From the NCBI GenBank assembly GCA_021778035.1, contig JAJYCY010000006.1:22715-71637 (forward strand): a stretch of 48,923 bases of DNA. Direction: 5' to 3'. Made by a program: the position numbers and the translations under genes. How positions within the stretch are numbered: position 1 is the first letter of the stretch; each line of letters opens with the position of its first letter. Under the pieces are notes generated by a model. The model was given only the letters and a program-made list of their open reading frames with translations. It was not told the origin of the DNA and searched no databases. Below are positions 1-48,923 of this stretch, piece after piece. Origin of the DNA: Pseudomonadota bacterium. GTDB taxonomy: Bacteria; Pseudomonadota; Gammaproteobacteria; Acidiferrobacterales; UBA6901.

Positions 1-1733
1 GACATGATCGTTCTGAGCCAGTTGTCGGCATCACGATTGGCGGTAGCGAAGATCGCGCGGATGCGTGCCACGGCCGATTCATAGAACCTGCGTGTGACCG
101 ACTTCTGCTCGGTCATCAGCAGCGACATGCCGCCGAAGAACAGCATGTGCTTGTCCTCGATGCGCTTGATTTCACGCAGGTATTTCATCACCGAAAACCC
201 GTGCGGCTTGATATTCGACAGGCCGTGCTCTTCCTGGAATTTGCGGTATACGCCTTCCATGAGCTCCTTGATCTCCTGCGCCTGTCTCGCGGCCCCCTCC
301 ATGACACCGTGCATCTGCCGGAAAAACGTCTGCATGCGCGTTTTCAGTCCGGCCGTTGTCAGACTGATTTCCATGTCGCGCTTGGTCTCGGCAATCATCT
401 TGTCGATGGTCTTGAGGTTCAGATGCGAATACAGCATGTTGGTCTGCTGTGAAAAGATGCTGCGGGTTGCCTGGAAGCGCTGCAGGCTCTTCTCGAAGTG
501 CTCCTTGTCCTCCTTGACCTTTTCCATCATGTGGTCAATCACGTCCTGATTCTTGCCGTTCAGTCCTTCGAGTTCGCCCATGTGTTCCCGGACGCCCTTG
601 ATCCGCTGATCCAGTACCATGCGCACGGCCTTGATGATATCCAGCATCTCTCCGCCGATATTCTCGCGCACGATGTCCCGCTTGGCGGGCAACATCTCGT
701 TTCCCAGTGCCGTTTCCAGCGCCCCGATGCGGCTGCGCTCGAGAATGGTTCCATCGCCCTTTATTTTGCCGAGCAGTGCTTTCTGTGCAGAAACGGGATA
801 GATGTTGCGCTCCGCGATCCCGAGGTGCCGGGCCGTTTCGTGGATCTGGCGGTCGATCTCCCGCTGTACTTCGTTCCAGTCACGCAGATCGTCCCACAGC
901 CCGTCGATCTTGTTGAGTACGACCAGGCGACCCTTGGCCGGGCCGCTCTTGGGGTTGCTGATGTATTCCTGCCAGACCTGGATGTCGGATTTAGTCACAC
1001 CGGTATCCGCTGCCAGGATAAACAGCACCGCATGCGCGCTCGGAAGCAGACTCAGTGTCAGCTCAGGTTCGGTGCCGAGCGCATTGAGGCCGGGTGTATC
1101 GAGAATGACAAGACCCTGTTCCAGCAGCGGGTGCGGAAAATTAATGATCGCATGTCGCCATCTGGGGATTTCCACCATGCCGTCTGCAGTGAGGTGCATG
1201 CCGTTCTGGCTTTCTTCCTCAGCGACGTGCAGACCCATGGACTGTGCGACTTCCCTCGACACGGCCTTGATCTGGGCGATGTTCTGCAGTGCCTCGGTAA
1301 CCTGCTCCGGGGAATTCATGTCCAGCGGGAAGGTGGTCCACTCGTCGGGAAATCCCTTGAGTTCGGAGACGGTGGTACCGCTGACACGGGTCTCGATCGG
1401 CAGCAGACGGATGTAAGGGCGATTACCTGGCTCGCAGATCAGCTCGGTCGGACACATGGTGGTGCGACCGGCGCTCGACGGCAGGACCCGCTGACCGAAT
1501 CTGGCAAAGAAAATGGCATTAATGAGCTCGGACTTGCCGCGGGAGAACTCCGCGACAAAGGCGATGTAGAGCTTGTCGTCGCGCAGCGTCGAAAGTACCT
1601 GGTCCAGACGCTGATCGATCTGCGTGTCGGCAATCTCCTGCGTGCGCAGCCAGCCGCGGAATGCGGTGATCGAATTGAACAGACCCGTGCGCCAGGTGCT
1701 GTAAGCCTCAAATTGCCGTTCTATGCCGTTCAT
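1..1733 (-). CDS. Dynamin-family GTPase (3' end beyond window)
   Basis: This minus-strand frame is open from an ATG at 1733 to base 1, about 577 codons, and leaves the window without a stop. That is why the ORF track does not list it; the plus-strand ORFs listed over it are shadows. The N-terminal third is a GTPase domain. The G1 loop reads AEFSRGKSELIN, G3 reads LDTPGLN, and G4 reads LNKIDG. A long, probably helical region follows, as in bacterial dynamin-like proteins, which act in membrane remodelling or as large GTP-dependent assemblies. The start is supported by AGGA about 7 nt upstream. The visible part ends in LRTIM. The cellular role of this branch is not known to me. Family assignment is confident; the substrate or membrane target is not inferable. 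Confidence 0.85.
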   Translation of the reverse strand, partial: MNGIERQFEAYSTWRTGLFNSITAFRGWLRTQEIADTQIDQRLDQVLSTLRDDKLYIAFVAEFSRGKSELINAIFFARFGQRVLPSSAGRTTMCPTELICEPGNRPYIRLLPIETRVSGTTVSELKGFPDEWTTFPLDMNSPEQVTEALQNIAQIKAVSREVAQSMGLHVAEEESQNGMHLTADGMVEIPRWRHAIINFPHPLLEQGLVILDTPGLNALGTEPELTLSLLPSAHAVLFILAADTGVTKSDIQVWQEYISNPKSGPAKGRLVVLNKIDGLWDDLRDWNEVQREIDRQIHETARHLGIAERNIYPVSAQKALLGKIKGDGTILERSRIGALETALGNEMLPAKRDIVRENIGGEMLDIIKAVRMVLDQRIKGVREHMGELEGLNGKNQDVIDHMMEKVKEDKEHFEKSLQRFQATRSIFSQQTNMLYSHLNLKTIDKMIAETKRDMEISLTTAGLKTRMQTFFRQMHGVMEGAARQAQEIKELMEGVYRKFQEEHGLSNIKPHGFSVMKYLREIKRIEDKHMLFFGGMSLLMTEQKSVTRRFYESAVARIRAIFATANRDADNWLRTIM

Positions 1734-1938
1734 TCCACTATCCTGGAAGGATTTTTAGGGTTTTTTCTGACCGCCATCTCCAATATTAGTCGCCACACCG
1801 GGTTTGCGGGTACCGGCGGCCGTTTCTTCTTGACCGTCAGTCGGCTCCAGCCGACCGCTCAGGGGTTGGTATGGTAACTAGAAACACTGGGAAATCAAAA
1901 TCCTCTGACAAGCAAGTAACGTGCCACTTGAAGTATTT
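1734..1938. other. Intergenic gap between dynamin gene and mutM
   Basis: These 205 bp lie downstream of mutM and upstream of the dynamin-like gene, both on the minus strand. A hairpin with 6-bp arms (GTCGGC, loop TCCA, GCCGAC) is at 1840-1855. No U-tract follows it in the minus-strand reading, so it is not a clear intrinsic terminator. A minus-strand TAATAT-like -10 near 1780 lacks a convincing -35. No gene is visible. Confidence 0.5.
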
Positions 1939-2754
1939 CTACCGCTGGCAGTGCGGGCAGAAAAAGGCCCGTCTTTGACCGATGGCCAGTGCTTTGACCG
2001 GGGTGCCGCAGCGTCGGCAGGGGTGACCGGCCCGGCCATAGACGGAAAGTGCCCGCTGGAAGTGGCCGGGATCGCCTTCGGCATTCTGGAAATCGCGCAG
2101 AGTGGTGCCGCCGGCGGCAATGGCTCTGCGGAGTATCACGCGGATGGATGAGACCAGGCGGCTACAATCGGCATGGCTGAGGCGGCCACCGCGCCTCCCT
2201 GGCCGGATACCGGCGCGAAACAGCGCCTCATTGGCGTAGATATTGCCCACTCCGGCAACGATGCGGGCATTGAGCAGAAGATCCCGCACCGCGGCCCGGC
2301 GTCCGTGCATGCATGCCCCGAGCCAGGCCGCGGTGAACTCCGGGGCGAGCGGTTCCGGGCCAAGGTCCCGCAGCAGCGCATGCTGCGCCGGGTCGGTCTG
2401 CGTCCACAGTATCGCGCCGAAACGCCGGGGATCACGCAGACGCAGGCATTTGCCGCCGGAAAACACCAGATCGACATGGTCGTAAGGACCTGCCGGAAGG
2501 GATTCGTCCACCACCCGCAGACTTCCGCTCATTCCGAGGTGGACGATGACCGTGCCGTGGCCGGTGCGCAGCAGCAGGTACTTGGCGCGCCGTTCCACGG
2601 CATGCAGTGTCTGACCCGGGAGCTCCGTGGCGAGTGCCAGCGGAACCGTCCAGCGCAGATGAGGGTTGCGGATGACTACCGTCCGGACGCACCGACCCAG
2701 GAGGTGGGGTGCGATTCCGCGGCGGGTCGTCTCGACTTCCGGCAGCTCCGGCAT
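1939..2754 (-). CDS. mutM: Formamidopyrimidine-DNA glycosylase MutM (Fpg)
   Basis: A 271-residue base-excision repair glycosylase and AP lyase that removes 8-oxoguanine and formamidopyrimidines from DNA. The N-terminus MPELPEVETTRRG carries the catalytic Pro2 and Glu3, and the conserved Lys lies near residue 58 (RRAKYLLL). The C-terminus ends in a CxxC-x16-CxxC zinc finger (CRRCG...CPHCQR), placing the stop exactly where the family ends. Length is typical. It starts 19 bp after the DUF4340 gene and may be the last gene of that operon, although it has no functional link to it. Confidence 0.97.
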   Translation of the reverse strand: MPELPEVETTRRGIAPHLLGRCVRTVVIRNPHLRWTVPLALATELPGQTLHAVERRAKYLLLRTGHGTVIVHLGMSGSLRVVDESLPAGPYDHVDLVFSGGKCLRLRDPRRFGAILWTQTDPAQHALLRDLGPEPLAPEFTAAWLGACMHGRRAAVRDLLLNARIVAGVGNIYANEALFRAGIRPGRRGGRLSHADCSRLVSSIRVILRRAIAAGGTTLRDFQNAEGDPGHFQRALSVYGRAGHPCRRCGTPVKALAIGQRRAFFCPHCQR

Positions 2755-2773
2755 GCAGGGTGGGCAATCGGTC

Positions 2774-3676
2774 TCAGCGGGGTTTCAGCTCCAGGAGCTG
2801 GGAGGCCATATCGGCAGGGAAATGGTACTCGAGACCCTCATCACTGCGGTAAAGGACAAGTTCCGGTTTGCGCTCAAGGATGCCGAGAACCAGCACCGGG
2901 CCCCGCTGCGGCCCGTGGGCGCCGGGGGGATGACCGGTGGCAGGCAGACCGGAAACGGTGCGCGGCGCGAAGCGAATGCGTATGTGGCCGATCACCGGCC
3001 TGCCGGAATACGGTTTGACGGACAGGGCTTCGGCATAGCGCCAGTCATCAACGAAGGTATTTACCTGGTCGGTAGACAGTTTGCTGTCCGGTGGCGTCAC
3101 CTGCCAGCTTCCGTCCGGTCTGCGTGCCAGATGCAGGTGGGGCAGGCGCAGAGACATCAGCCTTCTGTGGGTGCCCACCAGGCTGGTGCTGAAAAATCCC
3201 GCCACCGGCGCCGTGGCAGCGTTGACGTAATGATCTGGCACCAGATAGACCTGCCCCTGGTACAACGCATAGTAATCCGGATCAATGGGGTGCTGGGCGC
3301 CGAAGCTGATTTTTTCGTTATTGAGCCAGACCACGGCCCGCGGCCTGTCAAGCCCATACTTTCCAAGGCGGGAAACCGGAGCGGTGAAATGCGTGGCAAG
3401 CCTGGCCGTCGCGAGATGCAGCAGTTCGTTGACGCGGAAACTGTTGGCCCGGGCCCGGCGCGGAGCAGTCATGATCCAGTGTCCGGCGGACTTCGCGAGG
3501 TCTATCTCGGGTTCGCCCGGGCGCTGCAGGCGGATATGGACGATCCGGGCCGCGGCAAGGCCCGTAAGCGGCGGAATGACGGGCGCCGGATGTTTCCCGG
3601 GCCGGAACACCATGACCAGTGCCAGGGCGGCGATCAGGACCGCCAGTCCCGCATTGGCCCACCAGCGGCTGTTCAT
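2774..3676 (-). CDS. DUF4340 domain protein of a Gld-type ABC module
   Basis: About 300 residues. I chose the ATG at 3676 (MNSRWWANAG) because it follows the upstream stop by 16 bp and begins directly with one membrane anchor (AGLAVLIAALALVMVF, residues 8-24). The ORF-track start 27 codons earlier lies inside the upstream gene. After the anchor comes an extracytoplasmic beta-rich region of the DUF4340 type, with HWIMTAPRRARANSFRVNEL and later repeats of similar fold. DUF4340 proteins are regularly encoded with GldG-like and ABC-2 genes, as here; they probably form the periplasmic part of an ABC complex of unknown substrate. Family call is good, function unknown. Confidence 0.8.
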   Translation of the reverse strand: MNSRWWANAGLAVLIAALALVMVFRPGKHPAPVIPPLTGLAAARIVHIRLQRPGEPEIDLAKSAGHWIMTAPRRARANSFRVNELLHLATARLATHFTAPVSRLGKYGLDRPRAVVWLNNEKISFGAQHPIDPDYYALYQGQVYLVPDHYVNAATAPVAGFFSTSLVGTHRRLMSLRLPHLHLARRPDGSWQVTPPDSKLSTDQVNTFVDDWRYAEALSVKPYSGRPVIGHIRIRFAPRTVSGLPATGHPPGAHGPQRGPVLVLGILERKPELVLYRSDEGLEYHFPADMASQLLELKPR

Positions 3677-3692
3677 AAGCGCACCCCGTAAC

Positions 3693-5039
3693 TCATCGTT
3701 TGCGCCGGCGCAGCCAGATTCCCATCCCGCATGCGAGCAGCCCCAGGGGCAGGACAACCAGGAACCCGATCCCGATGACCGCTTCCGCAGTGCGCGAAAG
3801 GCTCAGGCTCATGTCCGGAGCAATCTTTGTCGGCACGTTTATGTAGGCGTCGTCATTGCTGAGCCAGTTGATCAGATTCATCCCCAGTTCCAGGTTGCCG
3901 CCGTTGCCGATGAAGGTATTCGACAGGAAGCTGCCGTTACCGATCACGGCCACGCGCTGCTGCCGTTTCGCGAACTTGCGTGTGATTGCTACGGCGATGT
4001 TGAGCGGGCCTGGAATATCCTGTCCCTTGCGGAAGCGGGTAACGCCGCCCAGTGGCCCCGTGGCAGACCAGGCGGTCGGCGCGGTATCGATCATTACCTG
4101 TGCCCGCCAGTGTTGCGGAGCCTGAAAGATCAGGCCGCGGGCATCCGGAAACAGGGTCATGAGATTGAATCCCCGGACAACCGACTGCTGCCCGTAATGC
4201 GTGATCACCAGGTCCGTGGCGGACTGTCCTCCGGTCAGAAGCTGGGAAACCGGATCCACGATTACTCCCGGCTGGAACTCGACGCCCAGCATGTCTGAGA
4301 GAGAGCCGAGTCCCACGTCCGGGCCCGGATCACTCAGCCACAGCAGATTCCCCCCCTGACGCACGTAGTTGCGGATTTCCCTCACCTCTCCGGGAAGAAA
4401 CCGGGCTGTGGGGCTGGCGATGACCAGTACCGAGGTGTTCTTCGGGATCTGTCCTGTCGCTCCGAGCGTGAGGCCACGTGTGCGGAGTCCGCGCTTGTTC
4501 ATCTGCGCAGCCCAGGTCGAGAGGTCGAAATTGGCGTTGCCGTCGGGGCTTCGCTCACCCTGTCCGCCCAGGAATACCACCCACCGTGTGCCGCCGCGTC
4601 CGGCACGGGCGATCGCGTTCGTCAGCGACTGTTCGTTGATTTGCTCCACCGTCTGCGTCTGGCCGCCGTAGCGGACCAGCAGTTCGCCGTCGAACCGGAC
4701 CCCGGCAGCGCGGGCACGCCCGGGATCCTTGTCCGGATTGATGAAGCGCAGGACCACTTTGCTGTCATGCCGCTGGTAGCGGGCAACCAGCTCGCGGATG
4801 CGCATGCGCAGGTTCTGCTTGTCGGTGACAAAGGCCGTGATCGTGATCGGTTTTGGAAGCCGCTTCAGGAGCGTTATGCTCGCCTGCGACAGGCTGTTGC
4901 GGCCCGATTCGGTCCAGTCGAACTGGCGGTGGTACTGGCGGCTGAGTACCAGCAGCAGTCCGACGACGATCAGAAACAGCACTACGAAGCTGCTGCTGGC
5001 GAGGCGCATCTGGAGACGGGACTGGCGGGGTGTGCGCAT
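3693..5039 (-). CDS. GldG-like ABC transport auxiliary protein
   Basis: A 448-residue membrane protein. A transmembrane segment lies near residues 16-33 (FVVLFLIVVGLLLVL) and a second near the C-terminus (AVIGIGFLVVLPLGLLACGMGIW), followed by RRRKR. The soluble region between them resembles GldG/IFT52-like ABC auxiliary components (ITITAFVTDKQNLRMRIREL, later FLGGQGERSPDGN). It lies 5 bp downstream of the ABC-2 permease and 16 bp upstream of the DUF4340 gene, forming one operon. In Bacteroidetes, GldAFG is tied to gliding. In gammaproteobacteria the module is widespread but unassigned, so gliding should not be assumed. Confidence 0.85.
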   Translation of the reverse strand: MRTPRQSRLQMRLASSSFVVLFLIVVGLLLVLSRQYHRQFDWTESGRNSLSQASITLLKRLPKPITITAFVTDKQNLRMRIRELVARYQRHDSKVVLRFINPDKDPGRARAAGVRFDGELLVRYGGQTQTVEQINEQSLTNAIARAGRGGTRWVVFLGGQGERSPDGNANFDLSTWAAQMNKRGLRTRGLTLGATGQIPKNTSVLVIASPTARFLPGEVREIRNYVRQGGNLLWLSDPGPDVGLGSLSDMLGVEFQPGVIVDPVSQLLTGGQSATDLVITHYGQQSVVRGFNLMTLFPDARGLIFQAPQHWRAQVMIDTAPTAWSATGPLGGVTRFRKGQDIPGPLNIAVAITRKFAKRQQRVAVIGNGSFLSNTFIGNGGNLELGMNLINWLSNDDAYINVPTKIAPDMSLSLSRTAEAVIGIGFLVVLPLGLLACGMGIWLRRRKR

Positions 5040-5044
5040 GGTCT

Positions 5045-5794
5045 TTAGCCTCCCAGCCGGTCCATGTCGAGACGGCGGATGCTGAGCATCAGGAACGTGA
5101 GAATGAATAGCACCAGATAGGCAGCATCGCTGGTATCGAAAATGCCCCGAAGAAAGGGTTCATAGTGGTTCAGGATGGACAGATAGCCCAGGATCCCCGA
5201 GGTGCCCGATCCCTGTCCGGCCCAGTCAAGAATCCAGAAAAGAAGCAGCACGCCGAAGCTGCTGACCGCCGCCACTGTCTGGTTCTGCGTCAGCGTGGAC
5301 ATGAACAGCCCGACCGCCGCGAAGCCGGCGAGCAGCAGTGCAAGACCGAACAGCCCGGCACCGAGAAGGCCAAAGTCGAGTGTGCCACCGGCAAGCAGCG
5401 ACAGGGGCATCATTGCCACGAGCGCCAGTATCAGCCACAGGAAGGCCACCAGGCTCAGGTATTTGCCGAGGATGATTTCAGTCATGGAGACGGGGGCGCT
5501 GACAAGCAGACTCAGTGTCTTGTTGCGGCGCTCATCCGCCACCAGCCGCATGCTGAGCAGAGGTACGACCAGCAGCAGGACGACTGCGGCGTTTCCGAGC
5601 AGCGGAGCTGCGATGACGGCGGTTACGCCATCGTCACTGCCCATGCTGAGCAGCCGCGACTGAATCGTTATGAAGTACTGCACGTTGTTCAGGAACATGA
5701 ACGCCAGGATCAGCATCACTACTGCCAGGATGGTCCAGGCGAGCGGCGAAAGAAACATGCGCCGCAGCTCATTGCGCGCAATCGTTAGAATCAT
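5045..5794 (-). CDS. ABC-2 type permease, GldF-like
   Basis: A 249-residue integral membrane protein with about six hydrophobic segments. Its start MILTIARNELRRMFLSPLAW is typical of GldF/ABC-2 permeases with a cytoplasmic amphipathic N-terminus. I chose the ATG at 5794, which overlaps the ATPase stop as ATGA; the longer ORF-track version extends into the ATPase gene in another frame and is wrong. The motif RLVADERRNKTLSLLVSAPVS is the conserved cytoplasmic loop that contacts the ATPase. It pairs with the upstream ATPase and the downstream GldG-like protein. The exported substrate is unknown. Confidence 0.9.
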   Translation of the reverse strand: MILTIARNELRRMFLSPLAWTILAVVMLILAFMFLNNVQYFITIQSRLLSMGSDDGVTAVIAAPLLGNAAVVLLLVVPLLSMRLVADERRNKTLSLLVSAPVSMTEIILGKYLSLVAFLWLILALVAMMPLSLLAGGTLDFGLLGAGLFGLALLLAGFAAVGLFMSTLTQNQTVAAVSSFGVLLLFWILDWAGQGSGTSGILGYLSILNHYEPFLRGIFDTSDAAYLVLFILTFLMLSIRRLDMDRLGG

Positions 5795-6744
5795 GCTGCT
5801 GTCCCCTTCGGTGATTCCTGTTCCTCGGTGGTGATGTGCACGAAAATGTCCTCGAGCGAGGCGCGTTGGGGCTGCAGCTCGTAAAGGCCCCAGCGATTCT
5901 GCACTGACAGCTCCACCAGTGCGTCGGTCGGATCGGTGGCCGGATCGTAGAACACGTGCAGCCGGCCATCGCCCTGGTCCTGCACCGACTTCACGCCGGC
6001 AATTTCCCGGATCCTGGCGAGATCCGGGGGATCGCGCAGGGCGATGGCCAGGGTCGAGGACTGCATGTGCCGCGACAGTCCCTCGATGCTGTCGTTGAGG
6101 ACCAGGTCGCCCTTGCTGATGATCTGCACCTGGTCGCAGGTTGCCTGGACCTCCGGCAGGATGTGCGTGGACAGGATCACGCCGTGTTCCTTGCCGAGTT
6201 CGCGGATGAGGTGCCGGATCTCGCGTATCTGGATCGGATCGAGGCCCACCGTCGGTTCGTCCAGGATGATGACCGGCGGCAGATGGATGATGGCTTGCGC
6301 CAGGCCGACCCGCTGCTGGTAGCCCTTGGACAGGTTGCCGATCAGCCGCTTTCCGGTATCGCCCAGACCGCATTTGATCTTGGCAGCCTCACGGGCGGCG
6401 CGCCGCTTTCCGCGTTCGATACGGTTCAGTGAGGCGCAGTAATCGAGAAATTCGTCGACTGTCAGCTCGCGGTAGACCGGGGGCTGCTCGGGCAGATAGC
6501 CGATCGCCTGCTTGGCGTGGCGCGGATCCTCGAGCAGGTCGTGTCCGGCAATGCGCACCCGGCCTGTCGTGGGGGCCAGATTGCCGCTCAGGATCTGCAT
6601 GGTGGTGGTTTTGCCGGCGCCATTCGGACCGAGAAATCCCAGTACCTGCCCGCGGCGGATACTGAAGCTGATGTGCCTGACAGCCAGCATGCCGCCGTAT
6701 GCGCGGGACAGGTCTTCCACCTCCACCAGCACTTCGTCACTCAT
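5791..6744 (-). CDS. ABC transporter ATPase, GldA-like
   Basis: 317 residues. The ATP-binding domain has Walker A GPNGAGKTTT, the signature NLSKGYQQR (a variant of LSGGQ common in GldA/NatA-type exporters), Walker B VIILDEPTVGLDP and the H-loop region LSTHILPEV. A C-terminal domain of about 90 residues follows, as in drug or exporter-type ATPases. The start at 6744 (MSDEVLVEVEDLSRAYGG) was preferred over the upstream M of the ORF track because homology begins here. Transcription probably starts from the promoter at 6796-6824. It energises the downstream ABC-2 permease. Confidence 0.92.
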   Translation of the reverse strand: MSDEVLVEVEDLSRAYGGMLAVRHISFSIRRGQVLGFLGPNGAGKTTTMQILSGNLAPTTGRVRIAGHDLLEDPRHAKQAIGYLPEQPPVYRELTVDEFLDYCASLNRIERGKRRAAREAAKIKCGLGDTGKRLIGNLSKGYQQRVGLAQAIIHLPPVIILDEPTVGLDPIQIREIRHLIRELGKEHGVILSTHILPEVQATCDQVQIISKGDLVLNDSIEGLSRHMQSSTLAIALRDPPDLARIREIAGVKSVQDQGDGRLHVFYDPATDPTDALVELSVQNRWGLYELQPQRASLEDIFVHITTEEQESPKGTAA

Positions 6745-6795
6745 GGCTCGCTTTTCCCGATTTGTTCTGCAGCCGCCAGCATGGCACCGGGCGCA

Positions 6796-6824
6796 ATTAC
6801 ATTGATGCGCGCACGGATTGTCAA
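6796..6824 (-). promoter_or_regulatory. Sigma70-type promoter of the ABC/GldG operon
   Basis: On the minus strand there is a perfect -35 TTGACA (6819-6824), a 17-bp spacer and a -10 TGTAAT (6796-6801, five of six matches). The predicted transcription start near 6789 gives a leader of about 45 nt before the ATPase ATG at 6744. It is one of the best-matching promoters in the window. Confidence 0.7.
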
Positions 6825-6940
6825 TAAACGGCCGCCTCCGCCCTGCGCACCGGCGGCCGGCGTAGTGTTGCACTGGCCGGACCCGGTTGCGAAGCCCGCA
6901 CTCTTTGACGGGGGCGCGGCGGTTTGGTTCCGGGTGTAGC

Positions 6941-6969
6941 TTGGACTCTGTGGTGTTTTTGGGGACAAT
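6941..6969 (+). promoter_or_regulatory. Weak candidate promoter for the flavin reductase gene
   Basis: TTGGAC (6941-6946), 17-bp spacer, GACAAT (6964-6969). Each box is an imperfect match, but spacing and position, about 40 bp before the ATG at 7011, are suitable. The rest of the divergent region 6825-6940 shows nothing definite. Confidence 0.3.
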
Positions 6970-7010
6970 GTGTCACGCCGTTGCCAGCCGCCGGCAGACC
7001 CGGGAAAACC

Positions 7011-8066
7011 ATGAACTTCAGAGTGCGCATCGAACCGAGTGGCCATGAATTCGTCGCCGAGAGCAGTGAGACCGTACTCGAGGCGGCGCTGCGTCATGGC
7101 TGCAATCTCCCTTACAGCTGTCGGAACGGAGCCTGTGGCACCTGCAAGGGCAAGGTAATTGCTGGTTCCCTCGATTACGGGACCTACGAGAGCCGGGCCC
7201 TGTCCGAATCCGAAAAGCTCGCCGGCATGGCGCTGTTCTGCCGTGCGCGGCCATTGTCCGATGTGGTCATCGAAGCGCGCGAAATCGGGGCGGCCCGCGG
7301 CATCACCATCAAGACCCTTCCCTGCCGGGTGATCCGGATGGAGCGCCTCGCTCCCGACGTGATGGGGCTGCACCTGAAGCTGCCCCAGAACGAACGTCTG
7401 CAGTTCCTGGCCGGACAGTACGTGGATATTCTCCTGCGTGACGGGCGGCGGCGGAGTTTTTCGATCGCCAATGCCCCGCATGACGATGCGGCACTTCAGC
7501 TTCATGTGCGGCACTTGCCGGGCGGGGTCTTTTCGGAGCACGTCTTCACGCGCATGAAGGAAAAGGACTTGCTGCGGTTCCAGGGTCCGCTCGGCACGTT
7601 TTTCCTGCGGGAGGAGGATGAGGCGGGCACGACGGGACAGCAGGCAGCGGCGCGCCCGGTCATCCTGGTGGCAGGCGGTACGGGTTTTGCGCCTATCAAG
7701 GGCATTCTTGAGCACGCGTTTTATGCGGGATTGAAGCGGCCGATCCATCTTTTCCGGGGTGCACGTGCGCGGCGCGACCTCTATCTGGACGATCTGGTGC
7801 GGTCCTGGGAACAGGCTTACAGCAATTTCCGGTACACCCCGGTGCTGTCAGCCGCTGAACCGGCCGACCGCTGGGAGGGACGCAGTGGATGGGTGCACGA
7901 AGCAGTAGTCCAGGACTATCCCGACCTCGCCGGCTATGAGATCTATGCCAGCGGGCCCCCGCCCATGATCGAGGCCGGCAGACAGGCCTTTGCGGCGCAC
8001 GGACTGCCGGCTGACCGGCTGTTCTACGATTCGTTTGAGCATGCCCTCGACAATACTGCGGGCTAG
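7011..8066 (+). CDS. Ferredoxin-fused FAD/NAD(P)H reductase (CDP-6-deoxy-glucoseen reductase-like)
   Basis: 351 residues. Residues 1-90 are a plant-type 2Fe-2S domain, with cysteines in PYSCRNGACGTCKG plus a fourth in ALFCRARP. A ferredoxin-NADP reductase-like part follows: the FAD motif is RRRSFSIAN and the nucleotide-binding loop is LVAGGTGFAPIKG. The C-terminal YASGPPPMIEAG is typical of the superfamily. Annotation pipelines usually name these CDP-6-deoxy-delta-3,4-glucoseen reductase, but no deoxysugar genes are nearby, so that role is doubtful. A general electron donor to an oxygenase or other iron enzyme is equally possible. The start at 7011 (MNFRVRIEPSG) fits the domain boundary; the ORF-track extension lies in the divergent promoter region. 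Confidence 0.85.
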   Translation: MNFRVRIEPSGHEFVAESSETVLEAALRHGCNLPYSCRNGACGTCKGKVIAGSLDYGTYESRALSESEKLAGMALFCRARPLSDVVIEAREIGAARGITIKTLPCRVIRMERLAPDVMGLHLKLPQNERLQFLAGQYVDILLRDGRRRSFSIANAPHDDAALQLHVRHLPGGVFSEHVFTRMKEKDLLRFQGPLGTFFLREEDEAGTTGQQAAARPVILVAGGTGFAPIKGILEHAFYAGLKRPIHLFRGARARRDLYLDDLVRSWEQAYSNFRYTPVLSAAEPADRWEGRSGWVHEAVVQDYPDLAGYEIYASGPPPMIEAGRQAFAAHGLPADRLFYDSFEHALDNTAG

Positions 8067-8131
8067 GCGCCCGGGCTCGAGGGTCCTGCCAGCCAGCCGC
8101 CGCGGGCGGGAGGGAAGTGCTGGGGCGGTCC

Positions 8132-9094
8132 ATGTCCCATAGCCATGCCGACAGCGGCCACGTGCACGAGGGTCCGCACCGGCACGCGCATTCCGGTGGG
8201 CACCGTCGGCTCCTGTGGGTGCTCGTGCTTACGTTTGTCTTCGCGGGGATCGAGGCGCTGGGCGGGCTCTGGTCGCACTCGCTCGCCCTGCTCGGCGATT
8301 CCGGCCACATGTTCTCCGATTCCATCGCCCTCGGCATTGCGGCGTTTGCCTCGTGGGTCGGAAAGCGTCCGCCCTCGGCGCGGCATTCTTATGGCCTGGC
8401 GCGGGCAGAGGTGGTATCGGCTCTGCTGAACGGTCTCCTGATGCTGGCGGTGGTGTCGGCAATTGTCGTCGAAGCGATCCGGCGTCTGCGCGGGCCGATG
8501 CCGGTCGCAGGGGTGCCGGTGATGGTGATCGCCGGAGCCGGACTGGTGTTCAATCTGGTGGCGGCGGTGGTGCTGAGCCGCGGCGAGCAGACCATCAGCA
8601 TGCGCGGTGCGCTGGTGCACGTCATGGGCGATCTGCTCGGGTCCGTGGCCGCACTGCTGTCAGGCACGGTTGTCTATTTCACGGGCTGGACGCCGATCGA
8701 TCCGCTGCTCTCGCTTCTGATCTGCGCGCTGATCCTGTATTCGACCGTGCGTCTGCTGCGCGAGGCACTGCACGTGCTGATGGAAGGTGTGCCACCGGAG
8801 CTTGACCTGAACCAGGTTGGCGAGGCGCTTGCGCAGGTACAGGGCGTGCTTTCCGTCCACGACCTGCATATCTGGACGCTGTCGTCCGGTGTTCCGGCGC
8901 TGTCGGCGCACGTGGTTATGGAAAATCTGGCGCAATGGCCGAAGGTGCTGGCTGGCATGCAGCATCTGCTGCGGCGCCGTTTCCGCATCGGGCATGTGAC
9001 GCTTCAGCCCGAACTGGCGACTGCACCCGGTCACGCCGTGTTCGCGCGTGGCGCGAAGGTCTATCCGCTCAAGCCGGAGAACAGCGGTCGCTGA
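8132..9094 (+). CDS. Cation diffusion facilitator (CzcD/ZitB-type metal exporter)
   Basis: About 320 residues. The His-rich N-terminus (MSHSHADSGHVHEGPHRHAHSGGH) should bind Zn or a similar metal. Six membrane segments follow, with the transport-site motifs GDSGHMFSDS in TM2 and HVMGDLLGS in TM5 (HxxxD). The cytoplasmic C-terminal domain includes VHDLHIWTLSSG. Together these identify a CDF family Zn2+/H+ antiporter of the inner membrane; the exact metal is inferred. An in-frame GTG at 8117 with a close GGGAGG is an alternative start. It ends 9 bp from the convergent hemY stop. Confidence 0.92.
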   Translation: MSHSHADSGHVHEGPHRHAHSGGHRRLLWVLVLTFVFAGIEALGGLWSHSLALLGDSGHMFSDSIALGIAAFASWVGKRPPSARHSYGLARAEVVSALLNGLLMLAVVSAIVVEAIRRLRGPMPVAGVPVMVIAGAGLVFNLVAAVVLSRGEQTISMRGALVHVMGDLLGSVAALLSGTVVYFTGWTPIDPLLSLLICALILYSTVRLLREALHVLMEGVPPELDLNQVGEALAQVQGVLSVHDLHIWTLSSGVPALSAHVVMENLAQWPKVLAGMQHLLRRRFRIGHVTLQPELATAPGHAVFARGAKVYPLKPENSGR

Positions 9095-9103
9095 CTGCAG
9101 CGG

Positions 9104-10375
9104 TCAATGGCCGTACCGGCCGATGCCGCCCGCCGGGTTGCCGTGCCTGGAGCCGTTTGTCCTGCCCGGGCTGCTGCGCACAGGCAGACTCCCTCCGCTA
9201 TCACAGAGGTCCAGGGCCTTGCGGTAGCACTCGAGCGCCCGCTCATGTTCGCCGCCCTGCTCGAGCAGGGCGGCCAGTTCGCGGTAGGCTTCCGCCGGTC
9301 CCCGCAGCAGGATGGATTTTTCAAGGAATTCACGGGCCTGCGCCACCAGTTTCCGGCGTGCAGTGAGTCGCCCCAGCGTGAGCAGCAGCATCGGGCTGTC
9401 GCTCTGGCTGGCGAGCCAGCCCTCCGCAGTCTCGAGCTGCGCGGCGCTGTCGGCTGCCTGTACCAGGCCGTAGAGCCGGACCAGATCCTCATTCCAGCTG
9501 TCGGATATGGCGTTTGCGAGCAGTTTTTCGGCTTCTTCCGTGGCGCCCTGTGTCATGAGGTGCTTGGCATAGATGGCGACCAGATCGGGGTGGTGGCGCA
9601 GATGGGGCGGGATGGCATTCCAGGCCTGCCTGAGCACGCCAGTCGCTCCGCTCGGCAGGGCCAGCATCAGCAGCTCGCGCCGCGCCTGCAGTTCCAGCGC
9701 GTCAATCTCTTGTGGCGTCAGCGCCTTGCGCTTGCGCAGCTCGGGAACCACGTTGGCCAGACTTTCCCAGTCATGGAGTGCGCGGTAGGTCTGGGCAAGC
9801 AGTGCCAGCACGCGCGCATGCTTGGGTTCCATGGTCCGCAGCTGGGAAAGTGTTGCGAGTGCCTGTTCGTGCTGGTGTGCCAGCAGCTGGAGCTGTGCCT
9901 GGGCCATGCTGGTCGCCAGCGAATATTCGGGCGCCCCGTTGTGCGCGGCGGCCAGGTACTCGTCACGCTTTTCGGTGTTGCCCGCCGCCTGTGCGACAAA
10001 TGCGGCGGCAAGATAGTTGATCGTGGACGTGTCGCTGTGGCCGATGTCGGCAAGCAGCTGCTTTTCGGCCTTCTCCCAGTTTCCTTCGCTCAGGCTCAGC
10101 AGGCCATGTACGAGTGCCTCGCGCGCACGCAGCGTGCGTTTGCGCTGTTGCCATTGCGCGACCTGGCGCGGGGTGTTCCACAGCCTGATCAGTATCCGTA
10201 CCGCCGCATACAGCACGGCGAATCCGGCCACCAGGATCGCCACGAACACGGCCAGCCGCATTTCGATGGTCCATGGCGCGCGCGCGATGAGCACGTAACC
10301 CGGATCGTGCACGATCGCCAGCGTCAGCAGTACCGACACGAAAAGGATTGTCAGCACAAACACCAGGAATTTCAT
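9104..10375 (-). CDS. hemY: HemY-like protein, membrane-anchored TPR
   Basis: 423 residues. Two N-terminal membrane segments (residues 3-20 and about 42-63) precede a long TPR-like helical region. This is the proteobacterial HemY N-terminal domain, not the Gram-positive protoporphyrinogen oxidase of the same name. The C-terminal 40 residues (SSPGRTNGSRHGNPAGGIGRYGH) are low-complexity. The start ATG overlaps the hemX stop as ATGA, so translation is probably coupled. It is last in hemC-hemD-hemX-hemY. The molecular role is unsettled; it is thought to scaffold late haem synthesis steps. Confidence 0.9.
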   Translation of the reverse strand: MKFLVFVLTILFVSVLLTLAIVHDPGYVLIARAPWTIEMRLAVFVAILVAGFAVLYAAVRILIRLWNTPRQVAQWQQRKRTLRAREALVHGLLSLSEGNWEKAEKQLLADIGHSDTSTINYLAAAFVAQAAGNTEKRDEYLAAAHNGAPEYSLATSMAQAQLQLLAHQHEQALATLSQLRTMEPKHARVLALLAQTYRALHDWESLANVVPELRKRKALTPQEIDALELQARRELLMLALPSGATGVLRQAWNAIPPHLRHHPDLVAIYAKHLMTQGATEEAEKLLANAISDSWNEDLVRLYGLVQAADSAAQLETAEGWLASQSDSPMLLLTLGRLTARRKLVAQAREFLEKSILLRGPAEAYRELAALLEQGGEHERALECYRKALDLCDSGGSLPVRSSPGRTNGSRHGNPAGGIGRYGH

Positions 10376-11397
10376 CGGTATGCCCCGGTACGCCTGATCT
10401 GGCGCATCAGTTCCAGGGATCCGGAAATATCCGGCAGCCTGCCGTGCAGCGGCGATTTGAGCATGCGGCCGAGTTCGTCCTGTACCGCCTGGACCGGCGC
10501 GGCTGAGCTGTCATAGTAATCGGCGATCCAGCGGTGCGCCGTGGTCAAATCGTCGATGAATACGGGGCTGTCGCCCTGGAGAAGAGCGGCCTGCGCGCCA
10601 TAGAGCATGAGCCGCAGGTTCTGGCGCAGGAAGTAGTCATCACCGGGAGGGACCAGCGGGACGCCGCTACCGCTGGTGTGCCGGATGCTAACCAGGCCCA
10701 GAAAGTCATGCCACATGGAGCCGAACTGCGAAGTGCGGGCGGGCGGTGCGGCTGCCGGCCGCGCGGCAACCGCACCCCTGCCGGCAGCAAGCGGAAGGGA
10801 ATTGATATGCCTGGCGATGTCGCCGAGACGCAGCGCCATGCCGGAGACATCGGCACGGCCGAGGGCCGCAAGCCTGCCGATTTCGTCGGCCAGCAGGCGG
10901 CGCACCGGCAGGTAACGCGGATCGGCCAGCTGCCGGAGATCCTGGTCGGCTGCGCGCAGGGCCGCCAGCGCCAGCGCAACATTGTGTGACAGCTGCAGCC
11001 GGTGATTGGCGATAACCAGCAGCTGTTCGGCTTCCGCCAGCAGCCATTCATGACGGCCCTTGCCGAATTCACTGGAAATCCGCGCCAGTTCCGCCTGCTG
11101 GGTGTTCTGGTTCTTCCTGAGGGTGCCGACCTGCTGCGTCAGGGCAGTGACCAATTGCGTGGTCTGTGCTTCCTGTTCCGCGAGATGCTCCAGGCCGCTC
11201 GACACGCTGGCACTGTACAGGCCGCGTCTGGTGATCAGGGTGTATCCGAGATAGGCGCTGGAAAGCAGGGCCACGACGGCAAGGATCAGGGCGAGGCCGC
11301 CGGCAACCGAGCCGGTGCGGCGGCGGACCGCAGGGGCGGTGGGCGTTCCCGGGGCGTTTGCTCCAGGGGTCCGGACGTCGGGGTTGTTGTCGGTCAT
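10372..11397 (-). CDS. hemX: HemX-like uroporphyrinogen operon membrane protein
   Basis: About 341 residues. A short Pro/Thr-rich cytoplasmic head, one transmembrane segment (VAGGLALILAVVALLSSAYLGYTLI, roughly residues 31-55) and a periplasmic coiled-coil and helical region (QTTQLVTALTQQVGTLRKNQ) match the HemX family. The family is often misnamed uroporphyrin-III C-methyltransferase although it lacks methyltransferase motifs. The start at 11397 (MTDNNPDVRT) is preferred; an in-frame M 11 codons upstream is possible. It lies between hemD and hemY. Function is not established in the family. Confidence 0.88.
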   Translation of the reverse strand: MTDNNPDVRTPGANAPGTPTAPAVRRRTGSVAGGLALILAVVALLSSAYLGYTLITRRGLYSASVSSGLEHLAEQEAQTTQLVTALTQQVGTLRKNQNTQQAELARISSEFGKGRHEWLLAEAEQLLVIANHRLQLSHNVALALAALRAADQDLRQLADPRYLPVRRLLADEIGRLAALGRADVSGMALRLGDIARHINSLPLAAGRGAVAARPAAAPPARTSQFGSMWHDFLGLVSIRHTSGSGVPLVPPGDDYFLRQNLRLMLYGAQAALLQGDSPVFIDDLTTAHRWIADYYDSSAAPVQAVQDELGRMLKSPLHGRLPDISGSLELMRQIRRTGAYR

Positions 11398-11473
11398 TGT
11401 GTGGCCATGCTGTTTTGACGGGCTGGGCACTTCCCGGATGATCCAGAACGTCCGGCCCGGCTGCTGAATCGGA

Positions 11474-12274
11474 TTATAGGGATTTTTGCGTCGCCCGCCA
11501 CGACTTGATGGTTTCGACGATGGCTTCGTCGCTTGCCTCGGGGGCGACCAGCGGTTCGGTTTTGAATCCCAGTTCGCGGCAGACGGCGGCGGTGCGCTCG
11601 CTCAGCACGACGATCGGTGTCTTCATGAGCCATTGCCGGCCGAGCTTCCCCACCAGGTCGTACAGGTTGCGCAGCGCCTCCGTGCTGGTCACCGACACGA
11701 TATCGATTCCGCCACGTGCCCAGCGGTGCAGGAGCGGAGCGGTGTCTGCATGCGGCTTGCCGCGCCGGTAGACTTCGGCGTATTCGACCTGCGCCCCACG
11801 TGCCTGCAGGGTTTCGCCCAGCACTTCGCGCCCGCCGTCACCCCGGAAAATGACGATGTGCCAGCCGGCAACCGAGGACAGCTCGGGCAGGTCGAGCAGC
11901 GCTTCACTGTTGAATCTGCCGGCGGGAGCCAGTACGTTTTCCAGCCCGAAACGCCCAAGCTCCCGGGCCGAGCCGCGCCCGACACAGGCGAGCCTCAGCC
12001 GTGCAGGCAGCGTCGTCCTGCGGGACCGGATGAAGTTCATGGCCCGGTTCACGGCATTCGGGCTGATGAACACCGCCAGATCGAATCCGTCGAGCCGGTC
12101 GATTGTCGCAAGCAGCGCGCCACTGTCGGCTGGATCCAGTATCTCGAGCATCGGAAAGCATACCGCCTGTCCGCCGCAGCGCTCGATCAGGGCCGCGAGC
12201 GCTCCCGCCTGTCCGGCCGGTCGCGTCACCAGTACCGCAGTCCCGTGCAGAGACGTTTCTTCAGTCTCTGCCAT
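11474..12274 (-). CDS. hemD: Uroporphyrinogen-III synthase
   Basis: About 266 residues. It cyclises hydroxymethylbilane with D-ring inversion to uroporphyrinogen III. Recognisable parts are [21 protein letters not shown] near the start, [16 protein letters not shown], and [15 protein letters not shown], a conserved substrate-site segment. The start at 12274 ([11 protein letters not shown]) overlaps the hemC 3' end by 14 bp; the ORF-track start 58 codons upstream lies within hemC. Sequence conservation of HemD is generally low, but position directly after hemC makes the call firm. Confidence 0.94.
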
Positions 12275-13205
12275 AAATACGATCAAGCAGTGCGCGCGCT
12301 CCGCGTGCGAGCAGATCGTCAGCGAGGGCGATTCCCAGGTCCTCGGCATCCGCAGCCGGCCCCCGGATCTCGCCGTGGATGATCCGGCTTCCGTCCAGCG
12401 CCCCGACCAGCCCGCGCAGGTGCAGCATGCCGCCGTCCAGCTCGGCATAGCCGCCGATGGGAACCTGGCAACCGCCTTCGAGGCGCGCGTTCATTGCCCG
12501 TTCCGCCCGTACCCGAAGCGCCGTCCCGGGGTGATTGAGCGGTGCGATCAGCTCATTGACGGACCTGTCATCACTGCGGCACTCGATGCAGATCGCGCCC
12601 TGTCCTACCGCAGGCAGGATTTCACCGGGGTCGAGAAACGTGCGTATGCGCTCTGCGAATCCCAGCCGTCTGAGTCCGGCAGCGGCAAGGATGATCGCGT
12701 CATATTCGCCGCTGTCGAGCCTGGCGAGGCGCGAATTGACATTGCCGCGCAGGTCCAGGACCTCCAGCTGGGGGTGGATGGCGCGCAGCTGGCACTGGCG
12801 GCGCAGACTCGAGGTGCCAATGCGTCCGCCCGCCGGTATTTCGCCCAGGCAGCCATGGTGCCCGGAGACGAAGGCGTCGCGCGGGTCCTCACGTTCGATG
12901 ATCACCGGAATGTGCAGGCCCTCGGGCAGGGTCACTGTGACGTCCTTGAGGGAATGAACCGCCAGATCGATGCGTCTATCGATCAGGCCCTGTTCCAGTT
13001 CCTTGATGAAAAGGCCTTTTCCGCCCACCTTGGCGAGCGGGCTGTCGAGAATCCGGTCTCCCTGGGTGGTCATCCTGACCAGTTCCACTTCGAGGCCGGG
13101 AAACTCCGCACGCAGGCGTGCACGGACATATTCCGCCTGCCACAGGGCGAGCGGACTTTTGCGGGTACCGATGCGTATGGTTTTCAGAACGGAGACAGGA
13201 TGCAT
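12261..13205 (-). CDS. hemC: Hydroxymethylbilane synthase (porphobilinogen deaminase)
   Basis: About 314 residues from the ATG at 13205 ([23 protein letters not shown]). It polymerises four porphobilinogen units in the cytoplasm. The dipyrromethane cofactor cysteine is in EGGCQVPIG, and the catalytic Asp region is [19 protein letters not shown] supplies the conserved arginines. In-frame ATG and TTG codons at 13238 and 13241 are possible longer starts; none of the starts has a clear ribosome binding site. It is the first gene of the hem operon and is divergent from the thioredoxin gene, whose chosen start overlaps this one. Confidence 0.95.
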
Positions 13206-13812
13206 GAGAACGGCGAAGCCGGATTTCGAGCGGGGCATCAATGCTAAATCAAATCGGACCGGGAATCATCCCGGCGTGCCGCTGTGCGCCGCGGCATCCC
13301 GCCGGGGCCGGCCGTGGTTCCGGGCAGCACTGTTTTTCGCTGCGCTGCTCCTGCCGCTTGCCGCCGCCGCTGCGCTTCCGGCCGCCACCGACCTGCAGGC
13401 CGTTGCCCGCCGGGCGGAACGCAGCCGGATCCCGGTGCTCGTGTTTTTCTACGCGCACTCCTGTGCCTACTGCCGGGAGGTGGACCACCTGTTTCTGGAA
13501 CCGGAATACGCCGACCCGGCCTTCCACCGGAAGGTGATCATCCGGCAGGTAAATGTCCGCAGCGCCCGCGCGCTGCGCGACTTTTCCGGTGCCATGACCA
13601 GCCAGGCTGCTTTCGCGCGCCGCTATGGCGTAGCGTTGACGCCGACGGTCATCCTGCTTGATGCGCACGGGCGCCAGCTGGTTCCGCCGCTCGTGGGTGT
13701 GGGCAATCCCGATTTCTACGGCAGCTACCTCGATGCGGCGGTGACCAGGGCCGCAGCGAAGCTTCAACGAGGCACGGTGCCGGGCCCGACCGCCTTCGCT
13801 GCCGGGCGCTGA
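13204..13812 (+). CDS. Exported thioredoxin-fold protein
   Basis: About 202 residues. A hydrophobic signal segment ([20 protein letters not shown]) follows a basic RRGR stretch. The thioredoxin-fold domain has the active-site CxxC in HSCAYCREV and a cis-Pro region TPTVILLD. It should be a periplasmic thiol oxidoreductase, similar to SoxW/thioredoxin_2 proteins. The ATG at 13204 has GGAG nine bases upstream, but gives an unusually long n-region of about 38 residues. A GTG at 13276 gives a more ordinary signal peptide. It sits divergently between algR and hemC, where Pseudomonas has no gene. The redox partner is unknown. Confidence 0.8.
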
Positions 13813-13837
13813 CGCGCCGCGGACCAGCCGTGTCCGG

Positions 13838-14572
13838 CTAGTGGCGTGCCCAGCGCCGCACCGATGCGGCGTGGCGGCGGCTCACGTCCAGCTTCCGGTC
13901 GAGGCCTTTCAGGCTCACCTGCCAGGTGCCGGCCGGGCTCTTTTCGATTCCCTTGATATAGCCGGTCGCGACCAGCGCATTGCGATGGATGCGCAGAAAC
14001 GCCTTTTCGCCGAACTCCTTTTCGAGATTGACCAGTGAATCCTCGATCAGGTGCTCCTCGTTCGGGGTGCGTACCGTGACGTATTTGCTGTCGGCCATGA
14101 AATACAGGATATCCTGCACCGGAACCAGACGTATGTTACCGCGCAGGTGCACGCTGATGTGGGTGCGGGCGGTCGGCTGGTCCTGTGCCTGATTGATCTG
14201 CCGCAGCTGCTGCAGTGTCAGCTTGTGTGCCTTCTCCAGTGCCGTCGACAGGCGTTCCTTGCGTATCGGTTTCAGCAGGTAGTCCACGGCATTGAGTTCG
14301 AAGGCACGCAGGGCATGCTGGTCGTAGGCTGTGGTGAATATGACGCTCGGAGGATTGTCGAGACCCGTCAGATGCATCGCTGCTTCAAGTCCGTCCATGC
14401 CCGGCATGCGGATGTCCATCAGCAGCGCATCAGGCTTGAGTTCGTTGGTCCGTTCCACGGCCTCATAGCCGTTCATCGCCTCGCCGGCGACAGTGTGCCC
14501 ACCGATCTCGCCCAGCAGTTCGCGCAGGCGGTCGCGCGCAAGCTTCTCGTCGTCAACTATAAGTACCTTCAT
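13838..14572 (-). CDS. algR: LytTR response regulator AlgR
   Basis: 244 residues. The receiver domain has DD at residues 7-8, phospho-acceptor Asp53 in LLMDIRMPGMDG, the Thr in VIFTTAYD and Lys in LLKPI. A C-terminal LytTR DNA-binding domain follows (HISVHLRGNIRLVPVQDILYF..., FLRIHRNALV). The ATG at 14572 has an excellent ACGGAGGAAAG ribosome site, and the ORF-track extension is upstream noncoding. The gene follows algZ after 188 bp. In Pseudomonas AlgR controls alginate, twitching and virulence; here the regulon is unknown. Synteny argH/algZ/algR/hemC supports orthology. Confidence 0.93.
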   Translation of the reverse strand: MKVLIVDDEKLARDRLRELLGEIGGHTVAGEAMNGYEAVERTNELKPDALLMDIRMPGMDGLEAAMHLTGLDNPPSVIFTTAYDQHALRAFELNAVDYLLKPIRKERLSTALEKAHKLTLQQLRQINQAQDQPTARTHISVHLRGNIRLVPVQDILYFMADSKYVTVRTPNEEHLIEDSLVNLEKEFGEKAFLRIHRNALVATGYIKGIEKSPAGTWQVSLKGLDRKLDVSRRHAASVRRWARH

Positions 14573-14760
14573 GGCTTTCCTCCGTAATTCCGGCAGGGCA
14601 TGACATGTATCGTGCCGCAATCCTGCCGACGATCGTGCTCCTTGTCCGACGTTCTCCGTAAAAAGCCGCATCAGCCCGTCGCAAACCGGCGGCCGGGGGA
14701 GGCCCTTCCTTGAGTTTCACTGGATGCCGCGTCCCGCCCGGTACAGGCCGGGAAGTCCCG

Positions 14761-15813
14761 CTATCCCCTTACGATTGGCATCTTCAGTTTTACGTGGTAC
14801 TGCTTTCCTTCCTCAAAAGTCTGCATGGTGGCAGTGCTGCCGAAATGCGTGCTCAGCCGCTGGCGAATGTTGTCCTGGGCTATCTTGTTTCCCTTGGAAG
14901 ACCGCTGGTTCTCGGTTTCCGGCAGCGGATTGCTGATCAGTACGCTCAGATAGTCCCCTTCGGCCCAGAGCTCGATTTTCAGCGTTCCGCCGTTGAACCG
15001 CGGTTCGATGCCGTGGTAGATGGCGTTTTCCAGCAGCGGCTGCAATGTAAGCGCGGGGATAAGGGCGCTGCGTGGCACGTTGCTCACGTTCCAGGATACT
15101 TTCAGGCGGTCCCCGAGGCGCAGCTTCTCGATCTCCAGGTACTGGCGTGATATCTCCCGTTCGGCCGAAATCGGCACCAGATTGCGCGCATCAGCAAGCA
15201 GGACGCGGAACAGGTCGGCAAGATCCTGCAGCGCGGTCTCGGCGCGCACCGGATCGCTGCGCATCAGGCTCGCGATGCTGTTCATGCTGTTGAACAGAAA
15301 GTGCGGACGTATGCGCGATTGCAGGGCCTGCAGGCGCGCCTCCTGTTCGGACCTGGCATCAGCCTCGGCCCGGTGCGACACGATGAGGTAGCGCAGTCCG
15401 AGCGCGCTGATGATCGCTCCGATAAGCAGGCTGCGGGCGAGCAGCGCCACGTGCCAGGAAGGCCAGCGCGTGCTGATCAAACCGAGATCATACAGCCCGA
15501 ATATGACAAGTTCGGTTCCAAGCGCAATCGCCCCGAGCAGCAGCATGAACACCACGATCGAACCGCTGGCGAGCGTCATGCGGCGTATGAACGGGTGGGC
15601 AAGTTTCAGGACGATCACACTGACAAACGAGATCATCAGCGCAAAGGCGGTCAGCAGATTGAGATCCTGCCACGTGCGCTCGTCGAAGACGGAATTGCGT
15701 CCGATCGTGATGATCACCGCGATGATCAAAGCGAGAAATATGATGCGCAGCGCATTGCTCAGCGAGGCAAAGTCGGGCAGGAAGTCCTGCGCAGAAGAAT
15801 TGGATCTGTTCAT
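14761..15813 (-). CDS. algZ: Sensor histidine kinase AlgZ (FimS), LytS-type
   Basis: 350 residues. Four membrane segments lie within residues 22-145, with no large periplasmic sensor. The His_kinase domain has the phospho-acceptor box SRIRPHFLFNSMNSIASL (His about 171) and N-box LQPLLENAIYHGIEPR. The G-box region is degenerate (SSKGNKIAQDNIRQRL), as in AlgZ/LytS proteins. It probably pairs with AlgR encoded next. The upstream region 15814-16161 may contain its promoter. The stimulus is unknown. Confidence 0.92.
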   Translation of the reverse strand: MNRSNSSAQDFLPDFASLSNALRIIFLALIIAVIITIGRNSVFDERTWQDLNLLTAFALMISFVSVIVLKLAHPFIRRMTLASGSIVVFMLLLGAIALGTELVIFGLYDLGLISTRWPSWHVALLARSLLIGAIISALGLRYLIVSHRAEADARSEQEARLQALQSRIRPHFLFNSMNSIASLMRSDPVRAETALQDLADLFRVLLADARNLVPISAEREISRQYLEIEKLRLGDRLKVSWNVSNVPRSALIPALTLQPLLENAIYHGIEPRFNGGTLKIELWAEGDYLSVLISNPLPETENQRSSKGNKIAQDNIRQRLSTHFGSTATMQTFEEGKQYHVKLKMPIVRG

Positions 15814-16161
15814 ATCCGGGTTACCGTGGAGTGGGGCCGTGCTGAATCATGGCGCAATGTGCAGCCGGACTGTCCTGCCGGTCCAGCCTGCGTCGCACCC
15901 CGGATACCGGGAACCGCTTGCAGGGCGCGCAGACAATCGTGCCCTCGTCCCCTGGCGCGGTGGCCGCGGGGTGTGGCCGGGCACCCGTGGGCGCTGCCCT
16001 GGCGGGGCCGCCGGTTTCGCCGCCATCCGGGATGGCAGAAGCTGGCCGGTACGCCTGTCTGACAGACACCAAAAACCTATTATATCTCAATTTGTTCTGT
16101 CTTTGTGCATGAAAAATAAGTATATTCCGTGCACGATATCCCGCGTGCCCGGGCCGGCGCC
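15814..16161. other. algZ upstream region with -10 box and palindrome
   Basis: The stretch holds no convincing gene. On the minus strand a perfect -10 TATAAT lies at 16079-16084 but lacks a recognisable -35 at the right distance, suggesting activator dependence. Just downstream at 16056-16068 is the palindrome TGTCTG-A-CAGACA. It would lie at or just after the predicted start of transcription (about 16072). A shorter inverted pair GTGCA/TGCAC flanks an AT-rich stretch near 16105-16134. If this promoter is used, the algZ leader is about 260 nt. Confidence 0.45.
16056..16068. promoter_or_regulatory. 13-bp palindrome TGTCTG-A-CAGACA, possible operator
   Basis: A perfect inverted repeat with 6-bp arms around a single base, sitting at the predicted algZ transcription start. 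It could be an operator half-site pair. The single-base centre is too small for an RNA hairpin of the full arms. No cognate regulator can be named. Confidence 0.35.
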
Positions 16162-16193
16162 AAAAAAAATGCCCCCGTCTTAGACGGGGGCAT
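16162..16193 (-). terminator. Strong intrinsic terminator (minus strand)
   Basis: The minus-strand RNA would form an 11-bp stem AUGCCCCCGUC / GACGGGGGCAU with a 3-nt loop, followed by eight U (the A-run 16162-16169). The plus-strand reading has no U-tract, so the direction is clear. There is no minus-strand coding gene upstream of it until past argH, which points to a noncoding transcript ending here. Confidence 0.85.
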
Positions 16194-16280
16194 GAAGACC
16201 TGGTTCGGCATTCGGGGTGGGGGTGCACAAAGGAGAGTCCGAACCAGGGAAACACCGACTGGCTGATCTTCGACTCGTTC
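16162..16280 (-). ncRNA. Putative trans-acting small RNA in the algZ-argH intergenic region
   Basis: About 119 nt, read on the minus strand. The core is a perfect 10-bp stem CCUGGUUCGG / CCGAACCAGG (16239-16248 with 16199-16208). Its 30-nt loop contains UCUCCUUU and CACCCCCACCCC, that is, anti-Shine-Dalgarno and C-rich sequences of the kind exposed by many regulatory sRNAs. An outer GAAGA/UCUUC helix can close the structure, and the strong terminator follows at once. A minus-strand -10 TATAAG at 16287-16292 would start transcription near 16280, but its -35 is poor. No family was recognised. The 5' end is inferred; the 3' end is well supported. Confidence 0.55.
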
Positions 16281-16297
16281 CACAAGCTTATACGAGC

Positions 16298-16325
16298 TTA
16301 AGATGTATTAACACTAGCCTATAAT
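16298..16325 (+). promoter_or_regulatory. argH promoter
   Basis: TTAAGA (16298-16303), 16-bp spacer, perfect TATAAT (16320-16325). Transcription would start near 16332, giving an argH leader of about 127 nt (16332-16458) in which I see no conserved element. The promoter overlaps the predicted promoter of the divergent small RNA, so the two may interfere. Confidence 0.55.
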
Positions 16326-16458
16326 ACCCTTCCGCAACAATGCTCCACCGACAGCCGGACAGAGCGCACGGATAAGCGGGACTGCATGCGTGTCGCACAC
16401 CTGTACCGTATTCCGGACGGGCAATTCCGGGGCGATCCAGACAGGACGATGATGCGGT

Positions 16459-17856
16459 ATGACTACTGACAAGCTTTGGGATGGTCGATTCCGTGAACCG
16501 ACGGATGCGTTCGTGGAGGCGTTTACCGCTTCCATTCCCTTCGACCGGCGGCTTTACCGCCAGGACATAGCGGGTTCCATCGCCCATGCGACAATGCTGG
16601 CGCATGTCGGGGTGCTTTCCCCTGCGGAGCGGGATGCGATCGTCAACGGACTGATCGAGATCGAGGCTGAAATCGAATCCGGCGCGTTTGAATGGAGCGT
16701 GGCGCTCGAGGATGTTCACATGAACATCGAATCGCGCCTGATCGCCCGCATCGGCGAGGCCGGCAAGAAACTGCATACCGGACGCTCGCGCAATGACCAG
16801 GTGGCGACGGACCTGAGGTTGTATCTGCGTGACGGAGTCGATGAGGTCAGTGTTGCCATCGCCCGGGTGCAGGAAGCGCTGCTTGTCATCGCGGAACGCG
16901 AGGCCGAGACGATCATGCCAGGATTCACCCACCTGCAGGTTGCGCAGCCCGTGACCTTCGGGCACCACATGCTGGCATGGTTCGAGATGCTGCAGCGCGA
17001 CCGGACGCGGTTTGCCGATTGCCGCCGGCGCATCAATGTCATGCCGCTCGGCGCGGCAGCGCTGGCGGGGACAAGCTATCCGATCGATCGTGCATTCACG
17101 GCGCGCGCGCTCGGGTTCGAGGAAGTGGCGGAAAATTCGCTGGACGCTGTTTCCGACCGTGATTTCGCGGTCGAATTCACGGCGGCAGCGGCAATCCTGA
17201 TGGTCCATCTGTCGCGTTTTTCCGAAGAACTGATCCTGTGGTCTTCCAGCCAGTTCGATTTTGTTGAGCTGCCCGACGCCTTCTGCACCGGATCGTCGAT
17301 CATGCCGCAGAAGAAGAATCCGGATGTCCCGGAACTGGTACGCGGCAAGAGCGGCCGTGTTGTCGGGGACCTGGTCGGTCTGCTGACTATGATCAAGGGT
17401 CAGCCACTGGCCTACAACAAGGACAACCAGGAGGACAAGGAGCCGCTGTTCGACGCCCTCGATACCGTTCTCGGAAGCCTGCGTGCCTACGCGGACCTCG
17501 TGCCGAACATCAGCCTCAGACGGCAGAACATGCTGCGCGCCGCGCAGCGCGGATTTTCCACCGCCACCGATCTCGCGGACTACCTGGTCCGCAAGGGTGT
17601 CGCGTTCAGGGATGCGCATGAGGTCGTCGGAAAAGCGGTGCGCCACGGCATCGACAGTGGCAAGGATCTGGCGGAGATGACCCTGGCGGAACTGCAGGGT
17701 TTTTCGACGTCGATCGCTGCGGATGTTTTTGACGTCCTGACTGTGGCCGGATCGGTCGCGTCCAGAAACCATTTCGGCGCCACCGCGCCCGAGCAGGTGC
17801 GTCAGGCGGTGGTCCGCGCCCGCGGACGGCTCGCAGCCGCCGCCGGAAAGGGCTAG
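16459..17856 (+). CDS. argH: Argininosuccinate lyase
   Basis: 465 residues, the usual length. It cleaves argininosuccinate to arginine and fumarate in the last step of arginine synthesis. The fumarase/aspartase signature [16 protein letters not shown] is present with its mobile catalytic loop, as are [20 protein letters not shown] and TPGFTH-like [12 protein letters not shown]. The ATG at 16459 opens the conserved N-terminus [13 protein letters not shown] 494-residue minus-strand ORF over the gene is a shadow. The same window carries argB, but the two are unlinked. Confidence 0.98.
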
Positions 17857-17927
17857 AGCTGACCGGCATGGCGCCCGGCACCGGCAGGACCAATGAACAA
17901 TCTGGCACGGAGGTGATCAAAATCACG

Positions 17928-19037
17928 ATGAAAACCCGGCGCTCATCGGACAGGCGTCTCGGCGGCGAGCGGCGGCGCGCCCGCCGCCGTATCGGCGACC
18001 GTGCGCGTGCTGCTTCCTGGTGGGACCAGCGCATCCAGTTTCTGACGCGCTACCTGTTCTGGGTGCTGTACCTGCTGTACTTCCGGCTGGACCGCGCTGT
18101 GCTGCCGGCGTGGCCGCACGCAGTCGTGATGGACGCCGTCGCCGTCGGCTATTTCGTCCTGAACACCGCATTTCTGCTGCACGCGCGCCGTCATCTGCAT
18201 TCTGTGCTCCGCTGGCGCCTGGCGATGTGGACGGATCTTCTGATGGTGTCGTTCTCGGTCCTGATGGACCCTCACCCGATGTCGCCTGCGTATCTGGCGT
18301 TCATCATGGTGATCCTTGGCAACGGCATGCGCTACGGCATGAGGCTGTTTGCGGAAACGCTGGTCGGCACCTTTTCACTGGTGGCGATGATTACCGCGGT
18401 GCGCTTTTCATCGTACCTGCATTCGGTGTCACCCACTACCGCCTTCTTCCTCGCATTTTTCGCCATTGTTATCGTGTACGCCTATTCACTCATGTCCCGG
18501 ATCGAGAAAACCCATGCGAAGCTCGAAGAAGAAAGCAGCAAGGATCCGCTCACCGGCCTGCTCAACCGGCGCGGACTTATCGAACGCACCGGTGTGCTGC
18601 TGGAGGACAGCGGCAGTGGCGGACGGCGGACAGCGGTGCTGTTTGCCGATATGGACCGTTTCAAGTCGGTTAATGATCTGCTGGGGCATCACGCGGGAGA
18701 CCGCGTTCTGAGGGAGATCGGAAGCCTGATCCGGTCGGCGGTCCGCGATTCGGACGTGGCCGCCCGCTACGGTGGCGATGAATTCGTCATCGTCATGCCT
18801 GACACGGACGCCGAGAGCGCGATGCTTGCCGCGCGACGCCTGCAGGCGGCGGTCGGGCAGTGTTCGCCACGGGGCGACATCGCGCTCAGCATGTCCGTCG
18901 GCATAGGGGTAGCGCCGGATGACGGGCGCGATCTCGCGTCGATCCTGCGGCGGGTGGATTATGCCATGTACCAGGGCAAGCGGGACGAGGGGCGTGGTGG
19001 AGTCCGGTACGCCGGCGAACTGGCGGATCTCGCGTGA
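17928..19037 (+). CDS. Membrane diguanylate cyclase (GGDEF)
   Basis: 369 residues. A very basic head (DRRLGGERRRARRRIGDRAR) is followed by about five to six membrane helices (residues 38-190), a short linker helix and a GGDEF domain. The active site YGGDEF (residues 281-286) and an allosteric I-site RDSD five residues before it are intact. It should therefore make cyclic di-GMP and be product-inhibited. There is no EAL domain. A near-perfect Shine-Dalgarno GGAGGTGATC lies at 17909-17918. The in-frame GTG at 17913 is an alternative start, but the ATG is preferred. Its stop overlaps the next gene. Confidence 0.9.
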   Translation: MKTRRSSDRRLGGERRRARRRIGDRARAASWWDQRIQFLTRYLFWVLYLLYFRLDRAVLPAWPHAVVMDAVAVGYFVLNTAFLLHARRHLHSVLRWRLAMWTDLLMVSFSVLMDPHPMSPAYLAFIMVILGNGMRYGMRLFAETLVGTFSLVAMITAVRFSSYLHSVSPTTAFFLAFFAIVIVYAYSLMSRIEKTHAKLEEESSKDPLTGLLNRRGLIERTGVLLEDSGSGGRRTAVLFADMDRFKSVNDLLGHHAGDRVLREIGSLIRSAVRDSDVAARYGGDEFVIVMPDTDAESAMLAARRLQAAVGQCSPRGDIALSMSVGIGVAPDDGRDLASILRRVDYAMYQGKRDEGRGGVRYAGELADLA

Positions 19038-19390
19038 CTGCGCCGCCTGAACTCGAGCGGCTTGTCGAGCGTCTGCGGGGGTTTGCACGCGAACGCGACT
19101 GGGAGCAGTTCCATTCGCCGAAAAACCTCGCGATGGCGCTGATTGTCGAGGCGGCGGAACTGGTCGAGCATTTCCAGTGGCTCACAGAGCAGCAGAGCCG
19201 GCAGCTGTCGACCGAGAAGCTTGGTGAAGTGGAGCAGGAGCTGGCCGATATTTTCATCTACCTCATCCGCATCTCTGACCGGCTGGAAGTGAATCTGGTC
19301 GATGCGGCGTGGCGGAAAATCGAGATCAACGAACGCAAATATCCCGCTGACAGGGTGCGCGGCAAGGCAGGCAAGCCCGATGCCACCTGA
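19034..19390 (+). CDS. MazG-like nucleotide pyrophosphohydrolase (dCTPase type)
   Basis: 118 residues. The all-alpha NTP pyrophosphatase motifs EAAELVEHFQW and EVEQELADIFIYLIRI give the ExxE and ExxD metal ligands. This small form resembles DCTPP1/RS21-C6 rather than two-domain MazG. It likely removes pyrophosphate from dCTP or modified nucleotides (house-cleaning). The GTG start overlaps the upstream TGA in GTGA, so expression is coupled to the diguanylate cyclase although no functional link is evident. Confidence 0.88.
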   Translation: MTAPPELERLVERLRGFARERDWEQFHSPKNLAMALIVEAAELVEHFQWLTEQQSRQLSTEKLGEVEQELADIFIYLIRISDRLEVNLVDAAWRKIEINERKYPADRVRGKAGKPDAT

Positions 19391-19429
19391 CCGTCCCGGC
19401 TGGCCGGCGGCTGGCGCCATGTCGCACCC

Positions 19430-20254
19430 TTGAACTACCGTCACAGCTACCACGCCGGGAATACCGCCGACGTGTTCAAGCACTATGTGCTCACGCTGGT
19501 GCTCGAGGCGCTGCACCGCAAGGAGGCGCCATTCTGCCTCGTCGACAGTCATGCCGGTGCCGGCATCTACTCGCTGCGCCGCGGCGGGGAACATGAGCAT
19601 GGCATCGGCCGGCTGTGGCCGGAGCGCGAGCGGTGGCCGGCTCTGGCCAGCTATTTTGAGATAGTTGCGCGTTTCAATCCAGGGGAGAAACTGAAGCAAT
19701 ATCCGGGTTCCCCGATGTTCATGCGGGAGTTCCTGAGGCCGGTTGACAGGGCGGTGCTGCTTGAGCTGCATCCGCAGGAGTGCTCCTTCCTGCACGAAGC
19801 CATGCGCGGCGCCCCGCAAGTGGGCGTGCATCACGTCAGCGCATGGAATGGAATCCGGGCATTCGTGCCACCGAAGGAAAACCGGGGCCTGCTGCTGATA
19901 GATCCGCCGTATGAGCAGATGAATGAACCGGCGGCGGTTGTGGCCGCTCTGCGCCACGGGATGCATCACTGGCGCAATGGAATCTATCTCGTCTGGTACC
20001 CGATCAAATCGCGCCGTACGGTCGATTCGTTCTATCGCGCGGTGACCGCCGCCGGCGCGCCTGCGCACGCGGTCGAGTTCATCACCCTGCCGCTCGACAT
20101 GGAGCTGCGGCTTAATGGCAGCGGCCTGCTGGTGATCAACCCGCCCTGGCACCTGCTGGATACACTGGGCGCCACGCTGCCGCCGCTGGCTGCACGGCTG
20201 GCCGGCGAAGACGGCTCGCCGCAGGTGCGCATCCTTGATCTTGCCGCGCGCTGA
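19430..20254 (+). CDS. rlmJ: 23S rRNA (adenine2030-N6)-methyltransferase RlmJ
   Basis: 274 residues. The N-terminus NYRHSYHAGNTADVFKHYVL is diagnostic for RlmJ. The SAM-binding segment is FCLVDSHAGAGIYSL, and the catalytic N6-adenine motif is LLIDPPYEQ. It methylates A2030 of 23S rRNA before ribosome assembly. The start is a TTG at 19430, the only initiator that fits the family N-terminus. The ATG at 19419 is in another frame and stops within five codons. No good ribosome site is visible, so expression may be low. An intrinsic terminator follows. Confidence 0.95.
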   Translation: MNYRHSYHAGNTADVFKHYVLTLVLEALHRKEAPFCLVDSHAGAGIYSLRRGGEHEHGIGRLWPERERWPALASYFEIVARFNPGEKLKQYPGSPMFMREFLRPVDRAVLLELHPQECSFLHEAMRGAPQVGVHHVSAWNGIRAFVPPKENRGLLLIDPPYEQMNEPAAVVAALRHGMHHWRNGIYLVWYPIKSRRTVDSFYRAVTAAGAPAHAVEFITLPLDMELRLNGSGLLVINPPWHLLDTLGATLPPLAARLAGEDGSPQVRILDLAAR

Positions 20255-20274
20255 TGTCGCGCGCCGGTTTTTTT
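20245..20274 (+). terminator. Intrinsic terminator of rlmJ
   Basis: CGCGCG (20245-20250), loop CTGATGT, CGCGCG (20258-20263), then CCGG and seven T (20268-20274). It begins inside the last rlmJ codons, ending the plus-strand transcript. Confidence 0.75.
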
Positions 20275-20465
20275 GATTTCCGTCAAGGCGGTGCCCGGGC
20301 TTAGGCGCGATGCTGCAGATTCGTCAGCAGCTGACGAGATGACCGGCAGATTCCGCTACGGGGCAGGCTGGGGTGGATGCCACAGGCAACCCAAGTACTG
20401 GGCCCGCAACAGATCCCGACCGGGGATGCCAAGTAACGGGCTTCAAGTCCCGTAGCTCTGCCGGG
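20275..20465. other. Noncoding gap between convergent rlmJ and ykgJ-like genes
   Basis: About 190 bp. It holds a hairpin TCGTCAG-CAG-CTGACGA at 20321-20337 with no T-tract on either side. Around 20436-20453 an arm ACGGG-CTTCAAGT-CCCGT resembles part of a tRNA, but no cloverleaf can be built. No gene is seen. Confidence 0.45.
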
Positions 20466-20948
20466 TCATCGCTTCGGTGCGCGCCGCGCCGCCACGATGG
20501 CGGATGGGGCTTGCGCCAGTGCACGCCTGATTTGCGGCAGGGTTGCCACCGGCCCCCGGCCGATTCCCTCGCAACGTTTCGCTTCCGCTTTCCATGCCCC
20601 TGGGCGCATGAGTTCCGGCCACCAGGGATAGGTCCGGCATTGCTGCGGCCGCACAGCGTATACGCGGCAGCGGTGACTGTCGTCGAGGAACGGACAGCGT
20701 CCGCCGGTGTCGAGCCGGATCCCCTCGGTTCCGTCGTCGAACCGATCAATGTAGCGGCGGCGAAACCAGCGTCGCGACAGGCCGAGGTGTGAGCGTATTC
20801 GTTCCTGCTCCGCCGGCGTGGCGTCGACGCTGTGATCTGCAGCACCGGTGCAGCAGGCGCCGCAGCCAGTGCACTGGAAACGGAGGTTCTGGATCTTCCG
20901 GGGGGTCTGACCGGACGCACGGCGCCCCGGCCTGCGGTTTCCGCTCAC
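20466..20948 (-). CDS. YkgJ-family cysteine-cluster protein
   Basis: 160 residues. The family Cys pattern is complete: FQCTGCGACCTG near residue 25, GGRCPFLDDSHRCRVYAVRPQQCRTYPWW around 80-110, and a later AKRCEG. These proteins bind Zn or an Fe-S cluster and are of unknown biochemical role, sometimes called Fe-S oxidoreductases. The GTG start overlaps the TGA of the preceding gene (GTGA), so the two are translated together. The homologous region starts about 20 residues in, so the exact start is not proven. A basic C-terminus (VAARRAPKR) closes it. Confidence 0.88.
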   Translation of the reverse strand: MSGNRRPGRRASGQTPRKIQNLRFQCTGCGACCTGAADHSVDATPAEQERIRSHLGLSRRWFRRRYIDRFDDGTEGIRLDTGGRCPFLDDSHRCRVYAVRPQQCRTYPWWPELMRPGAWKAEAKRCEGIGRGPVATLPQIRRALAQAPSAIVAARRAPKR

Positions 20949-21523
20949 CAGAGTGCCCTGGGGGGGATGCAGGGCGGGGCTGCGGGCTGCCTGGCGCGCC
21001 AGAGGGCCGCCAGCGGCGACACCGGAGCATTGGCGGGAGTCAGCGGCAGCTGGATCCGCCGCATGTGATCCAGCGCTGCGGACACGCGGTCAAACGTGCC
21101 GTACAGGTACCGGAACAGCCTGATGCGTGCCGGATCCGATTCGAAGGAGGCGCAATGCCAGAAGGCGCTGCGCCCCTGATCGAGGTAGTAGCCGAGCTGT
21201 CCGCGCGCAGTCAGGCGGTCACGGAACAGGCCGCTCATGAACAGGGAGTACTCACCGATGTGCCGGACGATGAGCGCTTCCCGCGGACGGTCAACCCGAG
21301 CATTGTCCCATCCCTGGGTACGCCTGCGCTCGGCAAGCAAGCCGGCAATGCTCGTGACCGGTTCGCCACTCGCGTTCCTGATGGCATGAAAGGTGCGGAT
21401 CTGGGTGAAGCGCGTAAGCAGATCGCTGACGTAATCGACGGCGGCGGGTTCGCCGACGCCCTGGGTGCCGAAGCCATCCTGGACCTGGCGGTGAAAAAAC
21501 TGGTAAAGCCCCGGTACGAGCAT
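20945..21523 (-). CDS. Conserved-looking protein of unknown function, coupled to ykgJ-like gene
   Basis: 192 residues that I do not recognise. The ATG at 21523 has a perfect ribosome site (AGGAGGTG), and the stop is in GTGA overlap with the YkgJ-type gene. Composition is soluble and mixed helical, without signal peptide, membrane segment or Cys cluster. Segments such as LYQFFHRQVQDGFGTQG, YVSDLLTRFTQIR and LFRYLYGTFDRV look conserved rather than random. The last 25 residues (Ala/Pro-rich PAAPPCIPPRALW) look like a loose tail. The coupling suggests it acts with, or is modified by, the cysteine-cluster protein; that is inference. Confidence 0.75.
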   Translation of the reverse strand: MLVPGLYQFFHRQVQDGFGTQGVGEPAAVDYVSDLLTRFTQIRTFHAIRNASGEPVTSIAGLLAERRRTQGWDNARVDRPREALIVRHIGEYSLFMSGLFRDRLTARGQLGYYLDQGRSAFWHCASFESDPARIRLFRYLYGTFDRVSAALDHMRRIQLPLTPANAPVSPLAALWRARQPAAPPCIPPRALW

Positions 21524-21580
21524 TCACCCACCTCCTGCCCAGCATCTGGGCGCTGCTGTCCGAACTGCGTCTTCCACTGG

Positions 21581-21603
21581 AATTAATTATTAATTTAATT
21601 ATA
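21581..21603. promoter_or_regulatory. 23-bp pure A/T tract upstream of the unknown/ykgJ operon
   Basis: Twenty-three consecutive A/T bases in otherwise about 65% GC DNA, containing ATTAAT-T-ATTAAT. On the minus strand a TATAAT overlaps its edge (about 21598-21603) some 75 bp upstream of the ATG at 21523, without a clear -35. It is likely the promoter or an UP-like element of the minus-strand operon. Confidence 0.4.
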
Positions 21604-21638
21604 GAACAGCCACTGTGCATCAGGCTCTCGCGTCTGCT

Positions 21639-21657
21639 GCGGAATGCCGCTTTTTTT
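21639..21657 (+). terminator. Weak hairpin plus T7 (possible terminator)
   Basis: GCGG-AATG-CCGC followed by seven T on the plus strand. With only 4 bp the stem is weak. It lies upstream of the purT promoter and so would not attenuate purT from that promoter; it may shield purT from upstream plus-strand transcription. Confidence 0.3.
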
Positions 21658-21712
21658 CCGCCATCCGCGGGGAGCTCAGCCTGCAGGCAGCGGTTTTTCC
21701 GCCGGCCGGACT

Positions 21713-21741
21713 TTGTGGACAGGAGTTGTGCCCGGTATGAT
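21713..21741 (+). promoter_or_regulatory. purT promoter
   Basis: TTGTGG (21713-21718), exactly 17 bp, TATGAT (21736-21741). The -10 matches five of six and the -35 three of six. Transcription from about 21748 gives a 70-nt leader before the purT ATG at 21818. Confidence 0.5.
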
Positions 21742-21817
21742 GCCTGGATTCGGGAACCCGGCGGAAGTCCCGGTCCGGCACCCGGCATAGCAGTCATTCA
21801 GATATCAGGATTAGCAC

Positions 21818-23020
21818 ATGGTGACCATTGGAACACCTCTCTCGCGCAGCGCGACCCGCATCATGCTGCTCGGCAGCGGCGAACTCGGAAAGGAGATTGC
21901 CATTGCCGCGCAGCGCCTGGGAGTAGAGGTGATTGCGGTGGACCGTTATCCCGACGCTCCGGCGCACCAGGTTGCGCACCGGGCGCATGTGATCGACATG
22001 ACCGACGGCGCAGCGGTGCGCAGGCTGGTCGAACAGGAGCAACCCCGGCTGATCGTTCCGGAGATCGAGGCCATTGCGACCTCGGCGCTGCTCGAGATCG
22101 AGGCGGCCGGGCTCGCGGAGGTGATTCCGACCGCGCGCGCCGCGCATCTGACAATGAACCGCGAAGGAATACGACGGCTGGCAGCCGAGGAACTCGGCCT
22201 GCAAACATCCCGCTATGCGTTTGCATCGTCTCTACAGGAGCTGCAGGCGGCGGTCGACAAGAGCATCGGCTATCCGTGCGTGATCAAGCCGGTGATGTCG
22301 TCATCGGGCAAGGGCCAGTCACGGGTCGACGACGCCGGGCAGCTGTCCGCGGCGTGGGATCATGCCGCGAGCGGAGCGCGTGTGCGCAATACCCGCGTCA
22401 TCGTCGAAGCGCTCATCGAGTTCGAATACGAGATCACGCTGCTCACCGTGCGTGCCCTGAACGGCGACAGCCGGATCGAGACTTATTTCTGCGACCCCAT
22501 CGGCCACCTGCAGGTGCGCGGAGATTACGTGGAGAGCTGGCAGCCGCATCCGATGAGCGAGCGCGCACTGGCCAAGTCCCAGAATATCGCCGAGCGCGTT
22601 ACCGGCGCACTCGGGGGGCGCGGGATATTCGGTGTGGAGCTGTTCGTGAAGGGCGATGAGGTGTGGTTCTCGGAAGTCAGTCCGCGCCCGCACGACACCG
22701 GCATGGTCACTCTTATCACCCAGGCGCAGAACGAGTTTGCGTTGCATGTGCGTGCGATTCTCGGGCTTCCGGTCGGCACGCGCATGCGGCGAGCCGGCGC
22801 GAGCGCGGTGATCTACGGCGGTGTGTCCGCCGAGGGCATCGTGTTCGAGGGCGTGGATGAGGCGCTGCGTGTTCCGGAGTCCAACCTGCGCCTGTTCGGC
22901 AAACCGGTATCCTACGAACACCGCCGCATGGGGGTTGCCCTGGCGGCGGCGGACAATATCGATATGGCGCGCCGGCGGGCGAAGGAATGCGCGTCCAAGG
23001 TGCGGACCCGCGCGCTGTGA
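21818..23020 (+). CDS. purT: Formate-dependent phosphoribosylglycinamide formyltransferase PurT
   Basis: 400 residues, close to the E. coli enzyme. It is an ATP-grasp ligase that formylates GAR with formate and ATP in purine synthesis. Seen are the N-terminal [21 protein letters not shown], the ATP-grasp segments [17 protein letters not shown] and [16 protein letters not shown], and the C-terminal [17 protein letters not shown]. The start ATG follows AGGATTAGCAC. It has its own promoter and stands alone, convergent with the slp pair. Confidence 0.97.
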
Positions 23021-23030
23021 GCAGCCATCC

Positions 23031-23552
23031 TCAGCGGAAGTAGCCGATTCCGATACCGAACTGGACTGCGGGGCTGCTGCTGGCGCGTGCCGGCAGCGGC
23101 CACAGATGCAGCCCGGTCGCGCTGAGCACGGGAAAGCGGTAGGGTGTCTTTCCTACCAGTCCGTTCCTCAGCGCGGTTACGGTTCCGGTTGCTGTGACGA
23201 GGCGACCAGGCGCGTAGTCCAGTGTTTCCAGGTACCCGGGATGCTGCAGGATGAAACGGCCCGCGGACTTGTTCCCGGTATCGGGCTGTGCAGAGCTGTC
23301 CAGCGGATAGGACAGCACTTCCAGTTCGGTCCGGTCAGGCAGGTTTGTCGCAGTCGCGATGACGCCGCCCCAGACAACGCGCCGGCCCCGGGCCATGGCG
23401 AAGTTGCTGGCAGCCAGCTCCGGCGTGAGCGTGCGGTCGGTGCCGGACAGCGGAAACAGTCGTGGGGGCGTGCACGCGGCAAGCAGCACGCCGGCCAGGC
23501 ATGCCAGGACCCGGATCGCCAGTGTCCGTGTGCCCCTAGAAATAGGGTCCAT
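23031..23552 (-). CDS. Slp-family outer-membrane lipoprotein (downstream copy)
   Basis: About 173 residues from the ATG at 23552. The ORF-track protein is longer only because it reads out of frame through the upstream gene. The signal peptide has lipobox LLAAC. The body follows the Slp pattern: ARGRRVVWGGVIATATNL, LEVLSYPLDSSAQP, GRFILQHPGYL and a C-terminal LHLWPLP. Slp lipoproteins are induced by starvation or stationary phase in E. coli. The gene overlaps the paralogous upstream gene by 17 bp and has no visible ribosome site, so it probably relies on coupled translation. Confidence 0.85.
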   Translation of the reverse strand: MDPISRGTRTLAIRVLACLAGVLLAACTPPRLFPLSGTDRTLTPELAASNFAMARGRRVVWGGVIATATNLPDRTELEVLSYPLDSSAQPDTGNKSAGRFILQHPGYLETLDYAPGRLVTATGTVTALRNGLVGKTPYRFPVLSATGLHLWPLPARASSSPAVQFGIGIGYFR

Positions 23553-24066
23553 ACGGGAATCGAGAGCCCCACGGATACCAGGGGCCCGGCCAGAACGGGT
23601 CGTAGTCATAGCGCGGCACCGGCCGCGGACGCGGCCACAGGTGAATCTGCCCTGCGTTAACCACGGGGAACAGATAGGGATACTCGCCGATGGTTCCGGA
23701 CCGTGGTGCGAGCAACGTGCCGCTGACCGTGATGTCCCGGCCCCGTGCGTAGACCGAGGGATCCAGGAAACCCGCCACCCGCACCAGAAACCGCCCGCCA
23801 GTCCGGTCGGTACGCCTCGGCCTGCCTTCGCTGTCCAGCGGCCGTTCCACGACTTCGAGCCAGGTGTCCCGCTTCCGGTTGGTGGTTGTTGCAATGGTGC
23901 CGCCCCACCGGATCTGCTTGCCGGTGAGTTCCGGGCCTGCGGCACGTGCCCTCGCAAGCGTGATGTTGCCGGGTGCCGGTTCGCGTATTGACCGGGGAAT
24001 CGTGGTGGCGCAGCCGGCCAGCGCCAGCACCACTGTCACTGCAAGCATCAATGCAGTCCGCCTCAT
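23536..24066 (-). CDS. Slp-family outer-membrane lipoprotein (upstream copy)
   Basis: 176 residues with a clear lipoprotein signal (MRRTALMLAVTVVLALAGC). It aligns along its length with the next gene: GKQIRWGGTIATTTNRKRDTW, LEVVERPLDSEGRP, GRFLVRVAGFLDP and IHLWPRPRP. The C-terminus is Pro/Tyr/Trp-rich (YDYDPFWPGPWYPWG), absent from the other copy. The two are tandem paralogs. A TAATGT-like -10 lies only about 8 bp before the ATG and a G-quadruplex motif about 25 bp upstream. Confidence 0.88.
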   Translation of the reverse strand: MRRTALMLAVTVVLALAGCATTIPRSIREPAPGNITLARARAAGPELTGKQIRWGGTIATTTNRKRDTWLEVVERPLDSEGRPRRTDRTGGRFLVRVAGFLDPSVYARGRDITVSGTLLAPRSGTIGEYPYLFPVVNAGQIHLWPRPRPVPRYDYDPFWPGPWYPWGSRFPYGPYF

Positions 24067-24088
24067 GGGATTTACATTACTCCCACCC

Positions 24089-24109
24089 GGGTCGGGGGGG
24101 TAGGGTGGG
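24089..24109 (+). repeat. G-quadruplex motif
   Basis: On the plus strand four G-runs are separated by 2, 2 and 1 bases: GGG-TC-GGGGGGG-TA-GGG-T-GGG. This meets the canonical G3+N1-7 rule and lies just upstream of the slp pair (template-side for that transcript) and upstream of the zinc-ribbon gene. Confidence 0.65.
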
Positions 24110-24230
24110 TGACGGAATCCCCGCCGGGCAGTCCGGGCGACGGACGTGACGAACCGGCCGGGCGATCGCTAGAATGGGGCCAGCGCACGGGGAATTGTCC
24201 CCGGAGCCACTGTCACCGGAAGCGCCGCGC

Positions 24231-24509
24231 ATGGGATGGTTCGTTGATTTCAGGTGTCCATACTGCCGGTACGAGGAGGCGGGGATCGGCGTGGGTCACG
24301 GGAAAAGCGAGTTTCCCTACCTGGCGCTGTTCTGCTGTGATAACTGCAAATCGGTCGGCAGCACCTGGATCAGGGAAAGCGAGTCGCCCCGCTGCGGCGC
24401 CTGTTACCAGGAAAACGTGCGACTGCTGGCAGACGACGTGCACAGCATCGAATGCCCGAAATGCGGAGAGCCGGCGTTCTTTGCGCGCCGCGAAGGACAG
24501 TGGAGCTAG
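24231..24509 (+). CDS. Small zinc-ribbon protein of unknown function
   Basis: 92 residues from the ATG at 24231 (MGWFVDFRCPYCRYEE). It carries four Cys pairs or near-pairs: CPYC, CCDNC, CGAC and CPKC, probably two zinc ribbons. No catalytic motif is seen. A longer in-frame start at 24174 exists, but its extra residues look noncoding. It converges on cyaY, ending 3 bp from it. It could be a nucleic-acid or protein-binding adaptor; nothing here says which. Confidence 0.7.
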   Translation: MGWFVDFRCPYCRYEEAGIGVGHGKSEFPYLALFCCDNCKSVGSTWIRESESPRCGACYQENVRLLADDVHSIECPKCGEPAFFARREGQWS

Positions 24510-24512
24510 GCG

Positions 24513-24833
24513 TCACGCGATGTGCACGGGCGTACGGGCCTGCTGGCTGATGATGCGCGACAGGTCTTCGGACAGCCCCACGCCGCTCTGGTCGTTCACC
24601 CAGAGCCCGGTGCCTTCCTGATAGTTGTAGTGGTAACCGCCGGATCTGGATGCAACCCAGATCTGGGAAGCCGCACCCTGCCTGTTGACGATGACCTTGC
24701 TTCCGTCCGTGAATTCAAGTGTCAGCATATCCCCGGTATTTTCGAACTCGATATCAGCCCCGCTGTCTTCCACCGCCTGTTCGATGTGTTGCAGCGTCGC
24801 TGTGACTCTCTCATTGAACTGCGTTTCGTTCAT
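24513..24833 (-). CDS. cyaY: Iron-sulfur assembly protein CyaY (frataxin)
   Basis: 106 residues, the standard length of bacterial frataxin. The start is MNETQFNERVTATLQHIEQAVEDS at 24833, not the ORF-track start 86 codons upstream. Acidic helix 1 (EQAVEDSGADIEFEN) would bind iron, and the conserved beta-sheet signature is RQGAASQIWVASRSGGYHY. It regulates IscS-based Fe-S cluster assembly. It is divergent from lptM-lysA-dapF-xerC, the same arrangement as in E. coli. Confidence 0.96.
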   Translation of the reverse strand: MNETQFNERVTATLQHIEQAVEDSGADIEFENTGDMLTLEFTDGSKVIVNRQGAASQIWVASRSGGYHYNYQEGTGLWVNDQSGVGLSEDLSRIISQQARTPVHIA

Positions 24834-24927
24834 GGGTGCTGTCTCTAGGCCTTGCCGCCGGAGGATCGATGTTACCGGAGCGACCCGCGCCGTGCCAGAC
24901 ATGGTCGCGGAACTGCCGGTGCCGATG

Positions 24928-24956
24928 TTTATCGGCGTGCGGCGACAGGCTAAACT
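24928..24956 (+). promoter_or_regulatory. Candidate promoter of lptM-lysA-dapF-DUF484-xerC
   Basis: TTTATC (24928-24933), 17 bp, TAAACT (24951-24956). Both boxes are imperfect, but they lie in the only available divergent intergenic region, about 30 bp before lptM. Confidence 0.3.
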
Positions 24957-24984
24957 GGTGGCCAGTCCGAGATCGGAATGCCGA

Positions 24985-25137
24985 ATGAAACCGTGTTTCT
25001 GCGTGATGCGACTGCCGGCTGTTGCCGTCCTGGTTGGGGTGCTGGGTGTTGCGGGCTGCGGCCTGAAAGGGCCACTGTACCTGCCGAGCAAGCCGGCGCC
25101 GCACGCTCCTGCGGCCAGTCCGGCGCCACCACATTAG
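24985..25137 (+). CDS. lptM: Small lipoprotein LptM (YifL)
   Basis: 50 residues. The lipobox and following residues VAGCGLKGPLYLP match LptM, which binds the LptDE complex and helps assembly of the LPS translocon in the outer membrane. The Pro/Ala-rich tail (PSKPAPHAPAASPAPPH) is usual. The start MKPCFCVMRLP at 24985 is chosen; a second ATG at 25006 would also give a proper signal peptide. lysA starts 10 bp later, as in other gammaproteobacteria. Confidence 0.88.
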   Translation: MKPCFCVMRLPAVAVLVGVLGVAGCGLKGPLYLPSKPAPHAPAASPAPPH

Positions 25138-25147
25138 CGCTGGCACC

Positions 25148-26407
25148 ATGGATCCCTTTGAATACCAGGACGGCCGGCTGTACGCAGAACAGGTCGCGCT
25201 TGAGGAGATCGCCACCTCGGCCGGCACTCCCTGCTACGTGTATTCGCGGGCGGCCGTGGAGTCCGCGTGGCGCGGACTGGATGGGGCCTTCGGGGCACGC
25301 GACCATCTGGTGTGCTATGCCGTCAAGGCGAATTCGAACCTGGCTGTGCTCGGGGTGCTTGCGCGTCTCGGGTCCGGATTCGACATCGTCTCGGGTGGCG
25401 AACTCGAGCGCGTGCTGCGCGCGGGCGGTGACCCCGGGCGGGTGGTGTTTTCCGGCGTGGGCAAGACTGAAGCGGAGATGCGGCGGGCGCTCGAACTCGG
25501 GATCGGCTGCTTCAATGTCGAATCGCTCCCCGAGCTTGAGAGGCTCGACCGTGTCGCCGGCGATATGGGCATGCGCGCGCCCATATCGCTGCGCGTCAAC
25601 CCGGATGTCGATGCGCGTACCCATCCGTATATTGCCACCGGGCTGAAGGAGAGCAAGTTCGGCATCGCCATGGCCGATGCGCACGAGGCGTACCTGCGGG
25701 CCGCGCGCATGGCACACCTGGAAGTGATCGGCGTGGACTGTCATATTGGCTCGCAGATCACCGACACCGCCCCCTATGCCGACGCGGTGGCGCGCATCAT
25801 GTCGCTGGTCCGGGATCTTGGTTCTGCCGGCATCAGGCTGCGTCATGTGGACCTCGGTGGCGGTCTTGGCATCCGCTACCGGGACGAGGCCCCGCTGTCA
25901 CCGTCGGAATATGTTTCGGTGCTGGTACGTGGCGTCGATCAGGCTGGCGGCAGCAGCTTGCGCATCATCATAGAACCCGGGCGGGCGATCGTTGGCAATG
26001 CAGGTGTACTGCTGACGCGCGTGGAATACCTCAAGCACGGTGACGCCAGGAACTTCGTGATCGCAGACGCTGCCATGAACGACCTGCTCAGGCCGGCGCT
26101 TTACGACGCCTGGCACGACATTGTGCCCGTGGTACGCCGCACCCTGCATTCCCGGATTTATGATGTGGTCGGGCCTGTCTGCGAAAGCGGGGATTTCCTG
26201 GGACGCGACCGCGCCCTGGACATCGGGCAGGGTGACCTGCTGGCGCTGCGTTCGGCCGGTGCCTATGGGGCGAGCATGAGTTCGAGCTACAACACCCGGC
26301 CGCGCTGCGCGGAGGTGATCGTGGACGGGAGCCGGTTCTGCGTGGTGCGGCGTCGGGAAACCATCGACGAGATGCTGTCCGGTGAATCGGTGCTTCCGGA
26401 CTGCTGA
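25148..26407 (+). CDS. lysA: Diaminopimelate decarboxylase
   Basis: 419 residues, fold-type III PLP enzyme, last step of lysine synthesis. The PLP lysine is in YAVKANSN (Lys60). Other landmarks are HIGSQITD, GGGLGIRY, EPGRAIVGNAG and the second-domain cysteine motif CESGDFLGRDR. AYGASMSSSYNTRPR is the conserved dimer-interface segment. It follows lptM by 10 bp. Its substrate, meso-DAP, is made by DapF encoded next. Confidence 0.98.
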   Translation: MDPFEYQDGRLYAEQVALEEIATSAGTPCYVYSRAAVESAWRGLDGAFGARDHLVCYAVKANSNLAVLGVLARLGSGFDIVSGGELERVLRAGGDPGRVVFSGVGKTEAEMRRALELGIGCFNVESLPELERLDRVAGDMGMRAPISLRVNPDVDARTHPYIATGLKESKFGIAMADAHEAYLRAARMAHLEVIGVDCHIGSQITDTAPYADAVARIMSLVRDLGSAGIRLRHVDLGGGLGIRYRDEAPLSPSEYVSVLVRGVDQAGGSSLRIIIEPGRAIVGNAGVLLTRVEYLKHGDARNFVIADAAMNDLLRPALYDAWHDIVPVVRRTLHSRIYDVVGPVCESGDFLGRDRALDIGQGDLLALRSAGAYGASMSSSYNTRPRCAEVIVDGSRFCVVRRRETIDEMLSGESVLPDC

Positions 26408-26470
26408 GCGCCATGCCTGCCGCGGGGAAGGGTTTTCTTGGCGCCGGCGGCAGGGTAAAGTGGGTCTCTC

Positions 26471-27337
26471 ATGTTCCTCGCTTTCACGAAGATGCACGGA
26501 TTGGGCAACGATTTCGTTGTCTTCGACGGCATCAACCAGGCTGTTAGCCTGGTCCCGGAACAGGCGCGTGCTCTGGCCAATAGGCACACGGGTATCGGTT
26601 GCGACCAGATCCTGATCGTGGAACGCGCAACCCGGCCGGATGCCGACTTCCGCTACCGGATTCTCAATGCCGACGGCGGCGAGGTCGAGCAGTGTGGCAA
26701 CGGTGCGCGCTGTTTCGCCCGTTTCGTGCGTGACCAGGGTCTTACAGACAAGAACGAGATAGCTGTAGAGACCCTCGGCGGCATGATCTATCCGCGTCTG
26801 GAGCCGGACGGTCAGGTCACCGTGAACATGGGCGTACCGCGATGGCAGCCTCCCGATATACCGTTCATCGCCGGATCGCTTCCGCACAGTGGCATCGTCT
26901 ATGATCTGGATATCGGCGGTGCAGTGGTGCCGGTGAGCGTGCTTTCGATGGGCAATCCGCACGCGGTGCGGCTGGTCGACGATGTCGACCGCGCGCCGGT
27001 TCTCAGCGAAGGACCCATGATCGAGTCGCACCCGCGCTTTCCGCGCCGTGCGAACGCCGGTTACATGCAGGTTCTTGACCGCAGACGCATACGCCTGCGT
27101 GTTTACGAGCGTGGCGCAGGCGAGACACTGGCATGCGGTACCGGGGCGTGTGCCGCCGTGGTTGCGGGACGGCTGCGCGGACTGCTCGATGCGGCGGTCG
27201 AGGTGTCAACGCACGGCGGGATGCTGCGCATTGTCTGGGATGGAGAGGGGGAGCCGGTCTGGCTCACCGGATCCGCAACCCGCGTATTTGACGGACGCAT
27301 CGACCTGCAGGCACTGCCGGGGAAGGAGGAAAAGTGA
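26471..27337 (+). CDS. dapF: Diaminopimelate epimerase
   Basis: 288 residues. It interconverts LL- and meso-DAP without cofactor, using two cysteines: Cys75 in [15 protein letters not shown] and the second in [15 protein letters not shown]. The N-terminus [15 protein letters not shown] is typical. A 63-bp gap to lysA shows no clear element. The stop overlaps the next GTG. Confidence 0.98.
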
Positions 27338-28065
27338 ACAAGATGCCCTCGGGCGGAGAGCAGAACAGGGAGCTTTCGTGGGAGGATGCCGTTGCCCGCT
27401 ATCTTGAAGGTAACCCCGACTACTTCCTGCGCTATCCGGAGCTGCTCGAGCGGCTGAGCATCCCGCATGCGGGAGCCGGCGCTGCCGTTTCGCTCATTGA
27501 GCGGCAGGTGCAGGTGATGCGCGACCGTAACCAGGAATTGTCGCAGCAGCTGCGCGAGCTGCTCGGCATCGCACGCGAGAACGACGCGCTTTCTGACAGG
27601 TTGCACCGCTTCGCGCTGACAATGATTGAAAGCGGTTCGCTCGATGAATTGCTGGGAACGGCGCGCGACGTGCTGCGCCAGCAGTTCAGGCTTGATGCCG
27701 TAGCCATCCTGCTTCGTGGCCCCAGTGAACGCCTTGCCGGACGGCCGGAATCGGTCGGTGCATCTGACCAGCGTTTCGAGCAGCTTTTGCGCCAGATCGG
27801 CGCGGATGCGGACGGAACATCCGCGGGGGCGGCGCCGAAACCCCTGTGCGGCGCCAGCCATGGTGCCGATGTCATGGAATACCTGTTCCCTGGACAGGCG
27901 TCCGTGATCCGGTCGACGGCGCTGGTACAGCTGTCAGGGTCGAAGATCCGGGGAGTGATGGGGCTGGGCAGCTGCGATCCGACGCGATTCCATCCGCAGA
28001 TGGGTACGGTCTATCTGGCACGGATCGGCGAGATTCTTGCCTGCGGCCTGGAGCGGTTGCTCTAG
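27334..28065 (+). CDS. DUF484 protein
   Basis: 243 residues. The N-terminal motif [27 protein letters not shown] is diagnostic for DUF484. A coiled coil ([23 protein letters not shown]) and a GAF-like domain to the C-terminus follow. The GTG start is in GTGA overlap with dapF. It corresponds to the E. coli yigA position between dapF and xerC. The function is unknown; GAF-like folds suggest small-molecule sensing or dimerisation. Confidence 0.93.
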
Positions 28066-28081
28066 CTGCGGTACCGCAAGC

Positions 28082-29044
28082 ATGTCCGCCTCCCGCTCAG
28101 CTGACCCCGCGCTTGTCGTTTCCTTTATCGAGCATCTGCGCAGCGAGCGGCGGCTGTCACCACACACGACCGCCGGCTACGGCCGCGATCTGGAACGTCT
28201 GTGCGCCTTCTGTGCCAGTGAAGGAATAGCGAGCTGGCAGGCATTCACCGCCCGTCATGCGCGGGCATACGTCAGCCATCTTCACCGCGCCGGCCTTGAT
28301 GGCCGAAGCATCCGGCGTGGCCTGTCGGCGGCGCGCACCTTCTACCGCTTTCTGCTGCGCAAAGGTGTGGTGCCTGGCAATGTTTTCGCCGGAGTGATGG
28401 CGCCGAAATCCCGCAAGCGGCTGCCGAAGTCCCTCAGCGTGGACCAGGCCGCGCGCCTGGTGCAGGTGGACGGAAATGAATCCATCGTACTGCGTGACCG
28501 TGCGATCCTGGAGTTGCTGTACTCGTCGGGGTTGCGCCTGGCGGAACTGCTGTCTCTGGATGTGACCGACGTCGACTTGGACGAAAGCGTGGTGCAGGTC
28601 ACGGGCAAAGGCAGAAAAACGCGCATTGTTCCGGTTGGACGCTTTGCCGTGGATGCCATACGGCGCTGGCTTGCGCAACGGGCGGCCGAGGTGCCACCGG
28701 GCGAACGGGCTCTTTTTACTGGGCGCGGGGGCCGGCGCCTCGGCCCGCGCGCGGTGCAGTTGCGTCTGCGGTACTGGGCGCTGCGGCAGCAGCTCGGGAC
28801 ACCGGTGCATCCGCACATGCTGCGTCACTCGTTTGCCAGTCATCTGCTCGAGTCAAGCGGCGATCTGCGCGCAGTCCAGGAGCTGCTCGGCCACGAGCAT
28901 ATTTCAACAACCCAGATCTACACCCATCTCGATTTCCAGCATCTTGCGCAGGTCTATGACACTGCCCATCCGCGTGCGCGCCGATCCGGCGGCGCGCACG
29001 TGCGGCAGCGCTCCGTGGCAGTACGCAGGAACGGCGGCCGCTAG
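28082..29044 (+). CDS. xerC: Tyrosine recombinase XerC
   Basis: 320 residues. It resolves chromosome dimers at dif with XerD. The catalytic set is complete: Arg152 (SSGLRLAELLSL), Lys176 (GKGRKTR), His245/Arg248 (HPHMLRHSFASHL), His271 (LLGHEHISTT) and Tyr280 (IYTHLD). The SAM-like N-terminal core-binding domain is intact. The start at 28082 follows DUF484 by 16 bp; the ORF-track version starts inside DUF484. A basic tail of about 25 residues (RQRSVAVRRNGGR) extends beyond the usual end. It is housekeeping, not a mobile-element integrase. Confidence 0.96.
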   Translation: MSASRSADPALVVSFIEHLRSERRLSPHTTAGYGRDLERLCAFCASEGIASWQAFTARHARAYVSHLHRAGLDGRSIRRGLSAARTFYRFLLRKGVVPGNVFAGVMAPKSRKRLPKSLSVDQAARLVQVDGNESIVLRDRAILELLYSSGLRLAELLSLDVTDVDLDESVVQVTGKGRKTRIVPVGRFAVDAIRRWLAQRAAEVPPGERALFTGRGGRRLGPRAVQLRLRYWALRQQLGTPVHPHMLRHSFASHLLESSGDLRAVQELLGHEHISTTQIYTHLDFQHLAQVYDTAHPRARRSGGAHVRQRSVAVRRNGGR

Positions 29045-29147
29045 CCCTGCTGGCGGGAGGCGTCGCGGCGTACTGGCGGGCGGACAGCGCCCTGTGCTAA
29101 CGTGAAATGCGTCCGGATATCAGCAGGCAGACCCGTGGTGGAGAATC

Positions 29148-29459
29148 ATGAGCGGCAGCTGTAGCGAGCTTGAACCGTTTGCGCTGCGCGTTGTCGGCGA
29201 CAGCATGGCGCCTGAGTTTTGGGACGGTTGCATCATCATCATCGATCCCGGGTCTGCGGCCCGGGACGGTGCGTACGTGATCGTCGAATATGGCGGAGAG
29301 CACATCTTCAGCCAGCTGCGAATAGAATCCGGACGCCATTTGCTGAGGCCACTCAATGAGCAGTTTCCGCCGGTGGAGCTGGTGGGGCCCTACACGGTCC
29401 GCGGGGTGGTCATCCAGCGCGCCGGGCGCCGCCGCTCCGAGCACAAGCACTACGGCTGA
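29148..29459 (+). CDS. S24/LexA-like protein lacking the catalytic lysine
   Basis: 103 residues that consist only of an S24-type (LexA/UmuD/repressor C-terminal) domain. The nucleophile motif is kept (VVGDSMAPEFWDGC). Where LexA has VTVKRL with the general-base Lys, this protein reads HIFSQL, so Lys is replaced by Ser and self-cleavage is unlikely. There is no DNA-binding domain and no signal peptide. The ATG has GGAG seven bases upstream. The gene is downstream of xerC and 47 bp before the DUF2007 gene. It may be a protein-binding remnant of the fold. Confidence 0.82.
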   Translation: MSGSCSELEPFALRVVGDSMAPEFWDGCIIIIDPGSAARDGAYVIVEYGGEHIFSQLRIESGRHLLRPLNEQFPPVELVGPYTVRGVVIQRAGRRRSEHKHYG

Positions 29460-29506
29460 ACGCGGGCAGGACGTGCGCTGCACAGGGTGGCAGGGGGCTG
29501 GCCGGC

Positions 29507-29803
29507 ATGCTGAAGCTTTACAGGGCGGCGAATCTGCAGGAGGCCTACCTCATCAAGGGCATGCTTTCTGCTGCAGGCATTGAAGTACATGTCCTCAACG
29601 AGCATCTGCAGGGTGGTCTCGGGGAGCTTCCGTTTTCGGAGGTCTATCCCGAGCTGTGGCTGGAGGATGAGCGCGACGCCACGCTGGCGCTGCGGATTCT
29701 CGCCGATTACGAGCATCCGCTTCCGGGACGGCGCTGCGGGTTCTGCGGTGAAGACAATCCGGGAACATTCGAGATCTGCTGGCACTGCGGGCTGACGCTC
29801 TAG
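29507..29803 (+). CDS. DUF2007 protein with C-terminal zinc ribbon
   Basis: 98 residues. The N-terminal part (LKLYRAANLQEAYLIKGMLSAAGIEVHVLNEHLQGGLGELPFSEVYPELWL) is the DUF2007 signal-transducing fold related to PII-like proteins. The C-terminus has a zinc ribbon, CGFCG...CWHCG. Function is unknown. The spacing suggests it is co-transcribed with the preceding S24-like gene. Confidence 0.88.
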   Translation: MLKLYRAANLQEAYLIKGMLSAAGIEVHVLNEHLQGGLGELPFSEVYPELWLEDERDATLALRILADYEHPLPGRRCGFCGEDNPGTFEICWHCGLTL

Positions 29804-29880
29804 CGTTGGCAATTCGCCGGCCGCACGATCCGGACCCGTGTGGCGCGCCTATACCAAAAAAGAGGGGGGCAGGTCCGACC

Positions 29881-30513
29881 ATGTCCAGCCTTGTCAATTT
29901 GTTCGTGATGCTGTTCGTGGTGATCGACCCCATCGGGCTCGCGCCGATGTTCGTTGCACTCACCCATGGCGGCTCGGAAAGCTACCGCCGCCGGATGGCG
30001 TTCAGGGGAACAGTACTCGCGGCGTCGGTGCTGGTGGTGTTCGTGTTGGTGGGCAAGGCCCTGCTTCATGCCCTCGGCATCGGGCTGCCGGCATTCCGCA
30101 TCGCCGGTGGTGCCCTGCTTTTTCTCCTGGCCATAGACATGGTATTCGCCCGCCAGTCTGGCCTGCGGTCAACCACCGAGCGCGAACAGGAGGAAGCCGA
30201 ACAGCGCAGGGACATTTCCGTGTTCCCGCTCGCGATTCCGCTGATCGCCGGCCCGGGTGCCATTACCACCGCGCTGCTCATGTCGGGAAGCGCCGGACAG
30301 ACGGTCGGCGGGATGCTGGCGCGGCTGGTGGTGCTGTTCGCGGTGCTGCTGCTTGCCCTGGGATCGCTTTTGGTGGCGACTCGTATCATGCGGTTCATGG
30401 GCGAGACCGGGGCAAACATGTTTACCCGCGTTTCCGGTGTCATCCTGGCTGCACTCGCGGTGCAGTTCATACTCGACGGACTGGTTGCAGGCGTCGTGCT
30501 GCATTCCAGGTAA
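29881..30513 (+). CDS. MarC-family integral membrane protein
   Basis: 210 residues with six predicted membrane segments. The family hallmarks are VVIDPIGLAPMFVALT near the N-terminus and PLAIPLIAGPGAITTALLM in the middle. The start MSSLVNLFVMLF at 29881 is preferred because the ORF-track extension is hydrophilic and unlike the family. MarC was once linked to multiple antibiotic resistance, but that has not held; the function is unknown. It ends about 150 bp before hslV. Confidence 0.9.
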   Translation: MSSLVNLFVMLFVVIDPIGLAPMFVALTHGGSESYRRRMAFRGTVLAASVLVVFVLVGKALLHALGIGLPAFRIAGGALLFLLAIDMVFARQSGLRSTTEREQEEAEQRRDISVFPLAIPLIAGPGAITTALLMSGSAGQTVGGMLARLVVLFAVLLLALGSLLVATRIMRFMGETGANMFTRVSGVILAALAVQFILDGLVAGVVLHSR

Positions 30514-30607
30514 GTGCTGGCGCGGGGATAGCGACAGTGATGATGCCCCACGCCGGGGGTGCTGAGCCGGACTGTTTCCATCGTGGTGGCAGCTGGAGCG
30601 GCGTCGA

Positions 30608-30636
30608 TTTCCACCGCGGGGCAGGGCGGGTACAAT
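30608..30636 (+). promoter_or_regulatory. Promoter of hslVU (sigma70-like)
   Basis: TTTCCA (30608-30613), 17 bp, TACAAT (30631-30636). The -10 matches five of six and the -35 four of six. No sigma32 pattern (CTTGAA with CCCCAT) is found before hslV, in contrast to the Hsp20 gene. Confidence 0.5.
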
Positions 30637-30664
30637 TCTCCCTGAGACCCCGACCGGAGCACGC

Positions 30665-31204
30665 ATGGACCAGTTTCACGGAACCACCATCCTCTCGGTG
30701 CGTCGCGGCAGGCAGGTAGTCATCGGCGGTGACGGGCAGGTCTCCATGGGCAATACGATCCTGAAGGGTAACGCTCGCAAGGTTCGTCGCCTGTACAAGG
30801 ACCAGGTGATTGCCGGTTTTGCCGGAGGTACCGCCGATGCCTTCACCCTGTTCGAGCGTTTCGAGGCGAAGCTCGAAAAGCACCAGGGAAATCTGGCCCG
30901 CTCCGCCGTGGAGCTGGCGAAGGACTGGCGGACCGACCGGGTGCTGCGGCGGCTGGAAGCGCTGCTCGCCGTGGCGGACCGCAGCGCATCGCTGATCATT
31001 ACCGGAAACGGCGATGTCGTCGAGCCGGAGGGTGGTCTGATGGCCATCGGTTCCGGCGGGCCTTATGCCCAGGCCGCGGCACGCGCCCTGCTCGAGAATT
31101 CAGAACTCCCGGCGCGTGCGATTGTCGAAAAAGCGCTCAATATAGCCGCCGATATCTGCATCTACACGAACCACAGCCTGACACTCGAGGAACTGGAATC
31201 CTGA
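30665..31204 (+). CDS. hslV: ATP-dependent protease peptidase subunit HslV
   Basis: 179 residues, N-terminal threonine hydrolase of the HslVU complex. The mature N-terminus TTILSVRRG begins at Thr7 after a six-residue propeptide (MDQFHG), slightly longer than in E. coli. Other conserved stretches are [31 protein letters not shown] and [15 protein letters not shown]. hslU follows after 6 bp. Confidence 0.98.
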
Positions 31205-31210
31205 ACCACC

Positions 31211-32554
31211 ATGTCGGAGATGACGCCCCGCGAAATCGTCCAGGAGCTGGATAAGCACATCGTAGGCCAGGCAGCGGCCAAGCGGTCGGTGGCGATCGCG
31301 CTGCGCAACCGCTGGCGGCGGGCGCAGGTGTCCGATGCCGAAATGCGCAACGAGATCACACCCAAGAACATCCTCATGATCGGCCCGACGGGCGTTGGCA
31401 AGACCGAGATTGCGCGCCGGCTGGCGAAACTCGCGCGTGCTCCGTTCATCAAGGTGGAGGCGACGAAATTCACCGAGGTGGGCTACGTCGGTCGTGACGT
31501 GGATTCCATCATCCGGGATCTGGTCGACGTGGCGCTTAAGATGACCCGCAGCGAGGAAATGGACAAGGTGCGCGGCCGCGCCGAGGACGCTGCAGAAGAT
31601 CGCGTCCTCGACATCCTGTTGCCGCCGGCACGCGACGTGGGTTTTGCTGCGACCGGGCCCGCGCGCACGGTGACCGACGGTGCCGCGCGCCAGGCGTTCC
31701 GCAAGAAACTGCGCGAAGGCGAGCTCGATGACCAGGAGATCGAGGTGGAGCTCAACATGCAGACGGCGGGCGTCGAGATTTTCGCGCCGCCAGGCATGGA
31801 GGAGCTTACCACCCAGCTGCAGGGCATGTTTCAGGGCATGGGTGGACGCCGGACGCGTTCACGCAAGGTCCGGATCCGGGAGGCAATCAAGCTCCTGACG
31901 GAAGAGGAAGCGGCGCGGATGATCAATGATGAGGATCTCAAGGTGCGCGCGATCGAGCGGGCCGAGCAGCACGGCATCGTATTCCTGGACGAGCTCGACA
32001 AGATCGTTGGCCATTCCGATAATCATGGACCGGATGTCTCGCGCGAAGGCGTGCAGCGCGATCTGCTGCCGCTCGTGGAAGGGTCGACGGTCACGACCAA
32101 GTACGGCATGATCCGGACCGACCATGTGCTGTTCATCGCTTCCGGCGCATTCCATCTTGCCAAGCCGTCGGACCTGATTCCCGAGCTGCAGGGGCGGCTG
32201 CCCATCCGGGTGGAGCTTGACGCCCTGACGGTGGATGACTTCGTGCGTATCCTGACCGACACCGATGCCTCGCTGACGCAGCAGTATGGGGCGCTCATGG
32301 CAACGGAGGGACTGGATCTGCGGTTCACCGATGACGGTGTGCGCCGCATTGCCGAGGTTGCGTGGCAGGTCAACGAAAAAACCGAAAACATCGGCGCCCG
32401 CCGCCTGCACACCGTTATGGAGCGTCTGCTGGAGACGATTTCATATGAGGCCGCGGACCGCAGCGGTCAGACGGTATCGGTGGACTCGGGCTATGTCGAG
32501 GAACACCTCGCCGGTCTGGCCGGAAACGAGGATCTCGCCCGCTACATCCTCTGA
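31211..32554 (+). CDS. hslU: HslU, ATPase subunit of HslVU protease
   Basis: 447 residues, AAA+ unfoldase that feeds HslV. Walker A is [14 protein letters not shown], Walker B is VFLDELDKI, and the pore motif is GYVGRD. An inserted I-domain lies around residues 110-230, and sensor-2 is in [16 protein letters not shown]. The C-terminal tail ending DLARYIL inserts into HslV. Length is as expected. A long hairpin follows the stop. Confidence 0.98.
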
Positions 32555-32560
32555 ATTCCG

Positions 32561-32612
32561 CCGGAAGCGCGGATTCCGCAGCGGCCTGCCCGCGGCCGTA
32601 TTCCGCTTCCGG
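32561..32612 (+). terminator. Long stem-loop after hslU
   Basis: Perfect 9-bp arms CCGGAAGCG (32561-32569) and CGCTTCCGG (32604-32612) enclose a GC-rich interior that can pair further (CGGCC/GGCCG). There is no T-tract, so it may stabilise the hslVU mRNA or act with Rho rather than as an intrinsic terminator. Confidence 0.4.
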
Positions 32613-32618
32613 TTCCCG

Positions 32619-32646
32619 CTTGAAAACCTCCTGACTGTCCCCATTT
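32619..32646 (+). promoter_or_regulatory. Sigma32 heat-shock promoter of hsp20
   Basis: CTTGAAA (32619-32625), a 13-bp spacer, then CCCCATTT (32639-32646). This is an essentially perfect match to the RpoH consensus of gammaproteobacteria. Transcription near 32652 leaves a leader of about 70 nt before the Hsp20 ATG. Confidence 0.85.
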
Positions 32647-32722
32647 TATTGGACACATCGCCGCCCGGAGCGGGCGACGAAGCAATACCTGAAACTGGAA
32701 CGTGGACCTGGAGGTGATCTAT

Positions 32723-33178
32723 ATGAATACCCTGATTCGCAACCCGGGGCGGGAGCGGATGGCGCGCCGCTTCGGAGATGATTTTGACAATCTTTTCGAG
32801 GGTTTTTTCCGGCCGATGAAATGGACCGAGGAGCCGGTGAACGAGGGTCTGATACCACGCATGGATGTGGTCGAAAATGATAACGAGTTCACCGTGCACG
32901 CGGAGCTGCCGGGCGTGAGGAAGGAAGATATCCATATCACGCTTGAAGACGGAGTGCTCACTCTCGATGCGGAATCGAAAAGCGAGACCGAAGAGAAGGA
33001 AGGCGAACGCGTAGTGCGCCAGGAGCGCCGCTACGGGAAATATGTCCGCAGTCTGCGCCTCGGCAAGGAGATCGATGAAGCCAAGGTGAAGGCCAACTAC
33101 AGGGATGGCATCCTCGAGCTGACGCTCCCGAAGGCCGAGGAAGTCAAGCCCAAGAAGATCAATGTCGATGTAAGCTGA
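32723..33178 (+). CDS. Small heat-shock protein (Hsp20/alpha-crystallin)
   Basis: 151 residues. The alpha-crystallin domain spans about residues 44-140 (IPRMDVVENDNEFTVHAELPGVRKEDIHITLEDGVLTLDAES). The C-terminal anchoring segment is KKINVDVS, a weak form of the IXI motif. It is an ATP-independent holdase. The ATG at 32723 has a near-perfect ribosome site (GGAGGTGATC), so the ORF-track start seven codons earlier is not needed. It is driven by the sigma32 promoter and closed by the terminator at 33202. Confidence 0.95.
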   Translation: MNTLIRNPGRERMARRFGDDFDNLFEGFFRPMKWTEEPVNEGLIPRMDVVENDNEFTVHAELPGVRKEDIHITLEDGVLTLDAESKSETEEKEGERVVRQERRYGKYVRSLRLGKEIDEAKVKANYRDGILELTLPKAEEVKPKKINVDVS

Positions 33179-33201
33179 GCAGGACTGGATCTGTCTGCGC
33201 G

Positions 33202-33233
33202 AAGGGCCGCTCCGGCGGCCCTTCTTCTTATTC
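33202..33233 (+). terminator. Intrinsic terminator after hsp20
   Basis: Nine-bp stem AAGGGCCGC / GCGGCCCTT with loop TCCG, followed by a T-rich CTTCTTATT. It lies 24 bp after the hsp20 stop. Confidence 0.85.
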
Positions 33234-34728
<1,495 letters not shown>

Positions 34729-34739
34729 AGAGGCTGTCC

Positions 34740-35015
34740 ATGGACAAAGATGCGATCATGAGGTTTTTTGTTCAGGCAGCGGATTTGACGGCGGTCTGCA
34801 CGCAGAACGGCTGGCCCGACCCGGATTCATTGCGGGTCGAGATCCTGCAGCAGCGCGCCGGCGAGCTGCTGTGCGAAGTCAGGTTCGACGAAGTTGTCAT
34901 GGAAGGATCAGGCTGCTGTGCTGCGCGCGTCGGCTGCTGGGGCCAGTACCGGGTCGAGCTGGATGCCGCCGGGCGGATCGCCAGGGCCGAGGCGGTGACA
35001 GGAGCGCGCGCGTAG
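34740..35015 (+). CDS. Small protein of unknown function between argB and slmA
   Basis: 91 residues, no family recognised. It begins 11 bp after argB with an ATG preceded by AAGAGG. The sequence looks like one compact alpha/beta domain (MRFFVQAADLTAVCTQNGWP, then VEILQQRAGELLCEVRFDEVVMEGSGC). There is no signal peptide, membrane segment or metal site beyond scattered Cys. Tight spacing suggests it is a real gene of the argB-slmA operon. Confidence 0.7.
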   Translation: MDKDAIMRFFVQAADLTAVCTQNGWPDPDSLRVEILQQRAGELLCEVRFDEVVMEGSGCCAARVGCWGQYRVELDAAGRIARAEAVTGARA

Positions 35016-35057
35016 GTCCTGCCGGCCGGCGGGTGATGTGAACCGGGAGGAACCGAT

Positions 35058-35663
35058 ATGGCCAGAGCCCGAACCGGCGAACGGCGCCAGGATATCCTGC
35101 AGACGCTGGCGCACATGCTGATGGAGCAGCAGGGCGAGCACATCACCACTGCGGCCCTCGCACGCAGCGTCGGTGTCTCCGAGGCCGCGCTTTACCGCCA
35201 TTTTCCGAGCAAAGCCAGGATGTTCGAAGGGCTTATCGAGTTCGTCGAGGAATCGATTTTCACGCGTGTCGGCAGGATTCTTGCCGAAGAGCCCGGTGCG
35301 GAGCTGCGGGCGCAGAAGATCGTGTTCCTGGTGCTCGGTTTTGCTGGCCGGAATCCGGGTCTGGCACGGCTCATGTACGGTGACGTGCTCGTTGGCGAAA
35401 CGGCCCGTTTGCGGCAGCGCATGTCGCAGATCTACGAGCGTCTCGAGGCGCAGCTGCGCCAGGTACTGCGGGAAGGTGATCCGGCCAATGTCGTCGGCGC
35501 TTCCGATAACGCTCGCCTGCTGCTGGCGGTCGTGGAAGGCAGCATTGCCCAGTTCGTGCGTGGCGGGTTCCGGACGTCCCCGGTCGAGGGCTGGGAGCGG
35601 CGTTGGCCGCTGCTGTGGAACCGGGGCATCGGGCGGGCCGCGCAGGCCCAGGACGCAGAGTAG
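35058..35663 (+). CDS. slmA: Nucleoid occlusion factor SlmA (TetR family)
   Basis: 201 residues. The N-terminal TetR-type HTH lies around residues 30-55 (ITTAALARSVGVSEAALYRHFPSKARMFEGLIEF), matching SlmA closely. It binds SBS sites on the chromosome and blocks FtsZ assembly over the nucleoid. The ribosome site GGGAGGAACC is good. Downstream of argB, as in Pseudomonas. It converges on moeB. Confidence 0.93.
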   Translation: MARARTGERRQDILQTLAHMLMEQQGEHITTAALARSVGVSEAALYRHFPSKARMFEGLIEFVEESIFTRVGRILAEEPGAELRAQKIVFLVLGFAGRNPGLARLMYGDVLVGETARLRQRMSQIYERLEAQLRQVLREGDPANVVGASDNARLLLAVVEGSIAQFVRGGFRTSPVEGWERRWPLLWNRGIGRAAQAQDAE

Positions 35664-35690
35664 ACCGGTGGGGTTTCCCGCGCGCGGTAT

Positions 35691-36452
35691 CTAGGGTCCA
35701 ACGGCGGCCGTGGAACCGCAGACGGGGCAGAGCGGATCCTTGGGCACCCGCACGCTGCGCCATTCCATGGTCATGGCGTCGAGCAGAAGCAGGCGGCCGA
35801 CCAGCGTCTCACCGATCCCGAGCAGCACCTTGACCGCTTCGGTTGCCTGGATGCTGCCGATGATTCCCGGCAATGGCGCGAGTACCCCGTTTTCGGAGCA
35901 GGTTTCATCCAGCTCGCCGATGTCGCGGTACAGGCAGCGGTAGCAGGGGCTGTCCGGCCGGTCGGTCCAGAACACCGCGACCTGTCCTTCCATGCGGATC
36001 ACTGCACCGGAGACCAGCGGTTTGCGGTGCATCACGCAGGCGCGGTTCAGGGCAAATCGGGTCGCAAAATTGTCGCTGGCATCAATGCAGACGTCAGCAA
36101 GCCGGATTTCCCGGTCGAGCGCATCGGGATCGAGATACGCATCGATCGTGGTGATGTCCACATCCGGATTGAGGGCGGCAAGAGTCTGGCGCGCGGAGTG
36201 GACCTTGTGCTGTCCGATCGATGCCGTCGTATGCACGATCTGTCGCTGCAGGTTCGACGGTTCGACGCGGTCATGGTCGGCAATGACCAGCTGTCCGACA
36301 CCGCTTGCGGCAAGATAGAGCGCAGCCGGTGACCCCAGACCCCCCATGCCCACGATCAGGACCCGAGACCCGAGCAGTTTCTGCTGTCCCTCGAAACCGA
36401 TCTGGGGCAGGAGGATGTGACGGCTGTAGCGCAACAGCTGGTTGTCGTCCAT
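35691..36452 (-). CDS. moeB: Molybdopterin-synthase adenylyltransferase MoeB (ThiF/HesA family)
   Basis: 253 residues, E1-like enzyme that adenylates a sulfur-carrier C-terminus. The ATP-binding GMGGLGSPAALYLAASG, the RYSRHILLPQIGFEGQ start and zinc ligands CYRCLY and CPVCG are seen. SENGVLAPLPGIIGSIQATEAVKVLLG is conserved. No rhodanese domain is fused. MoeB and ThiF are hard to tell apart by sequence, and no moa or thi gene is nearby. It follows prmC after 50 bp. Confidence 0.9.
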   Translation of the reverse strand: MDDNQLLRYSRHILLPQIGFEGQQKLLGSRVLIVGMGGLGSPAALYLAASGVGQLVIADHDRVEPSNLQRQIVHTTASIGQHKVHSARQTLAALNPDVDITTIDAYLDPDALDREIRLADVCIDASDNFATRFALNRACVMHRKPLVSGAVIRMEGQVAVFWTDRPDSPCYRCLYRDIGELDETCSENGVLAPLPGIIGSIQATEAVKVLLGIGETLVGRLLLLDAMTMEWRSVRVPKDPLCPVCGSTAAVGP

Positions 36453-36502
36453 GGATCGATTCTACCAGAGCACATCGCCGGTACGCCCGCGGCGCACCGC
36501 GG

Positions 36503-37351
36503 TCATGCCGCCGGACGGCGTCCGCCGCTGACCCGGAAGTGCCCGGCAAGGTCCCGGCCGCTCAGGCAGTCGCTGTATCCGCTGCCGGCGAGAATCTCGC
36601 TCACCGCTTCCGACTGGTCATACCCGTGCTCGAGCAGCAGCCAGCCGCCTGGCCGCAGGCATTCCTGCGCGCCGCCGGCGATCTCGCGGATCGCGTCCAG
36701 CCCGTCACGTCCGGCGTGCAGCGCAAGGTGGGGCTCGAAGCGGAGATCCGTACAGTCGAGATGCGGATCACTGTCGCGCACGTACGGTGGATTGGAGACG
36801 ATCAGCGAAAACTGCCCTGCCTCCAGCGCCTCAAGCCAGTTCCCCTCGCGGAAAGCCACTTGCCTGACACCGAGGATACGGGCGTTTTCGCGCGCGACAG
36901 CAAGCGCTGCAGCCGATACATCAGTCGCTACCACCCGGCATCCGGGCCGCTCGCGGGCGATCGCGAGCGCCACCGCACCGGTACCGGTGCCCAGGTCCGC
37001 GATGCTCCAGTCCGCTGCCGGCGGAATGCGGGCAAGCGCGAGCTCTACCAGAAGCTCGGTCTCCGGGCGCGGAATCAGAGTGTCCGGGGTGACTTGCAGG
37101 TCCATGGACCAGAACTCGCGGTGGCCCGTGAGGTAGGCGACCGGTTCACCCGCCGCCCGTCTCCGTACTAGCGCGTCGAGCTGCAGGACCTGACCGGCAT
37201 CCAGTTCATCGTTGCCGTGGGCCACGAGGCCTGCCCGGTCGAGCCGCGTGACATGCATCGCAAGCACCTCCACATCGGTCCGTGCCGTCGCCGAAAACGG
37301 TGCAAGCTGCCTGCAGGCGAGCACGAGATAGCTGCTGAGCGGAATTGCCAA
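36503..37351 (-). CDS. prmC: Peptide chain release factor N5-glutamine methyltransferase PrmC
   Basis: 282 residues. It methylates the GGQ glutamine of release factors. The SAM-binding motif is ADLGTGTGAVALAIA, and the substrate-binding motif is IVSNPPYV. The N-terminal helical domain and YLTGHREFWSMDLQV are typical. Located 6 bp downstream of prfA, whose product is its substrate. Confidence 0.97.
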   Translation of the reverse strand: MAIPLSSYLVLACRQLAPFSATARTDVEVLAMHVTRLDRAGLVAHGNDELDAGQVLQLDALVRRRAAGEPVAYLTGHREFWSMDLQVTPDTLIPRPETELLVELALARIPPAADWSIADLGTGTGAVALAIARERPGCRVVATDVSAAALAVARENARILGVRQVAFREGNWLEALEAGQFSLIVSNPPYVRDSDPHLDCTDLRFEPHLALHAGRDGLDAIREIAGGAQECLRPGGWLLLEHGYDQSEAVSEILAGSGYSDCLSGRDLAGHFRVSGGRRPAA

Positions 37352-37357
37352 GCCAGT

Positions 37358-38440
37358 TCAGCCGCCCAGTGCTGCGAGCGATTCGGCCTGGTCCTCGGCC
37401 ACGACCGGATCGATGAGGTCATCCAGATCGCCGTTCAGGATCTGGTCGAGCTTGTAGAGACTCAGGTTGATGCGGTGATCGGTTACCCTGCCCTGGGCAA
37501 AGTTGTACGTCCTGATGCGCTCCGAGCGGTCGCCGCTGCCGATCAGGCTGCGGCGCGTGGCCGCTTCCTGGTCGCGCTGTTTCCTGCGTTCGAGATCAAG
37601 CAGGCGTGCCCCGAGTACGGACATGGCGCGCGCGCGGTTTTTGTGCTGCGAGCGCTCGTCCTGGCATTCGACCACAATGCCGCTCGGCAGGTGGGTAATG
37701 CGAATGGCGGAGTCCGTCTTGTTGACATGCTGGCCACCTGCACCGGATGCGCGGTAGGTGTCAACCTTGAGGTCCGCCGGATTGAGTTTCACGCTTTCGA
37801 CCTCGTCCGGTTCGGGAAGCACTGCCACGGTGCACGCGGAAGTGTGGATGCGCCCCTGCGCCTCGGTGGCTGGAACCCGCTGTACGCGGTGGCCGCCTGA
37901 CTCGAATTTCAGGCGCGAATACGCGCCGAAGCCGCTCACGCGCGCGATGATTTCCTTGTAGCCGCCATGCTCGCCGGGACTCGAGCTCACGATCTCGATG
38001 CCCCACCCACGTTTTGTTGCGTAGGCGCCGTACATGCGGAACAGGTCGCCGGCGAAAAGAGCGGCTTCATCGCCACCGGTGCCGGCGCGTATTTCGAGGA
38101 AAACATTGCGGCTGTCGTTCGGGTCTTTCGGCAGCAGCAGCTTCTGTAGCTGCCGCTCGAGGTCCGCCAGGAATGCAGTCAGCCGCGCATGCTCGTCCTC
38201 GGCCATCGCCCGCATGCCGCTGTCACGGTCCTGACGCAGCACCTGCGCGGCTTCGAGTTCAGTGCTGGCGGCGCGGAATTCGCGGTAGAGTTTCACGACC
38301 GGAAGGATTTCCGCATGTTCCATCGCCAGCGCCCGGAACTGGTTCTGGTCGGCGATCACCCCGGCGTCTGACAGCAGCGCGCTGATTTCGTCCAGCCGCA
38401 GGTCAAGCTGTTCCAGCTTCGACAGGATCGACGGGTTCAT
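37358..38440 (-). CDS. prfA: Peptide chain release factor 1
   Basis: 360 residues. The GGQ motif in [19 protein letters not shown] catalyses peptidyl-tRNA hydrolysis, and the stop-codon tripeptide PAT is in [16 protein letters not shown]. Recognises UAA and UAG. It follows hemA by 27 bp in the conserved hemA-prfA-prmC operon. Confidence 0.98.
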
Positions 38441-38467
38441 TCTCGGCCGGGATGCATCAGGGCCGTT

Positions 38468-39730
38468 TCAATCGCCGTCGCCGAGATTGAACAGTCTGCG
38501 GGCAGCATGCAGCAGGTCGGCATTGCCTTCGTGGTCAGCCTGCCTGAGTGCCGCTGTCGGGGCATGGGTGAATTTGTTGGTGAGGGAGCGGGCAAGCTGC
38601 GCCATGACGCTGGCCGGATCATCGCCCTGGGCGAGACGCTGCTGTGCGCGCTGCAGCTCAGCTTCGCGCACCAGCTCGGCGTTCGCGCGCAGTGACCGGA
38701 TGGTGGGAACGGAATCCAGGGAATGGACCCACTGCATGAAACCGGTGACCTGCTGGTCGATGATCTTCTCGGCTTCCCTGGCGGCTTCCTGCCGCGACTG
38801 CATGTTTTCCTGGACGACCTGCTGGAGATCGTCGACGGTGTAGAGATATACGTCGTCAAGCTTGCTCACTTCCGGTTCAATGTCGCGCGGCACTGCGATG
38901 TCGACCATGAAGATCGGCCGGTGCCTGCGTATGCGTAGCGCGCGTTCCACAGCGCCCTTCCCGAGGATGGGAAGCTGGCTTGCGGTGGATGATATAACAA
39001 TGTCGGCCTCGCTGAGACGCTCGGGCATTTCGGCAAGCGTGATGGCCTCGCCGTTCGCCAGGGCGGCGACCGCCTGCGCGCGCTCGAGGGTGCGGTTGGC
39101 GACGATCATGTGCCGTACGCCTTGGTCGCGCAGATGGCGGGCGGCAAGTTCGATCGTTTCGCCGGCCCCGATCAGCAGCACGGTCTGTTCCGCCAGGCTG
39201 TTGAAAATGCGCCGCGCCAGGCTGACGGCAGCGTAGGCGACGGAAACGGCGCTGACGCCGATGGCGGTATCGGTGCGCACCTGTTTTGCGACCGCGAAGG
39301 TCTGCTGGAACATCCGGTTCAGGATCTTGCCGGTTGCCCCCGACCGGTGGGCGAGGGCGAAAGCCTCCTTCATCTGTCCGAGTATCTGCGGTTCACCGAG
39401 GACCAGGGAATCGAGCCCCGACGCGACGCGGAACGCGTGCCTGACAGCAGAGCTGCCTGGATGGACGTAGAGATGTGAGCGGATCGTCGCCGCCGGGAGC
39501 CGGTGGTACTCACAGAACCAGTCGAGCGCGCGCCGGCTGTCGCCGTCCTCGAGCTGGCAGTACAGCTCGGTGCGGTTGCAGGTCGACAGGATTGCCGCCT
39601 CGTTTACTCCGCCATGGCGGGACAGGTCATGCAGCGCCTCGGGCAGATGCTCGGGCGCGAACGCAGCTTCTTCGCGGACCGAAACCGGCGCGGTCCTGTG
39701 ATTCAGTCCGAACGCGACAAGGCGGTGCAT
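38468..39730 (-). CDS. hemA: Glutamyl-tRNA reductase
   Basis: 420 residues. It makes glutamate-1-semialdehyde from Glu-tRNA, the first step of C5 tetrapyrrole synthesis. The active-site cysteine is about residue 51 in ILSTCNRTELY; the N-terminus HRLVAFGLNHRTAPVSVREEAAF is typical. The NADPH-binding region is VLLIGAGETIELAARHL, and a C-terminal dimerisation helix is present. It supplies the pathway whose middle steps are encoded by hemCD at 11.5-13.2 kb. Confidence 0.98.
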   Translation of the reverse strand: MHRLVAFGLNHRTAPVSVREEAAFAPEHLPEALHDLSRHGGVNEAAILSTCNRTELYCQLEDGDSRRALDWFCEYHRLPAATIRSHLYVHPGSSAVRHAFRVASGLDSLVLGEPQILGQMKEAFALAHRSGATGKILNRMFQQTFAVAKQVRTDTAIGVSAVSVAYAAVSLARRIFNSLAEQTVLLIGAGETIELAARHLRDQGVRHMIVANRTLERAQAVAALANGEAITLAEMPERLSEADIVISSTASQLPILGKGAVERALRIRRHRPIFMVDIAVPRDIEPEVSKLDDVYLYTVDDLQQVVQENMQSRQEAAREAEKIIDQQVTGFMQWVHSLDSVPTIRSLRANAELVREAELQRAQQRLAQGDDPASVMAQLARSLTNKFTHAPTAALRQADHEGNADLLHAARRLFNLGDGD

Positions 39731-39967
39731 GGGTTCAGCAACAATTCCGGATTGGACTAAGCACCGGGTCTGGCACTACAACCCGACGCGAACGTGCGGC
39801 GGGTTGTCTGTCGCCGCACCCGATTACGCCTTCGATCGTTGCCAGATTCCGGGCGAAAAGGGACATGGAGACCCGCATTTTCCGGTTTCCGGGGCGAAAA
39901 GTCCATGAACACGTCAGGCTGGGCCTGTAAACCCACCGGTCCCCTCTGCGGGCGGCCCGATGGCGGG
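39731..39967. other. hemA upstream gap with hairpin and direct repeat
   Basis: 237 bp between the CstA-like gene and hemA, both on the minus strand. There is a hairpin GTGCGGCG / CGCCGCAC with a 10-nt loop at 39794-39819. A direct repeat GGGCGAAAAG occurs at 39851-39860 and 39892-39901. No clear sigma70 promoter for hemA was found and no gene is seen. Confidence 0.45.
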
Positions 39968-41665
39968 TCAGGACAGCCGCCGCGGGGGCAGCCTGTAGAG
40001 CGTCGATCCAGCCTGTGCCAGAAGGCTCCCCTGGATCAGCAGCAGCGCCAGCGACACCGAGAAACTGGCCCATTGATGACCTGTCCAGAGCTGGACCAGT
40101 TCCATTATCTGGGCCCAGAATCCGGCGGCGGCAGCGAAAATCTGGGGCCACAGGACTGCTGCCAGCGGCCGATGCTGCTGCGCCAGGGCGAGCAGCAGCA
40201 GGGTCAGCAGGGCCACGGCTGCGGTTATGGATGCCGATCCGAGCAGTGGCCAGTATGCCAGGATATCAGCACGGCTCTCCTGTGCGGCCAGCAGCGCAGT
40301 AGCGACCGCTCCGCAGGCGAGGATGCGGGTCACCGCACTGCGTGGCAGCACCCCCCGCCCGGCCAGCTCTTCGAGGGCGCGGCGCTGGATGCGCAGTCCC
40401 GTGACAAGACCGGAGACGCACAAACCAAGCAGCGTCAGCGCTGCGAGGGAGCTCGCGTACCCGATACTGATGTGTAGCGCGTGAGCCAGCCCGGCGAATC
40501 CGCTGATATAGATCCGCAGAATTCCGTCCAGGCGGCCCAGCCCGCTCCAGCTGCCGTATGTGTGCAGCCATGTCTGCCGGCTGGAGAAGGCGGTGGTGCC
40601 GATGATGATTGCGCCCAGACCGATCACCGCTTCGGCGATTGCACCGCCGTATCCGAGAAGGCGGGTCCAGTCCGGCGGCTCAGCCTTTCCGGGCCCGGCG
40701 CCGGTTGCCGCCAAGGCATTCCATGCCCCGAGCGCGCCGGAGGCAGCGATGAGAAACAGCCATGGCAGTACCGGCGGTGCCCCGCTGGGGGCATGAAAGG
40801 TCGGCGCAACCAGTACCGGGTGCGCGATCAGGATGGCCACAAACAGGAGGACCATGGTCACCGCCAGCAGTCCGGTGCCGAGCGTTTCAAAGGGGGCAGC
40901 CAGCGCGGGTGACGGCTGACGCGCACAGTACCAGGCAAACCCCGTGGCCAGCACAATCCACGCCGTGTGTGGATCCAGGGTGAGGGCACGGTCGAATGCC
41001 GACTGGAGCTGGATCTCGCCGGTGAAGCGCACCGGTGTTGCATGGAATACCCACAGCGCAAGGAGGATTGCCCCCATCGCGACCGGATTTGCGGCTCGCC
41101 GGGCGGAGACGGACTGACGGGGCGCGAGTCGGCCGATGGCAAAGGCGAATACCCCCAGCAGCAGTAGCGGAATGGTGCTGGCCGGATAGGCGACGAGAAT
41201 CCCGCCGGCGGAAAGCGCCATGACGGCGTTGACCAGCACCGCAAATCCGATAAAAAGTCCCAGGACCAGCGTGGCGGTGCCATTGCTTCGCAGATCCCGC
41301 GCCAGACCTCCGGCACCCGACGCAGTGTGCTGCTCCGGCGCAAGCCACCGGATTCCCATGCAGCAGGTTCCAGCTGCGACAACGCTGCCCACGATCACCC
41401 ACAGAAACACCGCGACCCATCCCCAGGCCACCGCCAGTGTGACGCCGATGATGGTGACAGGGGCCGCAAGCGAGCCGCCGTACTGCATGAGCGTTGCGTA
41501 TCCGTGTGCTGTCACTGGCGTGACACTGTCCGCCGTCGCCGCCGCCGGTGTACTATAGTTACCACCGGGGCGGAAGACCCGGATTGCCAGGAACTTGGAA
41601 AAGAAACGATAGCCGAACGCGAAGACGACGAGCGCGGTCAACAGTACGGATACGGAATTGATCAT
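39968..41665 (-). CDS. Divergent CstA-family membrane protein
   Basis: 565 residues, about 15 membrane segments. The N-terminus (GYRFFSKFLAIRVFRPGG and, further on, GGSLAAPVTIIGVTLAVAWGW) and a later GYGGAIAEAVIGLGAIIIGTTAF resemble CstA, a pyruvate/peptide transporter family. It is over 100 residues shorter than E. coli CstA and diverged, with weak conservation outside these blocks. A transport role in the inner membrane is inferred; the substrate is unknown. It has its own start at 41665 in the region divergent from the TPR gene. Another polytopic family cannot be ruled out. Confidence 0.7.
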   Translation of the reverse strand: MINSVSVLLTALVVFAFGYRFFSKFLAIRVFRPGGNYSTPAAATADSVTPVTAHGYATLMQYGGSLAAPVTIIGVTLAVAWGWVAVFLWVIVGSVVAAGTCCMGIRWLAPEQHTASGAGGLARDLRSNGTATLVLGLFIGFAVLVNAVMALSAGGILVAYPASTIPLLLLGVFAFAIGRLAPRQSVSARRAANPVAMGAILLALWVFHATPVRFTGEIQLQSAFDRALTLDPHTAWIVLATGFAWYCARQPSPALAAPFETLGTGLLAVTMVLLFVAILIAHPVLVAPTFHAPSGAPPVLPWLFLIAASGALGAWNALAATGAGPGKAEPPDWTRLLGYGGAIAEAVIGLGAIIIGTTAFSSRQTWLHTYGSWSGLGRLDGILRIYISGFAGLAHALHISIGYASSLAALTLLGLCVSGLVTGLRIQRRALEELAGRGVLPRSAVTRILACGAVATALLAAQESRADILAYWPLLGSASITAAVALLTLLLLALAQQHRPLAAVLWPQIFAAAAGFWAQIMELVQLWTGHQWASFSVSLALLLIQGSLLAQAGSTLYRLPPRRLS

Positions 41666-41704
41666 GGGGGTGCGGGCGCAGGTTTCTGGCGCGAAACGTT
41701 CTTA

Positions 41705-41710
41705 TATAAT
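41705..41710 (+). promoter_or_regulatory. -10 box of the TPR-lolB-ispE operon
   Basis: A perfect TATAAT (41705-41710) about 130 bp before the TPR gene. No good -35 lies 16-18 bp upstream (best TTTCTG). Together with the divergent gene start, this marks the divergent promoter region 41666-41838. Confidence 0.4.
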
Positions 41711-41838
41711 ACCCAGGCTGCATACGCAAACCCGCACGCAGTCATGGCGTACATCACAAATGTTTGCCGCATGAATCATTCCGGCTGTATCGTCCCTGGA
41801 CGAACGGCCTGTCAGGGCGAGAATCGCCGGAGAATTTG

Positions 41839-43560
41839 ATGAACAAATCCCCCTATGTCTGGCTGCTCTGCGCAGCGTGCCTCGGTCTTGCAGCCTGTGC
41901 GGGCGTGACCCCCAGGCCCGTGGCCGAGGCAACCGTGGCGGTAAAGCCCGCGCCACCCGCACTGCCGAAAGAGCACCTGTCGCCGAACGTTCTGTACGAA
42001 CTGATGCTCGGCGAGATCGCTGGTCAGCGCGGACATCTCAACGTCGCGGTGGACCAGTTCATGCAGGCCGCGATCGCGACGCGCGACCCGCGGATTGCGG
42101 AGCGCGCCACGCTGGTGAGTCTGTATGCCCATCGTCTCGGCGCGGCCGAGAGGGTCGGTACGCTGTGGGCGAAGCTCGAGCCAGGCAGCATCGAGGCACA
42201 TGAGGCGCTGGCGACAGTCATGATGGATACGGGCCGGATGTCGGCGGCACAGGCCCAGCTGGAGAAGATCCTTGCGCTTTCACCAGGGACCGAGCGGGGC
42301 GAGGCCTATCTGCGCATCGCTGCTGTGCTGGACCAGGTCCCCGATCACGCCGAGGCGATGCAGGTCATGCAGTCCCTTGCGAAACTGCACCCGAAGCTGC
42401 CCGAAGCCTCATTTGCGGTAGCAAGCCTCGCTGCGCGCGATCGCAATGTGAAAATGGCGGAACAGGCCATCACCCGTGCGCTGCAGCTGCGACCCTCCTG
42501 GGAGGAGGCGGCACTGTTCAAGCTGCGCGTTCTTGCGCTGGAATCCGGACCGGACCGGGTGGTGGCCTTTGGCCGCCGGTTCCTGCATGCCAACCCCAAG
42601 GCAGCCCGCTTCCGCATCAATTTCGCGAGGTATCTCGTCCACATCCACAAATGGAACGAGGCGCTGCGGCAGTTCATGCAGGTTGCGCACGAGAATCCGG
42701 ACGATCCCGGGGCGGCCTATGCGGCCGGCCTGCTTGCGCTCCAGAGCAACAGGCTTGACCTCGCCAGCAAGTATCTGGAACGCGACCTCAAGCTGCAGCC
42801 TGACAACAACCAGGCGCGTATCTACCTTGGCGAAATCGCCGAACAGCGCAAGCAGTATCAGGAGGCAGCCCGCTGGTACCGTCAGGTTCCGGCAGGCAGC
42901 AGCTACTTTGAAGCGCAGGTACGCCTGGCCGTGGTGATGGCTGAACAGGGCAGCGTCGATGCTGCAATGGCACAGCTGCGGCAGCTCCATCCAGAGTCTG
43001 CCGCGCAGAAGGTCCAGCTTGCCCTGGTAGAGGGGCAGATCCTGCGCCGCGCACGGCGTTACAGCGATGCGGAGAAAGTGCTGACCGCAGCCCTCGCCGG
43101 CCAGCCGGGGAACATCGATCTGCTGTATGCGCGCGCGCTGGTTGAACTCAAGCTGAACAGGCTGGACCTGCATGAGGCCGATCTGCGCCAGATCCTGAAG
43201 GAGGATCCGAATAACGTTGATGCCCTGAATGCGCTGGGGTACACCCTTGCAAACCGCACCAGCCAGTATCAGGAAGCCCTCGGACTGGTTCAGAAAGCGC
43301 TCGCCCAGCGTCCTGGTGACCCGTACATCATGGACAGCATGGGCTGGGTCCAGTACCGGCTCGGGAATTATGACAAGGCAGTGAAGTATCTGCGGGCGGC
43401 GCTTGCCAAGCGGCAGGATCCGGAGATTGCCGCGCACCTCGGTGAAGTGCTCTGGGCCATGGGCAGAAAGGCGGAAGCCAGATCGGTCTGGAACCACGCC
43501 CTGAAAGCCGATCCCGGTAACGCGAAGCTTCTGGGCGTCATCAAGAAATTCAGTCAGTGA
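41839..43560 (+). CDS. TPR-repeat lipoprotein upstream of lolB
   Basis: 573 residues. A lipoprotein signal (lipobox LAAC in LGLAACAGV) is followed by about a dozen TPR repeats, for example PDNNQARIYLGEIAEQRKQYQEAARWY and DPYIMDSMGWVQYRLGNYDKAVKYL. The protein is probably an outer-membrane-anchored periplasmic scaffold. A start at 41839 with CCGGAG before it is preferred. Orthologs lie beside lolB in Pseudomonas. The partner is unknown; its coupling with lolB suggests an outer-membrane lipoprotein process. Confidence 0.93.
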   Translation: MNKSPYVWLLCAACLGLAACAGVTPRPVAEATVAVKPAPPALPKEHLSPNVLYELMLGEIAGQRGHLNVAVDQFMQAAIATRDPRIAERATLVSLYAHRLGAAERVGTLWAKLEPGSIEAHEALATVMMDTGRMSAAQAQLEKILALSPGTERGEAYLRIAAVLDQVPDHAEAMQVMQSLAKLHPKLPEASFAVASLAARDRNVKMAEQAITRALQLRPSWEEAALFKLRVLALESGPDRVVAFGRRFLHANPKAARFRINFARYLVHIHKWNEALRQFMQVAHENPDDPGAAYAAGLLALQSNRLDLASKYLERDLKLQPDNNQARIYLGEIAEQRKQYQEAARWYRQVPAGSSYFEAQVRLAVVMAEQGSVDAAMAQLRQLHPESAAQKVQLALVEGQILRRARRYSDAEKVLTAALAGQPGNIDLLYARALVELKLNRLDLHEADLRQILKEDPNNVDALNALGYTLANRTSQYQEALGLVQKALAQRPGDPYIMDSMGWVQYRLGNYDKAVKYLRAALAKRQDPEIAAHLGEVLWAMGRKAEARSVWNHALKADPGNAKLLGVIKKFSQ

Positions 43561-44207
43561 AGGTCTGGTTTTCCGTACTTGCCGTACTGGCGCTTGCCGG
43601 TTGCGCGACCAGTCCGGCCCCGGCTCCGGTCGGCAATCCTGCGCTGGCATGGCAGGCGCGGGTTGCCAAGCTGGCGCCGCTCGGAACCTGGGACGTCAGT
43701 GGCCGCATGGCGGTGCATACCCGGCATCACGGCGGGGAAGTGTCCTTGCGCTGGGTGAAAAATGGCCCCCGGTACACCATTGTTCTCAGCGGTCCGCTTG
43801 GCCGTGGCCTGGTCCGGCTGACCCAGGGTCGCCACAGCGCGCGTCTGGAGGACTCGCGCCGGCATGTCTATCAGGCCGCGAGCGCGCAGAGGCTGCTGTT
43901 CAGGGCGACCGGATGGCGTGTGCCGCTGGATGCGCTGGTGTACTGGATCCGCGGACTGCCAGTGCCGGGGGTGGTGGGCAGGCAGGACCTGGACGATGCC
44001 GGGCTGCTGCGCCAGCTCCACCAGCTCGGCTGGAATATCCGGTTTCTTTCCTACAGCCGCTATGGCAACTACGTGCTCCCGAGCGACATCAAGCTGAGCC
44101 GTGTCGCTGCGGAGGGCGGCCGTTCGCCCGGCATGCCGCCCGCCGGCAGCGGATTGCGCCCGGTCGAGGCCCGGCTGGTGATCGAACGATGGGCTTACCT
44201 GAGATGA
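43557..44207 (+). CDS. lolB: Outer-membrane lipoprotein receptor LolB
   Basis: 216 residues. It accepts lipoproteins from LolA and inserts them in the outer membrane. Its own lipobox is LALAGC. The core WDVSGRMAVHTRHHGGEVSLRW and GPLGRGLVRLTQ match LolB. The GTG start overlaps the TPR stop (GTGA), indicating coupled translation. It lies 19 bp before ispE. Confidence 0.93.
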   Translation: MKVWFSVLAVLALAGCATSPAPAPVGNPALAWQARVAKLAPLGTWDVSGRMAVHTRHHGGEVSLRWVKNGPRYTIVLSGPLGRGLVRLTQGRHSARLEDSRRHVYQAASAQRLLFRATGWRVPLDALVYWIRGLPVPGVVGRQDLDDAGLLRQLHQLGWNIRFLSYSRYGNYVLPSDIKLSRVAAEGGRSPGMPPAGSGLRPVEARLVIERWAYLR

Positions 44208-44226
44208 TGCCGGCACCCGGGGCGCC

Positions 44227-45099
44227 ATGAATTCGCCGTTTCCCGCATCATGGCCGGCTCCGGCAAAACTCAATCTGTTCCTGCACATCACCGGGCGCCG
44301 GCCGGATGGCTATCATGCGCTGCAGACCCTGTTCCAGTTTCTCGATTACGCGGACGAACTGGTCTTCGAGGTGACGGCCGATCGGCAGATCCGCCGCGCC
44401 GTACCCGTTCCCGGGGTGCCCGAAGAAGCGGATCTGAGCATCCGTGCAGCGCGTCTGCTGCAGCAGACGGGCCGGGCCGGGAAGGGGGCAGTGATCCACG
44501 CCGCCAAACGCATCCCCCAGGGCGCCGGTCTTGGCGGGGGCAGTTCCGATGCCGCAACCACCCTGCTCGTGCTGAACCATCTGTGGAAACTCGGCCTTCC
44601 GGTCGGCGAACTGGCGGCGTTGGGACTGACGCTTGGCGCGGATGTGCCGGTGTTTGTGCGCGGGCAGGCAGCATGGGCGGAGGGCATCGGTGAGCAGCTG
44701 ACACCGGTCAGTCCGGCAGAGTCCTGGTACGTAGTGCTCGTGCCACCCGTGCAGATATCTACCCGGGCGGTCTTTGCCGAGTATGATCGGGCCGTGCAGG
44801 CGCAATTGACACGCTACAGCCAGCCCATCACAATACGCGATTTTCACGCCGGCCATGTCCGCAATGACCTCGAATCGGTGGTCCGTCGGCTCTATCCACC
44901 GGTTGACCGGGCGCTCGACTGGCTGGGGAAATCTGGCAACCCGCGCATGACCGGCTCCGGATCCTGTGTCTATCTGGCGACTGGTGGCCCGGACCAGGCA
45001 AGGGATATCATCGACCGGTGTCCGCAGGATTGCGCGACCGGCTTTGCTGCGCGTGGAATCAACGAGCACCCGATCCGCCGGTGGTTGGGCGATATCTGA
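44227..45099 (+). CDS. ispE: 4-diphosphocytidyl-2-C-methyl-D-erythritol kinase
   Basis: 290 residues, GHMP kinase of the MEP isoprenoid pathway. Motifs are WPAPAKLNLFLHITGRRPDGYH at the N-terminus, the phosphate loop IPQGAGLGGGSSDAATTL and C-terminal MTGSGSCVYLA. It ends 2 bp before the tRNA gene. Confidence 0.97.
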   Translation: MNSPFPASWPAPAKLNLFLHITGRRPDGYHALQTLFQFLDYADELVFEVTADRQIRRAVPVPGVPEEADLSIRAARLLQQTGRAGKGAVIHAAKRIPQGAGLGGGSSDAATTLLVLNHLWKLGLPVGELAALGLTLGADVPVFVRGQAAWAEGIGEQLTPVSPAESWYVVLVPPVQISTRAVFAEYDRAVQAQLTRYSQPITIRDFHAGHVRNDLESVVRRLYPPVDRALDWLGKSGNPRMTGSGSCVYLATGGPDQARDIIDRCPQDCATGFAARGINEHPIRRWLGDI

Positions 45100-45101
45100 A
45101 T

Positions 45102-45173
45102 TGGGGTGTCGCCAAGCGGTAAGGCACCGGATTTTGATTCCGGCATTCCCAGGTTCGAATCCTGGCACCCCAG
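45102..45173 (+). tRNA. tRNA-Gln (anticodon TTG)
   Basis: 72 nt without encoded CCA. Acceptor arms TGGGGTG / CACCCCA pair perfectly. The D-arm contains AGCGGTAAGGC. The anticodon arm is CCGGA-TTTTGAT-TCCGG with TTG at positions 34-36. The T-arm is CCAGG-TTCGAAT-CCTGG. It reads CAA (and, with wobble, CAG). The location between ispE and prs is conserved in gammaproteobacteria; it is probably cut from the ispE transcript. Confidence 0.97.
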
Positions 45174-45368
45174 CCGATTCCGGAAGATATAGATCCGGAG
45201 CATGACCGGATGCGGTCTGTCCGGTGACACGGGCCGCGGACAGCGGGAGGCAGAGCGTTCCGGTGACGGGATCCGGCCCCTCCCGGCAGGACCTGTCCCT
45301 GCAGCGGGTGCGGTGCAGGCAAACGGCCGGGATCAGGGCAGTGTGGTGGTGTTATTGCGGAGAGGCAA
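45174..45368 (+). other. Leader between tRNA-Gln and prs
   Basis: 195 bp with no ORF of interest. A small inverted pair CCGGA...TCCGG lies directly after the tRNA (45182-45200) and may mark the 3' processing region. No clear terminator or promoter is seen, so prs may be read from the upstream operon. Confidence 0.4.
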
Positions 45369-46319
45369 GTGTCGCAAGACAACATGGCAGTTTTCACGGG
45401 GAACGCGAACCCGGGGCTTGCGGAACGGGTGGTGCACCATCTTGGCATCCCGCTCGGCAAGGTGCATGTCGGCCGTTTCAGCGATGGCGAGACCCTGGTG
45501 GAGATCATGGAGAACGTGCGCGGCCGCGACGTCTTCGTGCTTCAGCCAACCTGTGCGCCGAGCAATGACAACTTGATGGAGCTTCTGGTGATGATGGATG
45601 CGGTCAAGCGTGCATCAGCGCGCCGCGTGACCGCCGTGATGCCTTACTACGGGTACGCGCGCCAGGACCGGCGGCCGCGTACGGCCCGCGTTGCCATCAC
45701 CGCCAAGGTGGTCGCCGACATGATCACGGTTGCGGGCGCCAACCGTGTCCTGACGATGGATCTGCACGCGGATCAGATCCAGGGGTTTTTCAACATACCG
45801 ACCGACAACATTTACGCTGCGCCGGTGCTGCTCGGAGATATCTGGCGCAACAAGTACCAGGATCTGCTGGTGGTGTCGCCCGATGTCGGAGGCGTGGTGC
45901 GTGCGCGTGCCATGGCCAAGCACCTGGAAGCGGGTCTTGCGATCATCGACAAACGCCGGCCGCGGCCCAACGAGGCAAAGGTCATGAACATCATCGGCGA
46001 TGTCGAGGGCCACACCTGCGTTCTGATGGACGACCTGGTTGATACGGCCAATACGCTGTGCGAGGCGGCTGCAGCACTCAAGGACCACGGTGCCCGCAAG
46101 GTGGTAGCCTATTGCACGCATCCGGTGCTTTCCGGCCCGGCAGTGGGTCGCATCGAGAAGTCGCAGCTCGACGAGCTGGTTGTGACCGATACGATACCCC
46201 TGCATCCGGAAGCCAAGGCCTGCCGGCGCATACGCCAGCTTACGGTTGCCGAGCTGTTGGCGGAGACGATGCGCCGCGTCGCCAATGACGACTCGGTCAG
46301 CTCGCTGTTCATGGACTGA
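45369..46319 (+). CDS. prs: Ribose-phosphate pyrophosphokinase
   Basis: 316 residues. It makes PRPP from ribose 5-phosphate and ATP. The divalent-cation motif is [16 protein letters not shown], the PRPP loop is [16 protein letters not shown], and the regulatory flexible loop is [18 protein letters not shown] start with GGAGAGG before it is chosen; an ATG five codons later is an alternative. The product feeds the purine pathway that includes PurT. Confidence 0.97.
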
Positions 46320-46498
46320 CCGGGAGGGATGAGGGACAGCAAGTGGGCCGGGGTGTATCGGCACTGCAGCAGGGAAGCAGGACAGGATTCTGATCCCGGC
46401 CGCCACCTTCCTCGGAGGGTACGGCAGGGATCGGCAAGAGGTCGCCGCACCTGGTCGCGGGTACGGTGAAATGTGAGACAAGCAACGGAGACATTCCA

Positions 46499-47179
46499 AT
46501 GGCAAGATTTGAGCTGAACGCGGAACCGCGCAGCGCGAAAGGTACGGGTGCGAGCCGCCGCCTTCGCCATGCCGGCAAGATTCCCGCAGTGATGTACGGT
46601 GCCGGCAAAGAGCCGGCCATGCTCGTGCTGGATCACGACTCGCTGTATCACCAGGTGCAGAACGAGTCGTTCTATACGTCGATCCTGACTGTCAATGTCG
46701 GCGGGCAGAAAGAACAGGCGGTGCTGCGCGATATCCAGATGCACCCGTTCAGGCCGCGCATCCAGCATATGGACCTGCAGCGCATCAGCGCTACCGAGAA
46801 GCTGCACATGCATGTGCCGCTGCATTTCATCAACCAGGATATCGCACCAGGTGTCAAGCTGCAGGGTGGCGTCGTCGCGCACCTGATGACTGAGGTGGAT
46901 GTGACCTGTCTGCCGCACCAGCTGCCTGAATACCTGACGGTAGACCTGTCTTCGCTCAATCTGGGCCAGTCGGTGCATCTGAAGGATCTCGCGCTGCCGG
47001 AGGGCGTGACGATAACCAGCCTGATCCATGGCGGTGCCGATCTCGCGGTCGCGACGATCACTGTGGTGCGGGCAACCGTTGAGGCTGAAACCGAAGTAGC
47101 CGCTGCCGCTGCGGTGGTTACGGCTGAAGGTGCTGCGGCGCCGGCTGCTGCTGACGCCGGAAAGAAGGAATCCAAGTAG
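46499..47179 (+). CDS. rplY: Ribosomal protein L25 / general stress protein Ctc
   Basis: 226 residues, the long two-domain form (L25 plus TL5/CTC C-terminal domain). The N-terminal 5S rRNA-binding region is FELNAEPRSAKGTGASRRLRHAGKIPAVMYG. The tail is Ala/Glu-rich (AAPAAADAGKKESK). The ATG at 46499 has CGGAGAC upstream. The 179-bp gap after prs shows no clear regulatory motif. In the conserved order prs-rplY-pth-ychF. Confidence 0.96.
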   Translation: MARFELNAEPRSAKGTGASRRLRHAGKIPAVMYGAGKEPAMLVLDHDSLYHQVQNESFYTSILTVNVGGQKEQAVLRDIQMHPFRPRIQHMDLQRISATEKLHMHVPLHFINQDIAPGVKLQGGVVAHLMTEVDVTCLPHQLPEYLTVDLSSLNLGQSVHLKDLALPEGVTITSLIHGGADLAVATITVVRATVEAETEVAAAAAVVTAEGAAAPAAADAGKKESK

Positions 47180-47200
47180 TCACCGGGTTCCGGCCCGGGA

Positions 47201-47791
47201 ATGCCGATGGCTGGCGGGATATCCCTCATCGCGGGCCTCGGCAACCCCGGCGCCGAATATGCCGATACGCGGCATAACGCCGGATTCCGTTTCGTTGACG
47301 CGCTGCTCGGCGGACGGGGCGGCGCGCTGCGTGCAGAAGGGCGGTTTTCCGGACGCACGGCACGCATCGACGTTGGCGGCCGCGAGATCCGCCTGCTTGA
47401 GCCGGATACGTTCATGAATCACAGCGGGGAAGCGGTGTCCCGGATGGCGCACTACTACCGGATTCCGGCCGGGGAAATCCTTGTTGTGCACGACGAGCTT
47501 GATCTGCCTCCAGGGACGGTGCGTCTGAAGCAGGGCGGGGGCGCTGGCGGACACAACGGCGTGGCAGACATTGTTGAAAAGCTCGGCGACAGGGAGTTTC
47601 TGCGCCTGCGCATTGGTATCGGCCGGCCCGCCACCAGCGCGCAAGTCATCTCGTTCGTGCTGCGCAGGGCGCCGCTTGCGGAGCAGGACCTGATCGACGC
47701 CGCCATACGCGATGCGCTCGAGCAGATCGACGACATCGTGCACGGGCGCACCCAGAAGGCGATGAATGCCCTGCATACGCACACACGCTAG
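47201..47791 (+). CDS. pth: Peptidyl-tRNA hydrolase
   Basis: 196 residues. It recycles peptidyl-tRNA. Active-site residues are visible: Asn in [12 protein letters not shown], His in TRHNAGF, and Asp in [24 protein letters not shown] is the conserved loop. The start is ATG at 47201 or 47207; no strong ribosome site is seen. Confidence 0.97.
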
Positions 47792-47802
47792 GTAGACCAG
47801 GC

Positions 47803-48894
47803 ATGGGAATCAAATGCGGCATTGTCGGTCTGCCGAACGTCGGCAAGTCGACGCTGTTCAATGCGCTCACCCAGGCGGGCATCCAGGCCGAGAACTATCC
47901 GTTCTGCACCATCGACCCCAATGTCGGTATTGTCGAGGTGCCTGATCCGCGTCTGGCGGAGCTTGCCGCCATTGCGAAACCGGAAAAGATCATACCGGCC
48001 ACCGTCGAGTTCGTGGATATCGCAGGCCTTGTGGCCGGTGCGTCAAAAGGCGAGGGGCTGGGCAACAAGTTTCTGGCGCATATTCGCGAGGTCGATGCAG
48101 TGGCGCATGTCGTGCGCTGCTTCGAGGACGAAAATATCGTGCATGTGCGCGGCCACATTGATCCCATGGAAGACATGGACGTCATCAATACGGAACTTGC
48201 GCTTGCAGACCTGGAGACGGTGGAAAAGGCGCAGGCGCGTGCCGAGAAGGGCGCCAAGAGCGGGAACAAGGATGACATCCGCCTGCGCGACCTGCTGGCG
48301 CTGGTGCACGGACATCTCGATGGCGGTGCCCCGGTGCGATCGATGAAGCTCGCTGACGTGGAGCAGAAACTGCTCAAGCCTCTTTGCCTGCTGACTGACA
48401 AACCCCTCATGTACATCGCCAATGTTACCGAGGACGGTTTTTCGGACAATCAGCTGCTGGACGCAGTGGTATCGCGTGCCCGGGAAGAGGGATCGGTAGC
48501 CGTACCGATCTGTGCGGCAATCGAAGCTGAGCTGGCTGGAATGAGCAACGACGACAAGCACGCATTTCTCCAGGAGATGGGTCTCGATGAGCCGGGTCTG
48601 AACCGTGTGATCCGGGCAGCTTATTCTCTGCTCGGTCTCCAGACCTACTTTACGGCCGGGCCGAAAGAAGTACGTGCCTGGACGGTACATACCGGGGCGA
48701 CCGCGCCCCAGGCTGCGGCTGTGATCCATTCCGACTTCGAGCGAGGATTCATACGGGCTGAAGTGGTTGCGTACGACGACTATATCCGCCATCACGGTGA
48801 GCATGGCGCGAAGGAAGCCGGACGCTTTCGTCTCGAAGGCAAGGATTATGTCGTGCATGACGGCGATGTCATGCATTTCCGGTTCAACGTCTGA
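47803..48894 (+). CDS. ychF: Ribosome-binding ATPase YchF (OLA1 family)
   Basis: 363 residues, the family's usual length. The P-loop is [16 protein letters not shown], followed by [21 protein letters not shown] and [25 protein letters not shown] coiled coil and a C-terminal TGS domain are present, the end reading [17 protein letters not shown]. It hydrolyses ATP rather than GTP and associates with ribosomes. Conserved partner of pth. Confidence 0.98.
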
Positions 48895-48923
48895 CCAGGA
48901 CGTCGGTTCCGGCCCGGGTCCGC

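Follow-up and report, generated by a model that had tools for sequence, protein, structure and literature searches.

A conserved small-RNA gene, probably under AlgR control, between argH and algZ in the order Acidiferrobacterales

The minus strand of the argH-algZ intergenic region very probably carries a genuine small-RNA gene, as judged from the DNA itself. In the best reading, to which we assign a probability of roughly 0.78, it encodes an AlgR-activated, probably Hfq-dependent, trans-acting sRNA, the C-rich loop of which would pair with G-rich ribosome-binding regions; the sequence itself shows the gene together with its conservation and structure, and how the boxes at its promoter are arranged. 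The unannotated sRNA gene put forward in the original prediction gains strong support from covariation, an invariant loop core, a promoter, a terminator, synteny and the lack of a match in Rfam.

Within the window (i.e. the whole analysed stretch of 48,923 nucleotides), the RNA gene is divergent from argH (16459..17856, plus strand; Pfam Lyase_1 and ASL_C2) and has downstream of it, on the same (minus) strand, the sensor histidine kinase gene algZ (fimS; 14761..15813; Pfam His_kinase PF06580, E 2.1e-23). The presumed activator, a response regulator with a LytTR DNA-binding domain (Pfam Response_reg and LytTR), is encoded by algR (13838..14671, minus strand, start codon not settled). Of 110 class loci examined, 96 have the divergent argH-algZ pair, and the gaps are mostly short. 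In three genomes, algZ has a second algZ-like gene directly beside it, 35-39% identical to the query (G012:C1:636084-637103, G165:C29:6844-7860 and G281:C33:242267-243283).

The core of the element is a hairpin (16199..16248, minus strand) recognized from the sequence, its fold and a 24-sequence alignment. Its arms, CCTGGTTCGG (16248-16239) and CCGAACCAGG (16208-16199), pair perfectly; the proposed 10-bp stem with a 30-nt C-rich loop was recovered exactly where it had been placed. The loop, which reads ACTCTCCTTTGTGCACCCCCACCCCGAATG on the minus strand (16238-16209), contains the C-rich, anti-Shine-Dalgarno-like sequence ACUCUCCUUUGUGCACCCCCACCCCGAAUG (feature 16209..16238, minus strand), the presumed pairing region, whose core is constant among homologues. 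The hairpin is followed by an intrinsic terminator (16162..16193, minus strand), also part of the original prediction, with an 11-bp stem (ATGCCCCCGTC, 16193-16183, and GACGGGGGCAT, 16179-16169) and U8; a terminator scan returned the same match, on the minus strand only. The terminator stem and the T8 run (16169-16162) overlap by one base, namely the first T. The region 16300-16162 folds with an energy of -52.4 kcal/mol, compared with -37.3 +/- 3.7 kcal/mol in dinucleotide shuffles (z = -4.1), and none of the 200 shuffles reached the native energy. The terminator, the promoter alignment and a covariance-model match (16254-16164, 106 bits) together delimit a predicted transcript of ~143 nt (16162..16304, minus strand), the 5' end of which (~16304) is deduced from the -10 element. 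The size initially proposed (~120 nt) is therefore corrected to ~143 nt in this genus, with a probable start at ~16304.

Of 60 related genomes, 54 contain the element according to a DNA search with a 191-base query. The records containing the loop motif, from whose names the order assignment of these relatives was taken, were named Acidiferrobacterales, Acidiferrobacteraceae and Candidatus Muproteobacteria, and some bore less specific names. In the 30 loci fetched, the flanking genes were argH, algZ or both wherever the stretch reached them. Among 24 distinct sequences, all cells of the main helix (100%) are paired and five of its 10 pairs show compensatory (both-side) changes, more than in the slid and shuffled controls, although such simple counts are inflated by kinship among the sequences. 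The loop core GUGCAC[C/A]CCCACCCCGAA is invariant across the same alignment, and the terminator is kept in the homologues. Conservation of the stem and loop in related genomes, which had been named as the check on the prediction, was thus borne out, and because the element is conserved in relatives it cannot be attributed to chance. One-base indels occur inside the conserved loop of the homologues, which means that there is no conserved reading frame or protein and that the element is counted as non-coding.

The covariance model revealed divergent homologues in two further families of the class, designated f64 and f116. Those of f64, as well as those of one f116 genome, are also located between argH and algZ, and in six of the eight f64 genomes sampled there are two tandem units, each with its own hairpin, loop and terminator. 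With these distant members added, covariation extends to eight of the 10 stem pairs, and double-change cells over the whole structure number 63, versus 14 in shuffles; the extended alignment was fitted to the covariance model and hence leans towards it. The distant members vary in loop length and in the UCUCC segment. No convincing match to the model was found in 100 algZ-upstream loci of the class lying outside the families with hits, and the weak class-wide matches were treated as look-alikes. One of these, a hairpin with a C-rich loop and a terminator (L040 1501-1591 and L039 2-92; 36.8 bits), is located near ruvB and belongs to another family; the L040 element lacks AlgR boxes. In one genome (G353), four sRNA copies are present on contigs C162 and C164, both with argH and algZ, which means either that the locus has been duplicated or that the assembly contains two strains.

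A trans-acting, Hfq-type sRNA that would mask G-rich ribosome-binding sites is suggested by the U-rich tail, the presence of hfq in the source genome and the conserved C-rich loop. The U8 tail suits Hfq, on which the predicted sRNA probably depends, and pairing of the loop with ribosome-binding sites is plausible. Limited searches for complementary sites identified no conserved mRNA target. Near-perfect complements of a 14-nt loop segment, sought in 17 genomes, were mostly the sRNA genes themselves, the remainder being scattered, and GTGGGGGTG before ATG was not clearly above the reversed control in 23 genomes. The start region of an HD-GYP gene, a striking candidate target in one genome, was rejected as it is not conserved in relatives. 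Pairing with the start regions of algZ or argH was no better than in shuffles in nearly all loci, and these two genes are not obvious targets.

The lack of a conserved hit in the target searches, together with a loop core that is almost invariant across the order, would also fit an RNA acting as a decoy, i.e. sequestering a protein via its C-rich loop instead of pairing with mRNA. We consider this unlikely, although it survives better than the other alternatives: no candidate protein is known, and the variation in loop length and in the UCUCC segment among the distant members is more like that of a pairing seed. In RsmY and RsmZ, RsmA is bound by repeated GGA motifs; in the element, the GGA at 16240-16238 has both of its G's in the stem and, as read directly from the sequence, no GGA is present inside the loop. 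For this reason the element is not a CsrA/RsmA sponge and lacks the repeats of the RsmY/RsmZ type. What it would share with these RNAs, the levels of which are affected by AlgR (PMC4064291), is that they are sRNA outputs of a two-component system.

The preferred reading, an mRNA-pairing sRNA activated by AlgR, draws its regulatory part from the promoter. Promoter alignment revealed two AlgR/LytTR-type boxes on the minus strand, CCGCTTATC (16371..16379) and, 12 bp past it, CCGGCTGTC (16350..16358), followed after a further 9 bp by the -35 sequence TTGTTG (16335..16340, minus strand), the position of which is conserved across the order, and by a -10 sequence, TAGTGT (16311..16316, minus strand), assigned by alignment; the spacer is 18 bp in the window versus 16-17 bp in most homologues. 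The pattern CCGNYYRTC-N12-CCGNYYRTC (with at most one mismatch) occurs upstream of the RNA in 30 of 31 loci of the order, and in those 30 no second box pair was found at this stringency in the same fetched stretch. The pair ends 9 bp before the -35, which is TTGTTG in many loci, and a -10 of the TAnnnT type follows. All nine copies examined in f64 (before both tandem units) and f116 have the same promoter layout, with one to three box mismatches. The AlgR core described in Pseudomonas, CCGTTCGTC, is compatible with CCGNYYRTC, although the sites mapped there are not always paired (PMC4064291); LytTR-domain regulators typically bind paired sites separated by 11-13 bp, often situated ~10 bp ahead of the -35 (PMC6193735).

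The box consensus was drawn up after inspection of these same loci, and the main independent check is therefore provided by matches at fimU. A search of 41 genomes for the box pair recovered many sRNA promoters, and among the other readable matches five were at genes for minor pilins of the FimU/GspH type; in Pseudomonas, fimU belongs to an operon under positive FimS-AlgR control (PMC5979040). The fimU boxes overlap a likely reading frame, the exact box-pair pattern shows only a modest excess over the reversed control genome-wide, and several of its matches are at places without an obvious promoter. At the FimU loci L241, L242, L243, L247 and L249, AlgR-type CCGTTYRTC boxes, in many cases two pairs of them, directly precede the prepilin site and share its reading frame (peptide P-F-I/V). 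In three checked by eye, the stretch from the last box to the prepilin motif contains no start codon; the apparently fixed codon choice suggests a constraint at the DNA level. Another box pair (G017:C1:3039785-3039814) lies ~300 bases before an HD-GYP gene and may hint at AlgR control over cyclic-di-GMP turnover.

In the order as well as in two other families, paired AlgR-type 9-bp boxes lie at a constant distance from the promoter. They are good sequence evidence that AlgR drives the sRNA gene, and uphold the link with the AlgZ-AlgR system that had been suspected from gene position. Since the boxes are located between argH and the RNA, and the motif may be common to related regulators, the pair might instead serve argH or another LytTR regulator, leaving the RNA outside the AlgR regulon. 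We regard this as improbable given that the 9-bp distance to the RNA's own -35 is constant in almost all loci, that boxes also precede the second f64 tandem copy, which is cut off from argH by the first, and that the algR gene is next door.

The RNA gene has the sequence hallmarks of an independent transcription unit, namely its own promoter and intrinsic terminator. A probable separate -10 for algZ (TATAAT, 16079..16084, minus strand) lies downstream of the sRNA terminator, and a TATAAT or similar sequence is found ~70-90 bases past the terminator in many loci; hence algZ is apparently transcribed from a promoter of its own. The least probable alternative, that the element is a 5' leader or attenuator through which read-through from the AlgR-box promoter feeds algZR and gives autoregulation, fits the shared strand, the terminator preceding algZ and boxes suited to the operon's own regulator, but the separate -10, the ~350 nt between terminator and algZ in the window, the two complete tandem units of f64 (each with promoter and terminator) and a loop conserved beyond the needs of a simple terminator argue against a simple leader, though some read-through may occur. 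A palindrome, AAGTATACTT, is conserved between the sRNA terminator and the algZ -10 (L008, L010, L014 and others), ~15-60 bases past the terminator, and could be an operator or promoter element.

The sRNA family, very probably genuine and of a familiar kind, is apparently uncatalogued. At the gathering threshold, Rfam 15 recognized only a tRNA in the window, in agreement with the earlier statement that no known family had been recognized, and at relaxed thresholds the element was assigned to no family. The best sub-threshold match was anti-hemB (Burkholderia RNA 7, RF02837), in which a C-rich terminator likewise comes after a hairpin; it scored 24.3 bits, the gathering score being 49.5, and the alignment covers the terminator and six stem pairs of the element and skips the loop. 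The CcsR (cuckoo) RNAs of alphaproteobacteria have hairpin loops with the C-rich, anti-Shine-Dalgarno-like motif CCUCCUCCC. The loop of the element is similar in being C-rich and anti-Shine-Dalgarno-like, but it lacks CCUCCUCCC, only one hairpin precedes the terminator and the locus is different. In Pseudomonas aeruginosa, the gene for the PrrF2 sRNA is under direct AlgR control (PMC5790918), which is a precedent for the wiring proposed here; PrrF, however, is part of the Fur iron regulon, a single AlgR site is described at prrF2, as opposed to the paired boxes of the element, and the element has no Rfam match to PrrF2. A literature search found nothing tying argH, algZ and an sRNA together, nor anything on an Acidiferrobacter sRNA.

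Taken as a stand-alone small-RNA gene on the minus strand of the argH-algZ interval, the element would be switched on when AlgR, encoded just past algZ, binds the two direct-repeat boxes, 12 bp apart, upstream of the -35. Transcription would stop at the gene's own intrinsic terminator, and the rigid 10-bp stem would display the 30-nt C-rich loop, in which CUCUCC and CACCCCCACCCC would pair, most likely with Hfq, with G-rich ribosome-binding regions of mRNAs encoded elsewhere, so that these would be repressed while AlgZ-AlgR is active. In this scheme, the binding of AlgR and its activating effect, the need for Hfq and the way in which the RNA acts are predicted.

The RNA is probably an undescribed arm of the AlgZ-AlgR sensing system. 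More broadly, we see about even chances that AlgZ-AlgR pilus and surface signalling is wired to a dedicated, adjoining sRNA throughout the order and in two or more other families, with AlgR activating promoters directly and repressing a second set of genes via a single RNA whose C-rich loop is almost frozen. If true, AlgZ-AlgR, known chiefly from work in Pseudomonas, would gain an RNA output, and an sRNA family absent from Rfam 15 would be conserved throughout an order whose members are mostly uncultured; for these bacteria the paired boxes offer a concrete AlgR operator consensus and the frozen loop a testable seed for target finding.
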